Positions 1 to 64,000 of a stretch of 64,000 nt of DNA are shown here, piece after piece. A program made the translations under genes and the position numbers. Each line of letters begins with the position of its first letter. The first letter of the stretch is position 1. This DNA comes from Marinobacter salinus (GTDB taxonomy: Bacteria > Pseudomonadota > Gammaproteobacteria > Pseudomonadales > Oleiphilaceae), in the NCBI RefSeq assembly GCF_001854125.1, contig NZ_CP017715.1:2852001-2916000 (forward strand), in the 5' to 3' direction. Under the pieces are notes generated by a model, which saw only the letters and a list, made by a program, of their open reading frames with translations, made no database searches and was not told the DNA's origin.

Positions 1-826
1 CCGGGTAAGTGGCCACTCCCAGACTGGCACTAACCCCAATGGCCTGACCGTCAATGGTGACCGGCTCGTCCAGGGCAGCGACCACTTTCCGGATGATCTG
101 CGTGATATCCAGTGAGTCTTCCACCTTTTCGATGATAATGGCCAGTTCATCACCGCCGATGCGCATCAGCGAGTCCACCCGTCGCAAACTGTGGCGCAGG
201 CGCTCGGCCAGTTTCATCATCAACTGGTCACTTTTCTGGTAACCAAAGGATTCATTGATACTTCGGAAATCGTCGATATTGAGGTGCAGCAAAGCCAGCC
301 GATGACCGCCCCGCTCTGCTCGTAAAAGCGATTGTTGCAGCCGATCAAAAAACAGGTCACGGTTAATGAACCCGGTTGCCACATCACGGCCGAGCCGACT
401 GTGGGGTGACTCTGACAGTTGCCCGCGATACCAGAGACCTTTGACGGCGCGCCGGAAGCTCCAGTGATCCAGCCCGTTACGGGAAAGGTAGTCGGACGCG
501 CCAGAGGCCAGGAGTTCGGGGGCGCGCTCATCGGAGGATTCGGCGCTCAGGGCCAATACCGGCTTTTCATTACTGGCAACCGCCAGGTATTGCAGAAACG
601 CAGACTCGGAACCTCCGTGAAACACGCAGTCCCAGACGACAAGATCAAAACTTGCATTCCGAATGAGGTCGTCACAGTCGATGAGGTCCGGACACCAAGT
701 GGCATCGGCATCAAATTCGCCGTCGTCAGCCAATAGTGCATTAAGCCAGAGAAAATCCGAATAATCGGGAACGAGGACCAAAAGCCGCAACTGGCTGGGC
801 CTTATCGTCTCCAGTGGCAATGTCAT
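1..826 (-). CDS. Receiver-like / GGDEF domain protein, partial (3' end beyond window)
   Basis: 275 codons are visible, read leftward from an ATG at 826, and the frame is still open at base 1. Residues about 8-125 look like a response-regulator receiver fold: a VVWDC strand where the phospho-acceptor Asp would sit, then LALSA and SDYLSR. A linker leads to a GGDEF domain whose active-site loop reads RIGGDEL (residues 222-228). The family makes cyclic di-GMP in the cytoplasm; many members carry a C-terminal EAL domain, which here would lie outside the window. The loop ends in Leu rather than Phe, so activity is uncertain. The ATG has only a weak GGA upstream. It is transcribed divergently from rep. 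Confidence 0.8.
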   Translation of the reverse strand, partial: MTLPLETIRPSQLRLLVLVPDYSDFLWLNALLADDGEFDADATWCPDLIDCDDLIRNASFDLVVWDCVFHGGSESAFLQYLAVASNEKPVLALSAESSDERAPELLASGASDYLSRNGLDHWSFRRAVKGLWYRGQLSESPHSRLGRDVATGFINRDLFFDRLQQSLLRAERGGHRLALLHLNIDDFRSINESFGYQKSDQLMMKLAERLRHSLRRVDSLMRIGGDELAIIIEKVEDSLDITQIIRKVVAALDEPVTIDGQAIGVSASLGVATYP

Positions 827-970
827 TAAGCAGAGTCCATTTGTGCGTGAACAACCAAGTCCGTTCCATCAAGAATAGCTGATAGATCTTCAAGGTACAG
901 AAAGTCACGCTGGTGTAGAATAGGCCAGACGTCCAATACTCCCATTTAGTTCCATTCTGGCATCTTATTT

Positions 971-2989
971 GTGAACAAGCTCAACCCCAGACAAAGTGAA
1001 GCGGTACGCTACGCTGATGGCCCTCTGCTCGTACTGGCCGGCGCGGGCAGTGGCAAAACCAGTGTCATCACCCGCAAGATTGCCTACCTGATTGAGCACC
1101 TGGGCATTCCAGGCCGACACATTGCGGCCGTGACCTTTACCAACAAGGCGGCCCGCGAGATGAAAGAGCGTGTTGGCCGCATCGTCGACCGCAAGCTCAC
1201 CCGTGGCCTGATTGTTTCCACGTTTCACAACCTTGGCCTGAACATGATCCGGGAAGAACACGCCCATCTCGGCTACCACCCCGGATTTTCGATCTTTGAC
1301 GCCGCGGATGCCAAGGCACTGCTTCAGGACCTGATGCTCCATGAGGGCAGCACCGATGCCGGCGATGAGCTTAACGACGTCCAGATGACCATATCTTCCT
1401 GGAAGAACGCACTCCGAAGTCCGGGAGAAGCTCTAAGCAGAGCTGCGGACGAACGGGAACAGCGCATAGCGCTGATCTACAAGAAGTACAACGAGTACCT
1501 GAAGGCCTACAACGCGGTCGATTTCGACGACCTCATCCTGTTGCCGGTGCAACTGTTCCGCAGCAATCCGGACATTCTGTCCAAGTGGCGGCGCAAGATT
1601 CGCTACATGCTGGTGGATGAGTACCAGGACACCAACGTATGCCAGTACGAACTGGTCAAACTTCTGGTGGCCGAACGCGCCGCTTTTACCGTAGTGGGTG
1701 ACGACGATCAATCCATCTACGCCTGGCGTGGTGCCCGGCCGGAAAATCTGGAGCAACTCAAGGAAGATTTCCCCAGCCTCAAGATCGTCAAACTTGAGCA
1801 GAATTACCGCTCCACCGCCCGCATCCTGCGCAGTGCCAACACGGTCATCGCCAACAACCCCCACGTGTTCGAGAAGGCTCTTTGGAGCGATCATACCATT
1901 GGCGAGGAGCTCCGGATCATCCGCTGTCGCAGTGAAGACGCGGAAACCGAGCGGGTGGCAACCGAGATCCTTGATCAGAAACTCAAGCAGGGTCTGGAAT
2001 TCCGGGATTTCGCTGTACTCTATCGCGGCAACCACCAGGCTCGACTGCTGGAAATGAAGCTGCAGGCCTACCAGATCCCCTACCGGATCTCCGGCGGCCA
2101 GTCGTTTTTCTCCAAAAACGAGATCAAGGACGCCATGTCCTACCTGCGCCTGCTGATAAACCCGGACGACGACGCCGCGTTTCTCCGGGTGGTCAACGTG
2201 CCACGCCGGGAGATTGGCCCGCGCACTCTGGAGCAGCTGAGCCACTATGCCCGGGCCCGCAATGTCAGCCTGTTCAAGTCGCTGGGTGACATGGGGGCAG
2301 AAACCCATGTCACCGAAAAGGGCCTGGACCGCCTGCGCCGCTTCGCGCACTGGGTAGATGCCACCTGCGAGCGTCTGCACAGTGAAGACCCGATTCCGGT
2401 GATCAAGCAGCTGTTCACGGACATTGAATACGAGGAGTGGCTACATCAGCACTCGGGCACGCCCAAACAGGCTGAACGACGGATGGAAAACATCTGGTAC
2501 CTGGTGGAATCCATCCAGCGCATGCTGGACGATGGCAAGGGCACGGCCGATGAGCTCGGCATCGAAGATGCCATCACCAAACTGATCCTCCGGGACATGA
2601 TGGAACAGCGCGAGGAAGAAGACGACAGCGACAAGGTTCAGCTGCTGACCTTACATGCCTCCAAAGGCCTGGAGTTCCCCCACGTGTTCATTATGGGGCT
2701 TGAGGAGGAAATCCTGCCCCACCGAAGCAGCATCGAGGAAGGTAACATCGAGGAAGAACGGCGGCTGATGTACGTGGGTATCACCCGTGCCCGGGAAACC
2801 CTCACCCTGACCTACGCCGCCGCGCGCCGGCAGTACGGCGAAAAGATCGAGACCATTCCCAGCCGGTTTCTGGACGAGCTGCCGGAAGACGACCTGAAAT
2901 GGGAAGGCCAGGGCGATCTGGATGTCGAAGCCAATCAGAAAAAAGGCAAAGCGACACTGAGTGCACTGTTGGGAGATCTGGGGATCTGA
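971..2989 (+). CDS. rep: ATP-dependent DNA helicase Rep
   Basis: 672-residue superfamily 1A 3'-5' DNA helicase, almost the same length as E. coli Rep (673). It helps replication forks pass protein roadblocks and restarts stalled forks. Visible motifs are Walker A GAGSGKT (residues 24-30), motif II VDEYQDT, motif III GDDDQSIYAWRGA, LTLHASKGLEF, and motif VI YVGITRARE. The N-terminus (MNKLNPRQSEAV) matches Rep rather than UvrD. The start is GTG at 971. It stands alone; the hairpin just past its stop has its T-run on the minus strand, so that hairpin mainly serves the converging cytochrome gene. Confidence 0.97.
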   Translation: MNKLNPRQSEAVRYADGPLLVLAGAGSGKTSVITRKIAYLIEHLGIPGRHIAAVTFTNKAAREMKERVGRIVDRKLTRGLIVSTFHNLGLNMIREEHAHLGYHPGFSIFDAADAKALLQDLMLHEGSTDAGDELNDVQMTISSWKNALRSPGEALSRAADEREQRIALIYKKYNEYLKAYNAVDFDDLILLPVQLFRSNPDILSKWRRKIRYMLVDEYQDTNVCQYELVKLLVAERAAFTVVGDDDQSIYAWRGARPENLEQLKEDFPSLKIVKLEQNYRSTARILRSANTVIANNPHVFEKALWSDHTIGEELRIIRCRSEDAETERVATEILDQKLKQGLEFRDFAVLYRGNHQARLLEMKLQAYQIPYRISGGQSFFSKNEIKDAMSYLRLLINPDDDAAFLRVVNVPRREIGPRTLEQLSHYARARNVSLFKSLGDMGAETHVTEKGLDRLRRFAHWVDATCERLHSEDPIPVIKQLFTDIEYEEWLHQHSGTPKQAERRMENIWYLVESIQRMLDDGKGTADELGIEDAITKLILRDMMEQREEEDDSDKVQLLTLHASKGLEFPHVFIMGLEEEILPHRSSIEEGNIEEERRLMYVGITRARETLTLTYAAARRQYGEKIETIPSRFLDELPEDDLKWEGQGDLDVEANQKKGKATLSALLGDLGI

Positions 2990-2992
2990 ACG

Positions 2993-3015
2993 AAAAACCC
3001 CCCGTAAAGCGGGGG
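2993..3015 (-). terminator. Intrinsic terminator of the cytochrome c5 gene
   Basis: CCCCCG-TAAAG-CGGGGG forms a 6-bp GC stem with a 5-nt loop. Read on the minus strand it is followed by TTTTT (2993-2997), the classical rho-independent layout. It lies between the converging rep and cytochrome genes and may weakly stop rep transcripts too. Confidence 0.8.
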
Positions 3016-3041
3016 ATTTCAATCAGGTAAAACGACCGGAC

Positions 3042-3461
3042 TTACTTGCTTTGGGACACCATGTGTTCGACGGCGTTCTGAATTTCCTCATCAGGACAGC
3101 TGGCGCAGCCACCTTTTGCCGGCATCGCATTGAAGCCATTAAGAGCGTGGGTGACCAGGGTTTCGAGGCCTTTATCGATACGAGGAGCCCAGGCAGCGGT
3201 ATCGCCTATCACGGGTGCACCGGCTGCGCCGGTGGTATGACAGGCCATACACACAGCGTCATATACTTCCGGGCCCGGACGCGGGCCGGAGCTGGCAGTC
3301 TCGGTCGGTGCCGCAGCGGCGCCGCATTCGTCACCTTGCACACAAACTTTGCCTACCGGCTCGATACGCGCGCGAATTTCATCTTCAACACTTGCCAGGG
3401 CGGCACCGGCGGTAAGGCCGAAACCAAGCAACACGACAGCCAGGACTCTCTTCATCTTCAC
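3042..3461 (-). CDS. Cytochrome c5 family protein
   Basis: 139-residue periplasmic c-type cytochrome. It has an N-terminal signal peptide (residues 1-23, ending ALAS), a single haem-attachment motif CMACH (71-75), a probable axial Met in FNAMPAKGG (Met113), and a nearby Cys pair CASC (119/122) that forms a disulfide in cytochrome c5. A Pro/Ala-rich, Cys-containing linker (C40, C46) precedes the haem domain. The first start is GTG at 3461 with GAGGTG just upstream; the ATG two codons later (3455) is an alternative. It is monocistronic, ending at the hairpin at 2993-3015. Its electron-transfer partner is not evident. Confidence 0.9.
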   Translation of the reverse strand: MKMKRVLAVVLLGFGLTAGAALASVEDEIRARIEPVGKVCVQGDECGAAAAPTETASSGPRPGPEVYDAVCMACHTTGAAGAPVIGDTAAWAPRIDKGLETLVTHALNGFNAMPAKGGCASCPDEEIQNAVEHMVSQSK

Positions 3462-3656
3462 AATGCACCTCGCATTAGAGCGTTATAATATTCGGTTGCC
3501 GCATTATAGCGACTGAACCCTGGCAAAAAAACCAAACGGCAAAATCATAATTTGATTTCAACCATTTTAATTGCCATTTCGTAAGTCCAAAGGCGTTTAT
3601 CCAGCAATCCGGTTAACATAGTCACGCTCACATTCCAGCCCTCCAGGAACGACGAC

Positions 3657-3995
3657 ATGCCCCAGCCTGACAAACCGTCTCCACATCCGCTGCGCAAGCG
3701 GCTGTTGATCACCGAATTTTCGGCGCTTGCCGTACTTCTGGCCTCCATGAGCTGGTTCTCCAGCCACACCTCCGCTGGCAGCAAACTCGACCCAGCCTGG
3801 TTAATAATACCGGCGGTGGCGAGCCTGTGTGTGTTCCTGAGTTTTATCGGTCTGATGTACCTGCGCTGGGTTTCTGCTGCGGATTCATCAAACCGCTTCA
3901 GGCACAAAGTAGTTTTTTCTTTATTGGCAATCACCCTGATCGGCGTCTGGATGTATGGCATTGCCAACACCTGGTTAAGCCTCAACGCCAGCTGA
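3657..3995 (+). CDS. Small membrane protein, function unknown
   Basis: 112 residues with a basic N-terminus and three predicted membrane segments: residues about 17-34 (LLITEFSALAVLLASMSWF), 47-68 (AWLIIPAVASLCVFLSFIGL) and 86-107. No known domain is recognised. It ends 9 bases before the phospholipase A gene and is probably cotranscribed with it, which is the only hint of function. The ATG at 3657 follows a purine-rich stretch (GGAACGACGAC). Confidence 0.7.
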   Translation: MPQPDKPSPHPLRKRLLITEFSALAVLLASMSWFSSHTSAGSKLDPAWLIIPAVASLCVFLSFIGLMYLRWVSAADSSNRFRHKVVFSLLAITLIGVWMYGIANTWLSLNAS

Positions 3996-4004
3996 GGAGT
4001 TCTC

Positions 4005-5129
4005 ATGCACATCCGTTTTTGCCTACCGATGGTGGCCCTGTCGCTGACCGTATCTTTGGGCGCGGTTTCAGTGAGTGCCGAGGAAATCCGGAAGGCGAAG
4101 TATAACAACGGTCCTCTTTCTGCAGAGAACTGCGCTCTTGTTGAGAATGGCGTTCAGCGTTTGGCGTGTTACGACAAGGTTTTCAAGCCCGAGAAAGCCC
4201 AGCAACAGGCCGGCCCGGACAAAGTCGAAACCGTTCAGGAGCAAGCCGGCGAGGCCTTACCCCCCAGGGAAGAGCAATTGGAGGAGCTTGCGGAGGAAGA
4301 GAACGGTGACGTAGGCGTCATGAACTCCTTCGTGGAGCAATATATCGCGGCAGAAAAAGCAGTTTTTTCCTTTTCCGGCAGTTTTGTCGGCCACCGCCCG
4401 ACGTACATCCTGCCAATCAGCTGGGTTAAGAACCCCAACCCAACGCCCAACAGTCCGCGACTGGGCGGCAGTGTCTACGACTATGAACTGGAGAGAGAGG
4501 AAGCCAAATACCAGATCAGTTTCAAGGTTCCGCTGCTGACAGGCTTTCTGGACGACCGCACGACACTCTGGTTCGGTTACACCCAGCAGTCATACTGGCA
4601 GGTCTATAACCGGGAAGATTCGGCACCTTTCCGGGAAACCAATTATGAACCGGAGATTTTTCTGCGCTACCAGACTGACTTCAGGATCGGCCCAGGTACA
4701 CTCAATGGCGTCACTATCGGTTTCAATCATCAATCCAACGGCCAGTCGGAACCCCGGTCACGGAGCTGGAACCGGATCATGGGCTCAGCGGCTTACAGCT
4801 ATGACCGGTGGCTATTCATCGTCCAGCCCTGGTATCGCATTCCGGAAAACAGCGAAGACGACAACGCTGACATTGAGCGCTATCTTGGCTATGCGAACTA
4901 TACGACCGTTTACAAGCTGAGTGAGGACCGCACATTTTCCCTGAACCTGATGAACAATTTGCGCTCAGACGACAACAAGATGTCGGTGGAGTTCGGGTAC
5001 AGCTTTCCGATGGGAGACACGGTGAAGGGCTTTTTCCAGTACTACAACGGGTATGGAGAGAGTCTGATCGACTATAACCACCGGATCGAGCGGTTTGGTA
5101 TCGGGATTATGCTGAACGACTGGCTCTGA
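4005..5129 (+). CDS. pldA: Outer-membrane phospholipase A
   Basis: 374-residue outer-membrane beta-barrel phospholipase A, which hydrolyses acyl chains of phospholipids that stray into the outer leaflet. It has a signal peptide ending at VSA (about residue 26), then a conserved ENCALV...RLACYD segment and a Glu/Gln-rich linker (about 63-105). The barrel domain carries YTQQSYWQ and the catalytic FNHQSNGQS. His242 and Ser244 lie 14 and 12 residues before Asn256 (SWNR), the same spacing as the E. coli H142/S144/N156 triad. It is longer than E. coli PldA (289) because of the N-terminal extension. The barrel ends in a terminal strand finishing NDWL. Confidence 0.92.
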   Translation: MHIRFCLPMVALSLTVSLGAVSVSAEEIRKAKYNNGPLSAENCALVENGVQRLACYDKVFKPEKAQQQAGPDKVETVQEQAGEALPPREEQLEELAEEENGDVGVMNSFVEQYIAAEKAVFSFSGSFVGHRPTYILPISWVKNPNPTPNSPRLGGSVYDYELEREEAKYQISFKVPLLTGFLDDRTTLWFGYTQQSYWQVYNREDSAPFRETNYEPEIFLRYQTDFRIGPGTLNGVTIGFNHQSNGQSEPRSRSWNRIMGSAAYSYDRWLFIVQPWYRIPENSEDDNADIERYLGYANYTTVYKLSEDRTFSLNLMNNLRSDDNKMSVEFGYSFPMGDTVKGFFQYYNGYGESLIDYNHRIERFGIGIMLNDWL

Positions 5130-5162
5130 AAACCTTTGTAGCTAGGGTGAAGGTTGAGGAAA

Positions 5163-5260
5163 CAGGAAGGGCGTTCAGAAACCCGCTCCTTGCGGCACAT
5201 CCCTGTGGCGCTTGAGCTCCTCCATCCGTGGCTCCGCACAGTTTCTGAACGCCCTTCCTG
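5163..5260. repeat. Long inverted repeat with 20-bp perfect arms
   Basis: The arm beginning CAGGAAGGGC at 5163-5182 is repeated exactly as its reverse complement at 5241-5260, separated by 58 nt. The loop is itself GC-rich (CTCCTTGCGGCAC, CTGTGGCGCTTGAGC). It lies between the convergent pldA and phosphomannomutase genes. It could act as a bidirectional terminator without a U-run, or be one copy of a dispersed REP-like intergenic repeat. Confidence 0.75.
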
Positions 5261-5297
5261 CCCCCTCGCCCCAAGCTTGTGGCGTTAAACCTTGTTG

Positions 5298-6656
5298 TTA
5301 TCCCTCGTCATCCAACCTCTGCATTTCAGTCAGTAATTCTTCGGTTTTGGCTTCCATCAGCGGGATATCCGCGCGGGATTCCACGTTTAACCGCACAACC
5401 GGCTCGGTGTTGGACATCCGGAGATTGAAGCGCCAGTTGTCGAACTCAATGCTGACGCCATCCACGTGGCTAACTTTCTTCGCGCCCACGCTGTACTTGG
5501 CTTCGATTGCTGCGATCACCTTGGCGGGGTCCGCAATGGTGCGGTTGATCTCACCGCTGGCCGGGTAGGCTTCGATTCGGGCGTCGATCAGGGAGGACAG
5601 GGTCTGGCCGGACTGGCACAGGCGCTCAGCCACCAGCAACCAGGGAATCATGCCGCTGTCGCAGTAGGCGAAATCCCGGAAGTAATGGTGTGCGCTCATT
5701 TCGCCGCCATAGACCGCGTCTTCATCGCGCATGCGCTGTTTGATGAAGGCATGGCCGGTTTTGCTTTCGATGGCTTCGCCACCGGCGGCTTTTACCAGGT
5801 CCAGGGTATTCCAGGTCAGACGCGGGTCATGAATGACTTTGCCGCCACCGGTTTTGCGCAGGAACTGGTCCGCCAGCAGGCCAACGATGTAGTAACCCTC
5901 GATAAAACGGCCATTTTCATCGAAGAAAAAACAACGATCATAATCGCCGTCCCAGGCGATACCCATGGCCGCGCCCTGCTCGACCACGGCATCGGCAGTC
6001 GCCGACCGGTTCTCCGGCAGGATCGGGTTGGGTACTCCATTGGGAAAATAACCATTCGGCTCATGATGCACTTTCACAAATTCGAACGGCAGATGTTGCT
6101 CAAGTTCGTCAATCACCAGGCCGGCACCGCCATTTCCAGCATTACATACGATGGTCAGCGGATTCAGCGAACTGGCATCTATATAGCCCAACAAGTGGTC
6201 TATATAGGCACTCATTGTTTCGAGTGGTTCATAACGGCCCTGTTCGGAGGCGTTAGTGAAAGGCTCGGGCACCCGGTCACGAATATCGTTCAGTCCGTTG
6301 TCTGAACTGATGGGGCGAGACTCGGGCCCCACCATTTTCATGCCGTTGTGATCTTTCGGGTTGTGGCTGGCTGTGACCATGATGCCACCGTCCATGCCAT
6401 AGTGGCTGGTGGCAAAGTACACCATTTCGGTGCCACACAGGCCGATATCGAAGACGTCCGCACCCGCCGCCATCAGCCCGGAACTCAGAGCTTCTGCAAT
6501 TTCCGGGCTGGACAGGCGGATGTCATATCCAACGATGACTTTCTTCGCCCCGGTAATTTCCACATAGGCGCGGCCGATACGCTCTGCCAGGGCCGGATTC
6601 AGTTGGTCGGGAACACGACCACGCAGGTCATAGGCTTTGAAACAGGACAGGTCCAT
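5298..6656 (-). CDS. cpsG: Phosphomannomutase (ManB/CpsG type)
   Basis: 452-residue alpha-D-phosphohexomutase converting mannose-6-phosphate to mannose-1-phosphate for GDP-mannose and surface polysaccharide; it may also act on glucose phosphates. It shows all four domain signatures: catalytic phosphoserine loop TASHNP, metal loop DGDYDRC, sugar-binding GEMSAHHYF, and phosphate-binding RMSNTEPVVRLN. Length and the N-terminus (CFKAYDLRGRVPDQLN) match E. coli CpsG (456) better than AlgC. It begins 9 bases after the bacterioferritin stop on the same strand, so the two are probably cotranscribed. Confidence 0.93.
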   Translation of the reverse strand: MDLSCFKAYDLRGRVPDQLNPALAERIGRAYVEITGAKKVIVGYDIRLSSPEIAEALSSGLMAAGADVFDIGLCGTEMVYFATSHYGMDGGIMVTASHNPKDHNGMKMVGPESRPISSDNGLNDIRDRVPEPFTNASEQGRYEPLETMSAYIDHLLGYIDASSLNPLTIVCNAGNGGAGLVIDELEQHLPFEFVKVHHEPNGYFPNGVPNPILPENRSATADAVVEQGAAMGIAWDGDYDRCFFFDENGRFIEGYYIVGLLADQFLRKTGGGKVIHDPRLTWNTLDLVKAAGGEAIESKTGHAFIKQRMRDEDAVYGGEMSAHHYFRDFAYCDSGMIPWLLVAERLCQSGQTLSSLIDARIEAYPASGEINRTIADPAKVIAAIEAKYSVGAKKVSHVDGVSIEFDNWRFNLRMSNTEPVVRLNVESRADIPLMEAKTEELLTEMQRLDDEG

Positions 6657-6665
6657 TGTCTGGGC

Positions 6666-7142
6666 TTACTCCGAAGCAGTTGATTGAAGCTGGACGTAGT
6701 TCTGGATGCCCATCTGAGCGATCATTTCCAGCTGGGTTTCCAGCCAGTCGATGTGTTCTTCTTCGCTGTCGAGGATACTGCGGAATAACTGACGACTGGT
6801 GTAGTCCTGGACTTCCTCGCAATAAGCCACAGCCTCCTTCAGATCGGAATGGGCAATCTGTTCCAGCTTGAGATCGCAGGAGATCATTTCTTCCACATTC
6901 TCTCCGATCAACAGCTTGTTGAGGTCCTGCAGGTTGGGCAGGCCCTCCAGAAACAGAATGCGCTCAATCAGCTGATCGGCGTGCTTCATTTCATCAATGG
7001 ATTCTTCATATTCCTTGGCCGCCAGCCTGGCGATACCCCAATCCTTATACATACGGGAATGGAGAAAATACTGGTTGATGGCGGTCAGCTCATTGGCGAG
7101 GACTTTATTGAGGTACTGGATGACCTTTTTGTCGCCTTTCAT
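6666..7142 (-). CDS. bfr: Bacterioferritin
   Basis: 158-residue haem-containing ferritin that oxidises and stores iron as a cytoplasmic 24-mer. The ferroxidase residues fall at canonical positions: Glu18, Tyr25, Glu51 and His54, with the haem ligand Met52 (IDEMKHAD), and later Glu/His in [11 protein letters not shown]. The start at 7142 ([12 protein letters not shown]) was chosen over an upstream in-frame ATG at 7247 because it has a good GGGAG site and matches the family N-terminus. It is followed at once by cpsG and lies downstream of bfd. Confidence 0.96.
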
Positions 7143-7232
7143 GGCAGGGCTCCCTTGATGAGGTTTGAAGACTATCACCAAGGATAGCCGGTTATAGTTC
7201 AATAAAAAATTGCAGGGAGGAAACAAATACAA

Positions 7233-7256
7233 CAAAGCCGGCATCAACGCCGGCTT
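7233..7256 (-). terminator. Hairpin between bfd and bfr
   Basis: AAGCCGGC (7235-7242) and GCCGGCTT (7249-7256) form an 8-bp stem with a 6-nt loop. On the minus strand it is followed by TTTGTTG, a weak U-run, so it probably terminates or attenuates bfd transcription before bfr. Confidence 0.6.
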
Positions 7257-7284
7257 ACAAACAACAGGTTTTCTGAGGACCGGC

Positions 7285-7491
7285 CTAGGCGGGCTGAGCC
7301 AGTAAATTGGCCAACGCCAGGTAATCCGGGGACCTGCTCTCCTTGAGAATTTCCCGCGCCATGCTGGCGCAGCGGCCGCACTGCCGGCCCACCCCCATCT
7401 CTTTGCCGAGCTGGCGCATGGACGTTACACCATTTTCGGCCGCTTCGCGGATTTCCCGGTCGGTGACTCCATGGCAAAGGCAGACATACAT
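7285..7491 (-). CDS. bfd: Bacterioferritin-associated ferredoxin Bfd
   Basis: 68-residue [2Fe-2S] ferredoxin that docks on bacterioferritin and passes electrons to its haem so that stored iron can be released. The four cluster ligands are at the expected places: Cys4 and Cys6 (VCLCHG), Cys38 and Cys41 (CGRC). The ATG at 7491 gives the standard MYVCLC start. A Fur-like box lies about 30 bases upstream, which fits iron-starvation induction. bfr follows downstream. Confidence 0.95.
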
Positions 7492-7522
7492 AAGGCTTTC
7501 TCACTAACGATACCAATGTTAG

Positions 7523-7537
7523 TGATAATTATTGCTA
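7523..7537 (-). promoter_or_regulatory. Candidate Fur box upstream of bfd
   Basis: TGATAATTATTGCTA matches the 7-1-7 Fur consensus TGATAATnATTATCA at 11 of 14 positions. It lies 32 bases upstream of the bfd start codon, in the position expected for iron-dependent repression. Confidence 0.6.
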
Positions 7538-7587
7538 TTCGCGTCCAGAAATGCAACCCATTGCGTTAAATTTGTTCAAAGGGGGTT

Positions 7588-8880
7588 TCAGCCACCGGCC
7601 TCACGGGTCAGGTTCGTTGCGCCGTCACCGGTGACCACCACATTGTCCTCTATACGAATCCCGCCGCAGCCCCGCAATTCATCAATCACAGCGTGATTGA
7701 AGTGGTCGCCCAGAGGGCCACTCAGCAACGGATCAAGCAGGGACGGTATCAGGTAAAAGCCCGGCTCGATGGTGACCACCATACCCGGCTCCAAGGTGCG
7801 AGTCAGGCGCAGAAACGGTGCATCCGCAGGTGACGGCTGGCGCTTACCTGCGACATCATGCACCAGAATTCCCAGAAAATGTCCTATTCCATGGGGGAAA
7901 AACGCGCGGGTGATCCCCCGCTCAATCAGAGTGGCGTCATCAAGGCCCGACACCACACCCGCCGCGTTCAACAGGGCCGCAATCCCTTCATGGGTCTTGC
8001 GGTGTATGGCCACGTAGTCCACGCCCGGTGCCACCATCTTGCACAGGCGGCGCTGCAGTTGCTCAAGGCCCTGCACCAGCGCTGAAAAACGGCCCTCGCC
8101 GGCAGCGGGTGTGGTTCGGGTAATATCCGAACAATAACCCCGAAAACGCACGCCGGCGTCAATCAGAAGACTGCGGGAACGGGCCGGCGCCTCGGTGTCG
8201 TAATACTGATAGTGCAGGGTTCCCGCGTGCTCGTTAACACCGATAATGCTGTGGTAGGGCGCCTCCGCCTCACGCTGACGGGTAGCGCGCTGATAGGCCA
8301 GACTGACCTCAAACTCACTCCCGCCAGCCAGGAAGGCATCCCGTGCGGCTTTATGCCCGAGCATGGCAATCTCATTGGCGCGGGCCAGGCAAGCGATCTC
8401 GTAAGGCGTCTTGTGCACCCGGGTTTCGTCGAGGTCCGCCAGCAAATCCGCCGGATTGTGTTCGCCCCCCACCTTGGCCAGGAGCGCAGGATCGCCAATA
8501 ACTGCCAGCTTGCCAGTCAACGCCATGGGAGGGGCGCACTGCTGCTCCCTGAAATGTATTTCAACAGCCTGATGCCAGGGCTCTTCAGGCAAGTCCAGGT
8601 TCGCGTGCCAGAAATCCACTGGCTGATACAACCACAGGATCGGCACCTGACCCGGCCGAATCAGCAGCCAGCTGTGCTCCTGGCCGGCAAGGCCGGTCCA
8701 GTGCAGGAACGGTCCGTAGCCCTGAAAATGCCAGGACTGGTCATCGCCGTAACGCATCGGAGCGGCCCCGGCGCTGACTAACAGGCTGTCGTATCCATGA
8801 GCCACCAGCACCTGTTCGTAGCGTTGCTGGAGTATCTGGATGTGATCCCTCTGGAGCGACAATAACTCGGTATCAGGCAT
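7588..8880 (-). CDS. pepQ: Xaa-Pro dipeptidase PepQ
   Basis: 430-residue M24B metallopeptidase that splits dipeptides with C-terminal proline (prolidase), in the cytoplasm. The N-terminal creatinase-like domain is followed by the pita-bread catalytic domain. Expected two-metal ligands are visible: two Asp in LIDAGVRFRGYCSDITRT, His in PHGIGHFLG, Glu in VVTIEPGFY and Glu in GGIRIEDN. Length is close to E. coli PepQ (443). The ATG at 8880 overlaps the end of the preceding lysR gene by 8 bases, so it is probably the last gene of the peptide-transporter/lysR transcription unit. Confidence 0.93.
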   Translation of the reverse strand: MPDTELLSLQRDHIQILQQRYEQVLVAHGYDSLLVSAGAAPMRYGDDQSWHFQGYGPFLHWTGLAGQEHSWLLIRPGQVPILWLYQPVDFWHANLDLPEEPWHQAVEIHFREQQCAPPMALTGKLAVIGDPALLAKVGGEHNPADLLADLDETRVHKTPYEIACLARANEIAMLGHKAARDAFLAGGSEFEVSLAYQRATRQREAEAPYHSIIGVNEHAGTLHYQYYDTEAPARSRSLLIDAGVRFRGYCSDITRTTPAAGEGRFSALVQGLEQLQRRLCKMVAPGVDYVAIHRKTHEGIAALLNAAGVVSGLDDATLIERGITRAFFPHGIGHFLGILVHDVAGKRQPSPADAPFLRLTRTLEPGMVVTIEPGFYLIPSLLDPLLSGPLGDHFNHAVIDELRGCGGIRIEDNVVVTGDGATNLTREAGG

Positions 8881-9787
8881 CTTGGCTTTCCAATGTTTTC
8901 CAGAGTGTTAAAAGATCGTCGGAGCGTGGCTCGTGCAAACGGATCAGACGGATCTCCAGGGCCACGTCCCACTGTTCGCCACCGGCCCGCGCCAGACTTC
9001 CGAATTGTTCGCTTTTTTCCGTCATACGCTGCGGCAGCCAGCCCATCCCGAAGCCCTGTTTGACCAGGGCCTTGATACTCGCTGACTGGGTGTTCTCGTT
9101 CAGTGGCAGCAGGTTTGCTGACACCTTCTTGCGACTCAGGTGGGCCTCAATGGCTGACTGCAGAAACCCGCGTGGATGATAGGCGATCAACGGCACTGGT
9201 TGCTCGGTACTACCTGGCAGGCCAAACCGCGGCTGGCCACCCTCGTCCGCCACACTCACGGGCACCAGTGATTCCCGGGCCAGCGTGATCGATTCATAAC
9301 GTTCCCGGGTCAACCGCTCTCCCCAGGGCAAATCCTGGTGCCAGTAACACAGCACCAGATCGCAGTCACCGTTATCGAGGGCATCCAGAAACTGCTCACC
9401 CACCCAATTGGTGGCCTTGAGATTCAGCTGCAGCCGCTCCGCCACGCCGGCACGCTGCGCCCAGCCCTGATAAAAGTGGGAAAACAATCCCTGGGTAGAA
9501 CCGACACTGATTCGCGCCGACGCCTCCGCTTCCATGTCATGGATGCGGTCCTTGGTTTCACGCACATCACGGGTCACCCGCTCACAAAGGTCCACAAAAA
9601 CTTCGCCCGCAGGCGTCAGCGAGAGCGGCAGGGTCTGGCGATTGATCAGGGTGGCGCCCATAGCTTCTTCGAGAAGCTTGATACGCCGACTGAACGTCGG
9701 CTGACTCACGTGCTGCAGTTCAGCCGCACGTGAGAAATGGCGCGTTCGTGCCAGCGCCATGAAGTCTTCAAGCCAGCGTATTTCCAT
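8873..9787 (-). CDS. LysR-family transcriptional regulator
   Basis: 304 residues. The N-terminal winged helix-turn-helix (MEIRWLEDFMALARTRHFS, then AAELQHVSQPTFSRRIKLLE) is followed by a periplasmic-binding-like effector domain (SVGSTQGLF, GFGMGWLPQRM). The style of the N-terminus resembles the HypT/YjiE branch, but that is only an impression. It sits 58 bases after the last ABC transporter gene and overlaps pepQ, so it may regulate peptide uptake and hydrolysis. LysR proteins usually lie divergent from their targets; its in-line position here is less usual. Confidence 0.88.
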   Translation of the reverse strand: MEIRWLEDFMALARTRHFSRAAELQHVSQPTFSRRIKLLEEAMGATLINRQTLPLSLTPAGEVFVDLCERVTRDVRETKDRIHDMEAEASARISVGSTQGLFSHFYQGWAQRAGVAERLQLNLKATNWVGEQFLDALDNGDCDLVLCYWHQDLPWGERLTRERYESITLARESLVPVSVADEGGQPRFGLPGSTEQPVPLIAYHPRGFLQSAIEAHLSRKKVSANLLPLNENTQSASIKALVKQGFGMGWLPQRMTEKSEQFGSLARAGGEQWDVALEIRLIRLHEPRSDDLLTLWKTLESQDA

Positions 9788-9845
9788 GGACTCCCCAAGG
9801 CTGAGCGGTTAACTGCAGGCATCATAGCTCATTGCAGCAACCCCG

Positions 9846-10853
9846 TTACAACCGCCCCTCTTCTACGGCATGGCAAGCCACCTGAGTACCGTCGGTGTTT
9901 ATCAATTCCGGTATCTCCTGGCGGCAACGCTCGTTGGCGTATGGGCAGCGACCGTGGAACACGCAACCGGACGGTAGCTGAACCGGGGTCGGCACCTCGC
10001 CTTGCAGGCGGATGTGGCTGGGACGATCGTCAGCAAGCTTGGGAATGGCCGACAACAGTGCTTGGGTGTATGGGTGCCTTGGCGTACTGAACAGGGTTTT
10101 GGTGTCCGCCAGCTCGCACACGCGCCCAAGATACATTACCGCTACCCGGGTTCCGAAATGCTCTACCACGGCCAGGTCATGGGTGATGAACAGGTAGGTC
10201 AGGTTGCGACTTTCCTGAGCATCCATCAGCAGATTCAGAACCTGGGCCTGGATGGAGACGTCCAGCGCCGAAATCGGCTCATCTGCAACAATGAATTCCG
10301 GATCGACCGCCAGCGCCCGGGCGATGGCAATACGCTGACGCTGCCCCCCTGAGAACTCGTGACCAAAGCGACTGCCCCAGTCGGGATCGATGCCCACGGA
10401 GTGCATAACCTCATGAACCTTGTCGCGAACCTGTATTTGCGACGCCTCCGGCTGATGAAACCGGATGGGTTCTTCCAGCGTCTGCTGGATGGTCATGCGC
10501 GGATTCAGGGACGCGTAGGGGTTCTGGAAAATCATCTGCATCTTGCGACGGTACGGCAGCACGCTCTTGCCATCGAGGTTGTCGATGCGCTGGCCGCCGT
10601 AATGGATCTCGCCAGCCGTCGGGGACAGCAAACCCATGACGGTCCGCGCCACAGTCGACTTACCACAGCCGGATTCCCCGACCACACACAGCGCCTCGCC
10701 CTTCTGTACCTGCAGATCCACACCATTGATGGCATGCACGGCTTCCTGCTTTCGGTGAAACCGGCCAGCTTTAAACGAGATCTGCTCAAGCAGGCTACCG
10801 GAAAGATCAAACTTCTTCTCAAGCCCGCGGATATCTACCAGGGGGGAGGTCAC
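9846..10853 (-). CDS. Peptide ABC transporter ATP-binding protein (DppF/OppF type)
   Basis: 335-residue ATPase subunit of a Dpp/Opp-family importer. Motifs: Walker A GESGCGKS, Q-loop MIFQNPYASLNP, signature FSGGQRQR, Walker B FIVADEPISALD. The C-terminal oligopeptide-transporter extension with Cys-rich PSGCVFHGRCPYANERC is typical of this family, some members of which carry an Fe-S cluster there. It overlaps the preceding ATPase gene by 4 bases (ATGA-type coupling), as the last transporter gene before lysR. Confidence 0.93.
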   Translation of the reverse strand: MTSPLVDIRGLEKKFDLSGSLLEQISFKAGRFHRKQEAVHAINGVDLQVQKGEALCVVGESGCGKSTVARTVMGLLSPTAGEIHYGGQRIDNLDGKSVLPYRRKMQMIFQNPYASLNPRMTIQQTLEEPIRFHQPEASQIQVRDKVHEVMHSVGIDPDWGSRFGHEFSGGQRQRIAIARALAVDPEFIVADEPISALDVSIQAQVLNLLMDAQESRNLTYLFITHDLAVVEHFGTRVAVMYLGRVCELADTKTLFSTPRHPYTQALLSAIPKLADDRPSHIRLQGEVPTPVQLPSGCVFHGRCPYANERCRQEIPELINTDGTQVACHAVEEGRL

Positions 10854-11848
10854 GATTCCACCTCCTGCATGCGTTTCTCCTGTTCTATCAGATTACTGAC
10901 CTCATAACAGGCCACATTCACATTCCCGGAGAGGACATAGTCCGGCATGGCGCGCTTACACTGGTCCGTCGCAAATGAACAGCGGGGGTGAAATGGACAG
11001 CCCGTGGGTACATTCTTCAGGGATGGCATGGCGCCGGGAATCTGGAACAGCCGCTCGCCGGGCTCGCCCATTTGCGGCAGCGCGTTGATCAGCCCTTGGG
11101 TGTAAGGATGCTGGGCATCGTTGATAATTTCCCGAGTCGGGCCCTGCTCGATAATTCTTCCCGAATACATGACCAGCATGCGCTGGGTCACCTGAGAGAC
11201 GACGCCCAGGTCGTGGGTAATCAGCATGAGCGCAACGTTTTCCTGCTCGCACAACTCCAGCAGCAAGGCCATGATTTCGGCCTGAATGGTCACATCCAGC
11301 GCCGTGGTGGGTTCGTCGGCAACGATGATTTCCGGGTCCAGCAGCAGCGCAATAGCAATAATCACCCGCTGTCGCATCCCGCCGGACAGCTCGTGGGGGT
11401 ACTGGTCCAGGCGCTTTTCCGGAGACGGGATCTGAACCTTTCGCAGCTTGTCCAGGGCAATGTTACGTGCGTCTTTGGTGCTGATCCTGCGATGGGCCTT
11501 GATGGCTTCCACCATCTGCGTACCGATGGTCAGCACCGGGTTCAGGGTCATCATCGGGTCCTGGAAAATCATAGCAATGCGGTTGCCACGAATTCTCCGC
11601 AACTCCCGCTCGCTCATGGCGGCCAGGTCTTTGCCTTCAAACAGAATCTGGCCACCGGCAATGTATCCGGGCCGGGCAATCAGGTTGAGGATGGAGAAGG
11701 CCGCCACAGACTTGCCCGCACCGGATTCGCCAACGAGGCCGAGGCGTTCGCCCTTATCGAGACTGAAGCTGATGCCGCGAAGAGCCGTAAGGTCACCGCC
11801 GCGCACCGCAAACCGGACATCAAGATCTTTTACTTCCAGCAATGACAT
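10850..11848 (-). CDS. Peptide ABC transporter ATP-binding protein (DppD/OppD type)
   Basis: 332-residue partner ATPase of the importer. Motifs: Walker [10 protein letters not shown]-loop [12 protein letters not shown], signature LSGGMRQR, Walker [13 protein letters not shown], and the Cys-containing C-terminal region [17 protein letters not shown]. It starts 4 bases after the DppC-type permease stop and overlaps the next ATPase gene, so both subunits are made in equal amounts as the heterodimer requires. Confidence 0.93.
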
Positions 11849-11852
11849 GGTG

Positions 11853-12785
11853 TTACCCCTTATACAGCCGTGGGTTCATTACATCCCGCAACCAGTCACC
11901 CAAAAGGTTAATGACCAGCACGAGCACCACCAGCACAAGGCCGGGAATCAGGGTAATCCACCAGGAACCACTCTGGATGTAATCGAAGCCGGACTTGATC
12001 AATGACCCCAGAGACGGCTGGGTCTCCGGCATACCAAGGCCAAGGAACGACAGCGCCGCCTCGGAAATGATGGCGTTGGCAATCTGGACGGTGCCGATAA
12101 CGAAGATCGGTGACAGGGTGTTGGGCAGAATGTGCCGAAACATGATCCGGCCGGTCCGGAAGCCCATCACCTTGGCTGCGTCCACGTATTCCTTTTTCTT
12201 CTCGGCAAGCACCGACGCCCTGACTGTTCGGGCAATCTGGGGCCACTCGGCCACGCCGATGATGAAAATCAGCATGTAGATGGCAATCTCACCGAACATC
12301 AGGTTGCCAAAGCTGGCCTTGAACACTGCGCCTACTATGATCGCAACCATCAGGGTAGAGAAGGACAGCTGAACATCGGCGATCCGCATCAGGACGGCAT
12401 CCACCCGACCCCCGAGGTAACCCGCCAGCAACCCGAACAGAATCCCCAGCGCGGCCTGGAGTACAACAGCGCCAAAGCCGATCAGCAGGGAGACGCGGGT
12501 GCCATAGAGAATGGTGGAAAGCAGGTCACGACCCTGGGCGTCTGTCCCCAGTGGAAACGCCGGATCAGCCCCGTCCATTCCCGCAGGCGGCAATTCCGAG
12601 TTCATGATGTTGATCTGGGCCAGATCATAAGGGTTCGCAGGCGCCAGCAAAGGCGCGAAAATCGCCGCCAACACCATTAGCAACAGGACCACAAAGCTGG
12701 CAATGGCCACTTTGTCGCGTTTGAAGCTGTACCATAGGAAGGACTCGCGAAAGCGATCCCAGCGTGAAAGAGTCGCCGTCGTCAT
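11853..12785 (-). CDS. Peptide ABC transporter permease (DppC/OppC type)
   Basis: 310-residue inner-membrane permease. It has the OppC-type N-terminal cytoplasmic segment and first membrane helix (VAIASFVVLLLMVLAAIFAP), a periplasmic loop with GTDAQGRDLLSTILYGTR, further helices, and an EAA-like loop (YVDAAKVMGFRTGRIMFRHI). Overlap of 4 bases with the DppB-type permease shows translational coupling. Confidence 0.93.
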   Translation of the reverse strand: MTTATLSRWDRFRESFLWYSFKRDKVAIASFVVLLLMVLAAIFAPLLAPANPYDLAQINIMNSELPPAGMDGADPAFPLGTDAQGRDLLSTILYGTRVSLLIGFGAVVLQAALGILFGLLAGYLGGRVDAVLMRIADVQLSFSTLMVAIIVGAVFKASFGNLMFGEIAIYMLIFIIGVAEWPQIARTVRASVLAEKKKEYVDAAKVMGFRTGRIMFRHILPNTLSPIFVIGTVQIANAIISEAALSFLGLGMPETQPSLGSLIKSGFDYIQSGSWWITLIPGLVLVVLVLVINLLGDWLRDVMNPRLYKG

Positions 12786-13831
12786 GCTTTCTTACCTGTC
12801 AGTTTTACCGTGGGGTTCACCAGTCCGTAGACCAGGTCCACCAACGTGTTGGTAATTACGAAAATCAGACCCACCACCATCAGGTAAGCCACAATCAGGG
12901 GGATATCACTGCGGGTGATTGCCTCCAGGAACATCAGCCCGACACCCGGCCACTGGAACACGGTTTCCGTGAGGATGGTGTAAGCCACCATGATGCCAAT
13001 CTGCACACCGCCCACCGTAATCACCGGCAACATGGTGTTCTTGAGGGCATGAAGAAAGTTGATACGGGCCGAACTCAGCCCCTTGGCACGGGCATAACGG
13101 ATGTAATCGCTCTGAAGCACTTCCATCATTTCCGCACGGATCAGACGGATAAACAGCGGCAGCATGATGGATGCCAGGGAAACAGAGGGCAGAATCAGAT
13201 GCAGGATGCCACCCTGGGAGAAAAAGCCGGATTCCCAGGTGCCGAACAAGGGCGTCAGGTCATCACCACGGCCGTATGAAGGCAGACCACCTTCCGTGGA
13301 CAACGCGCTATTCAGCCAACTGCCCCAACCGGTCTCCGCCGGAAATGCGTCCACGGTGACGCCGATAGAGAACAGCTGAATCAGCACAATGGCCGTCAGG
13401 AACACCGGGATGGAAATCCCGACGGTGCTGACGCCCATAAAGAATTTGGATAGCCACGCCTGGGGCCGGATCGCGGCATAGACACCAATAGGCACCGAGA
13501 ACACGATGATAATCAGGCTGGCACCGATCACCAGCTCCAGCGTTGCCGGCAGGTGTTCGAGAATGACTTCAAGGGTGGGTTTACCATAGAAATAGGACGT
13601 GCCCAGGTCACCCTGGACGGCAGCGGTGGCGAAACGCAGGTACTGCACCACCAATGGGTCATTCAGGCCCATCTCCTCACGGATCGCTTCGCGCTCATCC
13701 TGGGAGACAGACATGCCCACCATCTGCTGAAGCGGGTCACCAAGACCATCCTGAATGGCGAAAGCAATCACACTGATCACAAACATGACCAGCAAGGCCT
13801 GGGATATCCGCTGAACCAAAAACGCTAACAT
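12782..13831 (-). CDS. Peptide ABC transporter permease (DppB/OppB type)
   Basis: 349-residue permease with six expected membrane segments and the DppB N-terminus (MLAFLVQRISQALLVMFVIS). The EAA-like loop YIRYARAKGLSSARINFLHA is near the end. The start at 13831 was preferred to an upstream in-frame codon (13927), because the extra 32 residues are not membrane-protein-like and would overlap the binding-protein gene. It follows the binding-protein gene across a hairpin that probably lowers its expression relative to that gene. Confidence 0.92.
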   Translation of the reverse strand: MLAFLVQRISQALLVMFVISVIAFAIQDGLGDPLQQMVGMSVSQDEREAIREEMGLNDPLVVQYLRFATAAVQGDLGTSYFYGKPTLEVILEHLPATLELVIGASLIIIVFSVPIGVYAAIRPQAWLSKFFMGVSTVGISIPVFLTAIVLIQLFSIGVTVDAFPAETGWGSWLNSALSTEGGLPSYGRGDDLTPLFGTWESGFFSQGGILHLILPSVSLASIMLPLFIRLIRAEMMEVLQSDYIRYARAKGLSSARINFLHALKNTMLPVITVGGVQIGIMVAYTILTETVFQWPGVGLMFLEAITRSDIPLIVAYLMVVGLIFVITNTLVDLVYGLVNPTVKLTGKKA

Positions 13832-13855
13832 GGAAAATTTCCAGATAAAGCTGCA

Positions 13856-13892
13856 AACAAAAGGCCGGCCACAGGCATTCCCGAGGCCGGCC
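13856..13892 (-). terminator. Attenuating hairpin between binding-protein and permease genes
   Basis: GGCCGGCC occurs at 13863-13870 and 13885-13892, giving an 8-bp stem with a 14-nt loop, followed on the minus strand by TTTTGTT. A partial terminator here is a common way to make more periplasmic binding protein than membrane subunits. Confidence 0.65.
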
Positions 13893-13907
13893 CGCCCATA
13901 GAGGCTG

Positions 13908-15470
13908 TTACTCCACGACCAGGTCACCCAGGTACGGGAAGTTCATCACGTTGAGGATCTCCTCGATCTTCACGTTCTTCTTGCTGGCCCAGGCCAGGTC
14001 CTGCCAGTGCAGGGGCACGAACGCAGCGTCGTCATAGAGTCGCTGCTCGACTTCCTGCAGCATCGCGGTCCGCTTGTCCAGATCGGTTTCAACGTTGGCC
14101 TTGTTCACCAGAGCATCGATTTCCGAATTGCAGTAGTTACCCGCGTTGTACTGACCGGCACCACTGTCTGCATCCGGACAGAAGGTCAGGAACTCGTAGA
14201 AGTTGGCAGAGTCTTCGGTATCCGCGTGCCAGCCAATCATCATCATGTCCCCGGCACGATCGTCGTACTCAGGCCAGTACTGGGCCTTCGGCAGTGTTTT
14301 CAGATCCACTTTGATGTTAATGCGGGCCAGCATGGCTGCCACTGCCTGAGCGATCTTGTCGTCATTCACGTAGCGATTGTTCGGCGCCATCATGGTGATG
14401 GTGAAACCGTCTTCATAACCGGCTTCTTTCATCAACTGCTGAGCCTTGGCCACATCAAACCGGGGCTTGAGGGACTCGTTATGGCCCTGGTAGCCCGCAG
14501 GTGACATCTGGGCAGCCGGAGTGGCAAAGCCCTTCATGATCTTGGCGGCAATGCCTTCCTGGTTGATCGCGTAGGCAACGGCCTGACGAACCTTAGGGTT
14601 CTTGAACGCTTCAACGCGATCCTGGTTCATATGAAACAGAATGATGCGGGTGCCGCTCATGGTGACCAGGTCGGCGTTTTTGTCGCGACGGATACGGTCC
14701 AGGTCGGTCGGAGGTACCGGTGCGATGAAATCCACGCCGCCAGACAACAGAGCAGATACGCGGGTATTATTCTCCTTGATCGGCGTCAGAACGATTTTGC
14801 CGACATTGCCCGGAGAAGCCGTATCCCAATAGTCGTCAAACCGCTCAAACTCAACGCGGACACCTTGCTGGCGTTCGGTGACAACGTAGGGGCCGGTACC
14901 AGAAAGATGCTCGGACGCATAGGAATTGCCGTGCTTGGTGATCGCACTCTTGTCCTTGCCGTCTTCGGTTTTACCGGTGTAGAACTCGCTGTCCATCGGG
15001 AAGATATAGGTCGCGGTGTTGAGCAGCAGCGGGTATGGCTCACTGGTCACCAGCTCAAACGTGTAATCGTCAACAACATTGATACCGCTGAACGGCTTGA
15101 AAATCGCCTTGAAATCCTGGCTCTGCTTCAGGCGGTCGAAGGTGAATTTCACATCCTTCGTGGTGAGCTCATTGCCGGAGTGAAACTTCACACCTTCGCG
15201 CAGCTTGAAGCGCATGGTGTTCTCATCAATGCGCGCCCAGCTCTCGGCCAAACGGGGCTCGAAGCCAAGGTCTTTGGTCCAGCGCAACAATGGATCAAAG
15301 GTCATGTGGCTTAACTGCAACATGCCACCGGAAAGCTGTTCATGGATATCCAGTGTCACGGGGTCGGCGTCATACGCCATCTTCAGTTCCTTGTTCGCCT
15401 CGGCAGACATCGCCATCGGGGCGGCGGCCAGGGCCATGGAACCAACAAAAGCTGTCAGTAGTTTCTTCAT
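13908..15470 (-). CDS. Peptide ABC transporter substrate-binding protein (SBP family 5)
   Basis: 520-residue periplasmic binding protein. It has a signal peptide (MKKLLTAFVGSMALAAAPMA, cleaved near MSA) and then the family-5 fold, with landmarks PVTLDIHEQLSGGMLQ, LREGVKFHSG and FHMNQDR. The start at 15470 was chosen over an in-frame codon 13 residues upstream because it begins the signal peptide and follows GGAAAA. It is first gene of the transporter operon. The ligand is not readable; the pepQ gene at the operon's end suggests di- or oligopeptides, perhaps proline-containing. Confidence 0.9.
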   Translation of the reverse strand: MKKLLTAFVGSMALAAAPMAMSAEANKELKMAYDADPVTLDIHEQLSGGMLQLSHMTFDPLLRWTKDLGFEPRLAESWARIDENTMRFKLREGVKFHSGNELTTKDVKFTFDRLKQSQDFKAIFKPFSGINVVDDYTFELVTSEPYPLLLNTATYIFPMDSEFYTGKTEDGKDKSAITKHGNSYASEHLSGTGPYVVTERQQGVRVEFERFDDYWDTASPGNVGKIVLTPIKENNTRVSALLSGGVDFIAPVPPTDLDRIRRDKNADLVTMSGTRIILFHMNQDRVEAFKNPKVRQAVAYAINQEGIAAKIMKGFATPAAQMSPAGYQGHNESLKPRFDVAKAQQLMKEAGYEDGFTITMMAPNNRYVNDDKIAQAVAAMLARINIKVDLKTLPKAQYWPEYDDRAGDMMMIGWHADTEDSANFYEFLTFCPDADSGAGQYNAGNYCNSEIDALVNKANVETDLDKRTAMLQEVEQRLYDDAAFVPLHWQDLAWASKKNVKIEEILNVMNFPYLGDLVVE

Positions 15471-15626
15471 CGCGTTTTCCGTCGCTGTTTTAAGAATTTT
15501 ACGGCACATCGGCGCAAATTCGCTCCAGATGTATGCGCTAAAAACTAGTCGGGGAATCCCGTAACAGCAATCGAAATTGCAACATGGGGTTATTCGTGAA
15601 GTGAATGACCTTAATTGGGGCGGGTG

Positions 15627-16349
15627 TTACAGATGAAAAACCAGAGGCAGAATCAACGCCGTGAACACCCCGGTCAGCCCCATTCCCAGAGAAGCGAATG
15701 CGCCGGCCGTGTGGCTTATCTCAAACGCACGCGCGGTGCCGATAGCATGGCCGTTCAGCCCCAGGGCAAAGCCTAGAATCCTCTCGTCTTTAACAGGCAA
15801 AAGCCGTGCGAGCAGGTCAACGAAGAGGGTTGCCACCACGCCGGTGATCAGAAGCCCACCCATCATCAGGGGCACCGAGCCACCCAACTGCTCGGTAATA
15901 CCGATGGCGATGGGAGCGGTTACCGACTTGGGCGCCAGCGAGGCCAGCACCTCCGGTGTCGCCCCCAGCGCCCAGCCAATCACGACGGCATAAACCGCAG
16001 CCATGGTGGCCGCAATCGGCAGGGTGACCACAATCGGGCGCCACATGGCACGGATATGGTGCATCTGCTGGTACAAGGGAATCCCGAGGGCAACAGTGGC
16101 AGGACCCAACAATACCGTCAGCCAGCGCGCACCTTGTTGGTAATCCTGGTAGTCCACCGCCAGAACGGCAATGACGCCGGATAACAGACACGCCGACAGG
16201 ACCACTGGCGGCAGCCACAAAGGCCGACCAATGCGTGAGAACAGCCAGTTGCCGGCGAAGAAGGCACCCAGGGTTAAACCGATCGCCAAGATCGGAGTGG
16301 CGGCAAGCGTATCCGGCAACGTCTGGAAGCGGGCGAAGAGTTCACTCAC
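15627..16349 (-). CDS. lrgB: LrgB-family membrane protein
   Basis: 240-residue LrgB/CidB-family inner-membrane protein with many hydrophobic segments and the family landmarks TAPIAIGITEQLGG and GLNGHAIGTARAFE. With LrgA it forms the LrgAB pair, variously linked to holin/antiholin-like control of autolysis and to transport of small carboxylates. The start is GTG at 16349, overlapping the lrgA stop by 8 bases, which supports coupled translation. Confidence 0.9.
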   Translation of the reverse strand: MSELFARFQTLPDTLAATPILAIGLTLGAFFAGNWLFSRIGRPLWLPPVVLSACLLSGVIAVLAVDYQDYQQGARWLTVLLGPATVALGIPLYQQMHHIRAMWRPIVVTLPIAATMAAVYAVVIGWALGATPEVLASLAPKSVTAPIAIGITEQLGGSVPLMMGGLLITGVVATLFVDLLARLLPVKDERILGFALGLNGHAIGTARAFEISHTAGAFASLGMGLTGVFTALILPLVFHL

Positions 16350-16701
16350 GATCGCTTACTCCCCTGGCCGTCACCAACTTCATCAACAATAAAGTGGTCA
16401 GCACACTCAGAAAGGTGCCCAGAAGCAAAGCCGCCGCAACCGCCAGCCACTGCCCCGAGAACTGATCGGCGGTAAAAAACACACCGACAACTCCCGGCAT
16501 GATCAAAAGCACAAGCACCGATATCAGGCCCTGGCTGGCCAAAGCCAGGTCATCACTGACACTGCCCTTGACCATCAGCGTGAAGGTCATGACCACCATC
16601 CCCAGCACGCCGCCACTCACTGGCAGCGCCAGAAGCAGACGCACAGACTCGCCAAGAATAAAAAACAACACCAGAACCAGAAAACCACGCAACATCGGCA
16701 T
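16342..16701 (-). CDS. lrgA: LrgA/CidA-family membrane protein
   Basis: 119-residue protein with four predicted membrane segments and family features (LPVSGGVLGMVVM, LIMPGVVGVFF). It is the small partner of LrgB. The ATG at 16701 gives the usual short cytoplasmic N-terminus. It is divergent from yaeQ with only 75 bases between the starts, so the two promoters share that gap. Confidence 0.9.
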   Translation of the reverse strand: MPMLRGFLVLVLFFILGESVRLLLALPVSGGVLGMVVMTFTLMVKGSVSDDLALASQGLISVLVLLIMPGVVGVFFTADQFSGQWLAVAAALLLGTFLSVLTTLLLMKLVTARGVSDRE

Positions 16702-16776
16702 GCGTTTACACTCACCCGGGAAAGAATTGCATTACACTAGCCCAAACCACTATCTCGATACTAATGCAGGAAGCCC

Positions 16777-17322
16777 ATGGCGCTCAAAGCAACCATACTC
16801 AAGGTGACGCTCAACATCGCTGACATGGACCGCCACTATTACGCGGATCATCATTTGACCATCGCCCAACACCCGTCGGAAACCGACCTGCGCGTGATGA
16901 TCCGGCTGCTCGCCTTCGCTCTGAATGCCAGCGACACCCTGGAATTCACCAAGGGACTGAGCACTGATGATGAGCCCGAGCTGTGGCAGAAAGACCTGAC
17001 CGGCGAGATTGAATTGTGGATTGAACTGGGCTTACCCGAAGAAGACCGAATAAGAAAAGCCTGCAACCGCGCTGGCAAAGTGATCCTTTATACGTATGGC
17101 GACCGCGCCTTTCCCGTCTGGTGGGACAAACACCACGGCAAACTGGAGCGTTTCGACAACCTCACGATCGTCCACCTGCCCGGCGACAGCACCGAGGCCC
17201 TGGCCGAGCTCGCCGACCGCTCCATGAGCTTCCAGGTGACCATCCAGGATGGCGAAGTGACTTTCAGCAACGACAACAATCTGGTGGCGATAACTCCCGA
17301 TCAGCGACTACCCCAAAACTGA
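16777..17322 (+). CDS. yaeQ: YaeQ family protein
   Basis: 181 residues matching YaeQ, a conserved proteobacterial protein with a PD-(D/E)XK nuclease-like fold and no settled function. Landmarks: MALKATILKV, the D-D-x2 segments LSTDDEPELWQKDLTGEIELWIELGLPEEDRI, and VWWDKHHGKLERFDNLTI. Length equals E. coli YaeQ. It is monogenic, followed by tRNA-Arg. Confidence 0.93.
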   Translation: MALKATILKVTLNIADMDRHYYADHHLTIAQHPSETDLRVMIRLLAFALNASDTLEFTKGLSTDDEPELWQKDLTGEIELWIELGLPEEDRIRKACNRAGKVILYTYGDRAFPVWWDKHHGKLERFDNLTIVHLPGDSTEALAELADRSMSFQVTIQDGEVTFSNDNNLVAITPDQRLPQN

Positions 17323-17413
17323 TGGCTGGACTTGCCTTCAGGGGCTGGACAGCGACCCGCTTCGCACGTAAGATTGCGCACTCGAAATCGGCACACCACT
17401 GCTGATTTTCGTT

Positions 17414-17480
<67 letters not shown>

Positions 17481-17490
<10 letters not shown>

Positions 17491-17533
17491 TTATTTCAAA
17501 GGCTTGCGTGAAAACGCAGGCCTTTTTTGTTTG
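17481..17533 (+). repeat. Direct repeat copy 1: tRNA-Arg 3' end plus terminator
   Basis: This stretch, starting GGGCGGGCCATTATTTC and running through the terminator to TTTTGTTTG, recurs at 18133-18184. The two differ only by a 1-nt and a 2-nt length change. It includes the last 10 nt of the tRNA. Confidence 0.85.
17498..17528 (+). terminator. Intrinsic terminator of tRNA-Arg
   Basis: AAAGGCTTGCGT pairs with ACGCAGGCCTTT around a GAAA tetraloop, followed by a T-run. It is a classic rho-independent terminator 8 bases after the tRNA. A near-identical copy is found at 18133-18184. Confidence 0.9.
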
Positions 17534-17604
17534 TCTGTGTCCAACCTGTATGGCGATATTTTCCGCGGATCAAAAACCTCACCTATGCATATCAGCGACT
17601 GCAA

Positions 17605-17997
17605 TCAGGCCGGCTCGAACCTTTCCTGCAGCCATGCCTTGATCTCGGCAGACTCGTACAGCCAACGCTCACTGCCATCATCCTGTTGAATCTTCAGGCA
17701 GGGCACTTTGACGCGGCCGCCACCGGCTTCCAGGGCGGCACGATGCTGCGGGTTATGCTGGGCATCGCGGGTTTCAATGTTCAGGCCAAGTCGGGCGATT
17801 TCCTTGCGTACCTTGATGCAGAACGGGCAGGCTCTGAACTGGTAAAGAGCGAGATGTTTGCTGGCCTCGTCGGCGAGTTTCTGTTTTTCAGGGGTGCGGG
17901 TCACGCTTTTAGGCGTGCTGAGCTTTTCGCTGAGCAGCATGAATGGTGTCAGGACCAGGCGCAGAGTGCGGAAAAAATAACGAATAATAACTCTCAT
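17605..17997 (-). CDS. Glutaredoxin-like protein with N-terminal membrane anchor
   Basis: 130 residues. A hydrophobic N-terminus (about 3-23, IIRYFFRTLRLVLTPFMLL) is followed by a basic linker and a glutaredoxin/GST-N-type thioredoxin fold with active site CPFC (FRACPFCIKVRKEIAR), cis-Pro region VKVPCLKI, and the C-terminal helix SAEIKAWLQERF. It is likely a membrane-tethered thiol-disulfide oxidoreductase facing the cytoplasm. It is the only gene between the tRNA-Arg and its duplicated 3' fragment. Confidence 0.85.
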   Translation of the reverse strand: MRVIIRYFFRTLRLVLTPFMLLSEKLSTPKSVTRTPEKQKLADEASKHLALYQFRACPFCIKVRKEIARLGLNIETRDAQHNPQHRAALEAGGGRVKVPCLKIQQDDGSERWLYESAEIKAWLQERFEPA

Positions 17998-18132
17998 AGG
18001 TAAGGCTCAAACTCCGAATTGAAGGTGGCCTGCCGGGTGTTCGGCATTCAGGCTTGATTTGCGTGTTTAATAGCGGTGCGTGAGGATATCACTTCATCCG
18101 GTTAATTTGGTACTGACCCTGACCCCGTATTA

Positions 18133-18184
18133 GGGCGGGCCATTATTTCCAAAGGCTTGCGTGAAAACGCAGGCCTTTTGTTTG
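18133..18184 (+). repeat. Direct repeat copy 2: tRNA-Arg 3' fragment plus terminator
   Basis: GGGCGGGCCATTATTTCC followed by the same GAAA-loop hairpin and a T-run, a near-exact copy of 17481-17533. No tRNA body precedes it (upstream is CTGACCCTGACCCCGTATTA). Such a 3'-end copy is what integration into a tRNA gene leaves, but no integrase is present between or beside the copies. It also places a terminator after the minus-strand permease gene. Confidence 0.85.
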
Positions 18185-18197
18185 GGTTTATCCGCCA

Positions 18198-19346
18198 TTA
18201 CGGCCTTAAATCTTGGTTGCTCTGGGCAATTTCTTGTCGACGCACCCAGGCAGCGCGAAAGGTTTCCGAAGCCACCCCGGCCAGAAGCCCAAAAAACGGA
18301 TCCGCCCAAATGGTAATCAGTGCTGTTATTACGATGACAGGCCAGCAAGATGGTTTGGCTTTCCAGAGGCGCCTGGACAAAGCAAGCTCAACGGCTGCGA
18401 CAAACAACAAGGCCCCAAGACCAGCCGTTGGAATTGCTTCAATGACTGAAAGGCCACCCGGTAACAAAGCGACCATGAGCAAACTTATTCCCAGCAAAAC
18501 GGGAGCCATGCCGGTCCGGGCACCGAAGCGATAATGCGCCGCCACACCGCCGGCTCCGTGACACATAGGCATGGCGCCGAGGGGTACCAAAAAGAGGTTG
18601 GCCAAGCCAGTGGTCACCGACAGCCGGGCTGGCGTAACTCGATGCGATTGCTCGCCGAAGTAATCCTCAACCACGAGCGTAGTAAGCACGATGGCATTGG
18701 TTAACGTCAGGGCCAACTGGGGCAACACCAGCGTGGAAATGGCCTGTTGCCAATCGTCCATGCTCGGTAACTCAGGCAGTGCGAACGCAACCGAATCCAT
18801 CACGGGAAGCGTGAGTCCAGGTGCCCCCAGAGCCGCACCGATTGCTACGGACCCAACAAGCCCTATCAACGCCGCTGGCCAATTCGGCAACATCTTCAGA
18901 GTAATGACCAGCATCGCCAAAGTGACCAAACCCAGCGGCAAGGAAGTGGCCATCAAACCTAGACTCATGTTGGCCAACATCAACCCCAGCCCCAGCTGAA
19001 GACCGCTTAAAACTGATCGGGGTACCAGACCTGCCGCTCGGTTAATCCATCCGGTTGAACCTAGTAACAGCAATATCGCCCCTATCAGCACGCCACTCGC
19101 GACCAGGCTCTGGGAGCTCACTTGGACAGTAAGCAATAGTGCAGCAACAGCTTTCATAGGCTGTACTGGTATGGGGAGACGATAATACAGCCCCGTTGCG
19201 ATGTAGAACACGGCAAAACCAAGGAGTACGGGTACCGGGGCTAATCCTGCGAACCCAATAGCCCCAAGACCGAGCGGCACCAGGGTACCGATATCACCCA
19301 GCGATCCACTGGCATCCCTCACTAAATCTTTCGGTACTGAAGGCAT
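18198..19346 (-). CDS. MOT1-like sulfate/molybdate transporter
   Basis: 382-residue inner-membrane protein with about ten membrane segments, of the MOT1/SulP-related molybdate transporter type. Landmarks: GSLGDIGTLVPLGLGAI near the N-terminus, the YRLPIPVQPMKAVAA segment and PMCHGAGGVAAHYRFGARTG. The start at 19346 was chosen over one 16 codons upstream because of a strong AGGAG site 7 bases before it. The gene lies downstream of a ligand-domain regulator and close to tungstate/molybdate ABC genes, which supports oxyanion import for the molybdo/tungsto-enzyme encoded further on. It lacks the STAS domain of true SulP carriers. Confidence 0.85.
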   Translation of the reverse strand: MPSVPKDLVRDASGSLGDIGTLVPLGLGAIGFAGLAPVPVLLGFAVFYIATGLYYRLPIPVQPMKAVAALLLTVQVSSQSLVASGVLIGAILLLLGSTGWINRAAGLVPRSVLSGLQLGLGLMLANMSLGLMATSLPLGLVTLAMLVITLKMLPNWPAALIGLVGSVAIGAALGAPGLTLPVMDSVAFALPELPSMDDWQQAISTLVLPQLALTLTNAIVLTTLVVEDYFGEQSHRVTPARLSVTTGLANLFLVPLGAMPMCHGAGGVAAHYRFGARTGMAPVLLGISLLMVALLPGGLSVIEAIPTAGLGALLFVAAVELALSRRLWKAKPSCWPVIVITALITIWADPFFGLLAGVASETFRAAWVRRQEIAQSNQDLRP

Positions 19347-19390
19347 GCAGGCTCCTGATTGATTCGCCTGTTTATTGTTATTGGCCCTGT

Positions 19391-20275
19391 TCAAGCGTTA
19401 TAGACGACCTTGCCCAGCTCACTGATATCGTATCCACAGAGCGCTTCGGCGCGCTGAACAAAGCGCTCGCTACCGGCGAACGCCAGCAGCCGCTGCACCG
19501 CTGGCTCAAAATAGTGACGCCGACGCATGGCCAAGTCAAAGTGCTCCTGCTGCAGCGGAATAAAATCCAGCCCTTGACGCCGTGCCGCAGCCTCGATTCC
19601 CACGCCAATATCCGCTTCGCCCTGGCGGATGGCCAAAGCCAGATCATCCTCACTGAGTGACGGGTGAGCAGTCCACATGAGTTGCCTGGCATCGATACGG
19701 TGACGAGCCAGCAAGCTCTGCAGTAAATGGCTGACGCCGGCATCGGGCTGGCGATGAGCGACCCGTATGCCAGGGCGGGCGATATCCTCAAGTCGTACAA
19801 GCCCATGAGGGTTATCGGGGGCCAAAAGAAGCCCCTGCTGGCGTTTTGCCCACCGAATCAGCACCAGGTCGCGCATCCCGCTCAGCCCTAGCGTAGCAGG
19901 GTCATTGTAGCGCTGATTTTCGGCATGCCAGATATGCATGCCTGCAAGCATCGCGCGCCCGTCGACTAATCTTTGTACGCCATCGCCGCTGCCCTTGCAC
20001 AGCAAAGCCAACTCCGCGCCGCTCTCCTTCAAGGCCCACTCCAACAGCGGGTCCTGGCTTCCGGCGAGGACCGGGGGGATCGGCGAGCTGACGGCGTCGT
20101 CACCCTCCAGATGGTTCATCAGCCACAGATCAATACGTTGGCGCGGAAACAACAGCTTTCCAGTCACCCGCACACAGGGAATAACCCCCTGACTGACCAG
20201 GTCGTAAACTTTGCGCTCTTTCAGGCGCAGATACTCGGCAGCCTCAGCCGTTGTGAGGTAGGCGGGAAGGGGCAT
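19391..20275 (-). CDS. HTH regulator with PBP-like ligand domain (probable Mo/W sensor)
   Basis: 294 residues with no signal peptide. An excisionase/MerR-like helix-turn-helix (residues about 6-52, TTAEAAEYLRLKERKVYDLV) is fused to a cytoplasmic periplasmic-binding-protein-like domain (about 75-290; LEDIARPGIRVAHRQPDAG, GEADIGVGIEAAAR). Proteins of this layout are commonly encoded beside molybdate or tungstate ABC transporters and are thought to sense the oxyanion. It is divergent from tupB and 44 bases upstream of the MOT1-like gene, so it could control both. Confidence 0.85.
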   Translation of the reverse strand: MPLPAYLTTAEAAEYLRLKERKVYDLVSQGVIPCVRVTGKLLFPRQRIDLWLMNHLEGDDAVSSPIPPVLAGSQDPLLEWALKESGAELALLCKGSGDGVQRLVDGRAMLAGMHIWHAENQRYNDPATLGLSGMRDLVLIRWAKRQQGLLLAPDNPHGLVRLEDIARPGIRVAHRQPDAGVSHLLQSLLARHRIDARQLMWTAHPSLSEDDLALAIRQGEADIGVGIEAAARRQGLDFIPLQQEHFDLAMRRRHYFEPAVQRLLAFAGSERFVQRAEALCGYDISELGKVVYNA

Positions 20276-20392
20276 CGATCTCTCCTGCAGAGCGTGAAAA
20301 GCACAAGGCTGTTTTTAGCTGCATATTTTTCAACAGACTGTGCAAAGCGTAGCCATAAACGCCACGATGCTCAATATCAAGGAGACGCAGCT
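20276..20392. promoter_or_regulatory. Divergent control region between the regulator and tupB
   Basis: 117 bases separate the regulator and tupB starts. It must hold both promoters and probably the regulator's operator. GCGTAGCCATAAACGCC and the T-rich TTTTTAGCTGCATATTTTT are the most structured parts, but I see no clear consensus site. Confidence 0.4.
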
Positions 20393-21091
20393 GTGGAAAA
20401 TAATGCGTTTTATGTGGCGCTGTCGCTACTGTTAGACCTGGATGCTTCGCTCGTTCAGATCGTGGCACTCTCACTGCAGGTTTCGCTTCTCGCGGTACTG
20501 ATCGCCGCTGTGCTGGGCTTCCCCCTTGGTGCGGCGGTTGCGCTGTGGCGCTTCCCCGGGCGCGGCGGGATGATTGTCGTGCTCAATGCCCTGATGGGGC
20601 TTCCTCCGGTAGTAGCCGGGCTCATGGTGTATTTACTGCTCTCGCGCTCCGGGCCACTGGGTGAGTGGGGGTTTCTGTTTACACCGGGCGCCATGGTCAT
20701 TGCGCAGGTGGTGCTGGTATTGCCGATTCTGGCCGCGCTTTCGCGCCAGAAGGTAGAGGAACTTCTGGGTGAGTACCGCGAGCAGTTTATTTCATTGGGC
20801 ATGTCACGCTTGCGCATGATGCCCACACTGTTATGGGATGCCCGCTTTGCGCTATTGACCATATTGCTGGCCGGGTTTGGCCGCGCCAGCGCCGAGGTGG
20901 GCGCAGTGATGATGGTGGGCGGCAACATTGACGGTGTTACGCGGGTAATGACTACCGCAATCGTGCTGGAAACCGGCAAGGGCAACCTGCCCTTGGCGCT
21001 GGGGCTTGGAATTGTGCTGCTGACACTGGTCATGCTGATTAACGCAGGCGTCTATTTGATGGGTGAACTGACCAAAAGGCGGGTAGGATGA
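20393..21091 (+). CDS. tupB: Tungstate/molybdate ABC transporter permease TupB
   Basis: 232-residue inner-membrane permease with several hydrophobic helices (VALSLQVSLLAVLIAAVLGF, GLPPVVAGLMVYLLL, AMVIAQVVLVLPILAAL) and an EAA-like loop (EYREQFISLGMSRLRMM). The start is GTG at 20393 with AAGGAG 8 bases upstream; the long upstream open frame lies in the control region and is not used. It overlaps tupC by 4 bases. TupB-type sequence plus the adjacent TTST-bearing binding protein indicate high-affinity tungstate uptake, though molybdate cannot be excluded. Confidence 0.9.
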   Translation: MENNAFYVALSLLLDLDASLVQIVALSLQVSLLAVLIAAVLGFPLGAAVALWRFPGRGGMIVVLNALMGLPPVVAGLMVYLLLSRSGPLGEWGFLFTPGAMVIAQVVLVLPILAALSRQKVEELLGEYREQFISLGMSRLRMMPTLLWDARFALLTILLAGFGRASAEVGAVMMVGGNIDGVTRVMTTAIVLETGKGNLPLALGLGIVLLTLVMLINAGVYLMGELTKRRVG

Positions 21092-21831
21092 CCTCATTTA
21101 ACGCTCCGCTCCTCGCCTCGTCCGCCCTTTTCCCACCACCGGCGTTGTGCTTCGATGGTGTCGCCTTCAGCCACCAGGACAAGTTACTGCTGGGACCGTG
21201 CTCCTTCACACTGGAGGGCGCAGGTCCCACCCTGGTGTTGGGCCCCAATGGGGCGGGCAAAAGTCTTCTGCTGCGCCTGGCTCACGGTTTGCTCTCACCC
21301 ACTCAGGGCCGGGTGGCGTGGTCAAGTAAGGCGCGCCCCCGCCAGGCGATGGTATTCCAGCAACCGGTGCTTTTGCGCCGCTCGGCCGTGGCCAACCTCA
21401 TTCACGCGTTGGCGGTGAATGACGTGCCTCGCAAGGCACGTGCGAAGCTCGCTGTTGAGGCGCTGGAGCGTTTTGGCCTCACCGCCTGCACAGACACGCC
21501 CGCGCGCGTGCTCTCCGGCGGCGAACAGCAGCGCCTGGCACTGGCGCGCGCCTGGGTGCTTTCTCCTCAGGTGCTGTTTCTGGATGAACCCACTTCCGCG
21601 CTCGACCCCGCTGCAATTAAAGCCGTAGAGGCCGCAGTGCGCGAGTTTCATCAGCGGGGAACGCGCATTGTAATGACCACTCACGATCTGCATCAGGCCA
21701 GGCGACTCGCCGGAGATGTACTGTTTCTCTCTGGCGGAAAATTACGTGAACACAGCCCCGCAGAAACCTTCTTTAACACGCCCGTCTCGCGAGAGGCGCA
21801 AGCGTTTGTTGCCGGAGAACTCGTTGAGTAG
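21088..21831 (+). CDS. tupC: Tungstate/molybdate ABC transporter ATP-binding protein TupC
   Basis: 247-residue ATPase. Motifs: Walker A GPNGAGKS, Q-loop MVFQQPVLL, signature LSGGEQQR, Walker B VLFLDEPTSALD and switch His in TTHDLHQA. It is short and lacks the C-terminal molybdate-binding regulatory domain of ModC, in keeping with TupC. It starts within the tupB stop region (4-base overlap). Confidence 0.9.
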   Translation: MTSFNAPLLASSALFPPPALCFDGVAFSHQDKLLLGPCSFTLEGAGPTLVLGPNGAGKSLLLRLAHGLLSPTQGRVAWSSKARPRQAMVFQQPVLLRRSAVANLIHALAVNDVPRKARAKLAVEALERFGLTACTDTPARVLSGGEQQRLALARAWVLSPQVLFLDEPTSALDPAAIKAVEAAVREFHQRGTRIVMTTHDLHQARRLAGDVLFLSGGKLREHSPAETFFNTPVSREAQAFVAGELVE

Positions 21832-21864
21832 CTCGGTTTTAACCCTCGACAGGAGACAAACAAG

Positions 21865-22671
21865 ATGAAAAAAACGTTAACCCTAGTACTCGCAGCTATC
21901 ACCACCATGGGCCTGGCACTTAGCGCTTACGCCGATGACTACATCACCCTGGCGTCGACGACCTCGACCGAGAACTCAGGGCTATTCGACTCCATTTTGC
22001 CGCAGTTCGAAGAGGCCACCGGCATCGAAGTTCGAGTCGTTGCTGTGGGCACCGGGCAAGCGTTTGAAATCGCCCGCCGAGGCGACGCCGACAGCCTTCT
22101 GGTCCATGATACTGTTGGCGAACAGCGCTTTGTCGCGAATGGTTTCGCCAGCGAACGAGCCGATGTCATGTACAACGACTTCGTGCTGATTGGTCCGGCA
22201 GATGATCCTGCCAATATCAGTGAAGCACAAAGCGCCGCCGAAGCATTCGCGGCTATCGCCAATGCCGAGGCGCCCTTCACTTCACGCGGCGATGACAGTG
22301 GCACCAATCGCGCCGAGTTGCGGCTCTGGAAAAACGCCGGCGTCGAGCCCGACGGTGACTGGTACCGCGAGCTTGGCAGCGGCATGGGGCCAACACTCAA
22401 CACCGCCGCCGCCATGGATGCCTACGTGATGTCGGACCGTGCCACCTGGGTGGCATTTGGAAACCGTCAGAATCTCGAATTGCTCTTCGAGGGCGACAAA
22501 GTGTTGTTCAACCAGTATGGCAGCTTGCTGTTGTCCGAAGAGAAGCATCCGCACCTCAAGCACCATCTGGCCAAGCAGTGGCACAATTGGCTGCTTTCCG
22601 AGGAGGGCCAACAAGCGATTGCCGACTTCAAGGTGAGCGGACAACAGCTGTTTTTCCCGAATGCCAAATAG
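21865..22671 (+). CDS. tupA: Tungstate-binding periplasmic protein TupA
   Basis: 268-residue periplasmic binding protein. It has a signal peptide (ending LSAYA, about residue 23), then YITLASTTSTENSGLFD; the TTST motif is the oxyanion-binding signature of TupA/WtpA-like proteins. Further landmarks are VGTGQAFEIARRGDADSLLVHD and FTSRGDDSGTNRAELRLW. It follows tupC by 33 bases with AGGAGA before the ATG. TupA proteins generally prefer tungstate over molybdate, so the downstream formate dehydrogenase may be a tungsten enzyme; that last step is inference. Confidence 0.92.
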   Translation: MKKTLTLVLAAITTMGLALSAYADDYITLASTTSTENSGLFDSILPQFEEATGIEVRVVAVGTGQAFEIARRGDADSLLVHDTVGEQRFVANGFASERADVMYNDFVLIGPADDPANISEAQSAAEAFAAIANAEAPFTSRGDDSGTNRAELRLWKNAGVEPDGDWYRELGSGMGPTLNTAAAMDAYVMSDRATWVAFGNRQNLELLFEGDKVLFNQYGSLLLSEEKHPHLKHHLAKQWHNWLLSEEGQQAIADFKVSGQQLFFPNAK

Positions 22672-22724
22672 GCTAATCTCTGACAATCTCCGTAGATATT
22701 CCATCCCGCGGCATTCATGAAACG

Positions 22725-22737
22725 GCTATAACAAAAA
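22725..22737 (+). promoter_or_regulatory. Candidate -10 element directly before fdhD
   Basis: GCTATAACAAAAA ends at the base before the fdhD ATG (22738). The same 13-mer lies before the DUF3305 gene (30106-30118). TATAAC with a preceding C resembles a sigma-S-type -10. If it is one, fdhD mRNA would be nearly leaderless, and indeed no Shine-Dalgarno is seen. Confidence 0.4.
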
Positions 22738-23607
22738 ATGACGATTAATCCCCTACTCCCCGATCCTAAAGACCCTCGCTTGTCCCGCACAGTCGAGGGC
22801 GTTGATGAAAACGGTCAGGGTAAATCGATTAGCGTAATCGAAGAACGCCCACTGACCATCTATCTGAACAGCCAGGAAATCGTCACGGCCATGACCATCG
22901 GCGATCACCCGGAGTATCTGGCGCTTGGCTTCCTGTTGAACCAGGGCATGCTGAAAGAGAGTGATCAGGTCACCGGCATCGATTTCGACGAAGAGCTTGA
23001 GGTCGCCGTGGTACGCACCGCAGGCGTTACTGATATCGAAGACAAGCTGGAAAAGAAAACCCGAACTTCCGGCTGTGCCGTGGGCACTGTCTTTGGTGAC
23101 ATGATGGCGGGGCTGGACGGTCTGTCGCTTCCGGACACACCAGTCCACATCAGCACCTTTTACGATCTCTCCTATCAGATTAACCACACGCCCAGCCTGT
23201 ACATGGAGACCGGCGCCATTCATGGCACTGCCCTGTGTCAGGGCCGCGAAATCCTGGCCTACATGGAGGATGTCGGGCGTCACAACGCCGTCGACAAGAT
23301 CGCAGGCTGGATGCACCTGAACAACATTTCCGCGGCCGACAAAGTCCTGTACACCACCGGGCGCCTGACCTCTGAAATGGTCATCAAGACCTCCCTGATG
23401 GGCATTCCCACACTGATCAGCCGCTCAGGTTTCACCGCCTGGGGCGTCGATATCGCCCGGCAGGTCGGACTGACTCTGATCGGACGGATGCGAGGCAAGA
23501 AATTCACCTGCCTGAGTGGTCAGCATCGTCTGGTGTTCGATCAGGACTTGTCGCAGATACCCGATGAAGACAAAAAGCTGCGTCGCAAGGGCGCCCGGCA
23601 TGATTGA
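22738..23607 (+). CDS. fdhD: Formate dehydrogenase sulfurtransferase FdhD
   Basis: 289 residues. FdhD carries sulfur from a cysteine desulfurase to the bis-MGD cofactor, adding the terminal sulfido ligand without which formate dehydrogenase is inactive. Landmarks: EERPLTIYLN, TIGDHPEYLALGFLL, the sulfur-carrier loop SGCAVG (Cys113), AYMEDVGRHNAVDKIAG, TTGRLTSEMVIK, and SRSGFTAWGVDIARQVG. E. coli has CxxC in this loop; here only the first Cys is present. It heads the fdhD-mobA-mobB-moeA group, 12 bases before mobA. Confidence 0.95.
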   Translation: MTINPLLPDPKDPRLSRTVEGVDENGQGKSISVIEERPLTIYLNSQEIVTAMTIGDHPEYLALGFLLNQGMLKESDQVTGIDFDEELEVAVVRTAGVTDIEDKLEKKTRTSGCAVGTVFGDMMAGLDGLSLPDTPVHISTFYDLSYQINHTPSLYMETGAIHGTALCQGREILAYMEDVGRHNAVDKIAGWMHLNNISAADKVLYTTGRLTSEMVIKTSLMGIPTLISRSGFTAWGVDIARQVGLTLIGRMRGKKFTCLSGQHRLVFDQDLSQIPDEDKKLRRKGARHD

Positions 23608-23619
23608 CGGAGGCGGAGC

Positions 23620-24207
23620 ATGACTGAGTGCGCAGTCATTCTGGCGGGCGGCCAGGCAAACCGGATGGGCGGCGGTGACAAAGGGCGATTGATGCTGGGC
23701 GACCAGTCATTAATCCAGCGAGTCATCGATCGGATCACGCCACAGGTTGATGCCGTGGTGTTGAATGCCAACGGGGATTTGAGTCGATTTGATGATTTGG
23801 GTCTGCCCGTGGTGGCCGACTCGGTTGCCGATTTTCCAGGCCCGCTGGCCGGGGTGTTGGCGGGCATGGATTGGGCCGCCGAACAGGGGCATGAATGGCT
23901 GATCAGCGTCGCCGCAGATACCCCGTCGTTCCCTCGGGACCTGGTTGCACGGTTGGCCGAGCATGATACCCCCGTGGTGTTGGCGGCCACGCCGGATCCA
24001 GAGCGCGGCCGAGTGCCTCAGCCAACTTTTGGCCGCTGGCAGGTTTCTTTGCGTAATGATTTGAGAGCCGCCCTGAACGACGGTGTCCGCAAGATTCGCC
24101 AGTGGACGCAGGCCCAGGGTGAGACACTGGTCATTTTCGGTGAGAACGACTTTTTCAACATTAATACGCCGGACGATCTGGCTTGGGCGGAGAAGCACCT
24201 GAAGTGA
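23620..24207 (+). CDS. mobA: Molybdenum cofactor guanylyltransferase MobA
   Basis: 195-residue nucleotidyltransferase that attaches GMP to molybdopterin, giving the MGD form needed by DMSO-reductase-family enzymes such as formate dehydrogenase. Motifs: VILAGGQANRMGGGDKG (nucleotide-binding loop), GPLAGVLAGM, and AADTP for Mg binding, with C-terminal FFNINTPDDL. The ATG at 23620 follows GGAGGCGGAGC. It overlaps mobB by 4 bases. Confidence 0.95.
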   Translation: MTECAVILAGGQANRMGGGDKGRLMLGDQSLIQRVIDRITPQVDAVVLNANGDLSRFDDLGLPVVADSVADFPGPLAGVLAGMDWAAEQGHEWLISVAADTPSFPRDLVARLAEHDTPVVLAATPDPERGRVPQPTFGRWQVSLRNDLRAALNDGVRKIRQWTQAQGETLVIFGENDFFNINTPDDLAWAEKHLK

Positions 24208-24695
24208 ATGTTATAGGCATCGTAGGCTGGAAAAACTCCGGAAAGACCACACTGGCCGCGGCTCTGATTCGGGAGCTCTCCAGCAGAGGGTTAACGGTCA
24301 ACTCGATCAAACATGCCCACCACATGGTGGATGTGGATCAGCCCGGAACAGACAGTTACAAGCACCGGGACGCCGGCGCCCGTGAGGTCATACTGGCCGG
24401 CGGTCAGCGCTTCGCAATCATGCACGAACTCCGAGGGGCAGCAGAGCCAACGCTGGAAGAATTGCTGTCCCGGCTGGGCCCCTGCGACTGGGTGGTGGTG
24501 GAGGGTTTCAAGACCCACTCCCACGCCAAGATCGAGGTGCACCGGCGAGAGGGATCGCGGTCACCGCTGTTCACGGAGGATCAGAGCATTGTTGCCGTGG
24601 CGTCGGACTACGCTGCCGAGTTCTCGGGCCCCGTTTTCGACATCAACGACATCCCCGCCATCGCTGATTTTATTCTCAACCGTCAGCCAGCCTGA
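24204..24695 (+). CDS. mobB: Molybdopterin-guanine dinucleotide biosynthesis protein MobB
   Basis: 163-residue P-loop GTP-binding protein that assists MobA. Walker A is GWKNSGKTTL near the N-terminus; other landmarks are SIKHAHHMVDVDQPGTDSYK, HRDAGAREVILAGGQRFA and VVVEGFKTHSHAKIEVHR. The start was set at the GTG at 24204, which overlaps the mobA stop as GTGA; an upstream TTG would add seven unlikely residues. moeA follows after 26 bases. Confidence 0.93.
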   Translation: MNVIGIVGWKNSGKTTLAAALIRELSSRGLTVNSIKHAHHMVDVDQPGTDSYKHRDAGAREVILAGGQRFAIMHELRGAAEPTLEELLSRLGPCDWVVVEGFKTHSHAKIEVHRREGSRSPLFTEDQSIVAVASDYAAEFSGPVFDINDIPAIADFILNRQPA

Positions 24696-24721
24696 ACAGC
24701 ACAACCAGGAGCCGAAGATCC

Positions 24722-25969
24722 ATGAAACCGCTTCGCAACGACTGCTTTGCCCTGCCCCCCGGCGTCAACTGGACCCCGGTTGACGAGGCCCTCGAGCGTT
24801 TGCGCTCACGGTTGCACCCAGTGGTGGAAGTGGAGCGCGCTGTTCCACTGTCACAGGTGAACGGTCGGATCCTGGCAAGCGATGTCTATGCACCTCGCGC
24901 CCATCCCCCAAGCAACAATTCCGCCGTCGACGGCTATGCCCTTGCGGGACCGGTGACGGATGCTCCCTGCACACTGCCTCTGATGGATGGCCGCAGTGCC
25001 GCCGGTGAGCCTTACACGGGCCGGGTGCCCGAAGGCCACGCGATCCGGATTCTGACCGGGGCGGTCATTCCAGCCGGCACGGATACCGTGGTGCTGGAGG
25101 AAGACTGCGAAGTCACGGATGGCCAGCTGCATTTGAACGGCACGTTAAAAGCGGGCGCCAATGCCCGCAAAGCCGGCGAGGACATCAAGGCACAGGACAG
25201 GATCCTCACTGCCGGAACCCGCCTGAGCCCGACTCACATCTCGGTGCTTGCCAGCGTGGGCGTGGAGTCAGTCGATGTTTTTCAGCGTCTGCGGGTCGGG
25301 GTCCTGTCTACCGGTGATGAGGTGAAACCGGTCGGTTCAGCGGTCACCGATTGGCAGATCTATGACGCCAACCGCCCGATGCTCAGCGCCCTGGTCTCGC
25401 AACTTGGCTACGAACTGGTAGACCTTGGCCATGTGCTCGACCAGGCCGACGAAGTCAAAGCGGCGCTGGAGCGTGGCGCTAAACAGTGCGACTTGATCCT
25501 CACCAGTGGCGGTATTTCAGCAGGAGACGAGGATCATGTTTCGAAAACCCTGAAAGCCCATGGCGAAATCAGCAACTGGCGCATAGCGATCAAGCCGGGC
25601 CGCCCTCTGGCGCTGGCCATGTTCCAGGGGACACCCGTGGTGGGTTTACCAGGAAATCCGGTTGCGGCCTGGGTCTGCACTCTGCGCTTTGGCGCTCCGG
25701 CGATGGCACTACTGGCTGGGGGGGAGTGGTTCGAACCCCAAGGCTACGTCATGCCCGCTAATTTCTCGAAGAACAAGAAGCCGGGGCGCAGCGAGATGCT
25801 GCGCGCTCGGATCCGTGATGGAAAGGTTGAAGTATTCGGCTCGGAAGGCTCGGGCCGGGTGACCGGCCTGGCCTGGTCCGAAGGCCTGGTGGAACTGGAT
25901 GAGAGCGCCCAACAGATAGAGCCGGGCACTCCCGTGCGGTTTATTCCTTACGGCAGCTTCGGCCTTTAA
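24722..25969 (+). CDS. moeA: Molybdopterin molybdenumtransferase MoeA
   Basis: 415-residue enzyme that inserts molybdate (or tungstate) into adenylated molybdopterin. Landmarks: NNSAVDGYAL, IRILTGAVIPAGTDTVV, VGVLSTGDEV, LILTSGGISAGDEDHV, IKPGRPLALAMF and VVGLPGNPVAAW, followed by the C-terminal beta domain. It is the last gene of the fdhD-mobA-mobB-moeA run. Its stop codon (25967-25969) abuts the stop of the converging DUF6505 gene with no base between. Confidence 0.95.
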   Translation: MKPLRNDCFALPPGVNWTPVDEALERLRSRLHPVVEVERAVPLSQVNGRILASDVYAPRAHPPSNNSAVDGYALAGPVTDAPCTLPLMDGRSAAGEPYTGRVPEGHAIRILTGAVIPAGTDTVVLEEDCEVTDGQLHLNGTLKAGANARKAGEDIKAQDRILTAGTRLSPTHISVLASVGVESVDVFQRLRVGVLSTGDEVKPVGSAVTDWQIYDANRPMLSALVSQLGYELVDLGHVLDQADEVKAALERGAKQCDLILTSGGISAGDEDHVSKTLKAHGEISNWRIAIKPGRPLALAMFQGTPVVGLPGNPVAAWVCTLRFGAPAMALLAGGEWFEPQGYVMPANFSKNKKPGRSEMLRARIRDGKVEVFGSEGSGRVTGLAWSEGLVELDESAQQIEPGTPVRFIPYGSFGL

Positions 25970-26446
25970 TCAGTCAACGCTGCCGTGAACCGCAAAGGCC
26001 TCCAGTGAAGCATCCTGCGGCCCCCGGGAGCGGTAGGTTTCCTCAACACCCAGCTCGGTCAGGGTGCGGCTGACCATCAGCAGGGTGTTGTCCTCGAAGT
26101 CTTCACACATACTGCGCATCTGATCGATCTCTTCACAGGCCACCGGATAGGCCGCATCGATATCCGGCGCGCCGTAATGGTCAACAAACGTCTGCGCGAG
26201 GGTCCGGCGCACCTGCTCCAGTTCCGGTTCTGTAATGTTGCACACACCCACGAAACTGGCGCGGCCGCCTGACTCAATGCTATACCAGCCGTTGCTGAAC
26301 GCCTGACGGGCTTTCCCCTTCAAATCTGCTTCGGTCCAGTTGGAGAATTCGAAGCCACCGGAGATTGCCCATTCGCCGCTGGGCGCAGGCTTTTCAAATA
26401 CGTTTTCGTCGGAAATATCCAGCTGCAGGGTTCGGGCCAGTTTCAT
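25970..26446 (-). CDS. DUF6505 family protein
   Basis: 158-residue soluble acidic protein of unknown function, matching what I recall as the DUF6505 family. No catalytic motif is recognised; notable stretches are EWAISGGFEFSNWTEADLKG, QTFVDHYGAPDIDAA and CEEIDQMRSMCEDFEDNTLL. Family members are found beside lipoate-ligase-like, Mrp and formate dehydrogenase genes, as here. The ATG at 26446 overlaps the preceding gene by 4 bases, so it is the last gene of the minus-strand accessory operon. A role in assembling or maturing the formate dehydrogenase is inference from context only. Confidence 0.75.
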   Translation of the reverse strand: MKLARTLQLDISDENVFEKPAPSGEWAISGGFEFSNWTEADLKGKARQAFSNGWYSIESGGRASFVGVCNITEPELEQVRRTLAQTFVDHYGAPDIDAAYPVACEEIDQMRSMCEDFEDNTLLMVSRTLTELGVEETYRSRGPQDASLEAFAVHGSVD

Positions 26447-27147
26447 ACGTGCTCCGCGAATTCAATCAAACTCAGTGTCTCGGTCATGACATCCTGGCGT
26501 AACAGCATCCGGCCTTTTTCATCCAGGCCAACGAAGATGCCGGGCCTGGGCAGTTCAATCATTTTGCCCAGGGTGTCGCATCTTGGCCGCCACTCGTTGT
26601 GTACCCGCTCAAAGCCGCTGTCCATAAAGTAGGTCAGCCACAGCAAAGTGTGCTTGGACCAGCTTTCCAGCAGGGCCATGGGCGTGATTTCGATACAGCC
26701 TTCTTCATACAGACAGGTCTCGTTCGGGTTTTCTCCCGGCTGGTCCGTCATCGGAATAAAAGGTACCTCAATACCAATGACCAACCAGTTGGGATAGGCC
26801 TTGGGATCGGAAACATCCGCCGCGAAACGGACACTGCCGCACAGCGCACCGTTTACCTTGATGCGGTCGGGCCACTGAAAGTGCACGGGGACTTCCGGCG
26901 GGGCCAACGCACCCAGACTCTCGGCAAGGCCTATCTGGGCGACGTAGACTGCCTGAATCGCCTCTTCAAGGGGTGTTTCCGGCGCCAGGACCAGGGCCGC
27001 GCGCAGGGTGTCACCTTGCTCGGAGTAGAACACCGTGCCGGAATCGACACCCGCGATGGCCCGGCTGACGGCTTTATCAAACGGGTCCGTGTGTCTGGGC
27101 ACCGCTTCTCCCGTAAGTAACGGCGGGAATTGGGGTGATTCAATCAT
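26443..27147 (-). CDS. Biotin/lipoate-protein-ligase-like protein (DUF4444 type), probably inactive as a ligase
   Basis: 234 residues. The first ~170 resemble the biotin/lipoate A/B ligase fold, with the signature region reading HFQWPDRIKVNGALCGSVRF (89-108), and a small C-terminal domain (about 175-230, PRPGIFVGLDEKGRMLLRQ) fits DUF4444. In BirA the catalytic Lys sits in the segment before AGIL; the equivalent position here appears to be Ala101. I read this as a ligase-like protein that may not adenylate. It overlaps its neighbours by 4 bases on each side (Mrp before, DUF6505 after). Its substrate and link to formate dehydrogenase are unknown. Confidence 0.75.
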   Translation of the reverse strand: MIESPQFPPLLTGEAVPRHTDPFDKAVSRAIAGVDSGTVFYSEQGDTLRAALVLAPETPLEEAIQAVYVAQIGLAESLGALAPPEVPVHFQWPDRIKVNGALCGSVRFAADVSDPKAYPNWLVIGIEVPFIPMTDQPGENPNETCLYEEGCIEITPMALLESWSKHTLLWLTYFMDSGFERVHNEWRPRCDTLGKMIELPRPGIFVGLDEKGRMLLRQDVMTETLSLIEFAEHV

Positions 27148-27989
27148 TTGATGGCCCGGGCATAGACGTCAGAAGCAACGATTTCATCGGCGATGCGCTG
27201 GAAAGCCTTGGACTGCGGGCTATCCGGTTTTGACACCACAATCGGGACCCCCCCGTCCGAACCGATACGAATATCCAGATCAAGCGGGATCTCACCCAGG
27301 AAGGGCGCTCCAATCTTTTCTGCCTCCGCCCGGGCGCCACCGGAACCAAAGGGGTGGTGCTCTTTACCGCAGCCGTCGCAGACAAAAGAGGCCATGTTTT
27401 CGATCAGGCCAAACAACGGCACGTCCATCCGGTTGAACATGTCGATGCCTTTGCGAGCGTCCATAAGAGCAATGTCCTGTGGTGTAGAGACCACAACCGC
27501 ACCGGCAACAAAGAATTTCTGGCTCAGGGTCATTTGTACGTCACCCGTGCCCGGGGGAAGATCCACCAGCAGCACGTCCAGCCTCCCCCAGTCCACCTGG
27601 TTCATCATCTGTTCCAGGGCGCCCATGAGCATGGGTCCGCGCCAGACAATGGCTTCGTCATCCGGAGCCATCAGGCCGAGAGACATCAACGTCACGCCAT
27701 GATTGCGCAGAGGCAGGATGGTGTGGCCGTCGGGGCTGGACGGGCGACCGGAAACACCCAGCATGCGCGGCTGGCTCGGTCCGTAGACGTCGGCATCCAA
27801 TAGGCCCACTTTGAGGCCTTTCGAGGCCAGTGCAACGGCCAGATTGGAGGCAACGGTGGATTTGCCAACACCGCCTTTGCCCGAGGCGATGGCAATGATC
27901 CGATCAATCCCCCTCGGATTTTTGTCCTGCGGCCGGGGCGCGTCGGTACCGATCAGGTTCGGTTTTCCTACTTCGGTGTACTCAACCAT
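27144..27989 (-). CDS. Mrp/NBP35-family iron-sulfur cluster carrier ATPase
   Basis: 281-residue P-loop ATPase of the Mrp/ApbC type, which carries and delivers Fe-S clusters. Motifs: deviant Walker A GKGGVGKST, GLLDADVYGPSQPRMLG, DLPPGTGDVQMTLSQ, and the cluster-binding CDGCG. The N-terminal MIP18-like domain of longer Mrp proteins is absent. Set 18 bases after the multi-cluster ferredoxin gene and before the ligase-like gene, it probably helps load the many [4Fe-4S] clusters of this formate dehydrogenase system; that is inference. A housekeeping mrp may exist elsewhere. Confidence 0.9.
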   Translation of the reverse strand: MVEYTEVGKPNLIGTDAPRPQDKNPRGIDRIIAIASGKGGVGKSTVASNLAVALASKGLKVGLLDADVYGPSQPRMLGVSGRPSSPDGHTILPLRNHGVTLMSLGLMAPDDEAIVWRGPMLMGALEQMMNQVDWGRLDVLLVDLPPGTGDVQMTLSQKFFVAGAVVVSTPQDIALMDARKGIDMFNRMDVPLFGLIENMASFVCDGCGKEHHPFGSGGARAEAEKIGAPFLGEIPLDLDIRIGSDGGVPIVVSKPDSPQSKAFQRIADEIVASDVYARAIK

Positions 27990-28007
27990 GTTGTGTCCTG
28001 TTGTTTT

Positions 28008-29987
28008 TTAGCTGTCCAGATAATCATCACTGGTGCGAACCCGTGGGCGTTCACCGCCCGCCATGGGTGCGCTCTCCCCATGGAACTGGGCCTTGACCCG
28101 ACAGTCGTCACACATCTTGATGAGCTGAACGTTATCAGAGTTCTTGTACATCCAGTGCTGGTTTTCCAGTTTCTCGACGATCCGGTTAATGGTGCTCGCG
28201 ACACCAAACGGAGTGCCACATTTGACACATTCGAAAGGTTCTTCGCCATGCAATGCCCGCGCACTCAGTGCACCCTTGGAGACATCCAGCTGGGGTTTCA
28301 GAGTGATAGCTGTCTCGGGGCAGGTGCTTTCGCACACGCCGCATTGAACGCAGGCGTTTTCCGTGAACTGGACCTCCGGCCGGTCTGGGTGGTCGCCAAG
28401 CGCACCGGTCGGGCACAGTGATACGCAGGCCAGACAGAGCGTGCATTTGTCAGAATCAATTTCTATCGCACCATACGGTGCGCCCACCGGGAGAGGAATC
28501 GGCTCTTCGACCTTTTCGGACATGGCGGCAACAGTCACCCGTGTGATGTCACGTCGGCCGCCGACCAGCAAAACCGGCTCACTCACCCGTCCGGCGTTGT
28601 CGCCAGCAGTGCAGAGTTCTATGGCGGAAATAACCCGGACCCGGCTCGGCGAGTTGTGGGTGCCTTTGAGCATGGCCTGGGCCAGCTCAACTTCCGAAGT
28701 CACTGCCCGGCGGTCTATCTCGTTGTCCGCAAGGATCAGGACTTCGGCGTAACCGGCTCCGAAGGCCGCCATGATCTCGGCATGGCCGATCCGGTCTACA
28801 TGCTCCAGTCCCATCGGGATCAGATCGTCCGCCAGGCCATCGTCGTACCGGGCAAGGTTGGCAATGGCTTCAGTACCTGCGTCAAGCGTGTGGAAAACCA
28901 GGCGCGGAGATTCGTTGGTATGCTCACGATAAACCCTGGCCATGACATCCACAGCCTTGGTCAGCGCCTCGAACGGGGTTTCGTTCATAGTCACCGCAGA
29001 CGTCGGGCAAACCGCCGCACAGGATCCGCAGCCGGCGCAAATATCCGAATCGATCTGTATGTGGTCTCCGGCGGAAAAAATAGCCTCGGTGGGACAGACA
29101 TCCAGGCAGCGGGTACACCCGGGTTTGTTAGCCCGAGAGTGCGCGCAGAGGGATTCTTCCAACCTGAAATACACGGTTTTCTCGAACTCGCCGACCCGTT
29201 CCCGGGCAGTCAGGGCAATACGTTCCAGCTCGCCTGTTTTCTTCGGGTCGGCCCAGAAGTAGCCATTGCGCTTCTCATGACTCGGAAATGCCGGAGCTCC
29301 GCCCCGCAGGTCGATAAATACGTCGCATTCGCTGCGGGCAGTGGCCTTTGCTTCGCCATAACCCAGCTCGCCTCGTCCGGCCGGATTCAGGGTTTGCAAG
29401 TGGGCAAATTCCAGCTTGAAGTTACCCAGCGCGCCGTAGGCCCCCGTCAATTGCCCTTTGGCCACGTCGTAAGCCGCGGACGGTAGCTGTATCGGGCCGG
29501 CATCATTAACAATACAGGTGACTCCCAGCTCATCCTGCACCAGTTCTGCCATCCTGACAGCTTGCTCGGTGGGGCCGACAATACAACAGATACCGCTGGA
29601 CTGAATGGTTTTCGCGGGCGCCATGGGGGCCGGCAGCTGGGCAGCTGCGATCAAGGCCGCTTGCTTGGCATGTAAACGCTCGGGCTTTGCGCTGGAAGCA
29701 CTCCAGCCGGCGCGATCCCGAATGTCGATGGAACTGAACGGCGCTGAGTGCTGAATCTCAGCGTATACGTCTTCACCCAGACGCTCGAATAAGGCGGCCT
29801 GCTGGCCACAGGCGATGAGCAATTCGTTACTGGCACCCAGGTGCTCAGCGGCAATGCTCATGTCTTTGCCACACAGTTGATCCACCGGGATCACCTGCTC
29901 AGCTGCCGCTGCCTTCCGCAGTGCCTCCGGATCAAAGGACTGCGTTTTATCGCAGCTACATAACAGTAGGGTCTTGTGTGCCGTCAT
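28008..29987 (-). CDS. Large multi-cluster 4Fe-4S protein of the formate dehydrogenase cluster
   Basis: 659-residue soluble protein with no signal peptide or membrane helix. It contains four ferredoxin-type motif sets: CTRCLDVCP and CAGCGSCAAVCP in the middle, CTLCLACVSLCP and CVQCGVCESTCP near the C-terminus, plus single Cys pairs at the N-terminus (LLCSCDK) and the end (CVKCG, CDDC). It belongs to a family usually annotated just as a 4Fe-4S binding protein and found with DUF3305/DUF3306 and FdhABC genes. It may be a cytoplasmic electron carrier or cluster scaffold. Start: ATG at 29987; an in-frame ATG at 30059 adds 24 Lys/Thr-rich residues that span the palindrome. Confidence 0.82.
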   Translation of the reverse strand: MTAHKTLLLCSCDKTQSFDPEALRKAAAAEQVIPVDQLCGKDMSIAAEHLGASNELLIACGQQAALFERLGEDVYAEIQHSAPFSSIDIRDRAGWSASSAKPERLHAKQAALIAAAQLPAPMAPAKTIQSSGICCIVGPTEQAVRMAELVQDELGVTCIVNDAGPIQLPSAAYDVAKGQLTGAYGALGNFKLEFAHLQTLNPAGRGELGYGEAKATARSECDVFIDLRGGAPAFPSHEKRNGYFWADPKKTGELERIALTARERVGEFEKTVYFRLEESLCAHSRANKPGCTRCLDVCPTEAIFSAGDHIQIDSDICAGCGSCAAVCPTSAVTMNETPFEALTKAVDVMARVYREHTNESPRLVFHTLDAGTEAIANLARYDDGLADDLIPMGLEHVDRIGHAEIMAAFGAGYAEVLILADNEIDRRAVTSEVELAQAMLKGTHNSPSRVRVISAIELCTAGDNAGRVSEPVLLVGGRRDITRVTVAAMSEKVEEPIPLPVGAPYGAIEIDSDKCTLCLACVSLCPTGALGDHPDRPEVQFTENACVQCGVCESTCPETAITLKPQLDVSKGALSARALHGEEPFECVKCGTPFGVASTINRIVEKLENQHWMYKNSDNVQLIKMCDDCRVKAQFHGESAPMAGGERPRVRTSDDYLDS

Positions 29988-30014
29988 CAGAAGTTTGACT
30001 CTTTCGTTGTTTTT

Positions 30015-30028
30015 ATACGTATACGTAT
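30015..30028. promoter_or_regulatory. 14-bp perfect palindrome in the divergent accessory-operon control region
   Basis: ATACGTATACGTAT is identical to its reverse complement. It lies between the starts of the 4Fe-4S protein gene (29987) and the DUF3305 gene (30129), 28 bases before the former. Position and symmetry suggest an operator for a dimeric regulator controlling both directions; the regulator is unknown. Confidence 0.5.
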
Positions 30029-30105
30029 CAGTTTTACTTTTCGAGCATGCCACAGCCATCTACTTTTGGACAATTGGATAATTGTTTGGGTCCTGCTAGC
30101 TTTAA

Positions 30106-30118
30106 GCTATAACAAAAA
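30106..30118 (+). promoter_or_regulatory. Candidate -10 element before the DUF3305 gene
   Basis: GCTATAACAAAAA, identical to the 13-mer directly before fdhD (22725-22737). TATAAC lies 15 bases before the ATG at 30129. No good -35 is seen, so an alternative sigma factor or activator may be needed. Confidence 0.4.
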
Positions 30119-30128
30119 GAGAAATGCC

Positions 30129-30707
30129 ATGAGTAGTCGCACAGAGGATTGGAAACGGGAATTGCAGGTCGGTGCCGTGGTTCGCCGGTCACCAGGTGTA
30201 ACCCGGTGGGTGCGGGATGTCTGGAAGCCCGTAGCGGTTATACCGGGGGCGCCGGAAGCCTTTTGGAAAGAGCTTGTCCGGGATGGAGACGTGGTTGATT
30301 ACCATGCAGGCACCGCGACAATGGAATTATTTCGCGCCGATGTTGAGGGTTATCTTGTATCCCTGAATATGATCGTTCCATCAGCCTGGATCATCATGGA
30401 CAGAGATGTAACTAGCCAGTCGCCCTCCGGATGGGTCGTCAGCACTATCACCGCCAGCGCCCATGAGGCACTGGACGCCCTTGACAGTGGCGAAAGCATT
30501 GTCGAGGCGGTTCCCATTCCCGAATCGATGGCGGCCTGGATCAAAGAGTTTATCGACATGCACTACATCGAGGAGCCGTTCAAGAAACGCCGTCGCGACG
30601 AGGTCCATGTTGATGGCGCCGAGGATGCCAAGGGCGACCCGCGCATTCGCCAGGAAAGCGACGTTTACCGTGCCCCTGCGAACATCAAAAAGCCGAGAAT
30701 CCAGTAA
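30129..30707 (+). CDS. DUF3305 domain protein
   Basis: 192-residue soluble protein of the DUF3305 family, function unknown, nearly always found with DUF3306 and formate dehydrogenase genes. Landmarks: VVRRSPGVTRWVRDVWKPVAV, MELFRADVEGYLVSLN, PSAWIIMDRD, and a basic C-terminal tail (KKRRRDE...IKKPRIQ). The start is ATG at 30129; a weak AGAG precedes it. Its last base is the first base of the DUF3306 start, so the two are translated together. Context suggests an assembly or export-control role for the formate dehydrogenase (inference). Confidence 0.85.
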   Translation: MSSRTEDWKRELQVGAVVRRSPGVTRWVRDVWKPVAVIPGAPEAFWKELVRDGDVVDYHAGTATMELFRADVEGYLVSLNMIVPSAWIIMDRDVTSQSPSGWVVSTITASAHEALDALDSGESIVEAVPIPESMAAWIKEFIDMHYIEEPFKKRRRDEVHVDGAEDAKGDPRIRQESDVYRAPANIKKPRIQ

Positions 30708-31333
30708 TGGCCGAATCAAGACTCCAGCGCTGGGCGCGCAAAAAAGCTGAAGCCGGTAAGCGCCCAGAGCCATCCGCTCCTCCGGTTATCGAGACCGAAC
30801 CGACGCCGGAAGAGCAGGAACTTGCCAATAATGAAGCATTGCCAGAACACGAGCTGCTAGAGAAATATGGCTTGCCCGATCCGGCAGATATCGAACTGGG
30901 CACGGACATCACCGGATTCATGCGCAAGGAAATTCCGGAGTTCCTTCGGAGGAAGGCGCTCCGGGGGCTATGGAAATCCAACCCGGTACTGGCAGTTCTG
31001 GACGGCCTCAACGATTACGATGAGGACTACACACTGGCCTCGACGGCCGGCCAGACAGTGACAACCTTGTACAAGGTTGGCGAAGGACTCGTCGACAAAG
31101 CCAAAAAAGCCGCTGACGTCGTGGAAGATCAGTCGGAAAAGCAGGCAATCTCATCGATGGCAGCCCCTGATTCGAAAACTGCCGAGGAACCGGAACCTGA
31201 GGACAGCCCCGAGCTGGAGGACATGGCAACGCCGACGGAACATCCCGAGCAACAGCTTGCCCAAGAAGAGACCAGCCAGTCGGAAGAGGAACCGGAAGTA
31301 CGATTCCGTCCTCGTATGCGTTTTGACTATTAG
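30707..31333 (+). CDS. DUF3306 domain protein
   Basis: 208 residues. The conserved N-terminal part (ESRLQRWARKKAEAGK, LLEKYGLPDPADIELGTDIT, FLRRKALRGLWKSNPVL, LNDYDEDYT) defines DUF3306. The C-terminal ~70 residues are a low-complexity Glu/Pro-rich tail ending in a basic RFRPRMRFDY. It is soluble with no catalytic motif. The family is an obligate partner of DUF3305 in formate dehydrogenase clusters, role not established. The ATG shares a base with the DUF3305 stop. Confidence 0.85.
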   Translation: MAESRLQRWARKKAEAGKRPEPSAPPVIETEPTPEEQELANNEALPEHELLEKYGLPDPADIELGTDITGFMRKEIPEFLRRKALRGLWKSNPVLAVLDGLNDYDEDYTLASTAGQTVTTLYKVGEGLVDKAKKAADVVEDQSEKQAISSMAAPDSKTAEEPEPEDSPELEDMATPTEHPEQQLAQEETSQSEEEPEVRFRPRMRFDY

Positions 31334-31378
31334 CAGAATACATTCCAGCTATTAGCAAATTCAAGGTCGGTCAGGCCA

Positions 31379-31404
31379 CTATTCTCGGATATGTACTAGA
31401 ATAG
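31379..31404. promoter_or_regulatory. Inverted repeat upstream of the formate dehydrogenase structural genes
   Basis: CTATTCT (31379-31385) and AGAATAG (31398-31404) are perfect complements separated by 12 nt, about 40-60 bases before the TorD-like start. The half-site spacing of about two helical turns fits an operator; no U-run follows, so it is not a terminator. Confidence 0.45.
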
Positions 31405-31442
31405 CGTGACAGACCGCAAATAATAATTAGAAGGAACATGAA

Positions 31443-32054
31443 TTGAGCAATACTGCGGAAATCCAGTGCCCGCGTTCGGTCTCCGATGAAGATCGTGCCA
31501 GGGCCCAGATCTATCAGCTGCTGGGCGTCCTGCTTGTAGACCCGCCCTCCAGTGACTTATTGAAGGGGCTGGCGTCACTGCAGGGTGACGAGACGCCCCT
31601 GGGTTCAGCCTGCAAGAACCTCGCAGCCCTCGCCGAACGCACCAACCCGTACGACGCAGAACGAGAGTTCAACAACCTGTTTGTTGGCCTCGGTCGTGGC
31701 GAACTGCTTCCCTACGCCAGTTACTACCTCACCGGCTTCCTGAATGAGAAGCCCCTGGCGGAGCTGCGAACCGATCTCATGTCCCGCGGTATCAAATCCC
31801 GCAGTGATGTAAGGGAGCCGGAAGATCACATCGGCACCCTTTGCGAAATCATGGCGGGCATCATTACCGGCGAATTTCCCTGCGACAGCGGACTGCCGTC
31901 GCAAAAAGCGTTTTTTGATGCCCATCTGGCGAAGTGGGCAGCCTTGTTTTTTACTGATTTGGAAGAAGCGCAAAGCGCCATCTTCTACGCGCCAGTAGGT
32001 TCGCTTGGTCGAGCCTTCATGGCCGTGGAAGCCGACGCCTTTGCAATTCAGTAA
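31443..32054 (+). CDS. TorD-family molecular chaperone
   Basis: 203 residues, all-helical TorD/DmsD-type chaperone. Landmarks: RARAQIYQLLGVLLVDPPS, EREFNNLFVGLGRGELLPYASYYLTG and EDHIGTLCEIMAGII (the E-x-x-x-x-LCEIM region typical of the family). Such proteins bind the Tat signal of a molybdoenzyme and hold it back until the cofactor is loaded; here the client is most likely FdhA. The start is TTG at 31443 with AGAAGGA upstream; a nearer ATG runs into a stop at once. First gene of the structural set. Confidence 0.88.
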   Translation: MSNTAEIQCPRSVSDEDRARAQIYQLLGVLLVDPPSSDLLKGLASLQGDETPLGSACKNLAALAERTNPYDAEREFNNLFVGLGRGELLPYASYYLTGFLNEKPLAELRTDLMSRGIKSRSDVREPEDHIGTLCEIMAGIITGEFPCDSGLPSQKAFFDAHLAKWAALFFTDLEEAQSAIFYAPVGSLGRAFMAVEADAFAIQ

Positions 32055-32095
32055 CCGGGATCTGAAGGTCCCATAAACCCAGGGGGAGGTGTCCA

Positions 32096-32287
32096 ATGGA
32101 CAACCCGAAGCGTGAAAACAGCCGTCGCCGTTTCTTGCAAATGGCCGCAGCCGCAGCTCCAGCTGCCGTTGCCATGACGGTTGCACCGAACGCCGCTGCC
32201 GAAGCCGTCAGAAAAGACGTGCCGAAAAGCCGCGGTTTACGTGATACCGAACACACACGTAAGTATTTCGAATCGGCTCGCTTTTAA
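32096..32287 (+). CDS. Formate dehydrogenase region Tat-signal small protein
   Basis: 63 residues with a twin-arginine signal (RRRFLQMAAAAAPAAVAM) and a short mature part (VRKDVPKSRGLRDTEHTRKYFESARF). It matches the small Tat-target proteins regularly found just before fdhA in such clusters (sometimes called FdhX/FdhT). It is probably exported or membrane-tethered with the enzyme; its task is unknown. GGGGGAGG precedes the ATG. Confidence 0.88.
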   Translation: MDNPKRENSRRRFLQMAAAAAPAAVAMTVAPNAAAEAVRKDVPKSRGLRDTEHTRKYFESARF

Positions 32288-32377
32288 CGGGGATTTGAGT
32301 TGATCGAGGTTGCGAAAGGCCCTTGAGAGACTCTGCTTTCCGGAAAAACGAGAATAATAAAGAGAGAGGTAAACGAC

Positions 32378-35263
32378 ATGTTAAGGAAGAAGACCAACGG
32401 GGTAGCGAAAGGCTCCCGTGCAGGCTCTTTGCTTTCTTCTCTCGCTGCCAAGACTCTGGACCGTCGTCAGTTCCTGACAACGTCTGGTGTGGCAGTGGGT
32501 GGTTTGGCCGCATTATCGCTGACTTCGGGGCGGGTTGAAGCCGCAACCCCAGCAACCGGTGGCGGGGAAGTTGTCGTCAAGAAATCCGTCTGTACGCACT
32601 GCTCAGTAGGGTGCACCGTCGAAGCAGAAGTTCAGAATGGCGTATGGACAGGCCAGGAACCAGGCTGGGACAGCCCTTTCAATTTGGGCGCTCACTGTGC
32701 CAAGGGTGCTTCAGTACGTGAACACGCCCATGGCGAGCGTCGTCTCAAGTCGCCCATGAAAATGGTCAACGGCCAGTGGCAGAAGATTTCCTGGGATACC
32801 GCCATCAACGAAATCGGCGACAAGATGCTCGAAATCCGCGAGCAAAGCGGTCCCGATTCGGTCTACTGGCTGGGCAGCGCAAAGTTCAACAACGAGCAGG
32901 CCTACCTGTACCGTAAGTTTGCGGCCTACTGGGGCACCAACAACGTGGACCACCAGGCCCGTATCTGCCACTCCACGACCGTGGCCGGCGTAGCCAATAC
33001 CTGGGGCTACGGCGCAATGACCAACTCCTACAACGACATCCACAAATCCAAGGCGATCTTCATCATCGGGGGCAACCCCGCCGAAGCGCACCCGGTGTCG
33101 CTGCTGCACGTACTGAAGGCGAAGGAAGAAAATAACGCGCCGCTGATCGTCTGCGACCCGCGTTTCACCCGAACAGCGGCCCATGCCGACGAGTTCGTGC
33201 GTTTCCGCCCGGGCTCCGACGTTGCGCTGGTGTGGGGTATTCTCTGGCACATCTTCGAAAACGGCTGGGAAGACAAAGAATTCATCCGTACCCGTGTGTA
33301 CGGCATGGAAGACATTCGCGAGGAAGTGAAGCGCTGGAATCCCGAAGAAGTTGAGCGTGTAACCGGCGCGCCGGGCGCACAGCTTGAGCGTGTGGCTCGT
33401 ACTCTGGCCAACAATCGGCCCGGCACCGTTATCTGGTGTATGGGTGGTACCCAGCACACCAATGGTAACAACAACACCCGCGCCTACTGCGTGCTCCAGC
33501 TGGCCCTTGGCAACATGGGCGTCGCCGGCGGTGGTACAAACATTTTCCGCGGCCACGACAACGTTCAGGGGGCCACCGACCTCGGCGTGCTCGCCGATAC
33601 CCTGCCCGGCTACTATGGTCTGTCTGCTGGTTCCTGGGCCCACTGGGCAAGAGTGTGGGAAGAGGACCTCGACTACCTGAAAGGCCGCTTTGCCGTTTGG
33701 GATAAAGATGGCAAGTCCCGGGCCATGATGAACGAGAAGGGCATTCCGGTTTCACGCTGGATTGACGGTGTTCTGGAAGCCAAGGAAAACCTTGAGCAGC
33801 CGGACAACACCCGGGCCATGGTTCTGTGGGGCCACGCGCCCAACTCCCAGACCCGGATGCCGGAAATGAAGGAGGCCATGGAAAAGCTCGACCTGCTGGT
33901 TGTAGTGGATCCCTTCCCGACCGTTTCTGCCGTACTCCACGATCGCAAGGAAGGCGCCTACTTGCTGCCCACGACCACCCAGTTCGAGACCTACGGTTCG
34001 GTAACAGCGTCGAACCGCTCTCTGCAGTGGCGTGAAAAAGTGGTAGAGCCGCTGTTCGACTCCAAGGTCGATCACGAAATCATGAAACTGTTTGCGGACA
34101 AATTCGGCTTTACCGATCGCATGTTCCGCAACATCGCCATTGATGGCGATGAGCCGTCGATTGAGGACATTACCCGCGAATTCAACCGCGGCATGTGGAC
34201 CATCGGCTACACCGGCCAGTCCCCTGAGCGTCTCAAGAAGCACATGAAGTATCAGCACCACTTCGACAAGACCACGCTGCGTGCAGTCGGTGGACCTTGT
34301 GATGGTGATTTCTACGGCTTGCCGTGGCCTTCCTGGGGCACACCGGAGATGAACCATCCGGGCACTGCCAACCTGTACGACATGTCGTTGCCGGTTTCCG
34401 AGGGCGGACTGACGTTCCGGGCCCGTTTTGGTGTTGAACACAACGGCCAGAATATCCTGGCTGATGGCGTTTACTCCAAGAACTCGGAAATCAAGGACGG
34501 CTATCCCGAGTTCACCATGCAGATGCTGATGGACCTGGGTTGGGACGGTGATCTGACGGCTGAGGAGCGAGCCAGCATTGAAGCAGTGGCCGGCGCGTCA
34601 ACCAACTGGAAGACAGACCTGTCTGGTGGTATCCAGCGCGTGGCAATCAAGCACGAGTGTGCGCCCTTCGGTAACGCCAAGGCCCGTGCCATTGTCTGGA
34701 ACTTCCCGGATCCGGTGCCGCTGCATCGTGAACCGTTGTACACGAACCGTCGTGATCTCGTGGCAGATTACCCGACTTATGAAGACAAGACCTTCTGGCG
34801 GGTCCCGACCTTGTACGAGTCAATCCAGAAGAACGACTTCAGCAAGGAGTTCCCGATCATTCTTACCTCCGGCCGTCTGGTCGAGTACGAGGGTGGCGGT
34901 GACGAAACCCGTTCAAACCCCTGGCTGGCCGAATTGCAGCAGGACATGTTCATTGAGGTGAACCCGCGTGATGCCAACAACCTGAATATCCGTGACGGCA
35001 ATGACGTCTGGGTTTCCGGTCCGGAAGGCGCGCGGATCAAGGTCAAGGCCATGGTGACAGAACGTGTCGGAGAGGGTGTGGCGTTCATGCCGTTCCACTT
35101 CGGCGGGCACTATCAGGGCAAGGACCTGCGGGACAAGTATCCCAAGGGCGCCGACCCCATCGTTCTGGGCGAATCCACCAACACAGTTCAAACATACGGG
35201 TATGACTCGGTCACTCAGATGCAAGAGACCAAAGCCACCCTATGTGCGATTATGCCGGCATAA
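32378..35263 (+). CDS. fdhA: Formate dehydrogenase catalytic (alpha) subunit, Cys type
   Basis: 961-residue molybdopterin oxidoreductase that oxidises formate to CO2 in the periplasm. It has a Tat signal DRRQFLTTSG (Arg29-Arg30), a [4Fe-4S] site Cys72, Cys75, Cys79, Cys107 (VCTHCSVGC, GAHCAKG), and a metal ligand Cys197 in ARICHSTTVAG where E. coli FdnG has selenocysteine (codon here TGC). The bis-MGD domains continue through FIIGGNPAEAHPVS, IWCMGGTQHTNGNNN and the C-terminal MPFHFGGHYQG. Mo or W cannot be told from sequence, though the nearby tup genes favour W. It is followed after 15 bases by fdhB. Confidence 0.96.
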   Translation: MLRKKTNGVAKGSRAGSLLSSLAAKTLDRRQFLTTSGVAVGGLAALSLTSGRVEAATPATGGGEVVVKKSVCTHCSVGCTVEAEVQNGVWTGQEPGWDSPFNLGAHCAKGASVREHAHGERRLKSPMKMVNGQWQKISWDTAINEIGDKMLEIREQSGPDSVYWLGSAKFNNEQAYLYRKFAAYWGTNNVDHQARICHSTTVAGVANTWGYGAMTNSYNDIHKSKAIFIIGGNPAEAHPVSLLHVLKAKEENNAPLIVCDPRFTRTAAHADEFVRFRPGSDVALVWGILWHIFENGWEDKEFIRTRVYGMEDIREEVKRWNPEEVERVTGAPGAQLERVARTLANNRPGTVIWCMGGTQHTNGNNNTRAYCVLQLALGNMGVAGGGTNIFRGHDNVQGATDLGVLADTLPGYYGLSAGSWAHWARVWEEDLDYLKGRFAVWDKDGKSRAMMNEKGIPVSRWIDGVLEAKENLEQPDNTRAMVLWGHAPNSQTRMPEMKEAMEKLDLLVVVDPFPTVSAVLHDRKEGAYLLPTTTQFETYGSVTASNRSLQWREKVVEPLFDSKVDHEIMKLFADKFGFTDRMFRNIAIDGDEPSIEDITREFNRGMWTIGYTGQSPERLKKHMKYQHHFDKTTLRAVGGPCDGDFYGLPWPSWGTPEMNHPGTANLYDMSLPVSEGGLTFRARFGVEHNGQNILADGVYSKNSEIKDGYPEFTMQMLMDLGWDGDLTAEERASIEAVAGASTNWKTDLSGGIQRVAIKHECAPFGNAKARAIVWNFPDPVPLHREPLYTNRRDLVADYPTYEDKTFWRVPTLYESIQKNDFSKEFPIILTSGRLVEYEGGGDETRSNPWLAELQQDMFIEVNPRDANNLNIRDGNDVWVSGPEGARIKVKAMVTERVGEGVAFMPFHFGGHYQGKDLRDKYPKGADPIVLGESTNTVQTYGYDSVTQMQETKATLCAIMPA

Positions 35264-35278
35264 CAAGAGGTGTAGACC

Positions 35279-35887
35279 ATGGCACTTGAAGGACAAGCAA
35301 GAGCAAAATTCCTTTGCGACGCCGAGCGCTGCATCGAATGTAATGCGTGCGTAACGGCCTGTAAGAACGAGCACGAGGTCCCCTGGGGCATCAACCGTCG
35401 CCGCGTGGTGACCATCGAAGATGGTAAACCTGGCGAGCGTTCGATCTCGGTAGCTTGCATGCACTGTTCAGACGCCCCTTGTATGGCCGTCTGTCCAGTG
35501 GATTGCTTCTACCAGACTGAAGACGGCGTTGTGTTGCACTCCAAGGATCTATGTATTGGTTGCGGGTATTGTTTTTATGCTTGCCCCTTCGGCGCACCTC
35601 AGTTCCCGCAAGCGGGCAACTTTGGTAGCCGAGGCAAGATGGACAAATGCACGTTCTGTGCAGGCGGTCCTGAAGAAGACAATTCAACCACCGAGTTCTC
35701 CAAGTACGGGCGCAACCGTATTGCGGAGGGCAAGTTGCCAATCTGTGCGGAAATGTGTTCAACCAAAGCCCTGTTGGCCGGTGACGGCAATGAGGTGGCG
35801 GACATCTATCGCCAGCGTGTGGTGAACCGTGGCTTCGGTTCAGGCGCTTGGGGATGGGGCACAGCCTACGAGAAGAAGGGTGCATAA
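35279..35887 (+). CDS. fdhB: Formate dehydrogenase iron-sulfur (beta) subunit
   Basis: 202-residue subunit that carries electrons from FdhA to the cytochrome b subunit. Four [4Fe-4S] sites are visible: CIECNACVTACKNE, CMHCSDAPCMAVCP, CIGCGYCFYACPFG, and CTFC with CAEMCSTKAL. It has no Tat signal and no C-terminal membrane anchor, unlike E. coli FdnH (294), so it must be co-exported with FdhA and held by FdhC. Length matches the short FdhB type of Shewanella-like clusters. A hairpin follows the stop at 35901-35924. Confidence 0.95.
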   Translation: MALEGQARAKFLCDAERCIECNACVTACKNEHEVPWGINRRRVVTIEDGKPGERSISVACMHCSDAPCMAVCPVDCFYQTEDGVVLHSKDLCIGCGYCFYACPFGAPQFPQAGNFGSRGKMDKCTFCAGGPEEDNSTTEFSKYGRNRIAEGKLPICAEMCSTKALLAGDGNEVADIYRQRVVNRGFGSGAWGWGTAYEKKGA

Positions 35888-35900
35888 GCTGGCCTGAGTA

Positions 35901-35924
35901 TTCCGGGGTCCTTGGGCCCCGGAA
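35901..35924 (+). other. Hairpin between fdhB and fdhC
   Basis: TTCCGGGG and CCCCGGAA form an 8-bp stem with an 8-nt loop. There is no U-run, so it more likely stabilises the fdhAB message or tunes fdhC expression than terminates transcription. Confidence 0.55.
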
Positions 35925-35972
35925 TTCACTGAAGCAATGAACTCTTCTTGTTGATTCCGTTGGAGTGCTCTC

Positions 35973-37145
35973 ATGAACTTTAAACTATTGGGTGCCGCCG
36001 TCTTTGCACTGGCGACGCTTTTGATCAACCCTGTCTGGGCGGAAGAGGCCCCGGCGGTTGATCGGGCAACAACCGGGGGCGCTCAGACCCTGGAAGACAT
36101 CATGGCTCGTCAGAAGCAGTTGGAACTTGACGAGAGCTTCAGGTCTGAAAACCTGGGGAATCCCGCCAACGCGGCGCCGATCACCGATCAGTTGGGTACC
36201 CGAGGCGGGGTTTCCGACTCCGACAACTGGCGCGCCATCCGCTATAACGAAACCGAACCCTCCACCCAGGTCCGCGGGCCCGCTACTGGCGTCCTGATCC
36301 AGGATGGAGGCATGCCTTGGTACAAATTGCGGGAGGGACCGGTCATCACCTACGGCGGTGGCGCTATTCTGGGCATCATTGCACTGCTGGTGTTGTTCTA
36401 CTTTGTTCGTGGCAGGATCATGATCGACGGTGGCCCAGCGGGCACCACGATTGAACGGTTCAAGGCTATCGAGCGCTTTGGCCACTGGTTGTTGGCGGGC
36501 TCTTTCATTGCCCTGGGCCTTACCGGGCTGATCACCCTGATGGGTCGTAGTTTCCTCATTCCTGTCATGGGACCCGAAGCCTTCGCGACTCTGGCAGCCG
36601 GCTCCAAGTGGATTCACAACAACATTGCCTGGGCTTTCATGCTGGGGCTGGTGATGACGTTCGTGATGTGGGTTGCCCACAACATCCCCAACAAACTGGA
36701 CTGGCAATGGATAAAGGCAGGCGGTGGCATCTTCACCAAGGGCCATCCCTCAGCGAAGAAGTTCAATGCCGGTCAAAAGATCATTTTCTGGACCGTGATG
36801 GTGCTGGGTTTCTCGGTATCCCTGTCGGGACTGTCGCTGCTTTTCCCGTATGAGATACCGATGTTTGCCGACACCTTTGCCTTCATGAACAGCATCCTGG
36901 GAACAGACTTCCCAACTGTTCTGGCGCCACACGAAGAGATGCAATATGCCAACATCTGGCACTCCATCGTGGCGTTCGTGATGATGCTAGCCATCATCGC
37001 CCACATCTACATCGGCTCGGTCGGTATGGAAGGGGCGTTCGATGCCATGGGTAATGGTCAGGTAGATATTGAGTGGGCACGTCAGCACCACGATCTATGG
37101 GTTGAAGAAGTGCAGGCCAAACAGGGCAAAGGAGGCTCATCATGA
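35973..37145 (+). CDS. fdhC: Formate dehydrogenase cytochrome b556 (gamma) subunit
   Basis: 390 residues. It has a signal peptide (MNFKLLGAAVFALATLLINP, cleaved near WAEE), a ~95-residue periplasmic region, then one helix (ITYGGGAILGIIALLVLFYF) followed by a four-helix cytochrome b561-like domain. Candidate haem-ligand His are in ERFGHWLLAG, KWIHNNIAW, WHSIVAF and IAHIYIGSVGM. It receives electrons from FdhB and reduces quinone in the inner membrane. The N-terminal periplasmic extension is longer than in E. coli FdnI (217) and is typical of the FdhC type. The stop overlaps the next small gene as ATGA. Confidence 0.93.
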   Translation: MNFKLLGAAVFALATLLINPVWAEEAPAVDRATTGGAQTLEDIMARQKQLELDESFRSENLGNPANAAPITDQLGTRGGVSDSDNWRAIRYNETEPSTQVRGPATGVLIQDGGMPWYKLREGPVITYGGGAILGIIALLVLFYFVRGRIMIDGGPAGTTIERFKAIERFGHWLLAGSFIALGLTGLITLMGRSFLIPVMGPEAFATLAAGSKWIHNNIAWAFMLGLVMTFVMWVAHNIPNKLDWQWIKAGGGIFTKGHPSAKKFNAGQKIIFWTVMVLGFSVSLSGLSLLFPYEIPMFADTFAFMNSILGTDFPTVLAPHEEMQYANIWHSIVAFVMMLAIIAHIYIGSVGMEGAFDAMGNGQVDIEWARQHHDLWVEEVQAKQGKGGSS

Positions 37146-37267
37146 AGGTCATGATTTCCGCTTTTGTCGTAGCGCTGGTGATTGCCTTCGTCGCCCCGGT
37201 TGCTCTGGACCAGTTCGGCTGGTCGTCAGCCGAGCAAACCAGTAGTGAGAGCGTCCGTCTTGACTGA
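37142..37267 (+). CDS. 41-residue membrane peptide coupled to fdhC
   Basis: Small gene with ATG at 37142 overlapping the fdhC stop (ATGA). The product is 41 residues: a hydrophobic helix (MISAFVVALVIAFVAPVAL, about 4-22) then a short polar tail (DQFGWSSAEQTSSESVRLD). It resembles an uncleaved single-pass membrane protein or short signal-anchor. Its tight coupling to fdhC and to the following TusA-like gene suggests a small subunit or stabiliser of the membrane-bound enzyme; that is inference. Confidence 0.65.
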   Translation: MKVMISAFVVALVIAFVAPVALDQFGWSSAEQTSSESVRLD

Positions 37268-37499
37268 TCAATCAGAGGTACACCAAATCGACGCCGTCGG
37301 TTTGGTGTGCCCACTTCCCATTTTGCGCTTCAAAAAACGCACCCAGGGTTTACCGAGCGGGACGCAAGTCGAGTTCCTGGCCGATGACCCCAGCGGCCGT
37401 CGGGATTTACAGGCGCTGTGCGAGATAACCGGGCACAGGATTGAGTGGATCCGGGAAGAAGACGCGGGCGTCCTCCGTTACCGCATCTGTTTAGCGTAG
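37260..37499 (+). CDS. TusA-family sulfurtransferase-like protein
   Basis: 79 residues with the TusA/SirA fold signature VGLVCPLPILRFKK, containing the sulfur-carrier Cys-Pro-x-Pro. The start was set at TTG 37260, overlapping the upstream small gene by 8 bases, with GAGAG upstream; an in-frame GTG at 37248 is possible. It is last gene of the formate dehydrogenase run. A sensible role is sulfur supply for FdhD-mediated cofactor sulfuration, but this is inference from context. Confidence 0.8.
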   Translation: MTDQSEVHQIDAVGLVCPLPILRFKKRTQGLPSGTQVEFLADDPSGRRDLQALCEITGHRIEWIREEDAGVLRYRICLA

Positions 37500-37552
37500 T
37501 TGGGTGTTCGGCAGCGCCGATGCTTCAAGCGCTGCAAAAATCTTCGAAAGCC

Positions 37553-38803
37553 CTACAGATGTGGAGGTTTATTCGCTGCAGCCCGTTCAGCTTGCCATTC
37601 GGTCAGGGTCTGCGCAGCTTCTTCTCCCTCAAGCGACCCCACCACCTCAAAAAAGTCACTACGCAGTTCGTCGTCCACAACCTGATCTCTTGGCTTACTG
37701 CGAACCACGTAAACCGTCTGCAGGTTCTGATGATCGAACGCTCGCCACTGCTGGCGGTCCTTGAGAAGGCTGTATGAGTGCCCTTCCAGCGCCTCTATGA
37801 GCGCTTTAGTATTGGTGGTGCCTGCACGTTCAACAGCCTCTTTGTATTGATAGACAATGCCATATGACGTGGCAGCGGTAGAGGTTGGCCTGACACCATA
37901 ATGTTCGGTGAACGATTCAACAAAAGCCTGGCCACGTGGGAAGTCGAGTTGGTAGGGAATCATCCACTCCCAGGGTGTTGTGGAAACTACGCCTTCCATA
38001 ATCGTGGCGCCGACGGTCTGGGCGATTCCCAGAGAAATGTTCGGAATCACGATCTGCACTTTGTCTTTCAGGTCCATGTCATACGCCACTTTGAGCGCCC
38101 GAACCAGGTCATCGCCGTATAAAACCAGCATGAGCACGTCTGCTTCGCTTTCCTCTGCAGATCTCAGTGCCTTTGAGAAATCCCTCATATGCGCCGCCGG
38201 GAACGGGGTGAGCGCATGAGGATGTGCCTGCTCATCAGTGGTGTTCGTGAACTTCCGGATCGATGCTTCCGAGGACTGGCCCCATGTATAGTCGGCGGTC
38301 ACATAAAAATAACGGAGGCCATCGTAGTTTTCCCTCAGGTAGTGACCCAGCGCGTTCGCAGTCATCCAGGCATTGGGGTACTCCCGAAACATATGGTCGT
38401 GCCCTTCGCTGCCGGTGGTGGCATTGGCCGAGGTGGTCGTTCCGAAATATAGGCGATCCAGTTTTTTTGCAGCCTTGCCGGAAGCAATCGCCACTGCGCT
38501 GGAGGCGCCGCCAAAGACCATGTCCACGTTTTCCTGACGGATCAATTCTTCTGTGTTGGAAACACCGCGCTCAGGAGAGCCCGCTGTATTGCGAATAATC
38601 AGCTCAACCTTATTGCCAAGGATTCCGCCGGCCTTATTGATTTCCTCAACCGCGAGAAAGGCCCCAAGCCTTTGCTGTAGTCCGAGATCTTTATAGCGAC
38701 CTGATTGCGGGTAATTGAATCCAAGCTTGATGGAATCTGCCAATAGCGGAAAACTGGAAAGGAATAAAATGAGCCCTGCCAGAAGGGTTGCCCTCCTTTT
38801 CAT
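37553..38803 (-). CDS. Periplasmic ABC-type substrate-binding protein (type I fold), orphan
   Basis: 416 residues. Signal peptide (MKRRATLLAGLILFLSSFPL, cleaved after LLA) followed by a type-I periplasmic-binding fold of the branched-chain-amino-acid/amide family: GFNYPQSGRYKDLGLQQRLG, AVEEINKAGGILGNKVELI, VDMVFGGASSAVAIA, YFYVTADYTWGQ. No ABC permease or ATPase lies nearby, so it is an orphan; it may feed a distant transporter or act as a sensor. It converges with the TusA-like gene, leaving 53 bases between. Ligand unknown. Confidence 0.82.
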   Translation of the reverse strand: MKRRATLLAGLILFLSSFPLLADSIKLGFNYPQSGRYKDLGLQQRLGAFLAVEEINKAGGILGNKVELIIRNTAGSPERGVSNTEELIRQENVDMVFGGASSAVAIASGKAAKKLDRLYFGTTTSANATTGSEGHDHMFREYPNAWMTANALGHYLRENYDGLRYFYVTADYTWGQSSEASIRKFTNTTDEQAHPHALTPFPAAHMRDFSKALRSAEESEADVLMLVLYGDDLVRALKVAYDMDLKDKVQIVIPNISLGIAQTVGATIMEGVVSTTPWEWMIPYQLDFPRGQAFVESFTEHYGVRPTSTAATSYGIVYQYKEAVERAGTTNTKALIEALEGHSYSLLKDRQQWRAFDHQNLQTVYVVRSKPRDQVVDDELRSDFFEVVGSLEGEEAAQTLTEWQAERAAANKPPHL

Positions 38804-39149
38804 TGATACCGTCCTCTTCTTTGCCTTGTGTTTTATTTGAGGATAAGAACTATACCTTTATTTGAAAGTCCAAAGGGGGCGTGGACAGTAAGAACGAACC
38901 CACTTTTCGTAACCAACTGTATTTTTGCGACCTGAAAACGCATGTCAGTTACATCAATTCCATCGGCCAATGCAGACGCAACCCTGGAGGCAGCGGGCAA
39001 GCACTTCCTGATAACGTTCCTGAAACCGTCAGTCCACCCCTCGCAATTCGGATCATAGAAGGCCTGCACATTGTTGATGAGTTCGAAACCTTGCACGCGA
39101 ATCTACTGGATTTGGCGGACCTGATTCTTCGTATCTCACTTGTTGTGGG
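38804..39149. other. Gene-poor stretch with possible coding remnants
   Basis: 346 bases between the orphan binding protein and the recognisable end of the dioxygenase remnant. An 87-codon frame opens on the minus strand from a GTG at 39096 to 38833 (residues such as NNVQAFYDPNCEGWTDGF), but it has no Shine-Dalgarno, follows a stop by two codons and matches nothing I recognise. I see no terminator or known repeat. Confidence 0.4.
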
Positions 39150-39784
39150 GACCAGACGATCTCGAATAAACCTTGTGCAGCTGAGAGTCCTGTTCCGCCA
39201 GCATCGACGCCATGGCAATAATGGATCTGGCCATACCGCGAACAAGGTTCAGGAGCATCAGGCAGAAGGTGCTCTTCCCTGGGATGGAAGAACCGGGCAT
39301 GAGGCGCCCGGTCCCACTGAACCAGACGTTCGGCCCGTTCCGATTCATGCATTGTGATATCGGTACAGGTCTGCTCCAACCAGTCCTCGAAAGCCTGGTT
39401 GCGGGCCCGGATCTCCGGCGTATTCGCGGCGAAGAACGCCCGCATGTTATGGAATGAGAAACCGGATCCGATCACCAGCAGGTTGTCGTAATCCAGTGCC
39501 CGCAATGCCCGGCCAATCGCCAGATGGGCGCCGGCATCCAGGCTGTTTACCAGTGACAGCTGCACACACGGAATATCCGCCTCCGGATACATCAGCTTGA
39601 GCGCTACGAACAAACCGTGATCAAAGCCCCGCCGATCATCGAGCCGCGCCGGGATCCCAGCCTGATCCAACGCCTGGTATACCTGGCGCGCCAGCGCCGG
39701 TTCGCCCGGGCACGGGTATCTGATGTCGTAAGCTTCTTCCGGAAATCCGTAGTAGTCGTAAATCAACTGCGGGTGCTCACCCAC
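39150..39784 (-). pseudogene. Extradiol ring-cleavage dioxygenase (LigB/DODA, YgiD-like) remnant
   Basis: The readable part (PQLIYDYYGFPEEAYDIRYP, GFDHGLFVALKLMYPEADIP, GSGFSFHNMR, FFHPREEHLLP) is clearly a LigB-family dioxygenase, but it starts about 45-50 residues into the family alignment. The missing N-terminus holds two of the metal-binding histidines (the GHGS- and SAHW-type motifs). After HLLP the frame no longer follows the family; a piece continues in another frame (LMLLNLVRGMARSI at about 39270-39230), so there is also a frameshift. It lies downstream of the glutathionyl-hydroquinone reductase gene on the same strand, where an aromatic ring-cleaving enzyme would make sense. Confidence 0.75.
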
Positions 39785-39818
39785 AGTTGATTAATAGTCG
39801 CGGGGCCGGCGCTCCCGT

Positions 39819-40766
39819 TCAGAGTTCGCCTGGACCTTCGGGCACAATGCCAGCCGGATTCAGCGCCTTGATGGAATAATACCCCGCCTTGATGTGATCA
39901 AGATTTACCGTGTCGGCAATCCCGTCAAGTGCCAGAATCCGGTGCATGTAGGCATGCAGTCGCGGCATGGACCGCAGCGTATTGCGGTTGCACTTGAACA
40001 GGCCGTGGTAGGCAGCGTCAAAGCGAACCAGGGTCACGAACAGACGTATATCGGTTTCTGTCAGTTGATCACCAAACAGATAGGTTCGCCCGTCCGCCAG
40101 TCGTGAATCCATTTCGTCCAGGGCGGCAAACACCTTGGTGTAGGCTTCGCTGTAAGCCGCCTGGCTGGAGGCAAACCCTGCCTGGTACACGCCGTTGTTA
40201 AGGTCTGTGTACAGATACTCGTTGAGCTTGTTGATTTCACCCGCCAGGCTTTCGGGATACAAGTCCGGCCCCTGATCAACAACGTCTGCAAACGCGCTGT
40301 TCAGCATCCGCAGAATATCCGCGGACTCATTATTGACGATGGTTCCGGTATGTTTGTCCCAAAGCACCGGTACGGTGGCGCGACCAGAGATCGTTGGATC
40401 GGCACGGGTGTACAGCTCGTGCATATAGTGCGCACCGTTGAGCCTGTCCTCATCCGCGCCCGGGTAGCCGCCAAACTGCCAACCCTGGTCTGTCAGCCGG
40501 GGATTGACGACGGTAACATCAAGCACATCCTTCAGCCCCTTAAGCTGGCGAGCCATCAAGGCTCGCGATGCCCAGGGGCAAATGTACGCCACGTACAGGT
40601 GGTAACGTCCTTTTTCCGCCTTGAAGCCGCCCGCTCCGGTGGGTCCCGGCGTGCCATCCGGCGTAATCCAGTTTCGAAAGGGCGAGGTCTGGCGAATGAA
40701 CCGCCCCGCCTCATCTTTCGCCTGTACCGGCTGCCAGTTCTCTTGCCAGATACCATTTACCAGCAT
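39819..40766 (-). CDS. yqjG: Glutathionyl-hydroquinone reductase (YqjG type)
   Basis: 315-residue Xi-class glutathione transferase that reduces glutathionyl-hydroquinones to hydroquinones. The catalytic Cys63 is in YICPWASR (CPWA), the same position as E. coli YqjG. Other landmarks: SPFRNWITPDG, GRATVPVLWDKHTGTIVNNESADI and LTETDIRLFVTLVRFD. It starts 3 bases after the DoxX-type gene stop, mirroring the E. coli yqjF-yqjG pair, and belongs to a divergent unit with the LysR gene at 41378. Confidence 0.93.
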   Translation of the reverse strand: MLVNGIWQENWQPVQAKDEAGRFIRQTSPFRNWITPDGTPGPTGAGGFKAEKGRYHLYVAYICPWASRALMARQLKGLKDVLDVTVVNPRLTDQGWQFGGYPGADEDRLNGAHYMHELYTRADPTISGRATVPVLWDKHTGTIVNNESADILRMLNSAFADVVDQGPDLYPESLAGEINKLNEYLYTDLNNGVYQAGFASSQAAYSEAYTKVFAALDEMDSRLADGRTYLFGDQLTETDIRLFVTLVRFDAAYHGLFKCNRNTLRSMPRLHAYMHRILALDGIADTVNLDHIKAGYYSIKALNPAGIVPEGPGEL

Positions 40767-40769
40767 GGT

Positions 40770-41213
40770 TCACCCCTTGTTCTGGAATACATTGTCCAGA
40801 GCGAACCGGCCCCCTCCCTGGATTGCCAGCGCCAGGGTAACTACGAACAGGGTGAGGGCATACTCGTAACCATTGTTGGACATGAACAGACCGTTGCCGA
40901 TATGAACGGAGAATATGGCCACCAGCATGGTAAAGGCCGCGACCACGGCCGCAGGTCGTGTCAGCAGGCCAAATACCAGTGCCAGGCCACCAAAGAATTC
41001 GGCACCACCAGCCAGCAACGCCATCAGGTAACCCGGCTCCAGGCCAATACTCGCCAACCACTGCCCGGTGCCTTCCAGTCCGTAGCCGCCAAACCAGCCA
41101 AAGAGTTTCTGCGCACCATGGGCGGCGAGAATCAGGCCGACCGGCACCCGGAGAACCAGTGCGGCAAAGCCACCGCTGGATTGGAAAAGTGCCTGTGTGA
41201 ATTGATTGTTCAT
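40770..41213 (-). CDS. DoxX family membrane protein (YqjF-like)
   Basis: 147-residue inner-membrane protein with four helices of the DoxX type (GFAALVLRVPVGLILAAHGAQKLFGWFGG, AGGAEFFGGLALVFGLLTRP, VVAAFTMLVAIFSVHI). The start at 41213 was chosen over an upstream in-frame codon because of GAGGTGG six bases before it and the family-like N-terminus. It is paired with the hydroquinone reductase gene, as yqjF is with yqjG in E. coli; a role in quinone-related redox defence is inferred. Confidence 0.9.
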   Translation of the reverse strand: MNNQFTQALFQSSGGFAALVLRVPVGLILAAHGAQKLFGWFGGYGLEGTGQWLASIGLEPGYLMALLAGGAEFFGGLALVFGLLTRPAAVVAAFTMLVAIFSVHIGNGLFMSNNGYEYALTLFVVTLALAIQGGGRFALDNVFQNKG

Positions 41214-41325
41214 GATGGTCCACCTCGAATGTTTCTGTCGTTGATTTGCCCCGAAGCCACGCCTCAGGTGATGGACCCACTGTACTATCACCAAATCAAA
41301 AGACTAAGATGGCCAACGTTGCTTT

Positions 41326-41351
41326 ATTATCAACAATTCATTGGCAATAAT
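41326..41351. promoter_or_regulatory. Possible LysR operator in the divergent gap
   Basis: ATTAT (41326-41330) and ATAAT (41347-41351) form a weak dyad in the AT-rich gap between doxX and lysR, 27 bases before the lysR start. LysR regulators normally bind such divergent gaps, but this match is short. Confidence 0.25.
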
Positions 41352-41377
41352 GGGAGCACAAAAAAGGGAATAAGCTA

Positions 41378-42286
41378 ATGGACCGAATTGATGCCATGCG
41401 GGCCTTTGTCACGGTAGTGAATGAGGGCACCTTCACACGCGCCGCTGACCGGCTGGAAATGTCGCCGCAGCTGGTCAGCAAATACGTGTCACAGCTTGAG
41501 CAACACCTCGGCGTGCGCCTGCTTAACCGAACCACCCGCAAGATCCACCTGACCGAAGCAGGAACCCACTACCACCAGCGCGCCCAGCAGGTACTCAACG
41601 ACATCGACGACATGGAAAACCAGCTCGGCGACCTGCAGACACAGGCGCGTGGCCTGCTTCGAATCAGTGCCCCGGTTTCCTTTGCCATCCGTCACATGGC
41701 CCCTTTACTGAGTGAATTTCAGAACGCCCATCCCGCCGTAGGCATTGATCTGCAACTGAACGATCGCAAGGTCGAGATCGTCGAGGAAGGCTTCGATATC
41801 GCGTTGCGGATCGGCCACCTGAAAAGCTCGTCACTGATCGCCAAACGGATCGCCCCCGTCCGCCTGGTGATGTGCGCCTCGCCCGATTACCTGGAACGCC
41901 ACGGCACACCAGAGCGGCTGGAAGACCTCCAGACTCATCGCTACCTGCGTTACAGCTATATGAACCAGGAAGCCAGCGAACCGGTGCACCGGTGGCTGCA
42001 GAGTGCTGCCCGGAACCGCGGAAGCGACATGGTCAGCAATAACGGCGATGTGCTGGTAGAAGCGGCCATCGCCGGAGCCGGGATTGCCCTGCAACCCACC
42101 TTCATTACCGGCTCGGCGATCAGGGAAGGCAAACTGCGGATTATCCTGCCCGAGTGCGAACCGGAACCGATGGCGCTCTACGCGGTGTATGCGCATCGGC
42201 AACTGCTTGCGAGTAAAGTGCGCAGCTTCCTGAATTTCATTGAAGGCTATTTTGGCGAGCCTCCGTACTGGGATCACTTTGAGTAA
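41378..42286 (+). CDS. LysR-family transcriptional regulator (YhaJ-like)
   Basis: 302 residues: N-terminal winged helix-turn-helix (MDRIDAMRAFVTVVNEGTFT, then AADRLEMSPQLVSKYVSQLE) and an effector domain (GLLRISAPVSFAIRHMAPLL, IALRIGHLKSSSLIAKRIAP, GAGIALQPTFITG). It is divergent from doxX-yqjG. E. coli has the LysR gene yhaJ close to yqjFG, and YhaJ responds to quinone-like breakdown products of nitroaromatics. By analogy this one may induce the adjacent hydroquinone reductase in response to quinones (inference). Confidence 0.88.
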   Translation: MDRIDAMRAFVTVVNEGTFTRAADRLEMSPQLVSKYVSQLEQHLGVRLLNRTTRKIHLTEAGTHYHQRAQQVLNDIDDMENQLGDLQTQARGLLRISAPVSFAIRHMAPLLSEFQNAHPAVGIDLQLNDRKVEIVEEGFDIALRIGHLKSSSLIAKRIAPVRLVMCASPDYLERHGTPERLEDLQTHRYLRYSYMNQEASEPVHRWLQSAARNRGSDMVSNNGDVLVEAAIAGAGIALQPTFITGSAIREGKLRIILPECEPEPMALYAVYAHRQLLASKVRSFLNFIEGYFGEPPYWDHFE

Positions 42287-42426
42287 TGGGCTCACTCAAC
42301 TCTATACCTCTCTATTTCGGTTGCACCACCGATTAGAGTTTTCCGCCGGCCGGTACAGGCTTTGCTATAGTCTGATAACCTGTATCGGGACTCGAACGAA
42401 AACAAAAAAACATTGAGGATCAAAAC

Positions 42427-43434
42427 ATGGCTGCTTTAAAAACCAAACTGATTGCTTCCGCAGTTCTCGCCGGCTTTATGTCAACGGGGGTGCAAGCGGC
42501 AACCGAGTGGAATGTTTCCCTCTGGGGCAAGCGCAGGGCCTTTACCGAAAACGTCGAAAAGCTCGCCGAGCTGGTCGAATCCAAGACCAATGGGGAGTTC
42601 AAGCTCAACATTTCCTATGGCGGTTTGTCGAAATCCCGCGAAAATCTTGATGGCATCTCATTCGGTGCCTTCGAGATGGCGCAGTTCTGCTCCTTCTACC
42701 ATGCGGACAAGAATCCGACGATTACGGTCACGGAGCTGCCATTTTCTCAGGACGTTTCCCTGGCAAGGGTTACCGAGATTTACCAGGAGGTCTTCAAGCA
42801 TCCTCTGGTAGCCAAGGATCTGGCTCGCTGGAATGCGACGCTGCTGATGCCGACCCCCATGCCTCAGTACAATATTGTCAGTAAGGGTGACGCCATCTCA
42901 TCTCTGGAAGATTTCGACGGCCTTCGGGTCCGGGGCCCAGGTGGCATCATGGGTGTGCTGGGCAAGCTTGGCGCGGTCAAGACCGGCGTCCCCTTTTCAG
43001 AAGTCCGACAGTCCATGGACTCTGGCGTTATTGACGCAGCCTCTTTTGCCCCTCACGCGCACCTTGCAACCAACACCTACAAAGTCGGCCAGTGGTACAC
43101 CACCAACCTGAACCTGGGCTCGGCAAACTGCCCGGTGGTCGTCAACACTGACGCCCTCGACTCCCTCGAGCCCGCACACCGGGACGCCCTGCTGGGTTCC
43201 GTGGATGAGGCTCTCGATTTCTACGTTGAGAACTACGAACAGAAAACGACGGCCAGGTACGAAGCCGCCGTTCAGGAAGAAGGGCTGACGAAGATAACAT
43301 TTACCCCCGCTCAGACCGCCGAACTGAACAAACTCGCCGAGTCCGTTCGTCAGAGCTGGATTGAGAGCCACGCAGACGAGTTCGACTCACAGTCTCTGTT
43401 CGACTTTACGGCCGCGCAATTCGCCGGACAGTAA
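42427..43434 (+). CDS. dctP: TRAP transporter substrate-binding protein DctP
   Basis: 335-residue periplasmic TRAP binding protein. It has a signal peptide (MAALKTKLIASAVLAGFMST, cleaved near VQA), then a DctP fold with RENLDGISFGAFEMAQFCSF, FDGLRVRGPGGIMGVLGKLG and VRQSMDSGVIDAAS. The Arg of RVRGPG is the usual carboxylate-clamping residue, so a carboxylic acid is the probable ligand, otherwise unknown. GAGGATCAAAAC precedes the ATG. A hairpin separates it from dctQ. Confidence 0.92.
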   Translation: MAALKTKLIASAVLAGFMSTGVQAATEWNVSLWGKRRAFTENVEKLAELVESKTNGEFKLNISYGGLSKSRENLDGISFGAFEMAQFCSFYHADKNPTITVTELPFSQDVSLARVTEIYQEVFKHPLVAKDLARWNATLLMPTPMPQYNIVSKGDAISSLEDFDGLRVRGPGGIMGVLGKLGAVKTGVPFSEVRQSMDSGVIDAASFAPHAHLATNTYKVGQWYTTNLNLGSANCPVVVNTDALDSLEPAHRDALLGSVDEALDFYVENYEQKTTARYEAAVQEEGLTKITFTPAQTAELNKLAESVRQSWIESHADEFDSQSLFDFTAAQFAGQ

Positions 43435-43469
43435 GTTATCCGGAGCCTTTCACAGCAATGTGAACACCC

Positions 43470-43502
43470 AAGGGGCCCCGCCTTTGGCGGTCGCCCCGGC
43501 TT
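43470..43502 (+). other. Hairpin between dctP and dctQ
   Basis: GGGGCCCCGCC-TTT-GGCGG with a second outer pairing to GCCCC makes a strong GC hairpin 36 bases after the dctP stop. There is no U-run. It probably protects the dctP message or reduces permease expression relative to the binding protein. Confidence 0.5.
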
Positions 43503-43537
43503 CTCTCCGCATTTTGTAAACGAGACACAGGATCCCT

Positions 43538-44164
43538 ATGTCTGCTGCAACGGTTTTGGAGGACGACTCCGTATTGAGTCGGGCCGATCGATACTTTTTC
43601 CGACTCGAGTCCGTGCTCAACCTGGCGGGCGGTCTGGCCATATTTCTGCTGGTGTTGATGGCTACCGTCAATATTCTCGGGCGCTGGCTGTTCGCGTCAC
43701 CCATCAGTGGCTATGTCGACTGGGTTGAGCAGGCAATGGCCTTTATCGCGTTTCTGGGTATTGCCTACACCCAACGACTGGGCGGACATATCCGAATGGA
43801 TATCTTTGTCAGCCAATTACACGGGCGCTGGCTGTGGTTCAGCGAGCTACTGACGACCACTCTCATGCTTCTGCTGACCCTCGTTCTCATTTATGGATCG
43901 ACTCTGCATTTCTGGCGCGCCTACTCCATTGGCGATTCATCACTGGATATCAATCTGCCAACCTGGCCTGCCAAACTGGTGGTGCCCGTTGCCCTGACCA
44001 TACTCGCACTGCGACTGATGCTACAGATCTGGGGTTACATGCGAGCGCTCCGCCTAGGTGGCGACCAACCCGTTGCCGTCCCTCTTGTCGAGTCACCCGA
44101 GGAAGTGGCAGCCAGGGAAGCAGAGGCCGTCAGCGGTCACGATGACCCGGGAGCGGCACGATGA
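43538..44164 (+). CDS. dctQ: TRAP transporter small permease DctQ
   Basis: 208 residues with four membrane helices (LAGGLAIFLLVLMATVNILG, AMAFIAFLGIAYTQRLGGHI, LLTTTLMLLLTLVLIYG, LVVPVALTILALRLML) and the DctQ motif GRWLFASPISGYVDWVEQ. Charged tails lie at both ends; the C-terminal one (about 175-208) is Glu-rich and longer than usual. It overlaps dctM by 4 bases. Confidence 0.9.
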   Translation: MSAATVLEDDSVLSRADRYFFRLESVLNLAGGLAIFLLVLMATVNILGRWLFASPISGYVDWVEQAMAFIAFLGIAYTQRLGGHIRMDIFVSQLHGRWLWFSELLTTTLMLLLTLVLIYGSTLHFWRAYSIGDSSLDINLPTWPAKLVVPVALTILALRLMLQIWGYMRALRLGGDQPVAVPLVESPEEVAAREAEAVSGHDDPGAAR

Positions 44165-45570
44165 TGGAATGGCTTCAGTCTCTCGGTACGATGGACCCCA
44201 TTCACATGGGGCTTTGGGTTACCGGCGCAATGCTGGTTTTTGTCGTACTCGGTGTCCGGGTTGCGTTTGCCGCTGCGTTAGCCGGTTTTTTGGGGTTGGT
44301 GTGGATCTTTTCTGCCAAGCTTGGTTTCGAAAAGGGATTTATGGTTGCGGTGAAGATGGCCGGGACCATTCCCCACTCGAAAGTCTCTTCACTGGCATTA
44401 TCGCTCATTCCGACCTTTCTGCTGATCGGATTTCTTGCCTACCACGCTGGCTTGACCCATTACCTGTTCGAGGCTGCGAAGCGTTGGGTTGGCTGGCTGC
44501 CGGGTGGCATGGGGGTTGCGACGGTATTCTCTACTGCCGGCTTCGCAGCGGTTTCCGGCGCCTCGGTGGCCACCTCCGCAGTCTTTGCCCGCATCGCCGT
44601 CCCCGAGATGCTCAAGCTCGGTTATGACAAACGCTTCGCCGCCGGCGTGGTCGCTGCAGGCGGAACCCTGGCTTCCCTGATCCCGCCGTCCGCGATCCTG
44701 GTGATCTACGCCATCATTGTTGAGCAAGATGTGGGTGCTTTGCTGATGGCAGGGTTTCTGCCCGGCGCGGTCTCCGCACTGATCTATGGTGGTTTGGTGA
44801 TTTTTCTGGCGACGACCCGCAAGAATTTTGGCCCTCCGGTGAGAGGATTTACCTGGAAGCAACGATTCGAATCACTCCCCGGTGCTATGCCAATCTTCAT
44901 TGTTATCGCAATTATCATGGTCTGCATTTATGGTGGCGTCGGAACACCCACCGAGGCAGGCGCGCTGGGTGCTTTCGTTATCCTCTGCATGGCTTTGTAC
45001 AATGGCAGCCGCTGGCCAGAGCTGAAGTCCTCGCTAATGGAAACCGCGAAACTGTCCGCCATGATCTTCGCCATCATCTGGGGCGTTCTGCTTTACGTTC
45101 GCTTTCTTGGTTTTGCCGACCTGCCCTCCGCATTTTCTGATTGGATTGTCAGTCTGGACCAGAGCCCGATGCTGACTTTTTTGCTCATCCTTTGCGCTTA
45201 CGCCGTGCTCGGGATGTTCATGGATGCGATCGGTATGCTCTTGCTGACGCTACCCATTGTCTTCCCTGCGGTAATCGCACTGAACGGGGGGGAGGGCGTG
45301 ACGGCAGCCGAGTCAGCATTCGGAGTTTCCGGGGTGGGCTGCGCCATCTGGTTTGGCATTATCGTGGTGAAAATGGCTGAATTGTGCCTGATCACACCAC
45401 CCATCGGCCTGAACTGTTTTGTCGTGGCCGGGGTGCGGCCCGAATGCTCGGTACAGGATGTATTCCGGGGCTGCATTCCATTCTTCGTCGCCGACGTTCT
45501 GACCATTGCCGTGCTCATTTCGTTGCCGGGGATTGTGCTCTGGCTGCCAGGGTTAATGGGGTTTGCCTGA
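44161..45570 (+). CDS. dctM: TRAP transporter large permease DctM
   Basis: 469-residue membrane subunit with about 12 helices. Landmarks: FSTAGFAAVSGASVATSAVFARI, LASLIPPSAILVIYAIIVEQ, GVGTPTEAGALGAFVIL, GMFMDAIGMLLLTLPIVFP and LCLITPPIGLNCFVVAG. It couples solute entry to a sodium gradient. The ATG at 44161 overlaps the dctQ stop as ATGA. Confidence 0.93.
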   Translation: MMEWLQSLGTMDPIHMGLWVTGAMLVFVVLGVRVAFAAALAGFLGLVWIFSAKLGFEKGFMVAVKMAGTIPHSKVSSLALSLIPTFLLIGFLAYHAGLTHYLFEAAKRWVGWLPGGMGVATVFSTAGFAAVSGASVATSAVFARIAVPEMLKLGYDKRFAAGVVAAGGTLASLIPPSAILVIYAIIVEQDVGALLMAGFLPGAVSALIYGGLVIFLATTRKNFGPPVRGFTWKQRFESLPGAMPIFIVIAIIMVCIYGGVGTPTEAGALGAFVILCMALYNGSRWPELKSSLMETAKLSAMIFAIIWGVLLYVRFLGFADLPSAFSDWIVSLDQSPMLTFLLILCAYAVLGMFMDAIGMLLLTLPIVFPAVIALNGGEGVTAAESAFGVSGVGCAIWFGIIVVKMAELCLITPPIGLNCFVVAGVRPECSVQDVFRGCIPFFVADVLTIAVLISLPGIVLWLPGLMGFA

Positions 45571-45633
45571 CACAGGCCCGGGGCACTGCAACGCCAATGT
45601 GCTACTGCAAAATACTCATTAAGGAAAGCAATC

Positions 45634-46380
45634 ATGAGAAAAAACATCCTGATTACCGGAGCAAGCACCGGCCTGGGTGAGGGAATGGCCCGGGCATGGG
45701 CGGCGCAGGGCTGCAACCTGGCGCTATGTGCCCGCAGCTACGACAAGCTCTCAACATTGCAGAGCGAATTACAGGCCAGCTACCCCAATATCCGCGTACT
45801 CGTGCGCCCTCTCGATGTGTGTGATTACGAGCAGGTATTTGAGGTCTTCCAGGCGTTCCGGCAGGAGTTGGGCGGCCTCGACCGAGTAGTTGTCAACGCG
45901 GGTATCGGCAGCTCGTCGGCAATCGGCCGGGGCCAGTTTCCATCCAATCGCAAGACTGTCGAAACCAATTTCGTCGCCGCCATCGCCCAGAGCGAAGCAG
46001 CCATGGAGATTTTCCGGGAACAGAACAACGGCCACCTGGTGCTGATGTCCTCGGTCAGCGGGGTTCGCGGGTTCCGTGGACCATTGAACGTATATGCTGC
46101 GACCAAAGCCGCCGTGGCTTCACTCGCCGAGGGCTCGCAGCTGGACACCCGGGGTACACCAATCCGGGTAAGCAACATAATGCCGGGCTACATTCTCACT
46201 GACATTAACCGGGACACCAAGAACGCGCCTTTCCGGGTGGACCTGGACACAGGTGTGCGGGCTCTGGTTAATGCTATAGACAAGGAAAAGCGCCGGGCTT
46301 ACGTACCCTGGTGGCCATGGACGCCCCTGAGTTATGTGCTGAAGGCCCTGCCCTTCGAACTGTTTGCACGGGTCATGTAG
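45634..46380 (+). CDS. Short-chain dehydrogenase/reductase (SDR)
   Basis: 248-residue classical SDR. NAD(P)-binding GASTGLG near the N-terminus, NAG at VVNAGIG, catalytic Ser in LMSSVSG and YAATK (Tyr/Lys). The C-terminus ends in an amphipathic/hydrophobic stretch (PWWPWTPLSYVLKALPFELF), as in membrane-associated SDRs. It follows the TRAP operon by 63 bases with AAGGAAAG before the ATG, so it could act on the imported solute; the substrate is unknown. Confidence 0.87.
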   Translation: MRKNILITGASTGLGEGMARAWAAQGCNLALCARSYDKLSTLQSELQASYPNIRVLVRPLDVCDYEQVFEVFQAFRQELGGLDRVVVNAGIGSSSAIGRGQFPSNRKTVETNFVAAIAQSEAAMEIFREQNNGHLVLMSSVSGVRGFRGPLNVYAATKAAVASLAEGSQLDTRGTPIRVSNIMPGYILTDINRDTKNAPFRVDLDTGVRALVNAIDKEKRRAYVPWWPWTPLSYVLKALPFELFARVM

Positions 46381-46542
46381 TGCACCGAAGCCGGTGCCTG
46401 CAAGCCCGGCTATAGTGGGTGACTTCCCAGGAGATTAACCACACTCCCGTCCTGAATTTACCCAACCTTTACACCCCATTGACAGTGTTTTTCGTTCCCA
46501 TTTGCAAAGATGGAGCTAACAAAAACAGGGCAGTGAGGTCTT

Positions 46543-47493
46543 ATGAAGATGCGGGCGGGGTTACTAATCGGGTTGTTTTCCGTTCTTTTGGGTGGCTGTA
46601 AGGTCACTGTCTCAGAAAGCTACGACGTTTCGGCAGATCCGCACACGTTCACACCGGGGCTGTACCTTGATGCCCGCGACACCGGCGAATACTTCCCGGC
46701 CTCAAGCTGGAACCTGAGCCAGCATTCGGACGACTGTATTGATGAAACACTGTATTTCGAAACCGACAGTGGCCGGGTGCGGATTTATGGCTCACCGGCC
46801 TTCAGTGATATCGATTTTCGTGCGGCAGCCACGGAACTTGAACACAGCATTGATAGCGTATTGAGTCGTTTCCAGCTGCGCTGGTGGGAGTTTGTTGCCG
46901 ACCGGTCAGCGGCGGCGCCCTATCCCAGGCAGATACTGGGCTGTCTTAGCCCGACGGTGTCACGAACCGAATTTGCCGATGCGTCCATCTCCGCCATCGG
47001 CATCCTTCCCCATTACAGTCAATGGCCCTACGACACCGGCCGGATCATCACCCATCAGCTCACCCATTTCGTTCAGGAAAACCTTAGCCGTTATCACTCC
47101 AGATACAGCCTCCTGCCTTACTGGTTTGCCGAGGGCCAGGCCTCTGTCGTGGCCGGTGAGAATGAGGCATCCGCATATCAGCACTATGATTACGACCCGC
47201 TTGAGGACGCAACCCTGCTCGACGCCGGGCCAGAGGATTACCGCTTCAGTCACTATGCGCTGGCGTACCGTTACCTGGAAGAAGCCAACGGCAAGCTGGC
47301 CATGACCATATTGCTGGACCTGATTCAATTACTGGACTGGGAAGGAGGCTTTGACGGATTCACAGGCACGGGGGAAACCTGGGCCTTTGTCGAAGCGTTC
47401 AATGCCGCAGGGCTGGTGGACCACCTCAATCAACCCCTGACGTGGCAGAGATATAAGGCCGACTACCATTACCTGCTGAGCCACAGTTACTAG
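46543..47493 (+). CDS. Lipoprotein with a degenerate gluzincin-like motif
   Basis: 316 residues. Lipobox LLGGC (Cys20) predicts a lipid-anchored envelope protein. Residues about 168-204 read THQLTHFVQE...LPYWFAEGQASVVAG, which has the layout of gluzincin peptidases (HExxH, then about 20-25 residues later a Glu in W-x-x-EG-A), but the catalytic Glu of HExxH is Gln (codon CAG). Metal ligands His, His and Glu are kept, so it may bind zinc without peptidase activity. No closer family is recognised. It stands alone. Confidence 0.7.
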   Translation: MKMRAGLLIGLFSVLLGGCKVTVSESYDVSADPHTFTPGLYLDARDTGEYFPASSWNLSQHSDDCIDETLYFETDSGRVRIYGSPAFSDIDFRAAATELEHSIDSVLSRFQLRWWEFVADRSAAAPYPRQILGCLSPTVSRTEFADASISAIGILPHYSQWPYDTGRIITHQLTHFVQENLSRYHSRYSLLPYWFAEGQASVVAGENEASAYQHYDYDPLEDATLLDAGPEDYRFSHYALAYRYLEEANGKLAMTILLDLIQLLDWEGGFDGFTGTGETWAFVEAFNAAGLVDHLNQPLTWQRYKADYHYLLSHSY

Positions 47494-47593
47494 ACACAGG
47501 GGCATGGCCCACGGGCATACTGGATTAAAAACGACCAATCAGCGATAATCTCGACCGTTTTTAGTCAGATGTAGATTTCGGTAGCCCTTAATC

Positions 47594-47911
47594 ATGACCT
47601 TTTTATCGTTTCTTCAAGTCGTTATCTTTATCACGCTGCTTTTGAACACAGTGCACCTGATGCCGGCCTTCGGCCGATGCCTGCGAAACGCGGAGACCGT
47701 ATTCCAGTCCGGCTATCTCGGCGCGATGCTGACCATCCGTCTGGCGCGCAATGCCCTCGGGCTGATTCTCGTCACCGCCAGTACCGCACCGGACCCGCAC
47801 ATTCACGCTCTGGTCCCGAAGGGTATTCTGCTGTTTCTGGTACTGGCCGTGGTCAATGTTGTGCTCACCCATTATCGGCAGCGCGACGATATTGAAGGGG
47901 TTCGTTTCTAG
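47594..47911 (+). CDS. Small membrane protein, function unknown
   Basis: 105 residues with two or three hydrophobic helices: FLSFLQVVIFITLLLNTVHLMPAF (start), NALGLILVTAS, and ILLFLVLAVVNVVLTHY. No domain is recognised. The region before the ATG has no strong ribosome-binding site. It converges with the acyl-CoA ligase gene (13 bases between stops) and stands alone. Confidence 0.6.
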   Translation: MTFLSFLQVVIFITLLLNTVHLMPAFGRCLRNAETVFQSGYLGAMLTIRLARNALGLILVTASTAPDPHIHALVPKGILLFLVLAVVNVVLTHYRQRDDIEGVRF

Positions 47912-47924
47912 GCCTCCCGGCGCC

Positions 47925-49736
47925 TCAGGCGTACAAAGACTCAATCACATCCGTGTACTTCTCATAGATGTTGCTGCGGCGCACTTTCATGGTTGCCGTA
48001 ACCTCATCATCGTCATGGTCCAGTTCCTTGGTCAGCAAATGGAAGCGTTTGATCTGGGCTACCTGGGGCAACTTGTCGTTACCCCTGTCCACCTCGCCCT
48101 GAATCAGAGCCCGGACCCGCTCATCTTCGGTAAGGCTCCGGAAGGTGGTGTAGGCTATCCTTTCCTGCTCCGCCCACTTGGCGACGGTTTCGAAATCAAT
48201 CTGGAGCAGCGCCGACACATACTTGCGAGCCTCGCCAATCACGATGCACTCTTTGATGTAGGGGCTCGCTTTGATAGTGTTTTCAATCTCGGTGGGTGAC
48301 AGGTTCTTGCCCCCAGCGGTGATCATGATGTCCTTCAGGCGATCGACGATTCTGAGCTGTCCGTCCTGCCACTCGCCCACATCTCCGGTGTGCAACCACC
48401 CATCTTTCAGGGTCGATACAGTGGCCTCATCATTTTTGTAGTAGCCCTTGAACATACTGCCACCACGCATGATGATTTCGTTGTGCTCGCCCAGCTTCAC
48501 CTCCACGCCGGACACCGCCACCCCAACCGTTCCGAGACGGATATCGTCCACAGGCTGCGCAGTCGCAACACCGGTACTTTCGGTCTGACCATAAACTTCC
48601 ACCAGCGGCACACCGATGGTCCGGAAGAACTGCAGGATACCTGTTGAAATCGGTGCTGCCCCGGTGAGCGCGATGGTACACCGACGCAGGCCGATAAAGT
48701 TTTGCAGGGCCCTGAATACGAGCCAGTAGTACGCCCCATAGGTCAGGCGTTCCATCAGACTCCACTGGCTATCCGGCTTTGTTGCCATGGGCTCACAGGC
48801 TTTCATGGCGCGCCTGAACAACCCCTGCCGGAACCGACCGGTTTCCTGCATCTTGATGTAAATTGCAGAGTGTAGCTTTTCCCAGATTCGCGGCACGCCC
48901 AGGAAAAAGGTCGGAGCAATCTCCCTCAGGTCTTCCTGCACCGTGCGCAGACTCTCCCCGAAACTGACCGTGCTCCCTGCATAGACCGGTGCGATATTGG
49001 TCAGAGCCTGTTCCGCCACATGGCACAGCGGCAGATAGGACAAGCTGGAACTGTTTTCGTCCACGCGCAGCAGCTCAAACAACCCGGGCGCAGCCGCGTG
49101 CAGGTTTCCCCAGCTGATCATGGCGCCCTTCGGGCGACCGGTGGAGCCGGAGGTATAGATCATCAGCGCTGTGTCTTCCATCTGCTGGCTATCCAGCAGC
49201 TCATCAATCAGCCCGGCATGGGTTTTCTCGAATTCCCGGCCTCTGGCCTCAATGTCCTGAAACGATGACGGCGGCGCCGGGTAAGACCTCAGCCCTTTCA
49301 TATCAATGACAATGTTGTGTTTGAGTTGTGGCAGCCGGGGCCAGGCTTCCAGAACTTTATCGGTCTGTTCCTGATCCTCACACACCACCATCTCGGCGTC
49401 ACTGTGCTCAAGTACATAGGCCACTTCATTCCAGGGGCTGGTGGGATATACCCCCACACAGATGCCATTCACCAGCCCTATCCCCATCTGGGCGATCACC
49501 CACTCCACCCGGTTCTCCGAAATGATAGCGACATGCCCACCCTCGGACAGCCCCAGTGCCCGAAGACCCAACCCGAAATGCCGGGCCCGCTCGTAATAAT
49601 CCTGCCAGGAATAGGCCTGCCAGATACCAAAGTCCTTTTGGCGAAGGGCCAGCATCTCCGGACGCTCTCTTGCGTGCGCCCGGAGCATCTGGGTGAGGGT
49701 CAGATCACGAACCTCGGGTGTTATCATGACAGCCAC
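47925..49736 (-). CDS. AMP-dependent long-chain acyl-CoA synthetase
   Basis: 603-residue adenylate-forming ligase that activates a carboxylic acid to its CoA thioester. Motifs: P-loop MIYTSGSTGRPKGAM, VYGQTESTG, GWLHTGDVGEW, IVDRLKDIMITAGGKNLSP and the C-terminal Lys region TATMKVRRSNIYEKY. It resembles FadD15-type ligases. It overlaps livF by 13 bases as the last gene of a Liv-type ABC operon, an arrangement known for uptake and activation of hydrophobic or aromatic acids; the substrate here is not readable. Confidence 0.9.
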   Translation of the reverse strand: MAVMITPEVRDLTLTQMLRAHARERPEMLALRQKDFGIWQAYSWQDYYERARHFGLGLRALGLSEGGHVAIISENRVEWVIAQMGIGLVNGICVGVYPTSPWNEVAYVLEHSDAEMVVCEDQEQTDKVLEAWPRLPQLKHNIVIDMKGLRSYPAPPSSFQDIEARGREFEKTHAGLIDELLDSQQMEDTALMIYTSGSTGRPKGAMISWGNLHAAAPGLFELLRVDENSSSLSYLPLCHVAEQALTNIAPVYAGSTVSFGESLRTVQEDLREIAPTFFLGVPRIWEKLHSAIYIKMQETGRFRQGLFRRAMKACEPMATKPDSQWSLMERLTYGAYYWLVFRALQNFIGLRRCTIALTGAAPISTGILQFFRTIGVPLVEVYGQTESTGVATAQPVDDIRLGTVGVAVSGVEVKLGEHNEIIMRGGSMFKGYYKNDEATVSTLKDGWLHTGDVGEWQDGQLRIVDRLKDIMITAGGKNLSPTEIENTIKASPYIKECIVIGEARKYVSALLQIDFETVAKWAEQERIAYTTFRSLTEDERVRALIQGEVDRGNDKLPQVAQIKRFHLLTKELDHDDDEVTATMKVRRSNIYEKYTDVIESLYA

Positions 49737-50533
49737 CGTTTACGGCGTTTATAGTGCTTTATATCGCGGTAACTGCGGGCCGCTCCCTCCTTGCCGCCAA
49801 CCCCCAGGTAGAACTCCTGCACATCTTCATTGGCCGCAAGTTTCTCTGCCGGCCCGTCAATCACAATTTTTCCGTTTTCCATGATGTAGCCATAAGAAGC
49901 GATCGCCAGCGATACCGCCGCGTTCTGCTCCACCAGCAGGATAGCCGTGCCCTGCTCGCGGTTAATGCGAGAGACGATCGTAAATATTTCTTCCACCAGC
50001 AGTGGCGCCAGTCCCAGGGAAGGTTCATCCAGCATGATCAGATCCGGCTGGGCAATCAGGGCACGACCCAGCGCGAGCATTTGCTGCTCGCCCCCGGACA
50101 GATAGCCCGCCAATTGCTTGCGGCGTTCCTTGAGGCGTGGAAAGTAGTTATAGACCAGGTCGTAGGAGTCACCGAGAGACTGTTTGCGACCACTCAGGGC
50201 ATAAGTGGCCGCAACCAGGTTTTCCTCAACTGTCAGGTCTTCAAACACGCGGCGCCCTTCCATCACATGGAACAGACCGCTACGCACCAGCTTTTCCGGT
50301 GCCATTTCCTTCACATTGGCACCGTTAAACCGGACTTCACCCGCGGTCACTTCACCGTCTTCCAGGCTTAAAAGACCAGACACACTTTTCAGTGTTGTGG
50401 ACTTGCCAGCACCGTTGGATCCCAGCAGCGCCACGATGGCGCCACGGGGTACCCGCAGTGACAAGCCCCGAAGGACCTGCACCGCCTTGTTGTAAACCAC
50501 TTCGATATTATCGATTTCCAGCAAGGCTTCCAT
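49724..50533 (-). CDS. livF: Branched-chain-amino-acid-type ABC transporter ATP-binding protein LivF
   Basis: 269-residue ATPase. Walker A GSNGAGKS, signature YLSGGEQQML, Walker B LIMLDEPSLGLAP and switch VEQNAAVSLAIA are all typical of LivF. The C-terminal tail after EFYLGVG (about 30 residues, basic, ARSYRDIKHYKRRKRWLS) is longer than in LivF of amino-acid systems and matches versions linked to acyl-CoA ligases. It starts 9 bases after the binding-protein stop. Confidence 0.9.
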   Translation of the reverse strand: MEALLEIDNIEVVYNKAVQVLRGLSLRVPRGAIVALLGSNGAGKSTTLKSVSGLLSLEDGEVTAGEVRFNGANVKEMAPEKLVRSGLFHVMEGRRVFEDLTVEENLVAATYALSGRKQSLGDSYDLVYNYFPRLKERRKQLAGYLSGGEQQMLALGRALIAQPDLIMLDEPSLGLAPLLVEEIFTIVSRINREQGTAILLVEQNAAVSLAIASYGYIMENGKIVIDGPAEKLAANEDVQEFYLGVGGKEGAARSYRDIKHYKRRKRWLS

Positions 50534-50542
50534 ACAACAGCC

Positions 50543-51739
50543 TCAGTCCAGTTGGATCCAGTCTGATACCGGCTCGTAACGGCCTTCCTTTGCATTGACC
50601 CGCCAGATACGGCCGACCGGGAAAGACATGTTTTTCGCCGTCACGGGAACACCGATAATACCGCCGGTGTCCCAGTCCTTGATGGAGGAGAGCGATTCGG
50701 CCATGTTCTTCGCATTCAATTCCTTGCCTGCATCGAGGGTACGCTTGACTACCTCGGTCCAGACCATGGCATTGAACCAGCCCTGCATGTAGCCCGTCGG
50801 GCGATAGCCGGCTTCAGGGTCGCTCTTTTCAGCCTGGGCACGCAGCGCATCCAGCATGGGCCCGCTTTCCTGACTGTCGTAGTAGTTGTAGGGCATAACG
50901 CCCATATAACCATCGGCATCCTCACCCATCTTGTTGATGATCAGCTTGTCAGATGACCAGAAGGTGCCCATGAACTGGGTATCCAGCCCCATCTGGCGCA
51001 TCTGAACCATGAACTCGTTGATGGGTGACAGCACATAGCCATGGAACACCACGTAATCCGGACGCACGCGCCGCAACTTCAGCACCTCTGCAGACACGTC
51101 CACGCTGCCCGGTTTGGTGACGATTTCCTCCACCACATCAATGCCCAGCTCCGCAGCTTTTTCCTTGCCATTTTCAATGGGATCTTTGCCGAACTCGGTA
51201 TCACTGTATACAAACGCCACCGTTGGCTTTTCTCCACCCTCACCCTGGGAGGCAATGTATTCCAGGATGATGCCGAACATCTGGCTATAGTTCGGGCCGG
51301 GAATGAACTGATACGGGTACTGTTCATTGTCCGTCAATGCGGTCGCAAAGGAGGCACCACTCATGAGTGTGGTGCCTCTGCTGTTCAGTTCCGAGGCAAT
51401 GGTCTTCATGAACCCGGTACTATCGCCGTAATAAACCGGAACCGTGTTGCTGCCAGTGATTTTCTTGAAGGCGGCCACGGAACGGTCCACCTCATAGCCA
51501 GTGTCTTCCATCACGTACTTCACCGGGTGACCGTTGATCCCACCCTGGCTGTTTATCCAACTGGTGTAATCCGTCAGCCCGGCATGCAGATGCACACCGG
51601 CGAAGGCAAAGACGCCGGAAAGCGGGATCGACCCGCCAAATACTATAGGCTCCTTGTCCTGAGCCAATACAGGCGCCGTCACCGTCAATGCTGCGACAAG
51701 ACTGCCCAGGCCTGCCAGCCGGCGGCCGCTTTTGAGGAT
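50543..51739 (-). CDS. Liv-type ABC transporter substrate-binding protein with apparent AUC start
   Basis: From an ATC codon at 51739-51737 the product is 398 residues. The first 28 form a textbook signal peptide (LKSGRRLAGLGSLVAALTV, cleaved after VLA), and a good AGGAG lies 7 bases before the ATC. The only conventional start downstream within the leader is a TTG at 51688, which would remove most of the signal. No ATG, GTG or TTG lies between the upstream in-frame stop and ATC. Body: SIPLSGVFAFAGVHLHAGL, WINSQGGINGHPVKYVMEDT, YYGDSTGFMKTIASELN, VAFVYSDTEFGKDPIENG. It lies inside the livGHM-livF-ligase operon. Confidence 0.85.
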   Translation of the reverse strand: MLKSGRRLAGLGSLVAALTVTAPVLAQDKEPIVFGGSIPLSGVFAFAGVHLHAGLTDYTSWINSQGGINGHPVKYVMEDTGYEVDRSVAAFKKITGSNTVPVYYGDSTGFMKTIASELNSRGTTLMSGASFATALTDNEQYPYQFIPGPNYSQMFGIILEYIASQGEGGEKPTVAFVYSDTEFGKDPIENGKEKAAELGIDVVEEIVTKPGSVDVSAEVLKLRRVRPDYVVFHGYVLSPINEFMVQMRQMGLDTQFMGTFWSSDKLIINKMGEDADGYMGVMPYNYYDSQESGPMLDALRAQAEKSDPEAGYRPTGYMQGWFNAMVWTEVVKRTLDAGKELNAKNMAESLSSIKDWDTGGIIGVPVTAKNMSFPVGRIWRVNAKEGRYEPVSDWIQLD

Positions 51740-51811
51740 GTTTCTTCTCCTTGCTGCTTCTTGTTGTTGCTGTTGCGTAGGTTCTGTCTGAAACCCGAAA
51801 AACGAACTCGT

Positions 51812-52855
51812 TTAGTTTCTGAAGGGCCACAAACTGAAAAAGCGTCGAATTCGATGCCAGATCTCTGCCAGCCCGTGCGGTTCGAAAATCAGGAAGCCGA
51901 CGATCAATGCGCCAAAGATAATCTCCAGCATTGGCGACATAAATACCGGGGCGTTGGGGTAGAAAGGCGTCAGGGCAGCCGTTAGCAATTTCAGAATCTC
52001 CGGAATCAGCGTCATGAAGGCGGCCCCGAGAATCCCGCCCAACAGATTACCCATCCCCCCGACGATCACCGCCGCAAGATAGAAAATGGACATGGACAGA
52101 GGGAAACTCTCCGGCGTTACGACCCGGTAGAAATAGGCAAAAAGGCCGCCTGCCACGCCCGCATAAAACGAGCTGAGCGCGAATGACATGAGCTTGTAGC
52201 GCAACAGGTCGATCCCCAGGATCTCCGCCGAAATATCCCGATCCCGGATCGCGATGAATGCCCGCCCGATACGGGTCCGGAAGACATTACGCGCTGCGAA
52301 CACCATCAGTACCGCCAGCGGTACGATGATAAAGTACATACTGAAATCACTCTGGAAGGTGGCCCCGAACAGATGGGCGGGTTCCAGGCTCAGCCCGCCC
52401 ATGCCTCCGGTAACGGACTCCCATTCGGCAAAGATAAAGTGTAGGAATACACTGGCCGCCAGCGTGGCAATGGCCAGATACAGCCCTTTCACCCGTAAAG
52501 ACGGCAACCCCACCAGAATGCCCACGGCGGCGGCCAGTAGCCCAGCCAGTAAAAGCGTTATCGGGAAGGGCAAACCGGTATTCAGGGAAAACCAGGCCAC
52601 GGTGTAACCACCGACACCCATAAATCCGGCCTGCCCCAGGGAAATAAGGCCAGTAAAGCCGGTCAGGATGTTAAGGCCCGTTGTGCTGATTACTGCGATG
52701 CCAACCAGGCAGCCCAGGTACAAAAGGTAGGCATTCGCCATGAAAGGAAAGACCAGAAGCACGAGCAGGAAAAGGGCGAACCATAATTTCTGGGTCTGGC
52801 TGGTCCAGATGGCCTCATCAGCCTCATAGGTTTGTTTGGCGTCACCGATGCGCAT
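51812..52855 (-). CDS. livM: Liv-type ABC transporter permease LivM
   Basis: 347-residue membrane subunit with many helices. Landmarks: ISTTGLNILTGFTGLISLGQ, GFMGVGGYTVAWF, FIAIRDRDISAEILGIDLLR and YLAAVIVGGMGNLLGGILG are typical LivM. It starts 1 base after the livH stop. A C-terminal amphipathic tail (EPHGLAEIWHRIRRFFSLWP) follows the last helix. Confidence 0.93.
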   Translation of the reverse strand: MRIGDAKQTYEADEAIWTSQTQKLWFALFLLVLLVFPFMANAYLLYLGCLVGIAVISTTGLNILTGFTGLISLGQAGFMGVGGYTVAWFSLNTGLPFPITLLLAGLLAAAVGILVGLPSLRVKGLYLAIATLAASVFLHFIFAEWESVTGGMGGLSLEPAHLFGATFQSDFSMYFIIVPLAVLMVFAARNVFRTRIGRAFIAIRDRDISAEILGIDLLRYKLMSFALSSFYAGVAGGLFAYFYRVVTPESFPLSMSIFYLAAVIVGGMGNLLGGILGAAFMTLIPEILKLLTAALTPFYPNAPVFMSPMLEIIFGALIVGFLIFEPHGLAEIWHRIRRFFSLWPFRN

Positions 52856-52856
52856 C

Positions 52857-53735
52857 TTACACTCGCTCTATTTCGTGGGTGCCGAAAAGGCCATAGGGGC
52901 GAATTACCAGAATCACTGCCAGCACGGCAAAGGTGGCCGGCATCCGGTATTCGCCGCCGAGATAGGCGCCGGCAACGGTTTCCAGCCAGCCGATAAACAC
53001 CCCGGCAATCAATGCTCCCAGAATGCTATCGAGGCCGCCGACGATAACAACGACCAGCACACTGAGACCGATAGCGCCGAACTGCGGACTGAGGCCGCCG
53101 GTCGCAGCCACCAGAACCCCGGCCAGAGAAGCGGCAAGTGAGCCAAAAACCCAGGCCAGGTTAAACACCCGGCGTACATTGATACCCATGGAGTACGCGG
53201 CTGCCTGATCCGAGGCAGTCGCACGCAGGGCAACGCCGCCCCTGGAGAAACGGAAATACAACAGGTAAAGGATCAGCAGAGCGGCACCAATGAGGAAGCC
53301 ATAGGCGATTTTTGGCGCCAGATACATCTCCCCGATAAACACCGGTTCACGGGGCAGAAAGCGGGGAAGCAATTGAGGATCTGCGCCCCAGAGCAGCTCC
53401 ACCAGGCCCACCAGTATGCTGGCAATACCAATGGTGACCATAACCACCGATATTGGCGACTCCCCGAGCATGGGCCGGATCATCACTTTCTCGATCACGC
53501 CACCGAGAATACTGCCCCCCAACACTGCCAGCGGAAGCGCAACCCAGGGTGACATCTCCAGCCCTCCGGCAAAGGCCAGGAACAGGTAGGCCGCGAACAT
53601 CATAATTTCGCCGATCGCAAAATTGATAACACGGGTTGCCTTGTAAATGATCACAAAGCCCAGAGCGATCAAGGCATAGAGGCCGCCCATAGCCAGCCCG
53701 GCCAGACTGATTTCGCCAAAAAACAACCAGTCCAT
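52857..53735 (-). CDS. livH: Liv-type ABC transporter permease LivH
   Basis: 292-residue permease. Landmarks: GLAMGGLYALIALGFVIIYK, VINFAIGEIMMFAAYLF, LRATASDQAAAYSMGINV and VVIVGGLDSILGALIAG are typical LivH. It starts at the base where livG ends, so the two are coupled. Confidence 0.93.
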   Translation of the reverse strand: MDWLFFGEISLAGLAMGGLYALIALGFVIIYKATRVINFAIGEIMMFAAYLFLAFAGGLEMSPWVALPLAVLGGSILGGVIEKVMIRPMLGESPISVVMVTIGIASILVGLVELLWGADPQLLPRFLPREPVFIGEMYLAPKIAYGFLIGAALLILYLLYFRFSRGGVALRATASDQAAAYSMGINVRRVFNLAWVFGSLAASLAGVLVAATGGLSPQFGAIGLSVLVVVIVGGLDSILGALIAGVFIGWLETVAGAYLGGEYRMPATFAVLAVILVIRPYGLFGTHEIERV

Positions 53736-54547
53736 TAGGCCACCTCCCGCTCGGGATTCAGCTTCTTGCGCAGGCTGTCCATATCACTGTTGCCGAGGTA
53801 TGCCTTGATGACCTCAGGGTTCTGCTGGACGTCGGCCGGCAAGCCCTCGGTAATAACCTGGCCGAAATTGAGCACGGCAATGTGGTCGGAGATGTCCATC
53901 ACCATCCCCATATCGTGCTCCACCATCAGCACCGTCACGTCCCACTCTTCCCGGATATCGAGAATAAAGCGAGCCATGTCTTCCTTTTCTTCCCGGTTCA
54001 TCCCGGCTACCGGCTCATCCAACATCAGCACTTTCGGGCGCATGGCGAGGGCACGCGCCAGCTCTACCCGCTTCTGCAGACCATAGGAAAGACTTGCCAC
54101 CGGCTGCCGGCGAATATGATCAATTTCCAGAAAATCAATAATGTGGCGCTCTACCTCACGGCGCACGGCCATTTCTTCCCGACGGGCCGCCCCGAAATAA
54201 GCCAGCGAACTCAGCAAGCCGCTCTTCATATGCACGTGGGCACCAAGTTTGATGTTATCGAGCACCGTCATACCCCGGAACAGGGCAATGTTCTGGAAGG
54301 TCCGTGCCAGCCCCATAGCGGCACGGGCTGGAGGCTTTACCCCCGCCAACACCTCACCCTGATAGCGAATGGTGCCCTGCTGGGGCTTGTAGAAGCCGGA
54401 AATGCAGTTGAAAAGGGAGGTTTTCCCGGCGCCATTCGGCCCGATGATGGTGGTTACCGTGTTTTCCGGCACCCGGAAACTGACATCCTGCAATGCCTTG
54501 ACACCGCCGAAGGACAGCGACAGGTTACTGATTTCGAGGATACTCAA
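53735..54547 (-). CDS. livG: Liv-type ABC transporter ATP-binding protein LivG
   Basis: 270-residue ATPase: Walker A GPNGAGKTSL, LARTFQNIALFRGMTVLDNI, signature SLSYGLQKRVELARALA, Walker B VLMLDEPVAGMN and VEHDMGMVMDISD. The start was set at TTG 54547, which has GGAGG 6 bases upstream and begins at the first strand (LSILEISNLSLSFGG); the longer in-frame version from 54616 adds a Cys/Trp-containing stretch not found in the family. First gene of the operon, divergent from an enoyl-CoA hydratase gene. Confidence 0.92.
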   Translation of the reverse strand: MSILEISNLSLSFGGVKALQDVSFRVPENTVTTIIGPNGAGKTSLFNCISGFYKPQQGTIRYQGEVLAGVKPPARAAMGLARTFQNIALFRGMTVLDNIKLGAHVHMKSGLLSSLAYFGAARREEMAVRREVERHIIDFLEIDHIRRQPVASLSYGLQKRVELARALAMRPKVLMLDEPVAGMNREEKEDMARFILDIREEWDVTVLMVEHDMGMVMDISDHIAVLNFGQVITEGLPADVQQNPEVIKAYLGNSDMDSLRKKLNPEREVA

Positions 54548-54757
54548 TATTCCTCCCCGCACTCCTGGCGCGGGGAAACAGAGCCATGAACGCTCCGCTT
54601 GTTTTGCCTCGCACACAAGAGATTGTGATTATTGTTGTTGTCGTAAACGTCAGGTCAATTTCCCGAGCCACATTTAAAATAGTCCAACCCGGCCATAAAA
54701 ACCAAGGCAGTCTGTCCTATGCTTCATCAAATAAGCAAAGACGGGAGACAAACAACA

Positions 54758-55552
54758 ATGACAAATCTACCTGTGACCCCTGCGTTCAATGAGCAAACCG
54801 GTGTCGCCACCCTGACCTTCAATCGACCCGAGGTTCTTAATGCCATTGACGTGCCCATGGCCCAGGCCTTTCACCAGGCGGTCAACGACCTGGCTCGCAA
54901 ACCCGGGCTTCGATGCGTGGTTCTGACGGGTGCAGGGCGGGCATTCATGGCTGGAGGTGATGTCGCAAGCATGTCCGGCTCTCCCGTTCAGGCCCGGCAG
55001 GCTGTGAACGGAATGCTGGATGCACTGATTCCGGCCATTCTCAAGCTGCGAGCAATCGATGCTCCGGTGATCGCCGGAGTTAAGGGCGCTGCCGCCGGTG
55101 CCGGCCTTAGTCTTGCGCTGATGGCAGATCTGATAGTGGCCGAGGAAAACGCCCGATTCCTGATTGCCTACAATGGTATAGGCACTGTGCCCGACTGCGG
55201 TGGCACATGGTTTTTGCCCCACAAGATAGGATCGGCGCGGGCTACGGAAATGATGATGCTTGGCCGCACCCTGACAGCATTTGAAGCGCAACAATGGGGC
55301 CTGGTGGCCGAGGTGTCACCGGAAGAAACGTTTGATGAGGTTCTGGCGGCCACCGTCAGCCGGGTCGCCAATGGGCCAACTCAGGCTTTTGGTGCGTTTC
55401 GTCGACTGGTGGACGATGCCCATGGCCGCCCCCTCGACGTCCACCTGGAAGCTGAGCGACAGGCGTTTCTGAAGGCCACCGAAACAGCCGACTTCGCAGA
55501 AGGTGTATCGGCGTTTCTCACCAAGCGGCCAGCTGCCTTTTCCGGCAGGTAA
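54758..55552 (+). CDS. Enoyl-CoA hydratase/isomerase family protein
   Basis: 264-residue crotonase-fold enzyme. Oxyanion-hole segments AGRAFMAGGDVASM and GVKGAAAGAGLSLALMAD are present, and the catalytic loop reads NGIGTVPDCGGTWFLP, with Asp in the place of the first catalytic Glu of classical hydratases, as in PaaG/PaaF-like isomerase branches. The start at 54758 follows GGGAG; an upstream in-frame ATG at 54719 adds a non-conserved 13 residues. It is divergent from the Liv-ligase operon, so it may act on the same CoA ester. Confidence 0.88.
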   Translation: MTNLPVTPAFNEQTGVATLTFNRPEVLNAIDVPMAQAFHQAVNDLARKPGLRCVVLTGAGRAFMAGGDVASMSGSPVQARQAVNGMLDALIPAILKLRAIDAPVIAGVKGAAAGAGLSLALMADLIVAEENARFLIAYNGIGTVPDCGGTWFLPHKIGSARATEMMMLGRTLTAFEAQQWGLVAEVSPEETFDEVLAATVSRVANGPTQAFGAFRRLVDDAHGRPLDVHLEAERQAFLKATETADFAEGVSAFLTKRPAAFSGR

Positions 55553-55577
55553 CTCCCACACCTGGCCATGCGGTTAT

Positions 55578-56408
55578 TCAATTGGTCAGAAACGTGCTGC
55601 CGGTTCGGTCCTGTTCGATCACCACCTCTTCCGTGCGGTCCTTGAGCTCCACTCCTGAAAGCTTGAGGCGATCGGCTTCGCGAATCAGATAGAGAAGCCG
55701 TTGGCTGGCGTCGTTAAAACCGAGCCCGGCGGGCCGGACGTTGGAAATACAGTTCCGGCGGGCGTCGGACAGGCCCGATTCCGGCCCAAACGTGAGGTAA
55801 ATCCCGAGGCTGTCTGGCGAGCTCAGCCCGGGCCGTTCGCCGATCAACACCACGACTATTCGCGCTTTCAGTAGTCCACCAACCTCATCGCCGATAGCAA
55901 CCCTGCCCTGCTCTACAATCGTCAGCGGTGCCAGTTGCCAGTCCCGGCGCTCTCGTTTCAGGTCGCTGAGAAAGCTGTCCAGAAACGGAACCACATTGTT
56001 CTGTACCGCAGAGGAAGACAGCCCGTCGACAATAACGATGGCGAGGTCAGCGGTCGGAGCCTCGGATTGTCCGGCGGCCAGCAGCCGCTCATACCCTTGC
56101 TCCGACAAACGCCTGCCCAGATCAGGCCGTTGCAGGTAGGTGAAGCGGTCCTCAGCCTGGCTGTGCACAACCACGGGCAGGCCGAGGGCGTTCGTCGTGT
56201 CCAGGGTCTTGAGGGATTCAACGAGCCGGTTCACATCCAGTGGAAAATGCACCGCGTCCCGCGCCTGGGCGTGGGCTAGCTGGAACGTCAGCAATTCCGA
56301 AGTGGGCAGGCTGATACCCGCCCGCCCCAGGCCAATCCGGGCATCGGTGTAACGACGCAAGGTCCGCCAGACATTCTCTGTGACCAGTTCCCTGTTACGT
56401 TCAGTCAT
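55578..56408 (-). CDS. eutC: Ethanolamine ammonia-lyase small subunit
   Basis: 276-residue light chain of the adenosylcobalamin-dependent enzyme that turns ethanolamine into acetaldehyde and ammonia. Landmarks: RRYTDARIGLGRAGISLPTSELL, LAHAQARDAVHFPLD, IVIVDGLSSSAVQNN, VLIGERPGLSSPDSLGIYLTF, RRNCISNVRPAGL. The ATG at 56408 overlaps the eutB stop by 8 bases. No microcompartment (eutS/M/N/K/L) or reactivase gene is seen around it. Confidence 0.95.
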   Translation of the reverse strand: MTERNRELVTENVWRTLRRYTDARIGLGRAGISLPTSELLTFQLAHAQARDAVHFPLDVNRLVESLKTLDTTNALGLPVVVHSQAEDRFTYLQRPDLGRRLSEQGYERLLAAGQSEAPTADLAIVIVDGLSSSAVQNNVVPFLDSFLSDLKRERRDWQLAPLTIVEQGRVAIGDEVGGLLKARIVVVLIGERPGLSSPDSLGIYLTFGPESGLSDARRNCISNVRPAGLGFNDASQRLLYLIREADRLKLSGVELKDRTEEVVIEQDRTGSTFLTN

Positions 56409-57801
56409 GGGTCAGACCCCCGAGGCTGTTCTGGAACATGGCCGGCAATGTGGCACTTGGCTCATGCCTCGAAGCGTCCTCGAAGATGTTCATCCGGTCG
56501 AGCCAGGCTTCAAACTCCGGTGCCGGCTTCAGATCCAGTACCCGCCGCGCATAAAGCGCATCGTGGAAAGAGGTGGTCTGGTAATTGAGCATGATGTCGT
56601 CGGATCCGGGAATTCCCATGATGAACGTGCAGCCTGCTACCCCGAGCAGAGTCAGCAGATTGTCCATGTCGTTCTGGTCCGCTTCCGCATGGTTGGTGTA
56701 GCAGATGTCACACCCCATCGGGACACCCAGCAGCTTTCCGCAGAAATGATCCTCCAGGCCGGCGCGGATAATCTCCTTGCCGTCGAACAAGTATTCAGGC
56801 CCGATGAAACCGACCACGGTGTTCACCAGTAGCGGGTTGAACCGACGGGCAACGGCGTATGCCCGGGCTTCACAAGTTTGCTGATCAAGCCCGTGATGAG
56901 CGTCGGCCGACAGGGAGCTGCCCTGGCCGGTTTCGAAATACATGACGTTCTGGCCAACCGTTCCCCGCTTCAGGGAGAGCGCTGCATCCCGGGCCTCCTC
57001 GAGCGTGGACAGGTTGAACCCGAAACTGCTGTTGGTGGCTTCCGTGCCCCCGATCGACTGGAACACCAGATCCACCGGTGCGCCCTGTTCAATAGCCTCA
57101 ATCGTATTGGTCACGTGGGTCAAGACACAGGACTGGGTCGGTATGTCGTATTTGCGGATAACCTCATCCATCATCCGCATCAGTTTGGTGGCCTGAGCCA
57201 CGTTATCGGTGGCCGGGTTGATGCCAATCACCGCATCTCCACTGCCATACAGCAGCCCGTCCAGAATGCTTGCGGCGATGCCGGCCATATCATCAGTTGG
57301 ATGATTGGGTTGCAGCCGGGTAGACAGATGGCCGGGCAGGCCAATGGTATTCCGGAAAGCGGTCTGAATCCGGCACTTTCGGGCCACGAGAATGAGGTCC
57401 TGATTCCGCATCAGCTTACTCACTGCCGCCACCATTTCCGGCATCAGGCCCGGCCCCAGGGCCGCAAGCGCCTCAGGCGTGGCGTGATCGCTGAGCAGCC
57501 AGTTCCTGAAATCACCGACCGTCAGGTGGGCGACGGCCTGAAAAGCCCGGGCATCATGCTCGTCCACAATGAGCCGTGTCACTTCGTCCTGCTCATAGGG
57601 AATCAGCGCTTCCGACAGGAAAGCGTTCAGCGGCAATTCCGCCAGCCGCATTTGCGCAACCACGCGCTCTTCGGCGGATCCGGCGATCACACCCGCCAGC
57701 CGATCACCGGAGCGGGCCGGCGTCGCTTTCGCCATCAGGTCTGCCAGATTCCGGAACTGCCAGGTCCGCTCACCGAGCATGTATGAATACTTGTGCTGCA
57801 T
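56401..57801 (-). CDS. eutB: Ethanolamine ammonia-lyase large subunit
   Basis: 466-residue heavy chain bearing the substrate- and B12-binding sites. Landmarks: RNTIGLPGHLSTRLQPNHPTDD, GSGDAVIGINPATDN, FQSIGGTEATNSSFGFN, MYFETGQGSSLSADAHHGLDQ, MGIPGSDDIMLNYQTTSFHD. Length matches E. coli EutB (453) closely. The ATG at 57801 is divergent from a histidine kinase gene with 101 bases between, containing a short palindrome. Confidence 0.96.
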   Translation of the reverse strand: MQHKYSYMLGERTWQFRNLADLMAKATPARSGDRLAGVIAGSAEERVVAQMRLAELPLNAFLSEALIPYEQDEVTRLIVDEHDARAFQAVAHLTVGDFRNWLLSDHATPEALAALGPGLMPEMVAAVSKLMRNQDLILVARKCRIQTAFRNTIGLPGHLSTRLQPNHPTDDMAGIAASILDGLLYGSGDAVIGINPATDNVAQATKLMRMMDEVIRKYDIPTQSCVLTHVTNTIEAIEQGAPVDLVFQSIGGTEATNSSFGFNLSTLEEARDAALSLKRGTVGQNVMYFETGQGSSLSADAHHGLDQQTCEARAYAVARRFNPLLVNTVVGFIGPEYLFDGKEIIRAGLEDHFCGKLLGVPMGCDICYTNHAEADQNDMDNLLTLLGVAGCTFIMGIPGSDDIMLNYQTTSFHDALYARRVLDLKPAPEFEAWLDRMNIFEDASRHEPSATLPAMFQNSLGGLTHD

Positions 57802-57833
57802 CCCGCCTCTCCGCCAATCACTGGTTTATTCAT

Positions 57834-57847
57834 CAAACGCTCGTTTG
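57834..57847. promoter_or_regulatory. Palindrome between eutB and the histidine kinase gene
   Basis: CAAACGCTCGTTTG is a 6-bp perfect dyad around CT, in the 101-bp divergent gap, 33 bases before eutB. It is a plausible operator for eutBC and/or the two-component genes; the protein that would bind it is unknown. Confidence 0.4.
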
Positions 57848-57902
57848 CCCAGCATAGCAAACAGTTATTCCAACCCTCCCTGACTCCCGATATGCTTTCC
57901 GG

Positions 57903-59636
57903 ATGAAAAGTATAATAAAACACGATTCATCCACTCCGCCCCGCTTGCGCACACTGCAGCGCAATGGGTTGGCGAGGCGGTACCTTTTCAGCGCCCTCCT
58001 TATCGCTCTTGTACCCCTTGGGCTGTTGGCGATTGTCTACGACACCCAGTACGTCCGGGCTTTGGACAAAGTGACCGAGAGTCGCACCAATGCCAGGTTA
58101 TCCGGCGCCGAAAACCTTCTGCGAACCTTCCTTCAGGAACGTATTTACGAACTGGAAGGGCTTGCCGATATCCCGGAGGTTTTTGAGTGGCTTACCACCG
58201 CGCAACCAGGCGATACGCCTGATCGGGTTATGCTCGCCCAACTGAGGCAACAACTCGACAGTCCGCACATTTATGGCGTGGTCACAAAACCGGCCCGGTT
58301 CGACCAGCCACAGTGGTATTTGACACAGACCTTGCTTGAGGGGGTTTCCTGGCGAACTTTGCCCGTCACCCGCTTTGCGGGTGCAGAACTGCTGGGCCCG
58401 GCTCTACCAACTCCCGACAGACCGGGCTGGATCATCCTCAGGCTCAGCCCAACGGGCTTTGATCCGGCGCCAGAGGCCTGGATTGGCCTGGTGATCCGGC
58501 TCGCCAGCCTCACTGAGCAAATCCAGGACCTCACCCTGCCCGGGTTACAGGCGCCTTTAATCGTGCCTCCCCAGAAGGTGCTGCTAACCTCCGTGGGCAA
58601 TCTTAAACCGCCTGGCCCGGGCTCAAAAAAGGACATCAATTCCCGAGCCTTTATTGAAGGGTGGCATATTCGTCTGCAATGGTTGGGTGACCCCTTGCTT
58701 GGCCCCTTGGAGTCCGCCCGATTCGGACTGATTTTTCTGGCCATGGGTGTGGCACTGGGCGTTATTTTCCTGTCCCGCCATTTATCGAAGCGGCTCGATA
58801 GGCAGGTGACTCCCCTGATTGAGGGCGCCGACAGGGTTGCCAGCGGTGACTTCGACACACCGCTCGGCATCGAGGGTACCGCTGAAATCGGATATCTCTC
58901 ATTCGCCCTTGAACGCATGCGTCTACGCCTCAAACGGCTGGTAAAAAGCATGGTCGACGTGGAGCGGCGAGCGGTTCTCGGGCAGTTTTCGGCGGGTGTC
59001 GCCCATGAAATACGAAACCCTCTGGCGACAATAAAAACCACAATTCAGGCATTATCCAGAAAAGAATCTGATCCCAAGCGCCAGAAACTCATGGAATCCG
59101 TCGATCACGAAATTGATCGCGTAAACGATGTCGTACAACTGTTGCTGGACTACGCGCGGCCAAGGGAGGCGAAGGCCCAGAAGGTGAACGTCCTGGACGT
59201 GGTGGAAACCGTCAAGATCCTTGCGGATGCGGTTGCCCATCGTCATGGTGTCGAGCTGGTTCAGGTCGAGCATTCACAGGTTTTTGCCTGGGCAGATCCG
59301 TCGCAGATCCGCCAGATCGTCATGAACCTGGTGATGAATGCCATTCAGGCTCTCGAAGCCATTGGTGGGCGGGTAGTCATCAGAGTCAGACAGCAAGGGC
59401 TTGCGGTTTATATTTCCGTCAGCGATAACGGCCCGGGAGTCAGCGCCGACCACTTAAGTCACCTGACAGAACCTTTTTTTACAACCAAGACCAATGGTAC
59501 GGGGCTGGGCCTCGCCATCTGCAAGCAACTGGCACAGGCAAACCAGGGGACTCTGAGGTTTCAGAGCGTCCCCGGCGAAGGGCTGAAAGTAACCCTGAGG
59601 TTGCCACTTTATCTGAACAACTCGAATCCGGAATGA
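57903..59636 (+). CDS. Sensor histidine kinase
   Basis: 577 residues. Two membrane segments (about 27-46, RRYLFSALLIALVPLGLLAI, and about 278-296) enclose a ~230-residue periplasmic sensor region of no recognised type. A HAMP segment (PLIEGADRVASGDFDTPL), a HisKA H-box AHEIRNPLATIK with His368, and the ATPase motifs NLVMNAIQAL, DNGPGVS and GTGLGLAI follow. It is 4 bases before the sigma-54 response-regulator gene and so is its cognate kinase. The signal is unknown; a periplasmic binding protein made from the same operon may present it (inference). Confidence 0.9.
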   Translation: MKSIIKHDSSTPPRLRTLQRNGLARRYLFSALLIALVPLGLLAIVYDTQYVRALDKVTESRTNARLSGAENLLRTFLQERIYELEGLADIPEVFEWLTTAQPGDTPDRVMLAQLRQQLDSPHIYGVVTKPARFDQPQWYLTQTLLEGVSWRTLPVTRFAGAELLGPALPTPDRPGWIILRLSPTGFDPAPEAWIGLVIRLASLTEQIQDLTLPGLQAPLIVPPQKVLLTSVGNLKPPGPGSKKDINSRAFIEGWHIRLQWLGDPLLGPLESARFGLIFLAMGVALGVIFLSRHLSKRLDRQVTPLIEGADRVASGDFDTPLGIEGTAEIGYLSFALERMRLRLKRLVKSMVDVERRAVLGQFSAGVAHEIRNPLATIKTTIQALSRKESDPKRQKLMESVDHEIDRVNDVVQLLLDYARPREAKAQKVNVLDVVETVKILADAVAHRHGVELVQVEHSQVFAWADPSQIRQIVMNLVMNAIQALEAIGGRVVIRVRQQGLAVYISVSDNGPGVSADHLSHLTEPFFTTKTNGTGLGLAICKQLAQANQGTLRFQSVPGEGLKVTLRLPLYLNNSNPE

Positions 59637-59640
59637 CCTG

Positions 59641-61029
59641 ATGCGCAAACCAAACGTCCTGATTATCGACGATGAGAGAAACCTCGTCAGCAGCCTGATT
59701 TTTTCCCTGGAGGAAGAAGGCATGACGGTGCACGCAGCCTACACGGGCAAGGACGGCCTGGCGGCTATCGAAGCAGCAACACCAGACATTGTGCTACTAG
59801 ACCTCAAACTTCCCGACCAGTCGGGTTTCGACATTCTGGATATCATCAAGACAATGCCAGCGCCGCCAACGACCATCATGATTTCCGCACATGGCGATAC
59901 CCGTGCAGCGGTGGAAGCCGTGAAAAAGGGAGCTCAGGACTACATCACCAAGCCCTTTGATCTGGACGAACTCATTCTGCTGATCCTTCGCAATCACCAA
60001 CATCGACAGCTCACTGAGGAGGTGGCTTACCGAAGAGAACGGGAAGCCAACGCTCAGGGTCTGATTGGCCACAGTAGTGCGATGCGCACACTGCTTGGGC
60101 AAGTGGAGCGGATTGGGAAAAGCTCTGCACGGACGATTCTGCTCCAGGGGCCCTCCGGGAGTGGCAAGACGATCATTGCCAAGGCACTGCATTCGGTGAA
60201 AGACAAACAGGCACCTTTTGTCTCCGTGAACTGTGCCTCGCTGCCGGAAAACCTACTGGAGGCAGAATTGTTCGGCGCCGAGAAGGGCGCCTACACCGGA
60301 GCGGATAAACGACGCACGGGACTGGTTGAGCTGGCGATTGGCGGAACCCTTTTCCTGGACGAAATTGGTGAGTTGCCGCTCCCTCTTCAAGCCAAACTCC
60401 TGACATTCCTGGAAACACACAGGTTCCGGGCAGTGGGAGGCCACACCGAAATTGAGGCGGACATTCGGGTCATCGCAGCGAGTAATCGGGACTTGCAGGC
60501 GGAAGCCCAGTCAGGTTCATTCCGGGAAGACCTGTTTTACCGCCTGAATGTCATGCCACTGAGCATCCCTGCTTTGGCAGAACGTCGGGACGACATACCT
60601 CAACTTGTGGCGCATTTCTCAGAAGACCTTGCCCTTCAGGAAGGGTGCAGTCCTATTGTTGTTCCCCCGGAAACCATGGCGCTGTTATGCGACTACCAAT
60701 GGCCCGGGAACATAAGGGAACTGCGCAATACCATTGAGCGACTAACCATCCTTCACGCCGGAGAGACAATTGTACCCGCTCGGTTACCTCCCGAAATTAC
60801 CGATGCTGCCAGGACACAACCCGCTGGCGCAGAAAATACCGCAGACGCCGGCACAGGAGGGGATAGCCTGCTGGCAAGCGAAATGGCCAAGCGAGAGGCT
60901 GAGTGCATTCGTGAGGCGCTTCTGCAGTCACGGGGCCGCAAGGGCGACGCCGCAAGCTCCCTGGGAATTTCGCGTCATGCGCTGAAACGCCGAATGCAGA
61001 AGCTGGGGCTGGCAGGAGAGGACCGTTGA
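59641..61029 (+). CDS. Sigma-54-dependent response regulator (NtrC type)
   Basis: 462 residues. Receiver domain (1-120) with acidic pocket IIDDE and phospho-acceptor Asp54 in VLLDLKLPDQSG; AAA+ domain with Walker A GPSGSGKT, GAYTGA (the sigma-54-contacting loop, with the common Phe-to-Tyr change), Walker B LFLDEIGELPL and PGNIRELRN; C-terminal Fis-type helix-turn-helix (AASSLGISRHALKRRMQKLG). It activates sigma-54 promoters from upstream sites when phosphorylated. Candidate targets lie downstream: two palindromes at 62314-62361 and a -24/-12 element at 62433-62448. Its stop overlaps the next gene. Confidence 0.95.
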   Translation: MRKPNVLIIDDERNLVSSLIFSLEEEGMTVHAAYTGKDGLAAIEAATPDIVLLDLKLPDQSGFDILDIIKTMPAPPTTIMISAHGDTRAAVEAVKKGAQDYITKPFDLDELILLILRNHQHRQLTEEVAYRREREANAQGLIGHSSAMRTLLGQVERIGKSSARTILLQGPSGSGKTIIAKALHSVKDKQAPFVSVNCASLPENLLEAELFGAEKGAYTGADKRRTGLVELAIGGTLFLDEIGELPLPLQAKLLTFLETHRFRAVGGHTEIEADIRVIAASNRDLQAEAQSGSFREDLFYRLNVMPLSIPALAERRDDIPQLVAHFSEDLALQEGCSPIVVPPETMALLCDYQWPGNIRELRNTIERLTILHAGETIVPARLPPEITDAARTQPAGAENTADAGTGGDSLLASEMAKREAECIREALLQSRGRKGDAASSLGISRHALKRRMQKLGLAGEDR

Positions 61030-62315
61030 GCAGGCAACGAGCCGGAAAATTTTTTCGCAGGCTGATGCTCTTTAGCACAGTTTATCTGGTGGCCATGGCA
61101 ACACCACAGGCTTCCGCAGAGGCATTAGGCGCACCCAAAGAGCAGGCCGATGTAACCGTCGGCTGCCTGTACCCGATGTCGGGCCGTGCGGGTGTCCTGG
61201 GACGGGACTCCGTTGTCGGCATTCGCCTTGCCCTCAAGTACCTTGAGGAACAGGCGGCACCTGACAGAGCTCGCCTTCGCATTCTCCTTGGTGATACCAA
61301 ATCCAAGCTTTCAACGGCCACCACCCTGGCCCGGCGTTTTATCGAAGACGAAGGTGCCAGTTTTCTGTGTGGCGTAGTCAATTCCTCTGTCGCCATTGAA
61401 GTAACGTCGATTGCGGAGTCCGCCGGCGCATTTTTTATCGGTACCGACCATGCATCTTCAAGACTCACCGACGAGTTCTTCCACGATCGCTATTTCAGGG
61501 TGACCAACGATACACGGCAATCCATGACTGCCGGAGCCCTGTTTATCAAGGATTACTTTTCAGACCATCTTGCACGAAAACCTTTACGGATCTCCTACCT
61601 CGGTCCCGACTATGAATATGGCTATCAGGTCTGGGCCGATTTCAGAGAGGCCCTGGAGCGTTTCGGAGTAAATTATGAAATTGCCGGGGCACTTTGGCCA
61701 AGACTGAGCGAGCCGGATTACAGCCATTACATCAATGAACTAATCACAGAGAAGCCGGACCTGGTGGTAAACAGCCTCTGGGGCGGAGATTTTGTCGCGT
61801 TCGTCACCCAGGCTACCGAGACCAGACTGTTCGAGACTGCTCGTTTTGCCAATTTTGAAAAAGGCGGAGATTATGAAATTTTTGCGCAACTCGGGGAGAA
61901 CATGCCTTTGGGGCTTCTATTGGCATCGCGGCATCACAATAACTGGCCTGAAACAGAGTTTAATCAGTGGTTTGTAGAGGAATTTCACCGTGAAGCCGGG
62001 TATTACCCCTCCTCCGGCGCACAAGGTGCATTCACCGGTATTGTCGCTATCGCAGAAGCCGTGAAAAATGCCGGAGCCAATTACAAGGACCCGTTAGCTA
62101 TTGAGCAGGCATTTGAACAACTGGCACTGACCACGCCTGAAGACCCTACCGGGTTCCAGTCCTCCATGGATCCGGACTCACACCAGATCCAACAGGTCAT
62201 GGCCATCGGCGAAACCGTTCCCGATGACCGCTACCCTCCGGCAAAAGTGATGCTGGGAAACTGGCACATATACTATCCAGCCGAACTTGAGCCCAGGCGG
62301 GCAGAGACAAAATGA
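61026..62315 (+). CDS. Type-I periplasmic binding protein coupled to the two-component genes
   Basis: 429 residues. TTG start at 61026 overlapping the response-regulator stop (TTGA). A signal peptide (basic MSRQRAGKFFRR then LMLFSTVYLVAMA, cleaved near ASA) precedes a urea/amide-type binding fold: VTVGCLYPMSGRAGVLGRDS, LLGDTKSKLSTATTLARRF, LCGVVNSSVAIEVTSIAESA, YLGPDYEYGYQ, SLWGGDFVAFVTQA. It is a paralogue of the next binding protein. Translational coupling to the regulator, and the lack of a transport gene between them, suggest it acts as ligand sensor for the kinase; this is inference. Confidence 0.85.
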   Translation: MSRQRAGKFFRRLMLFSTVYLVAMATPQASAEALGAPKEQADVTVGCLYPMSGRAGVLGRDSVVGIRLALKYLEEQAAPDRARLRILLGDTKSKLSTATTLARRFIEDEGASFLCGVVNSSVAIEVTSIAESAGAFFIGTDHASSRLTDEFFHDRYFRVTNDTRQSMTAGALFIKDYFSDHLARKPLRISYLGPDYEYGYQVWADFREALERFGVNYEIAGALWPRLSEPDYSHYINELITEKPDLVVNSLWGGDFVAFVTQATETRLFETARFANFEKGGDYEIFAQLGENMPLGLLLASRHHNNWPETEFNQWFVEEFHREAGYYPSSGAQGAFTGIVAIAEAVKNAGANYKDPLAIEQAFEQLALTTPEDPTGFQSSMDPDSHQIQQVMAIGETVPDDRYPPAKVMLGNWHIYYPAELEPRRAETK

Positions 62316-62328
62316 GCGAATTCCGCTC
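62314..62328 (+). promoter_or_regulatory. Candidate activator site 1 (GAGCG-n5-CGCTC)
   Basis: GAGCGAATTCCGCTC, a 5-bp perfect dyad with 5-nt spacer, beginning within the stop codon of the upstream gene. A near-identical site follows 33 bp on, three helical turns away, and a loose half-site AAGCGCTC lies between. Placed about 105-120 bp before the candidate sigma-54 promoter. Confidence 0.6.
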
Positions 62329-62346
62329 GAAGCGCTCATCACATGC

Positions 62347-62361
62347 GAGCGAAAACCGCTC
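62347..62361 (+). promoter_or_regulatory. Candidate activator site 2 (GAGCG-n5-CGCTC)
   Basis: GAGCGAAAACCGCTC, same arms as site 1 and same spacer length. Centre-to-centre distance of 33 bp puts both sites on one face of the helix, as expected for cooperative binding of an NtrC-type activator. Confidence 0.6.
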
Positions 62362-62432
62362 ATTCTCTCTGGCCGCCCTCGAGGCTGAAATCTTATTTCT
62401 TTAATATCAAAGAGATAAAAGTTACTCCATTC

Positions 62433-62448
62433 TGGCACAGCGACTGCT
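62433..62448 (+). promoter_or_regulatory. Candidate sigma-54 (-24/-12) promoter
   Basis: TGGCACAGCGACTGCT: TGGCAC at -24 and CTGC at -12 against consensus TGGCAC-n5-TTGC. The invariant GG and GC dinucleotides are 12 bp apart as required. It lies about 105 bases before the start of the second binding-protein gene and downstream of the paired palindromes. Confidence 0.65.
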
Positions 62449-62551
62449 TAGTCCAGGTACCGACTTGATAGAACGTCGGGCAGGACACCAGAAAATAACA
62501 ATACTGGTCGTCCGACCAAACGACACAAGAACAACAGTCTGGAGAACCAAA

Positions 62552-63832
62552 ATGAAACACTCTCTGCTGACCGCAGCGACGGTCGCCTGTGCCATGACAA
62601 CAGGTGGACTGAGCCTCAGCGCGCATGCCGCCGACGACTACAAACTGGGCCTCGTTACTTTCCTTTCCGGGGCCGCGTCCGGCCCGTTCGGAATTCCCGC
62701 CAAAAACGCCGCCGACCTCGTCATCGATGCGATCAACGACGGAACTCTGCCTGCCCCGATCCAAGGCAAGGGCATTGACGGTCGCATGATCACCCCGGTT
62801 TACGTGGATGAAGCGGGTGGCGCCACCAAGCAAACCTCTGAATTCCGTAACCTGGTAGAGCGGGATGGCGTCGACGCCGTCGTCGGTTATATTTCTTCAG
62901 GTGACTGCCTCGCCATTCCTGCTGTTGCCGAAGAACTGAAAATGCTGACTGTGCTGTTCGACTGCGGGACGCCCCGTGTGTTCGAAGAGGCCGATTACAA
63001 GTACGTCTTCCGTACCCACTCCACCGCCAGCATGGACAACATCGCGGCAGCACGATACATCAACGACAACGTGCCGGACCTGCAATCCGTTGCCGGGATC
63101 AACCAGAATTACTCCTGGGGCCACGACAGCTGGCGCGATTTCACCGAGACGCTGAAAGTGTTGCGTGACGGTGACATCGAAATCACCACCGAGCAGTTCC
63201 CGAAGCTGTTCGCCGGTCAGTATGGTGCTGAGATTTCTGCGCTGCAGGTCAACTCTGCCGATGTCATTCACACCTCGTTCTGGGGCGGTGACACCGACGC
63301 TTTTGTATTGCAGGCAGCAGCCCGGGGCCTGCTGGCAGACAACCAGGTTATTTTTACAGCCGGTGAGACCGCACTGAACAGCCTGGGCGAACACCTGCCT
63401 GATGGCGCCATCATCGGTGCCCGTGGCCCCTTCGGTCCTTTCGCACCTGAAAGTGAACTGAACACCTGGTTCCAGACCGAGTTCACGGAGCGCTTTGGCA
63501 CACCGCCTACCTTCCCTGCTTACCACATGGCTCACGCCCTGATCGGCCTCAAGCTTGCCCAGGACAAAGCCGGTGTTGGTGCTTCCACCGAAGATGTTAT
63601 CTCCTCCTTTGAAGGCCTTGAGTTCGAAGGCCCGGGCGGCAAAGTTGAAATGAGCCGTGGCAAGGGCCACCAGGCCGCTACCGAGATGGTTTATGGCCGC
63701 CTCAAGCGGGTTGACGGCGAAATCACTTTCACCGACATCACCCGTTACCCGGCTGACTGCGTAAATCCGCCGGAAGGGACAGAAACCGTCAAGTGGATTC
63801 AGGCCGGCATGCCGGGCGCTGAGTGCGACTGA
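62552..63832 (+). CDS. ABC transporter substrate-binding protein, urea/amide type
   Basis: 426 residues. Signal peptide (MKHSLLTAATVACAMTTGGL, cleaved near AHA) and a type-I binding fold: YKLGLVTFLSGAASGPFGIP, ADLVIDAINDG, VVGYISSGDCLAIPAVAEEL, INQNYSWGHDSWRDF, TSFWGGDTDAFVLQAAA. The start at 62552 follows GGAGA; an in-frame codon 29 residues upstream lacks a leader. It is first gene of an operon continuing past the window, and probably under sigma-54 control. With eutBC nearby ethanolamine or a related amine/amide is a candidate ligand, but nothing in the sequence proves it. Confidence 0.88.
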   Translation: MKHSLLTAATVACAMTTGGLSLSAHAADDYKLGLVTFLSGAASGPFGIPAKNAADLVIDAINDGTLPAPIQGKGIDGRMITPVYVDEAGGATKQTSEFRNLVERDGVDAVVGYISSGDCLAIPAVAEELKMLTVLFDCGTPRVFEEADYKYVFRTHSTASMDNIAAARYINDNVPDLQSVAGINQNYSWGHDSWRDFTETLKVLRDGDIEITTEQFPKLFAGQYGAEISALQVNSADVIHTSFWGGDTDAFVLQAAARGLLADNQVIFTAGETALNSLGEHLPDGAIIGARGPFGPFAPESELNTWFQTEFTERFGTPPTFPAYHMAHALIGLKLAQDKAGVGASTEDVISSFEGLEFEGPGGKVEMSRGKGHQAATEMVYGRLKRVDGEITFTDITRYPADCVNPPEGTETVKWIQAGMPGAECD

Positions 63833-63855
63833 TCGTCCTGACCTAGCAGCACACT

Positions 63856-63886
63856 CATCGGAGGCCCCGCCCGGGGCTCTCCGATG
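63856..63886 (+). other. Hairpin after the binding-protein gene
   Basis: CATCGGA and GCCCCG pair with CGGGGC and TCCGATG around a small loop (a long imperfect stem). No U-run follows. It probably stabilises the binding-protein message and attenuates the permease genes, a usual pattern in ABC operons. Confidence 0.6.
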
Positions 63887-63976
63887 CGTCTACCCAATGA
63901 TCTTTCACCCCTGCTCCGCCCCTATTCAGTGCACGATTGGGCAACAAGGGCCGTGCAAAGAATCGGGAGTATCGAG

Positions 63977-64000
63977 ATGAAACAACTTCTAGCAATCCTG
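63977..64000 (+). CDS. Start of next gene, cut by window end
   Basis: ATG at 63977 preceded by GGGAG; eight codons are visible (MKQLLAIL), resembling the start of a signal peptide or membrane helix. UrtB-type permeases of urea/amide ABC systems often begin with such a leader, so a permease is likely, but eight residues cannot prove it. Confidence 0.45.

Follow-up and report, generated by a model that had tools for sequence, protein, structure and literature searches.

AUC is listed among the rare known bacterial start codons in the excerpted text of PMC6397469. According to the excerpted part of PMC5472188, infC starts at ATT in E. coli and at ATC in Streptomyces, SigR is made from GTC, and near-cognate start codons of the infC type are repressed by IF3. 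Taken as a group, the codons AUU, AUA, CUG and AUC yield 0.1-0.3% of AUG in one E. coli context and 5-20% of AUG in two clostridia (PMC9680021, as excerpted). Moreover, in a laboratory-derived E. coli isolate in which the rpoS start had changed from ATG to ATA, the protein was up to 5-fold lower, and the excerpt of the same paper cites a figure for ATA of no more than 1% of ATG (PMC12864459). Weak codon-anticodon pairs led to very low expression in vitro with an artificial initiator, as far as the excerpt of PMC10158994 goes, which gives no figure for AUC with CAU. Our search of the literature found no paper pairing Marinobacter with an AUC start codon.

The binding-protein gene and its neighbours

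The window, that is the whole stretch of 64,000 nucleotides of Marinobacter salinus DNA that was analysed, contains a block of six genes, one of which encodes a periplasmic binding protein and has ATC where a start codon would be expected (Table 1). None of the six products reaches the NCBIfam cut-off of its best family, and the gene names are therefore given by resemblance. The preliminary description had reported a frame open from ATC 51739, a Shine-Dalgarno motif 7 nt upstream and the absence of ATG, GTG or TTG before TTG 51688, and our translation and codon scan agree with it on these points. Indeed, 24 sense codons separate the livM stop (TAA 51814) from ATC 51739 and none of them is ATG, GTG or TTG, the first canonical start codon inside the frame being TTG 51688, at codon 18. 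The translated product is 398 aa long, begins ILKSGRRLAGLGSLVAALTVTAPVLAQD and is interrupted by no internal stop or frameshift. It matches Peripla_BP_6 (PF13458) over residues 31-361 with 152.3 bits, the Pfam curated cut-off being 31.7, and stays below the threshold of the NCBIfam family of high-affinity branched-chain amino acid binding proteins (NF011933; 63.5 vs 477 bits). Among solved structures, the sequence matched best to 3lkb (E 3.1e-23), which is probably a binding protein for branched-chain amino acids.

The copy of the gene in the whole genome is identical to that of the window. A search of the same genome for a second close copy found none, the three other matches being only 22-24% identical, and the idea of a backup gene was rejected on this ground. 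In a plasmid collection, two partial matches were obtained, covering 77% and 5% of the query. Two observations concern the neighbouring genes. The livG gene appears to start at TTG 54547 (minus strand) after GGGGAGGA, and at the aligned position TTG is present in 2/45 and GTG in 26/45 loci. The livF and acyl-CoA ligase frames share 13 nt (49724-49736, minus strand), an overlap that suggests coupled translation.

Table 1. Features of the six-gene block and of the start region of the binding-protein gene (positions in the window)
Feature	Position	Strand	Remark
FadD11-like acyl-CoA ligase gene	47925..49736	-	Overlaps livF
LivF-like ATPase gene	49724..50533	-	ATG 9 nt after the binding-protein stop
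Binding-protein coding region, ancestral codon 5 (ATC) through stop codon	50543..51739	-	Open throughout
AGAAACAT, lone repeat copy remaining at the junction	51738..51745	-	Comparison with relatives
12-bp deletion junction	51739..51740	-	Comparison with relatives
Shine-Dalgarno AAGGAG	51747..51752	-	7 nt upstream of ATC
LivM-like permease gene	51812..52855	-	Upstream; supplies the in-frame stop (TAA) before the binding-protein frame
LivH/UrtB-like permease gene	52857..53735	-	
LivG-like ATPase gene	53735..54547	-	Probable TTG start at 54547

The start codon in relatives and the missing 12 bp

Orthologues were searched in 97 genomes, the own genome included, and matches with E below 1e-100 were taken as close. 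Such orthologues were found in 26/60 other same-genus genomes, which means a patchy distribution of the gene within the genus. The start region was then compared in a set of 45 loci from named genomes (44 titled Marinobacter and one Lysobacteraceae MAG with 71% identity), from which the own genome and its very close neighbours may be missing. In every one of the 45 loci, an ATG lies upstream of the codon aligned with the window ATC; it stands exactly four codons upstream in 44 of them and eight codons upstream in the last (L061), and AAGGAG is found within 18 nt before the ATG in 42 of the 45. A separate search, which overlaps the named set, likewise gave an ATG start in 25/25 orthologues (L002-L026). 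ATG stands at the same offset even in the distant relative, which makes the state of the window the derived one.

Two of the relatives deserve mention for themselves. L061 carries four extra N-terminal codons, and this region may tolerate small in-frame indels. In L077 (Marinobacter salarius R9SW1; also G036:C1:2836360-2837552), this gene retains its ATG and is split over two frames, owing either to another, independent lesion or to an error in sequencing.

The nearest relative shares 98% aa and 94.7% nt identity with the window over the binding-protein gene. Compared with it, the window has exactly 12 bp fewer at the start of the gene, corresponding to the ATG and the next three codons: a frequent form in relatives reads AAGGAGAAGAAAC-ATG-TTC-AGA-AAC-ATC-CTC, and the window reads AAGGAGAAGAAAC-ATC-CTC, with AAGGAGAAGAAACATCCTC as the sequence at the deletion junction. 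The proposal that an ATG had been lost by a point change or a sequencing error is thus right as to the loss and wrong as to its form, since 12 bp were deleted, and an error is unlikely (see below). A point mutation from ATG to ATC was rejected, given that the relatives have 12 extra bases and not one differing base.

The missing segment is bounded by short direct repeats. In 13/45 relatives, two exact copies of AGAAACAT lie 12 bp apart around the ATG (arrangement AGAAACATGTTCAGAAACAT), and in the nearest relative one copy is exact and the second has 7 of 8 bases. The locus has two features of a start loss by direct-repeat deletion, namely a canonical start kept in relatives and a repeat-bounded loss that leaves one copy. 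We infer from the repeats that slipped mispairing between the AGAAACAT copies during replication would be the simplest route to this state. Such a deletion would leave a single copy and preserve the frame, and the terminal AT of the repeat, together with the C of codon 5, would form ATC at the former spacing from the intact AAGGAG. That an ATC stands where the ATG stood follows from the AT at the end of each repeat copy; the deletion yields this codon by itself, so that neither a point change nor an evolved AUC start is needed, and chance is not at issue since the position of the ATC is explained by the junction.

A search for the junction pattern, in which three bases were left free, was also run in 124 genomes of the genus. 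The pattern matched 3/124 genomes and occurred at this gene only in the own genome. At the other two loci, tblastn found no similarity to the protein (best E 2.5), and a control with the reversed pattern matched 6/124 genomes, so that these two stray matches are at chance level.

We therefore consider, with a probability of roughly 0.87, that the start was lost in this lineage by a repeat-flanked 12-bp deletion and that the allele is either a start-loss or a strongly hypomorphic one and not an evolved AUC-start gene. Most likely, the start was lost by mutation recently and much less product is now made. Translation would now rest on weak AUC initiation and might supply little binding protein, and polarity may reduce the expression of the downstream livF and ligase genes. 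The strain is accordingly predicted to lose, or to reduce sharply, the binding protein of one ABC importer.

Possible use of the AUC codon and competing readings

In the nearest relative, the signal peptide starts four codons further upstream (MFRN-ILKSGRR...), so that the window ATC is ancestral codon 5. A product started at AUC would be MLKSGRRLAGLGSLVAALTVTAPVLA-QD, with the cleavage site judged by eye, and would retain three basic residues and the hydrophobic core. It had been suggested that the signal peptide is intact only from ATC. Two corrections apply: the ancestral start lies four codons upstream, and TTG 51688 is not the sole alternative, as CTG 51718 would keep the hydrophobic core, albeit with no basic N-region. 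The 80-nt fold around the start was estimated at -17.1 kcal/mol in the window vs -9.0 kcal/mol in the relative, a difference that was not counted as evidence because the 12-bp shift pulls different downstream sequence into the fold.

It is possible that initiation at AUC is leaky and that some product is made from it. In the own genome, infC (L082; G000:C1:1936032-1936529) appears to start at ATT after a Shine-Dalgarno-like GGAG, with no canonical in-frame codon from the upstream stop to 68 codons past the ATT. The infC and IF3 comparison covered 18 same-genus loci (19 were listed and L108, from another genus, was dropped): ATT stands at the start position in 17/18 of these other loci, and the remaining one has ACT followed by ATT. 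The gene was found in all 24 other same-genus genomes, six of which, the nearest relative included, lie outside the compared loci. Since infC appears to start at ATT, near-cognate starts can work in this genome, and the clostridial values of 5-20% and the up to 5-fold drop in rpoS suggest that the reduction here may be moderate. The IF3 of the own genome carries S147 and T151 (our numbering), which are rare among the 18 loci, both positions being variable. An altered IF3 that would permit AUC was rejected, as an overall comparison with the 18 same-genus loci gave no sign of a fidelity mutant.

A second line of evidence bears on how long the gene has been under constraint. Changes between the window and the nearest relative were assigned to one side, site by site, according to which base was commoner among 39-40 of 42 other loci, a crude procedure (L074 and L077 were excluded beforehand, and loci with gapped or short matches were dropped). 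In the binding-protein gene, the window side has 26 synonymous and 9 nonsynonymous changes and the relative's side 27 and 1; livH, livM and livF together have 90 synonymous and 8 nonsynonymous changes on the window side. The difference gives a Fisher p, uncorrected, of 0.033 against the relative's side and of 0.015 against livH, livM and livF on the window side, and this mild nonsynonymous excess hints at relaxed constraint. Nevertheless, nonsynonymous changes are expected in excess in the absence of constraint, and the observed ratio is far from that; no further lesion of the kind found in pseudogenes, whether stop or frameshift, is present. With synonymous changes outnumbering nonsynonymous ones (26 to 9), the gene was under constraint during most of the period since the two lineages separated. 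As for the eight amino acid differences from the nearest relative, the window residue occurs in other relatives at six of them, and the window residues K344 and S351 were not found among 39 other loci. Because the coding region is otherwise intact, a recent loss or a weak translation would be enough to account for its state; the loss may be recent, or weak translation may still matter, either being compatible with the data.

These observations have to be set against the possibility that the deletion is real and that AUC is nevertheless used sufficiently, giving a 398-aa pre-protein with a shortened but working signal peptide (MLKSGRRLAGLGSLVAALTVTAPVLA), in other words a functional, down-tuned allele that is perhaps sensitive to IF3. 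The AAGGAG retained at 7 nt, the basic residues and hydrophobic core still present, a frame that is intact and mostly constrained, and the apparent use of ATT by infC in this genus would all fit with it. Binding proteins, however, are normally required in excess over their transporter, and the gene has accumulated more nonsynonymous change on the window side than on that of the relative (9 against 1, with 26 and 27 synonymous changes). Among the published cases, the Streptomyces infC from ATC and SigR from GTC speak for sufficient use (PMC5472188, as excerpted), and the very weak yield of AUC in one E. coli context speaks against it (PMC9680021, as excerpted). On balance we regard sufficient use of AUC as possible but unlikely. 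A stronger version holds that one slipped-strand deletion sufficed to convert an ATG gene into one that works from AUC, and that the allele was afterwards retained as a down-tuned binding protein sensitive to IF3; this seems to us quite improbable. If true, it would represent a natural route to near-cognate starts and possibly a start-codon switch flipped by slippage in populations.

The deletion is known from one assembled genome of the species, and an assembly or sequencing error in a strain that truly has ATG was therefore considered. The window was aligned by word-16 blastn with 68 kb around the gene of the nearest relative, which gave 88.8% identity over 46750-57780, the sole match of more than 300 bases to these 68 kb; gene order outside this segment seems different from that of the nearest relative. 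Between gaps at 47557 and 54598, an interval that holds the whole six-gene block, the alignment contains two gaps only, the 12-bp one and a single-base gap at 51802 that is intergenic. The 12-bp gap is thus the sole coding indel of the six-gene block (47925-54547) relative to the nearest relative, which makes a sequencing error unlikely; in those parts of the alignment outside the block that are less similar, gaps are common. Moreover, the genome is a single contig with 99.92% completeness and 0 contamination, and the usual sequencing error is a single base, of which a clean, repeat-bounded, in-frame loss of 12 bp is atypical. We consider that an error at this site has very little probability.

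Translation from another in-frame codon, CTG 51718 or TTG 51688, is about as improbable. Both are in frame, but TTG 51688 would leave nine residues ahead of the supposed cleavage site, none of them basic, and the near-cognate CTG 51718 would leave 19 residues that keep the hydrophobic core and lack the basic N-region; by eye, neither is preceded by a clear Shine-Dalgarno motif at proper spacing. Finally, the suggestion of the preliminary description that an evolved AUC start serves to limit expression of the binding protein inside the operon is the least credible of all, as it has only general precedents in infC and sigR (PMC5472188, as excerpted), whereas the near-cognate codon is not conserved, with ATG in 45/45 relatives and the junction at this gene in 1/124 genomes, and the deletion accounts mechanically for the position of the ATC. 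That description had itself named ATG in homologous strains as an observation that would speak against an AUC start, and this is what was found, at the level of related species, in all 45 loci.

Implications and likeness to known systems

Our analysis indicates that an apparent non-canonical start can arise mechanically from a small repeat-flanked deletion. Since a deletion can mimic such a start, an "AUC start" that is seen in a single genome needs to be checked against relatives. The gene could also serve as a natural test of the protein yield from AUC behind a strong Shine-Dalgarno motif.

With regard to the transport system, the gene shares with the LivJ/HAAT binding proteins its match to Peripla_BP_6 and its LivFGHM-like neighbours. 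It differs from them in scoring far under the NCBIfam branched-chain cut-off and in being linked to an acyl-CoA ligase gene. With regard to the start codon, infC (ATT in E. coli, ATC in Streptomyces; PMC5472188, as excerpted) resembles the present gene in having a near-cognate codon, a Shine-Dalgarno motif and no nearby canonical codon; however, the infC codon is conserved and autoregulatory, whereas the AUC of this gene was seen in one genome only. The change of rpoS from ATG to ATA in E. coli (PMC12864459, as excerpted) is similar in that an ATG was lost, a near-cognate codon came to stand in its place and the frame remained intact. There, a single base was changed, whereas here a 12-bp deletion flanked by repeats removed three codons of the signal peptide as well.
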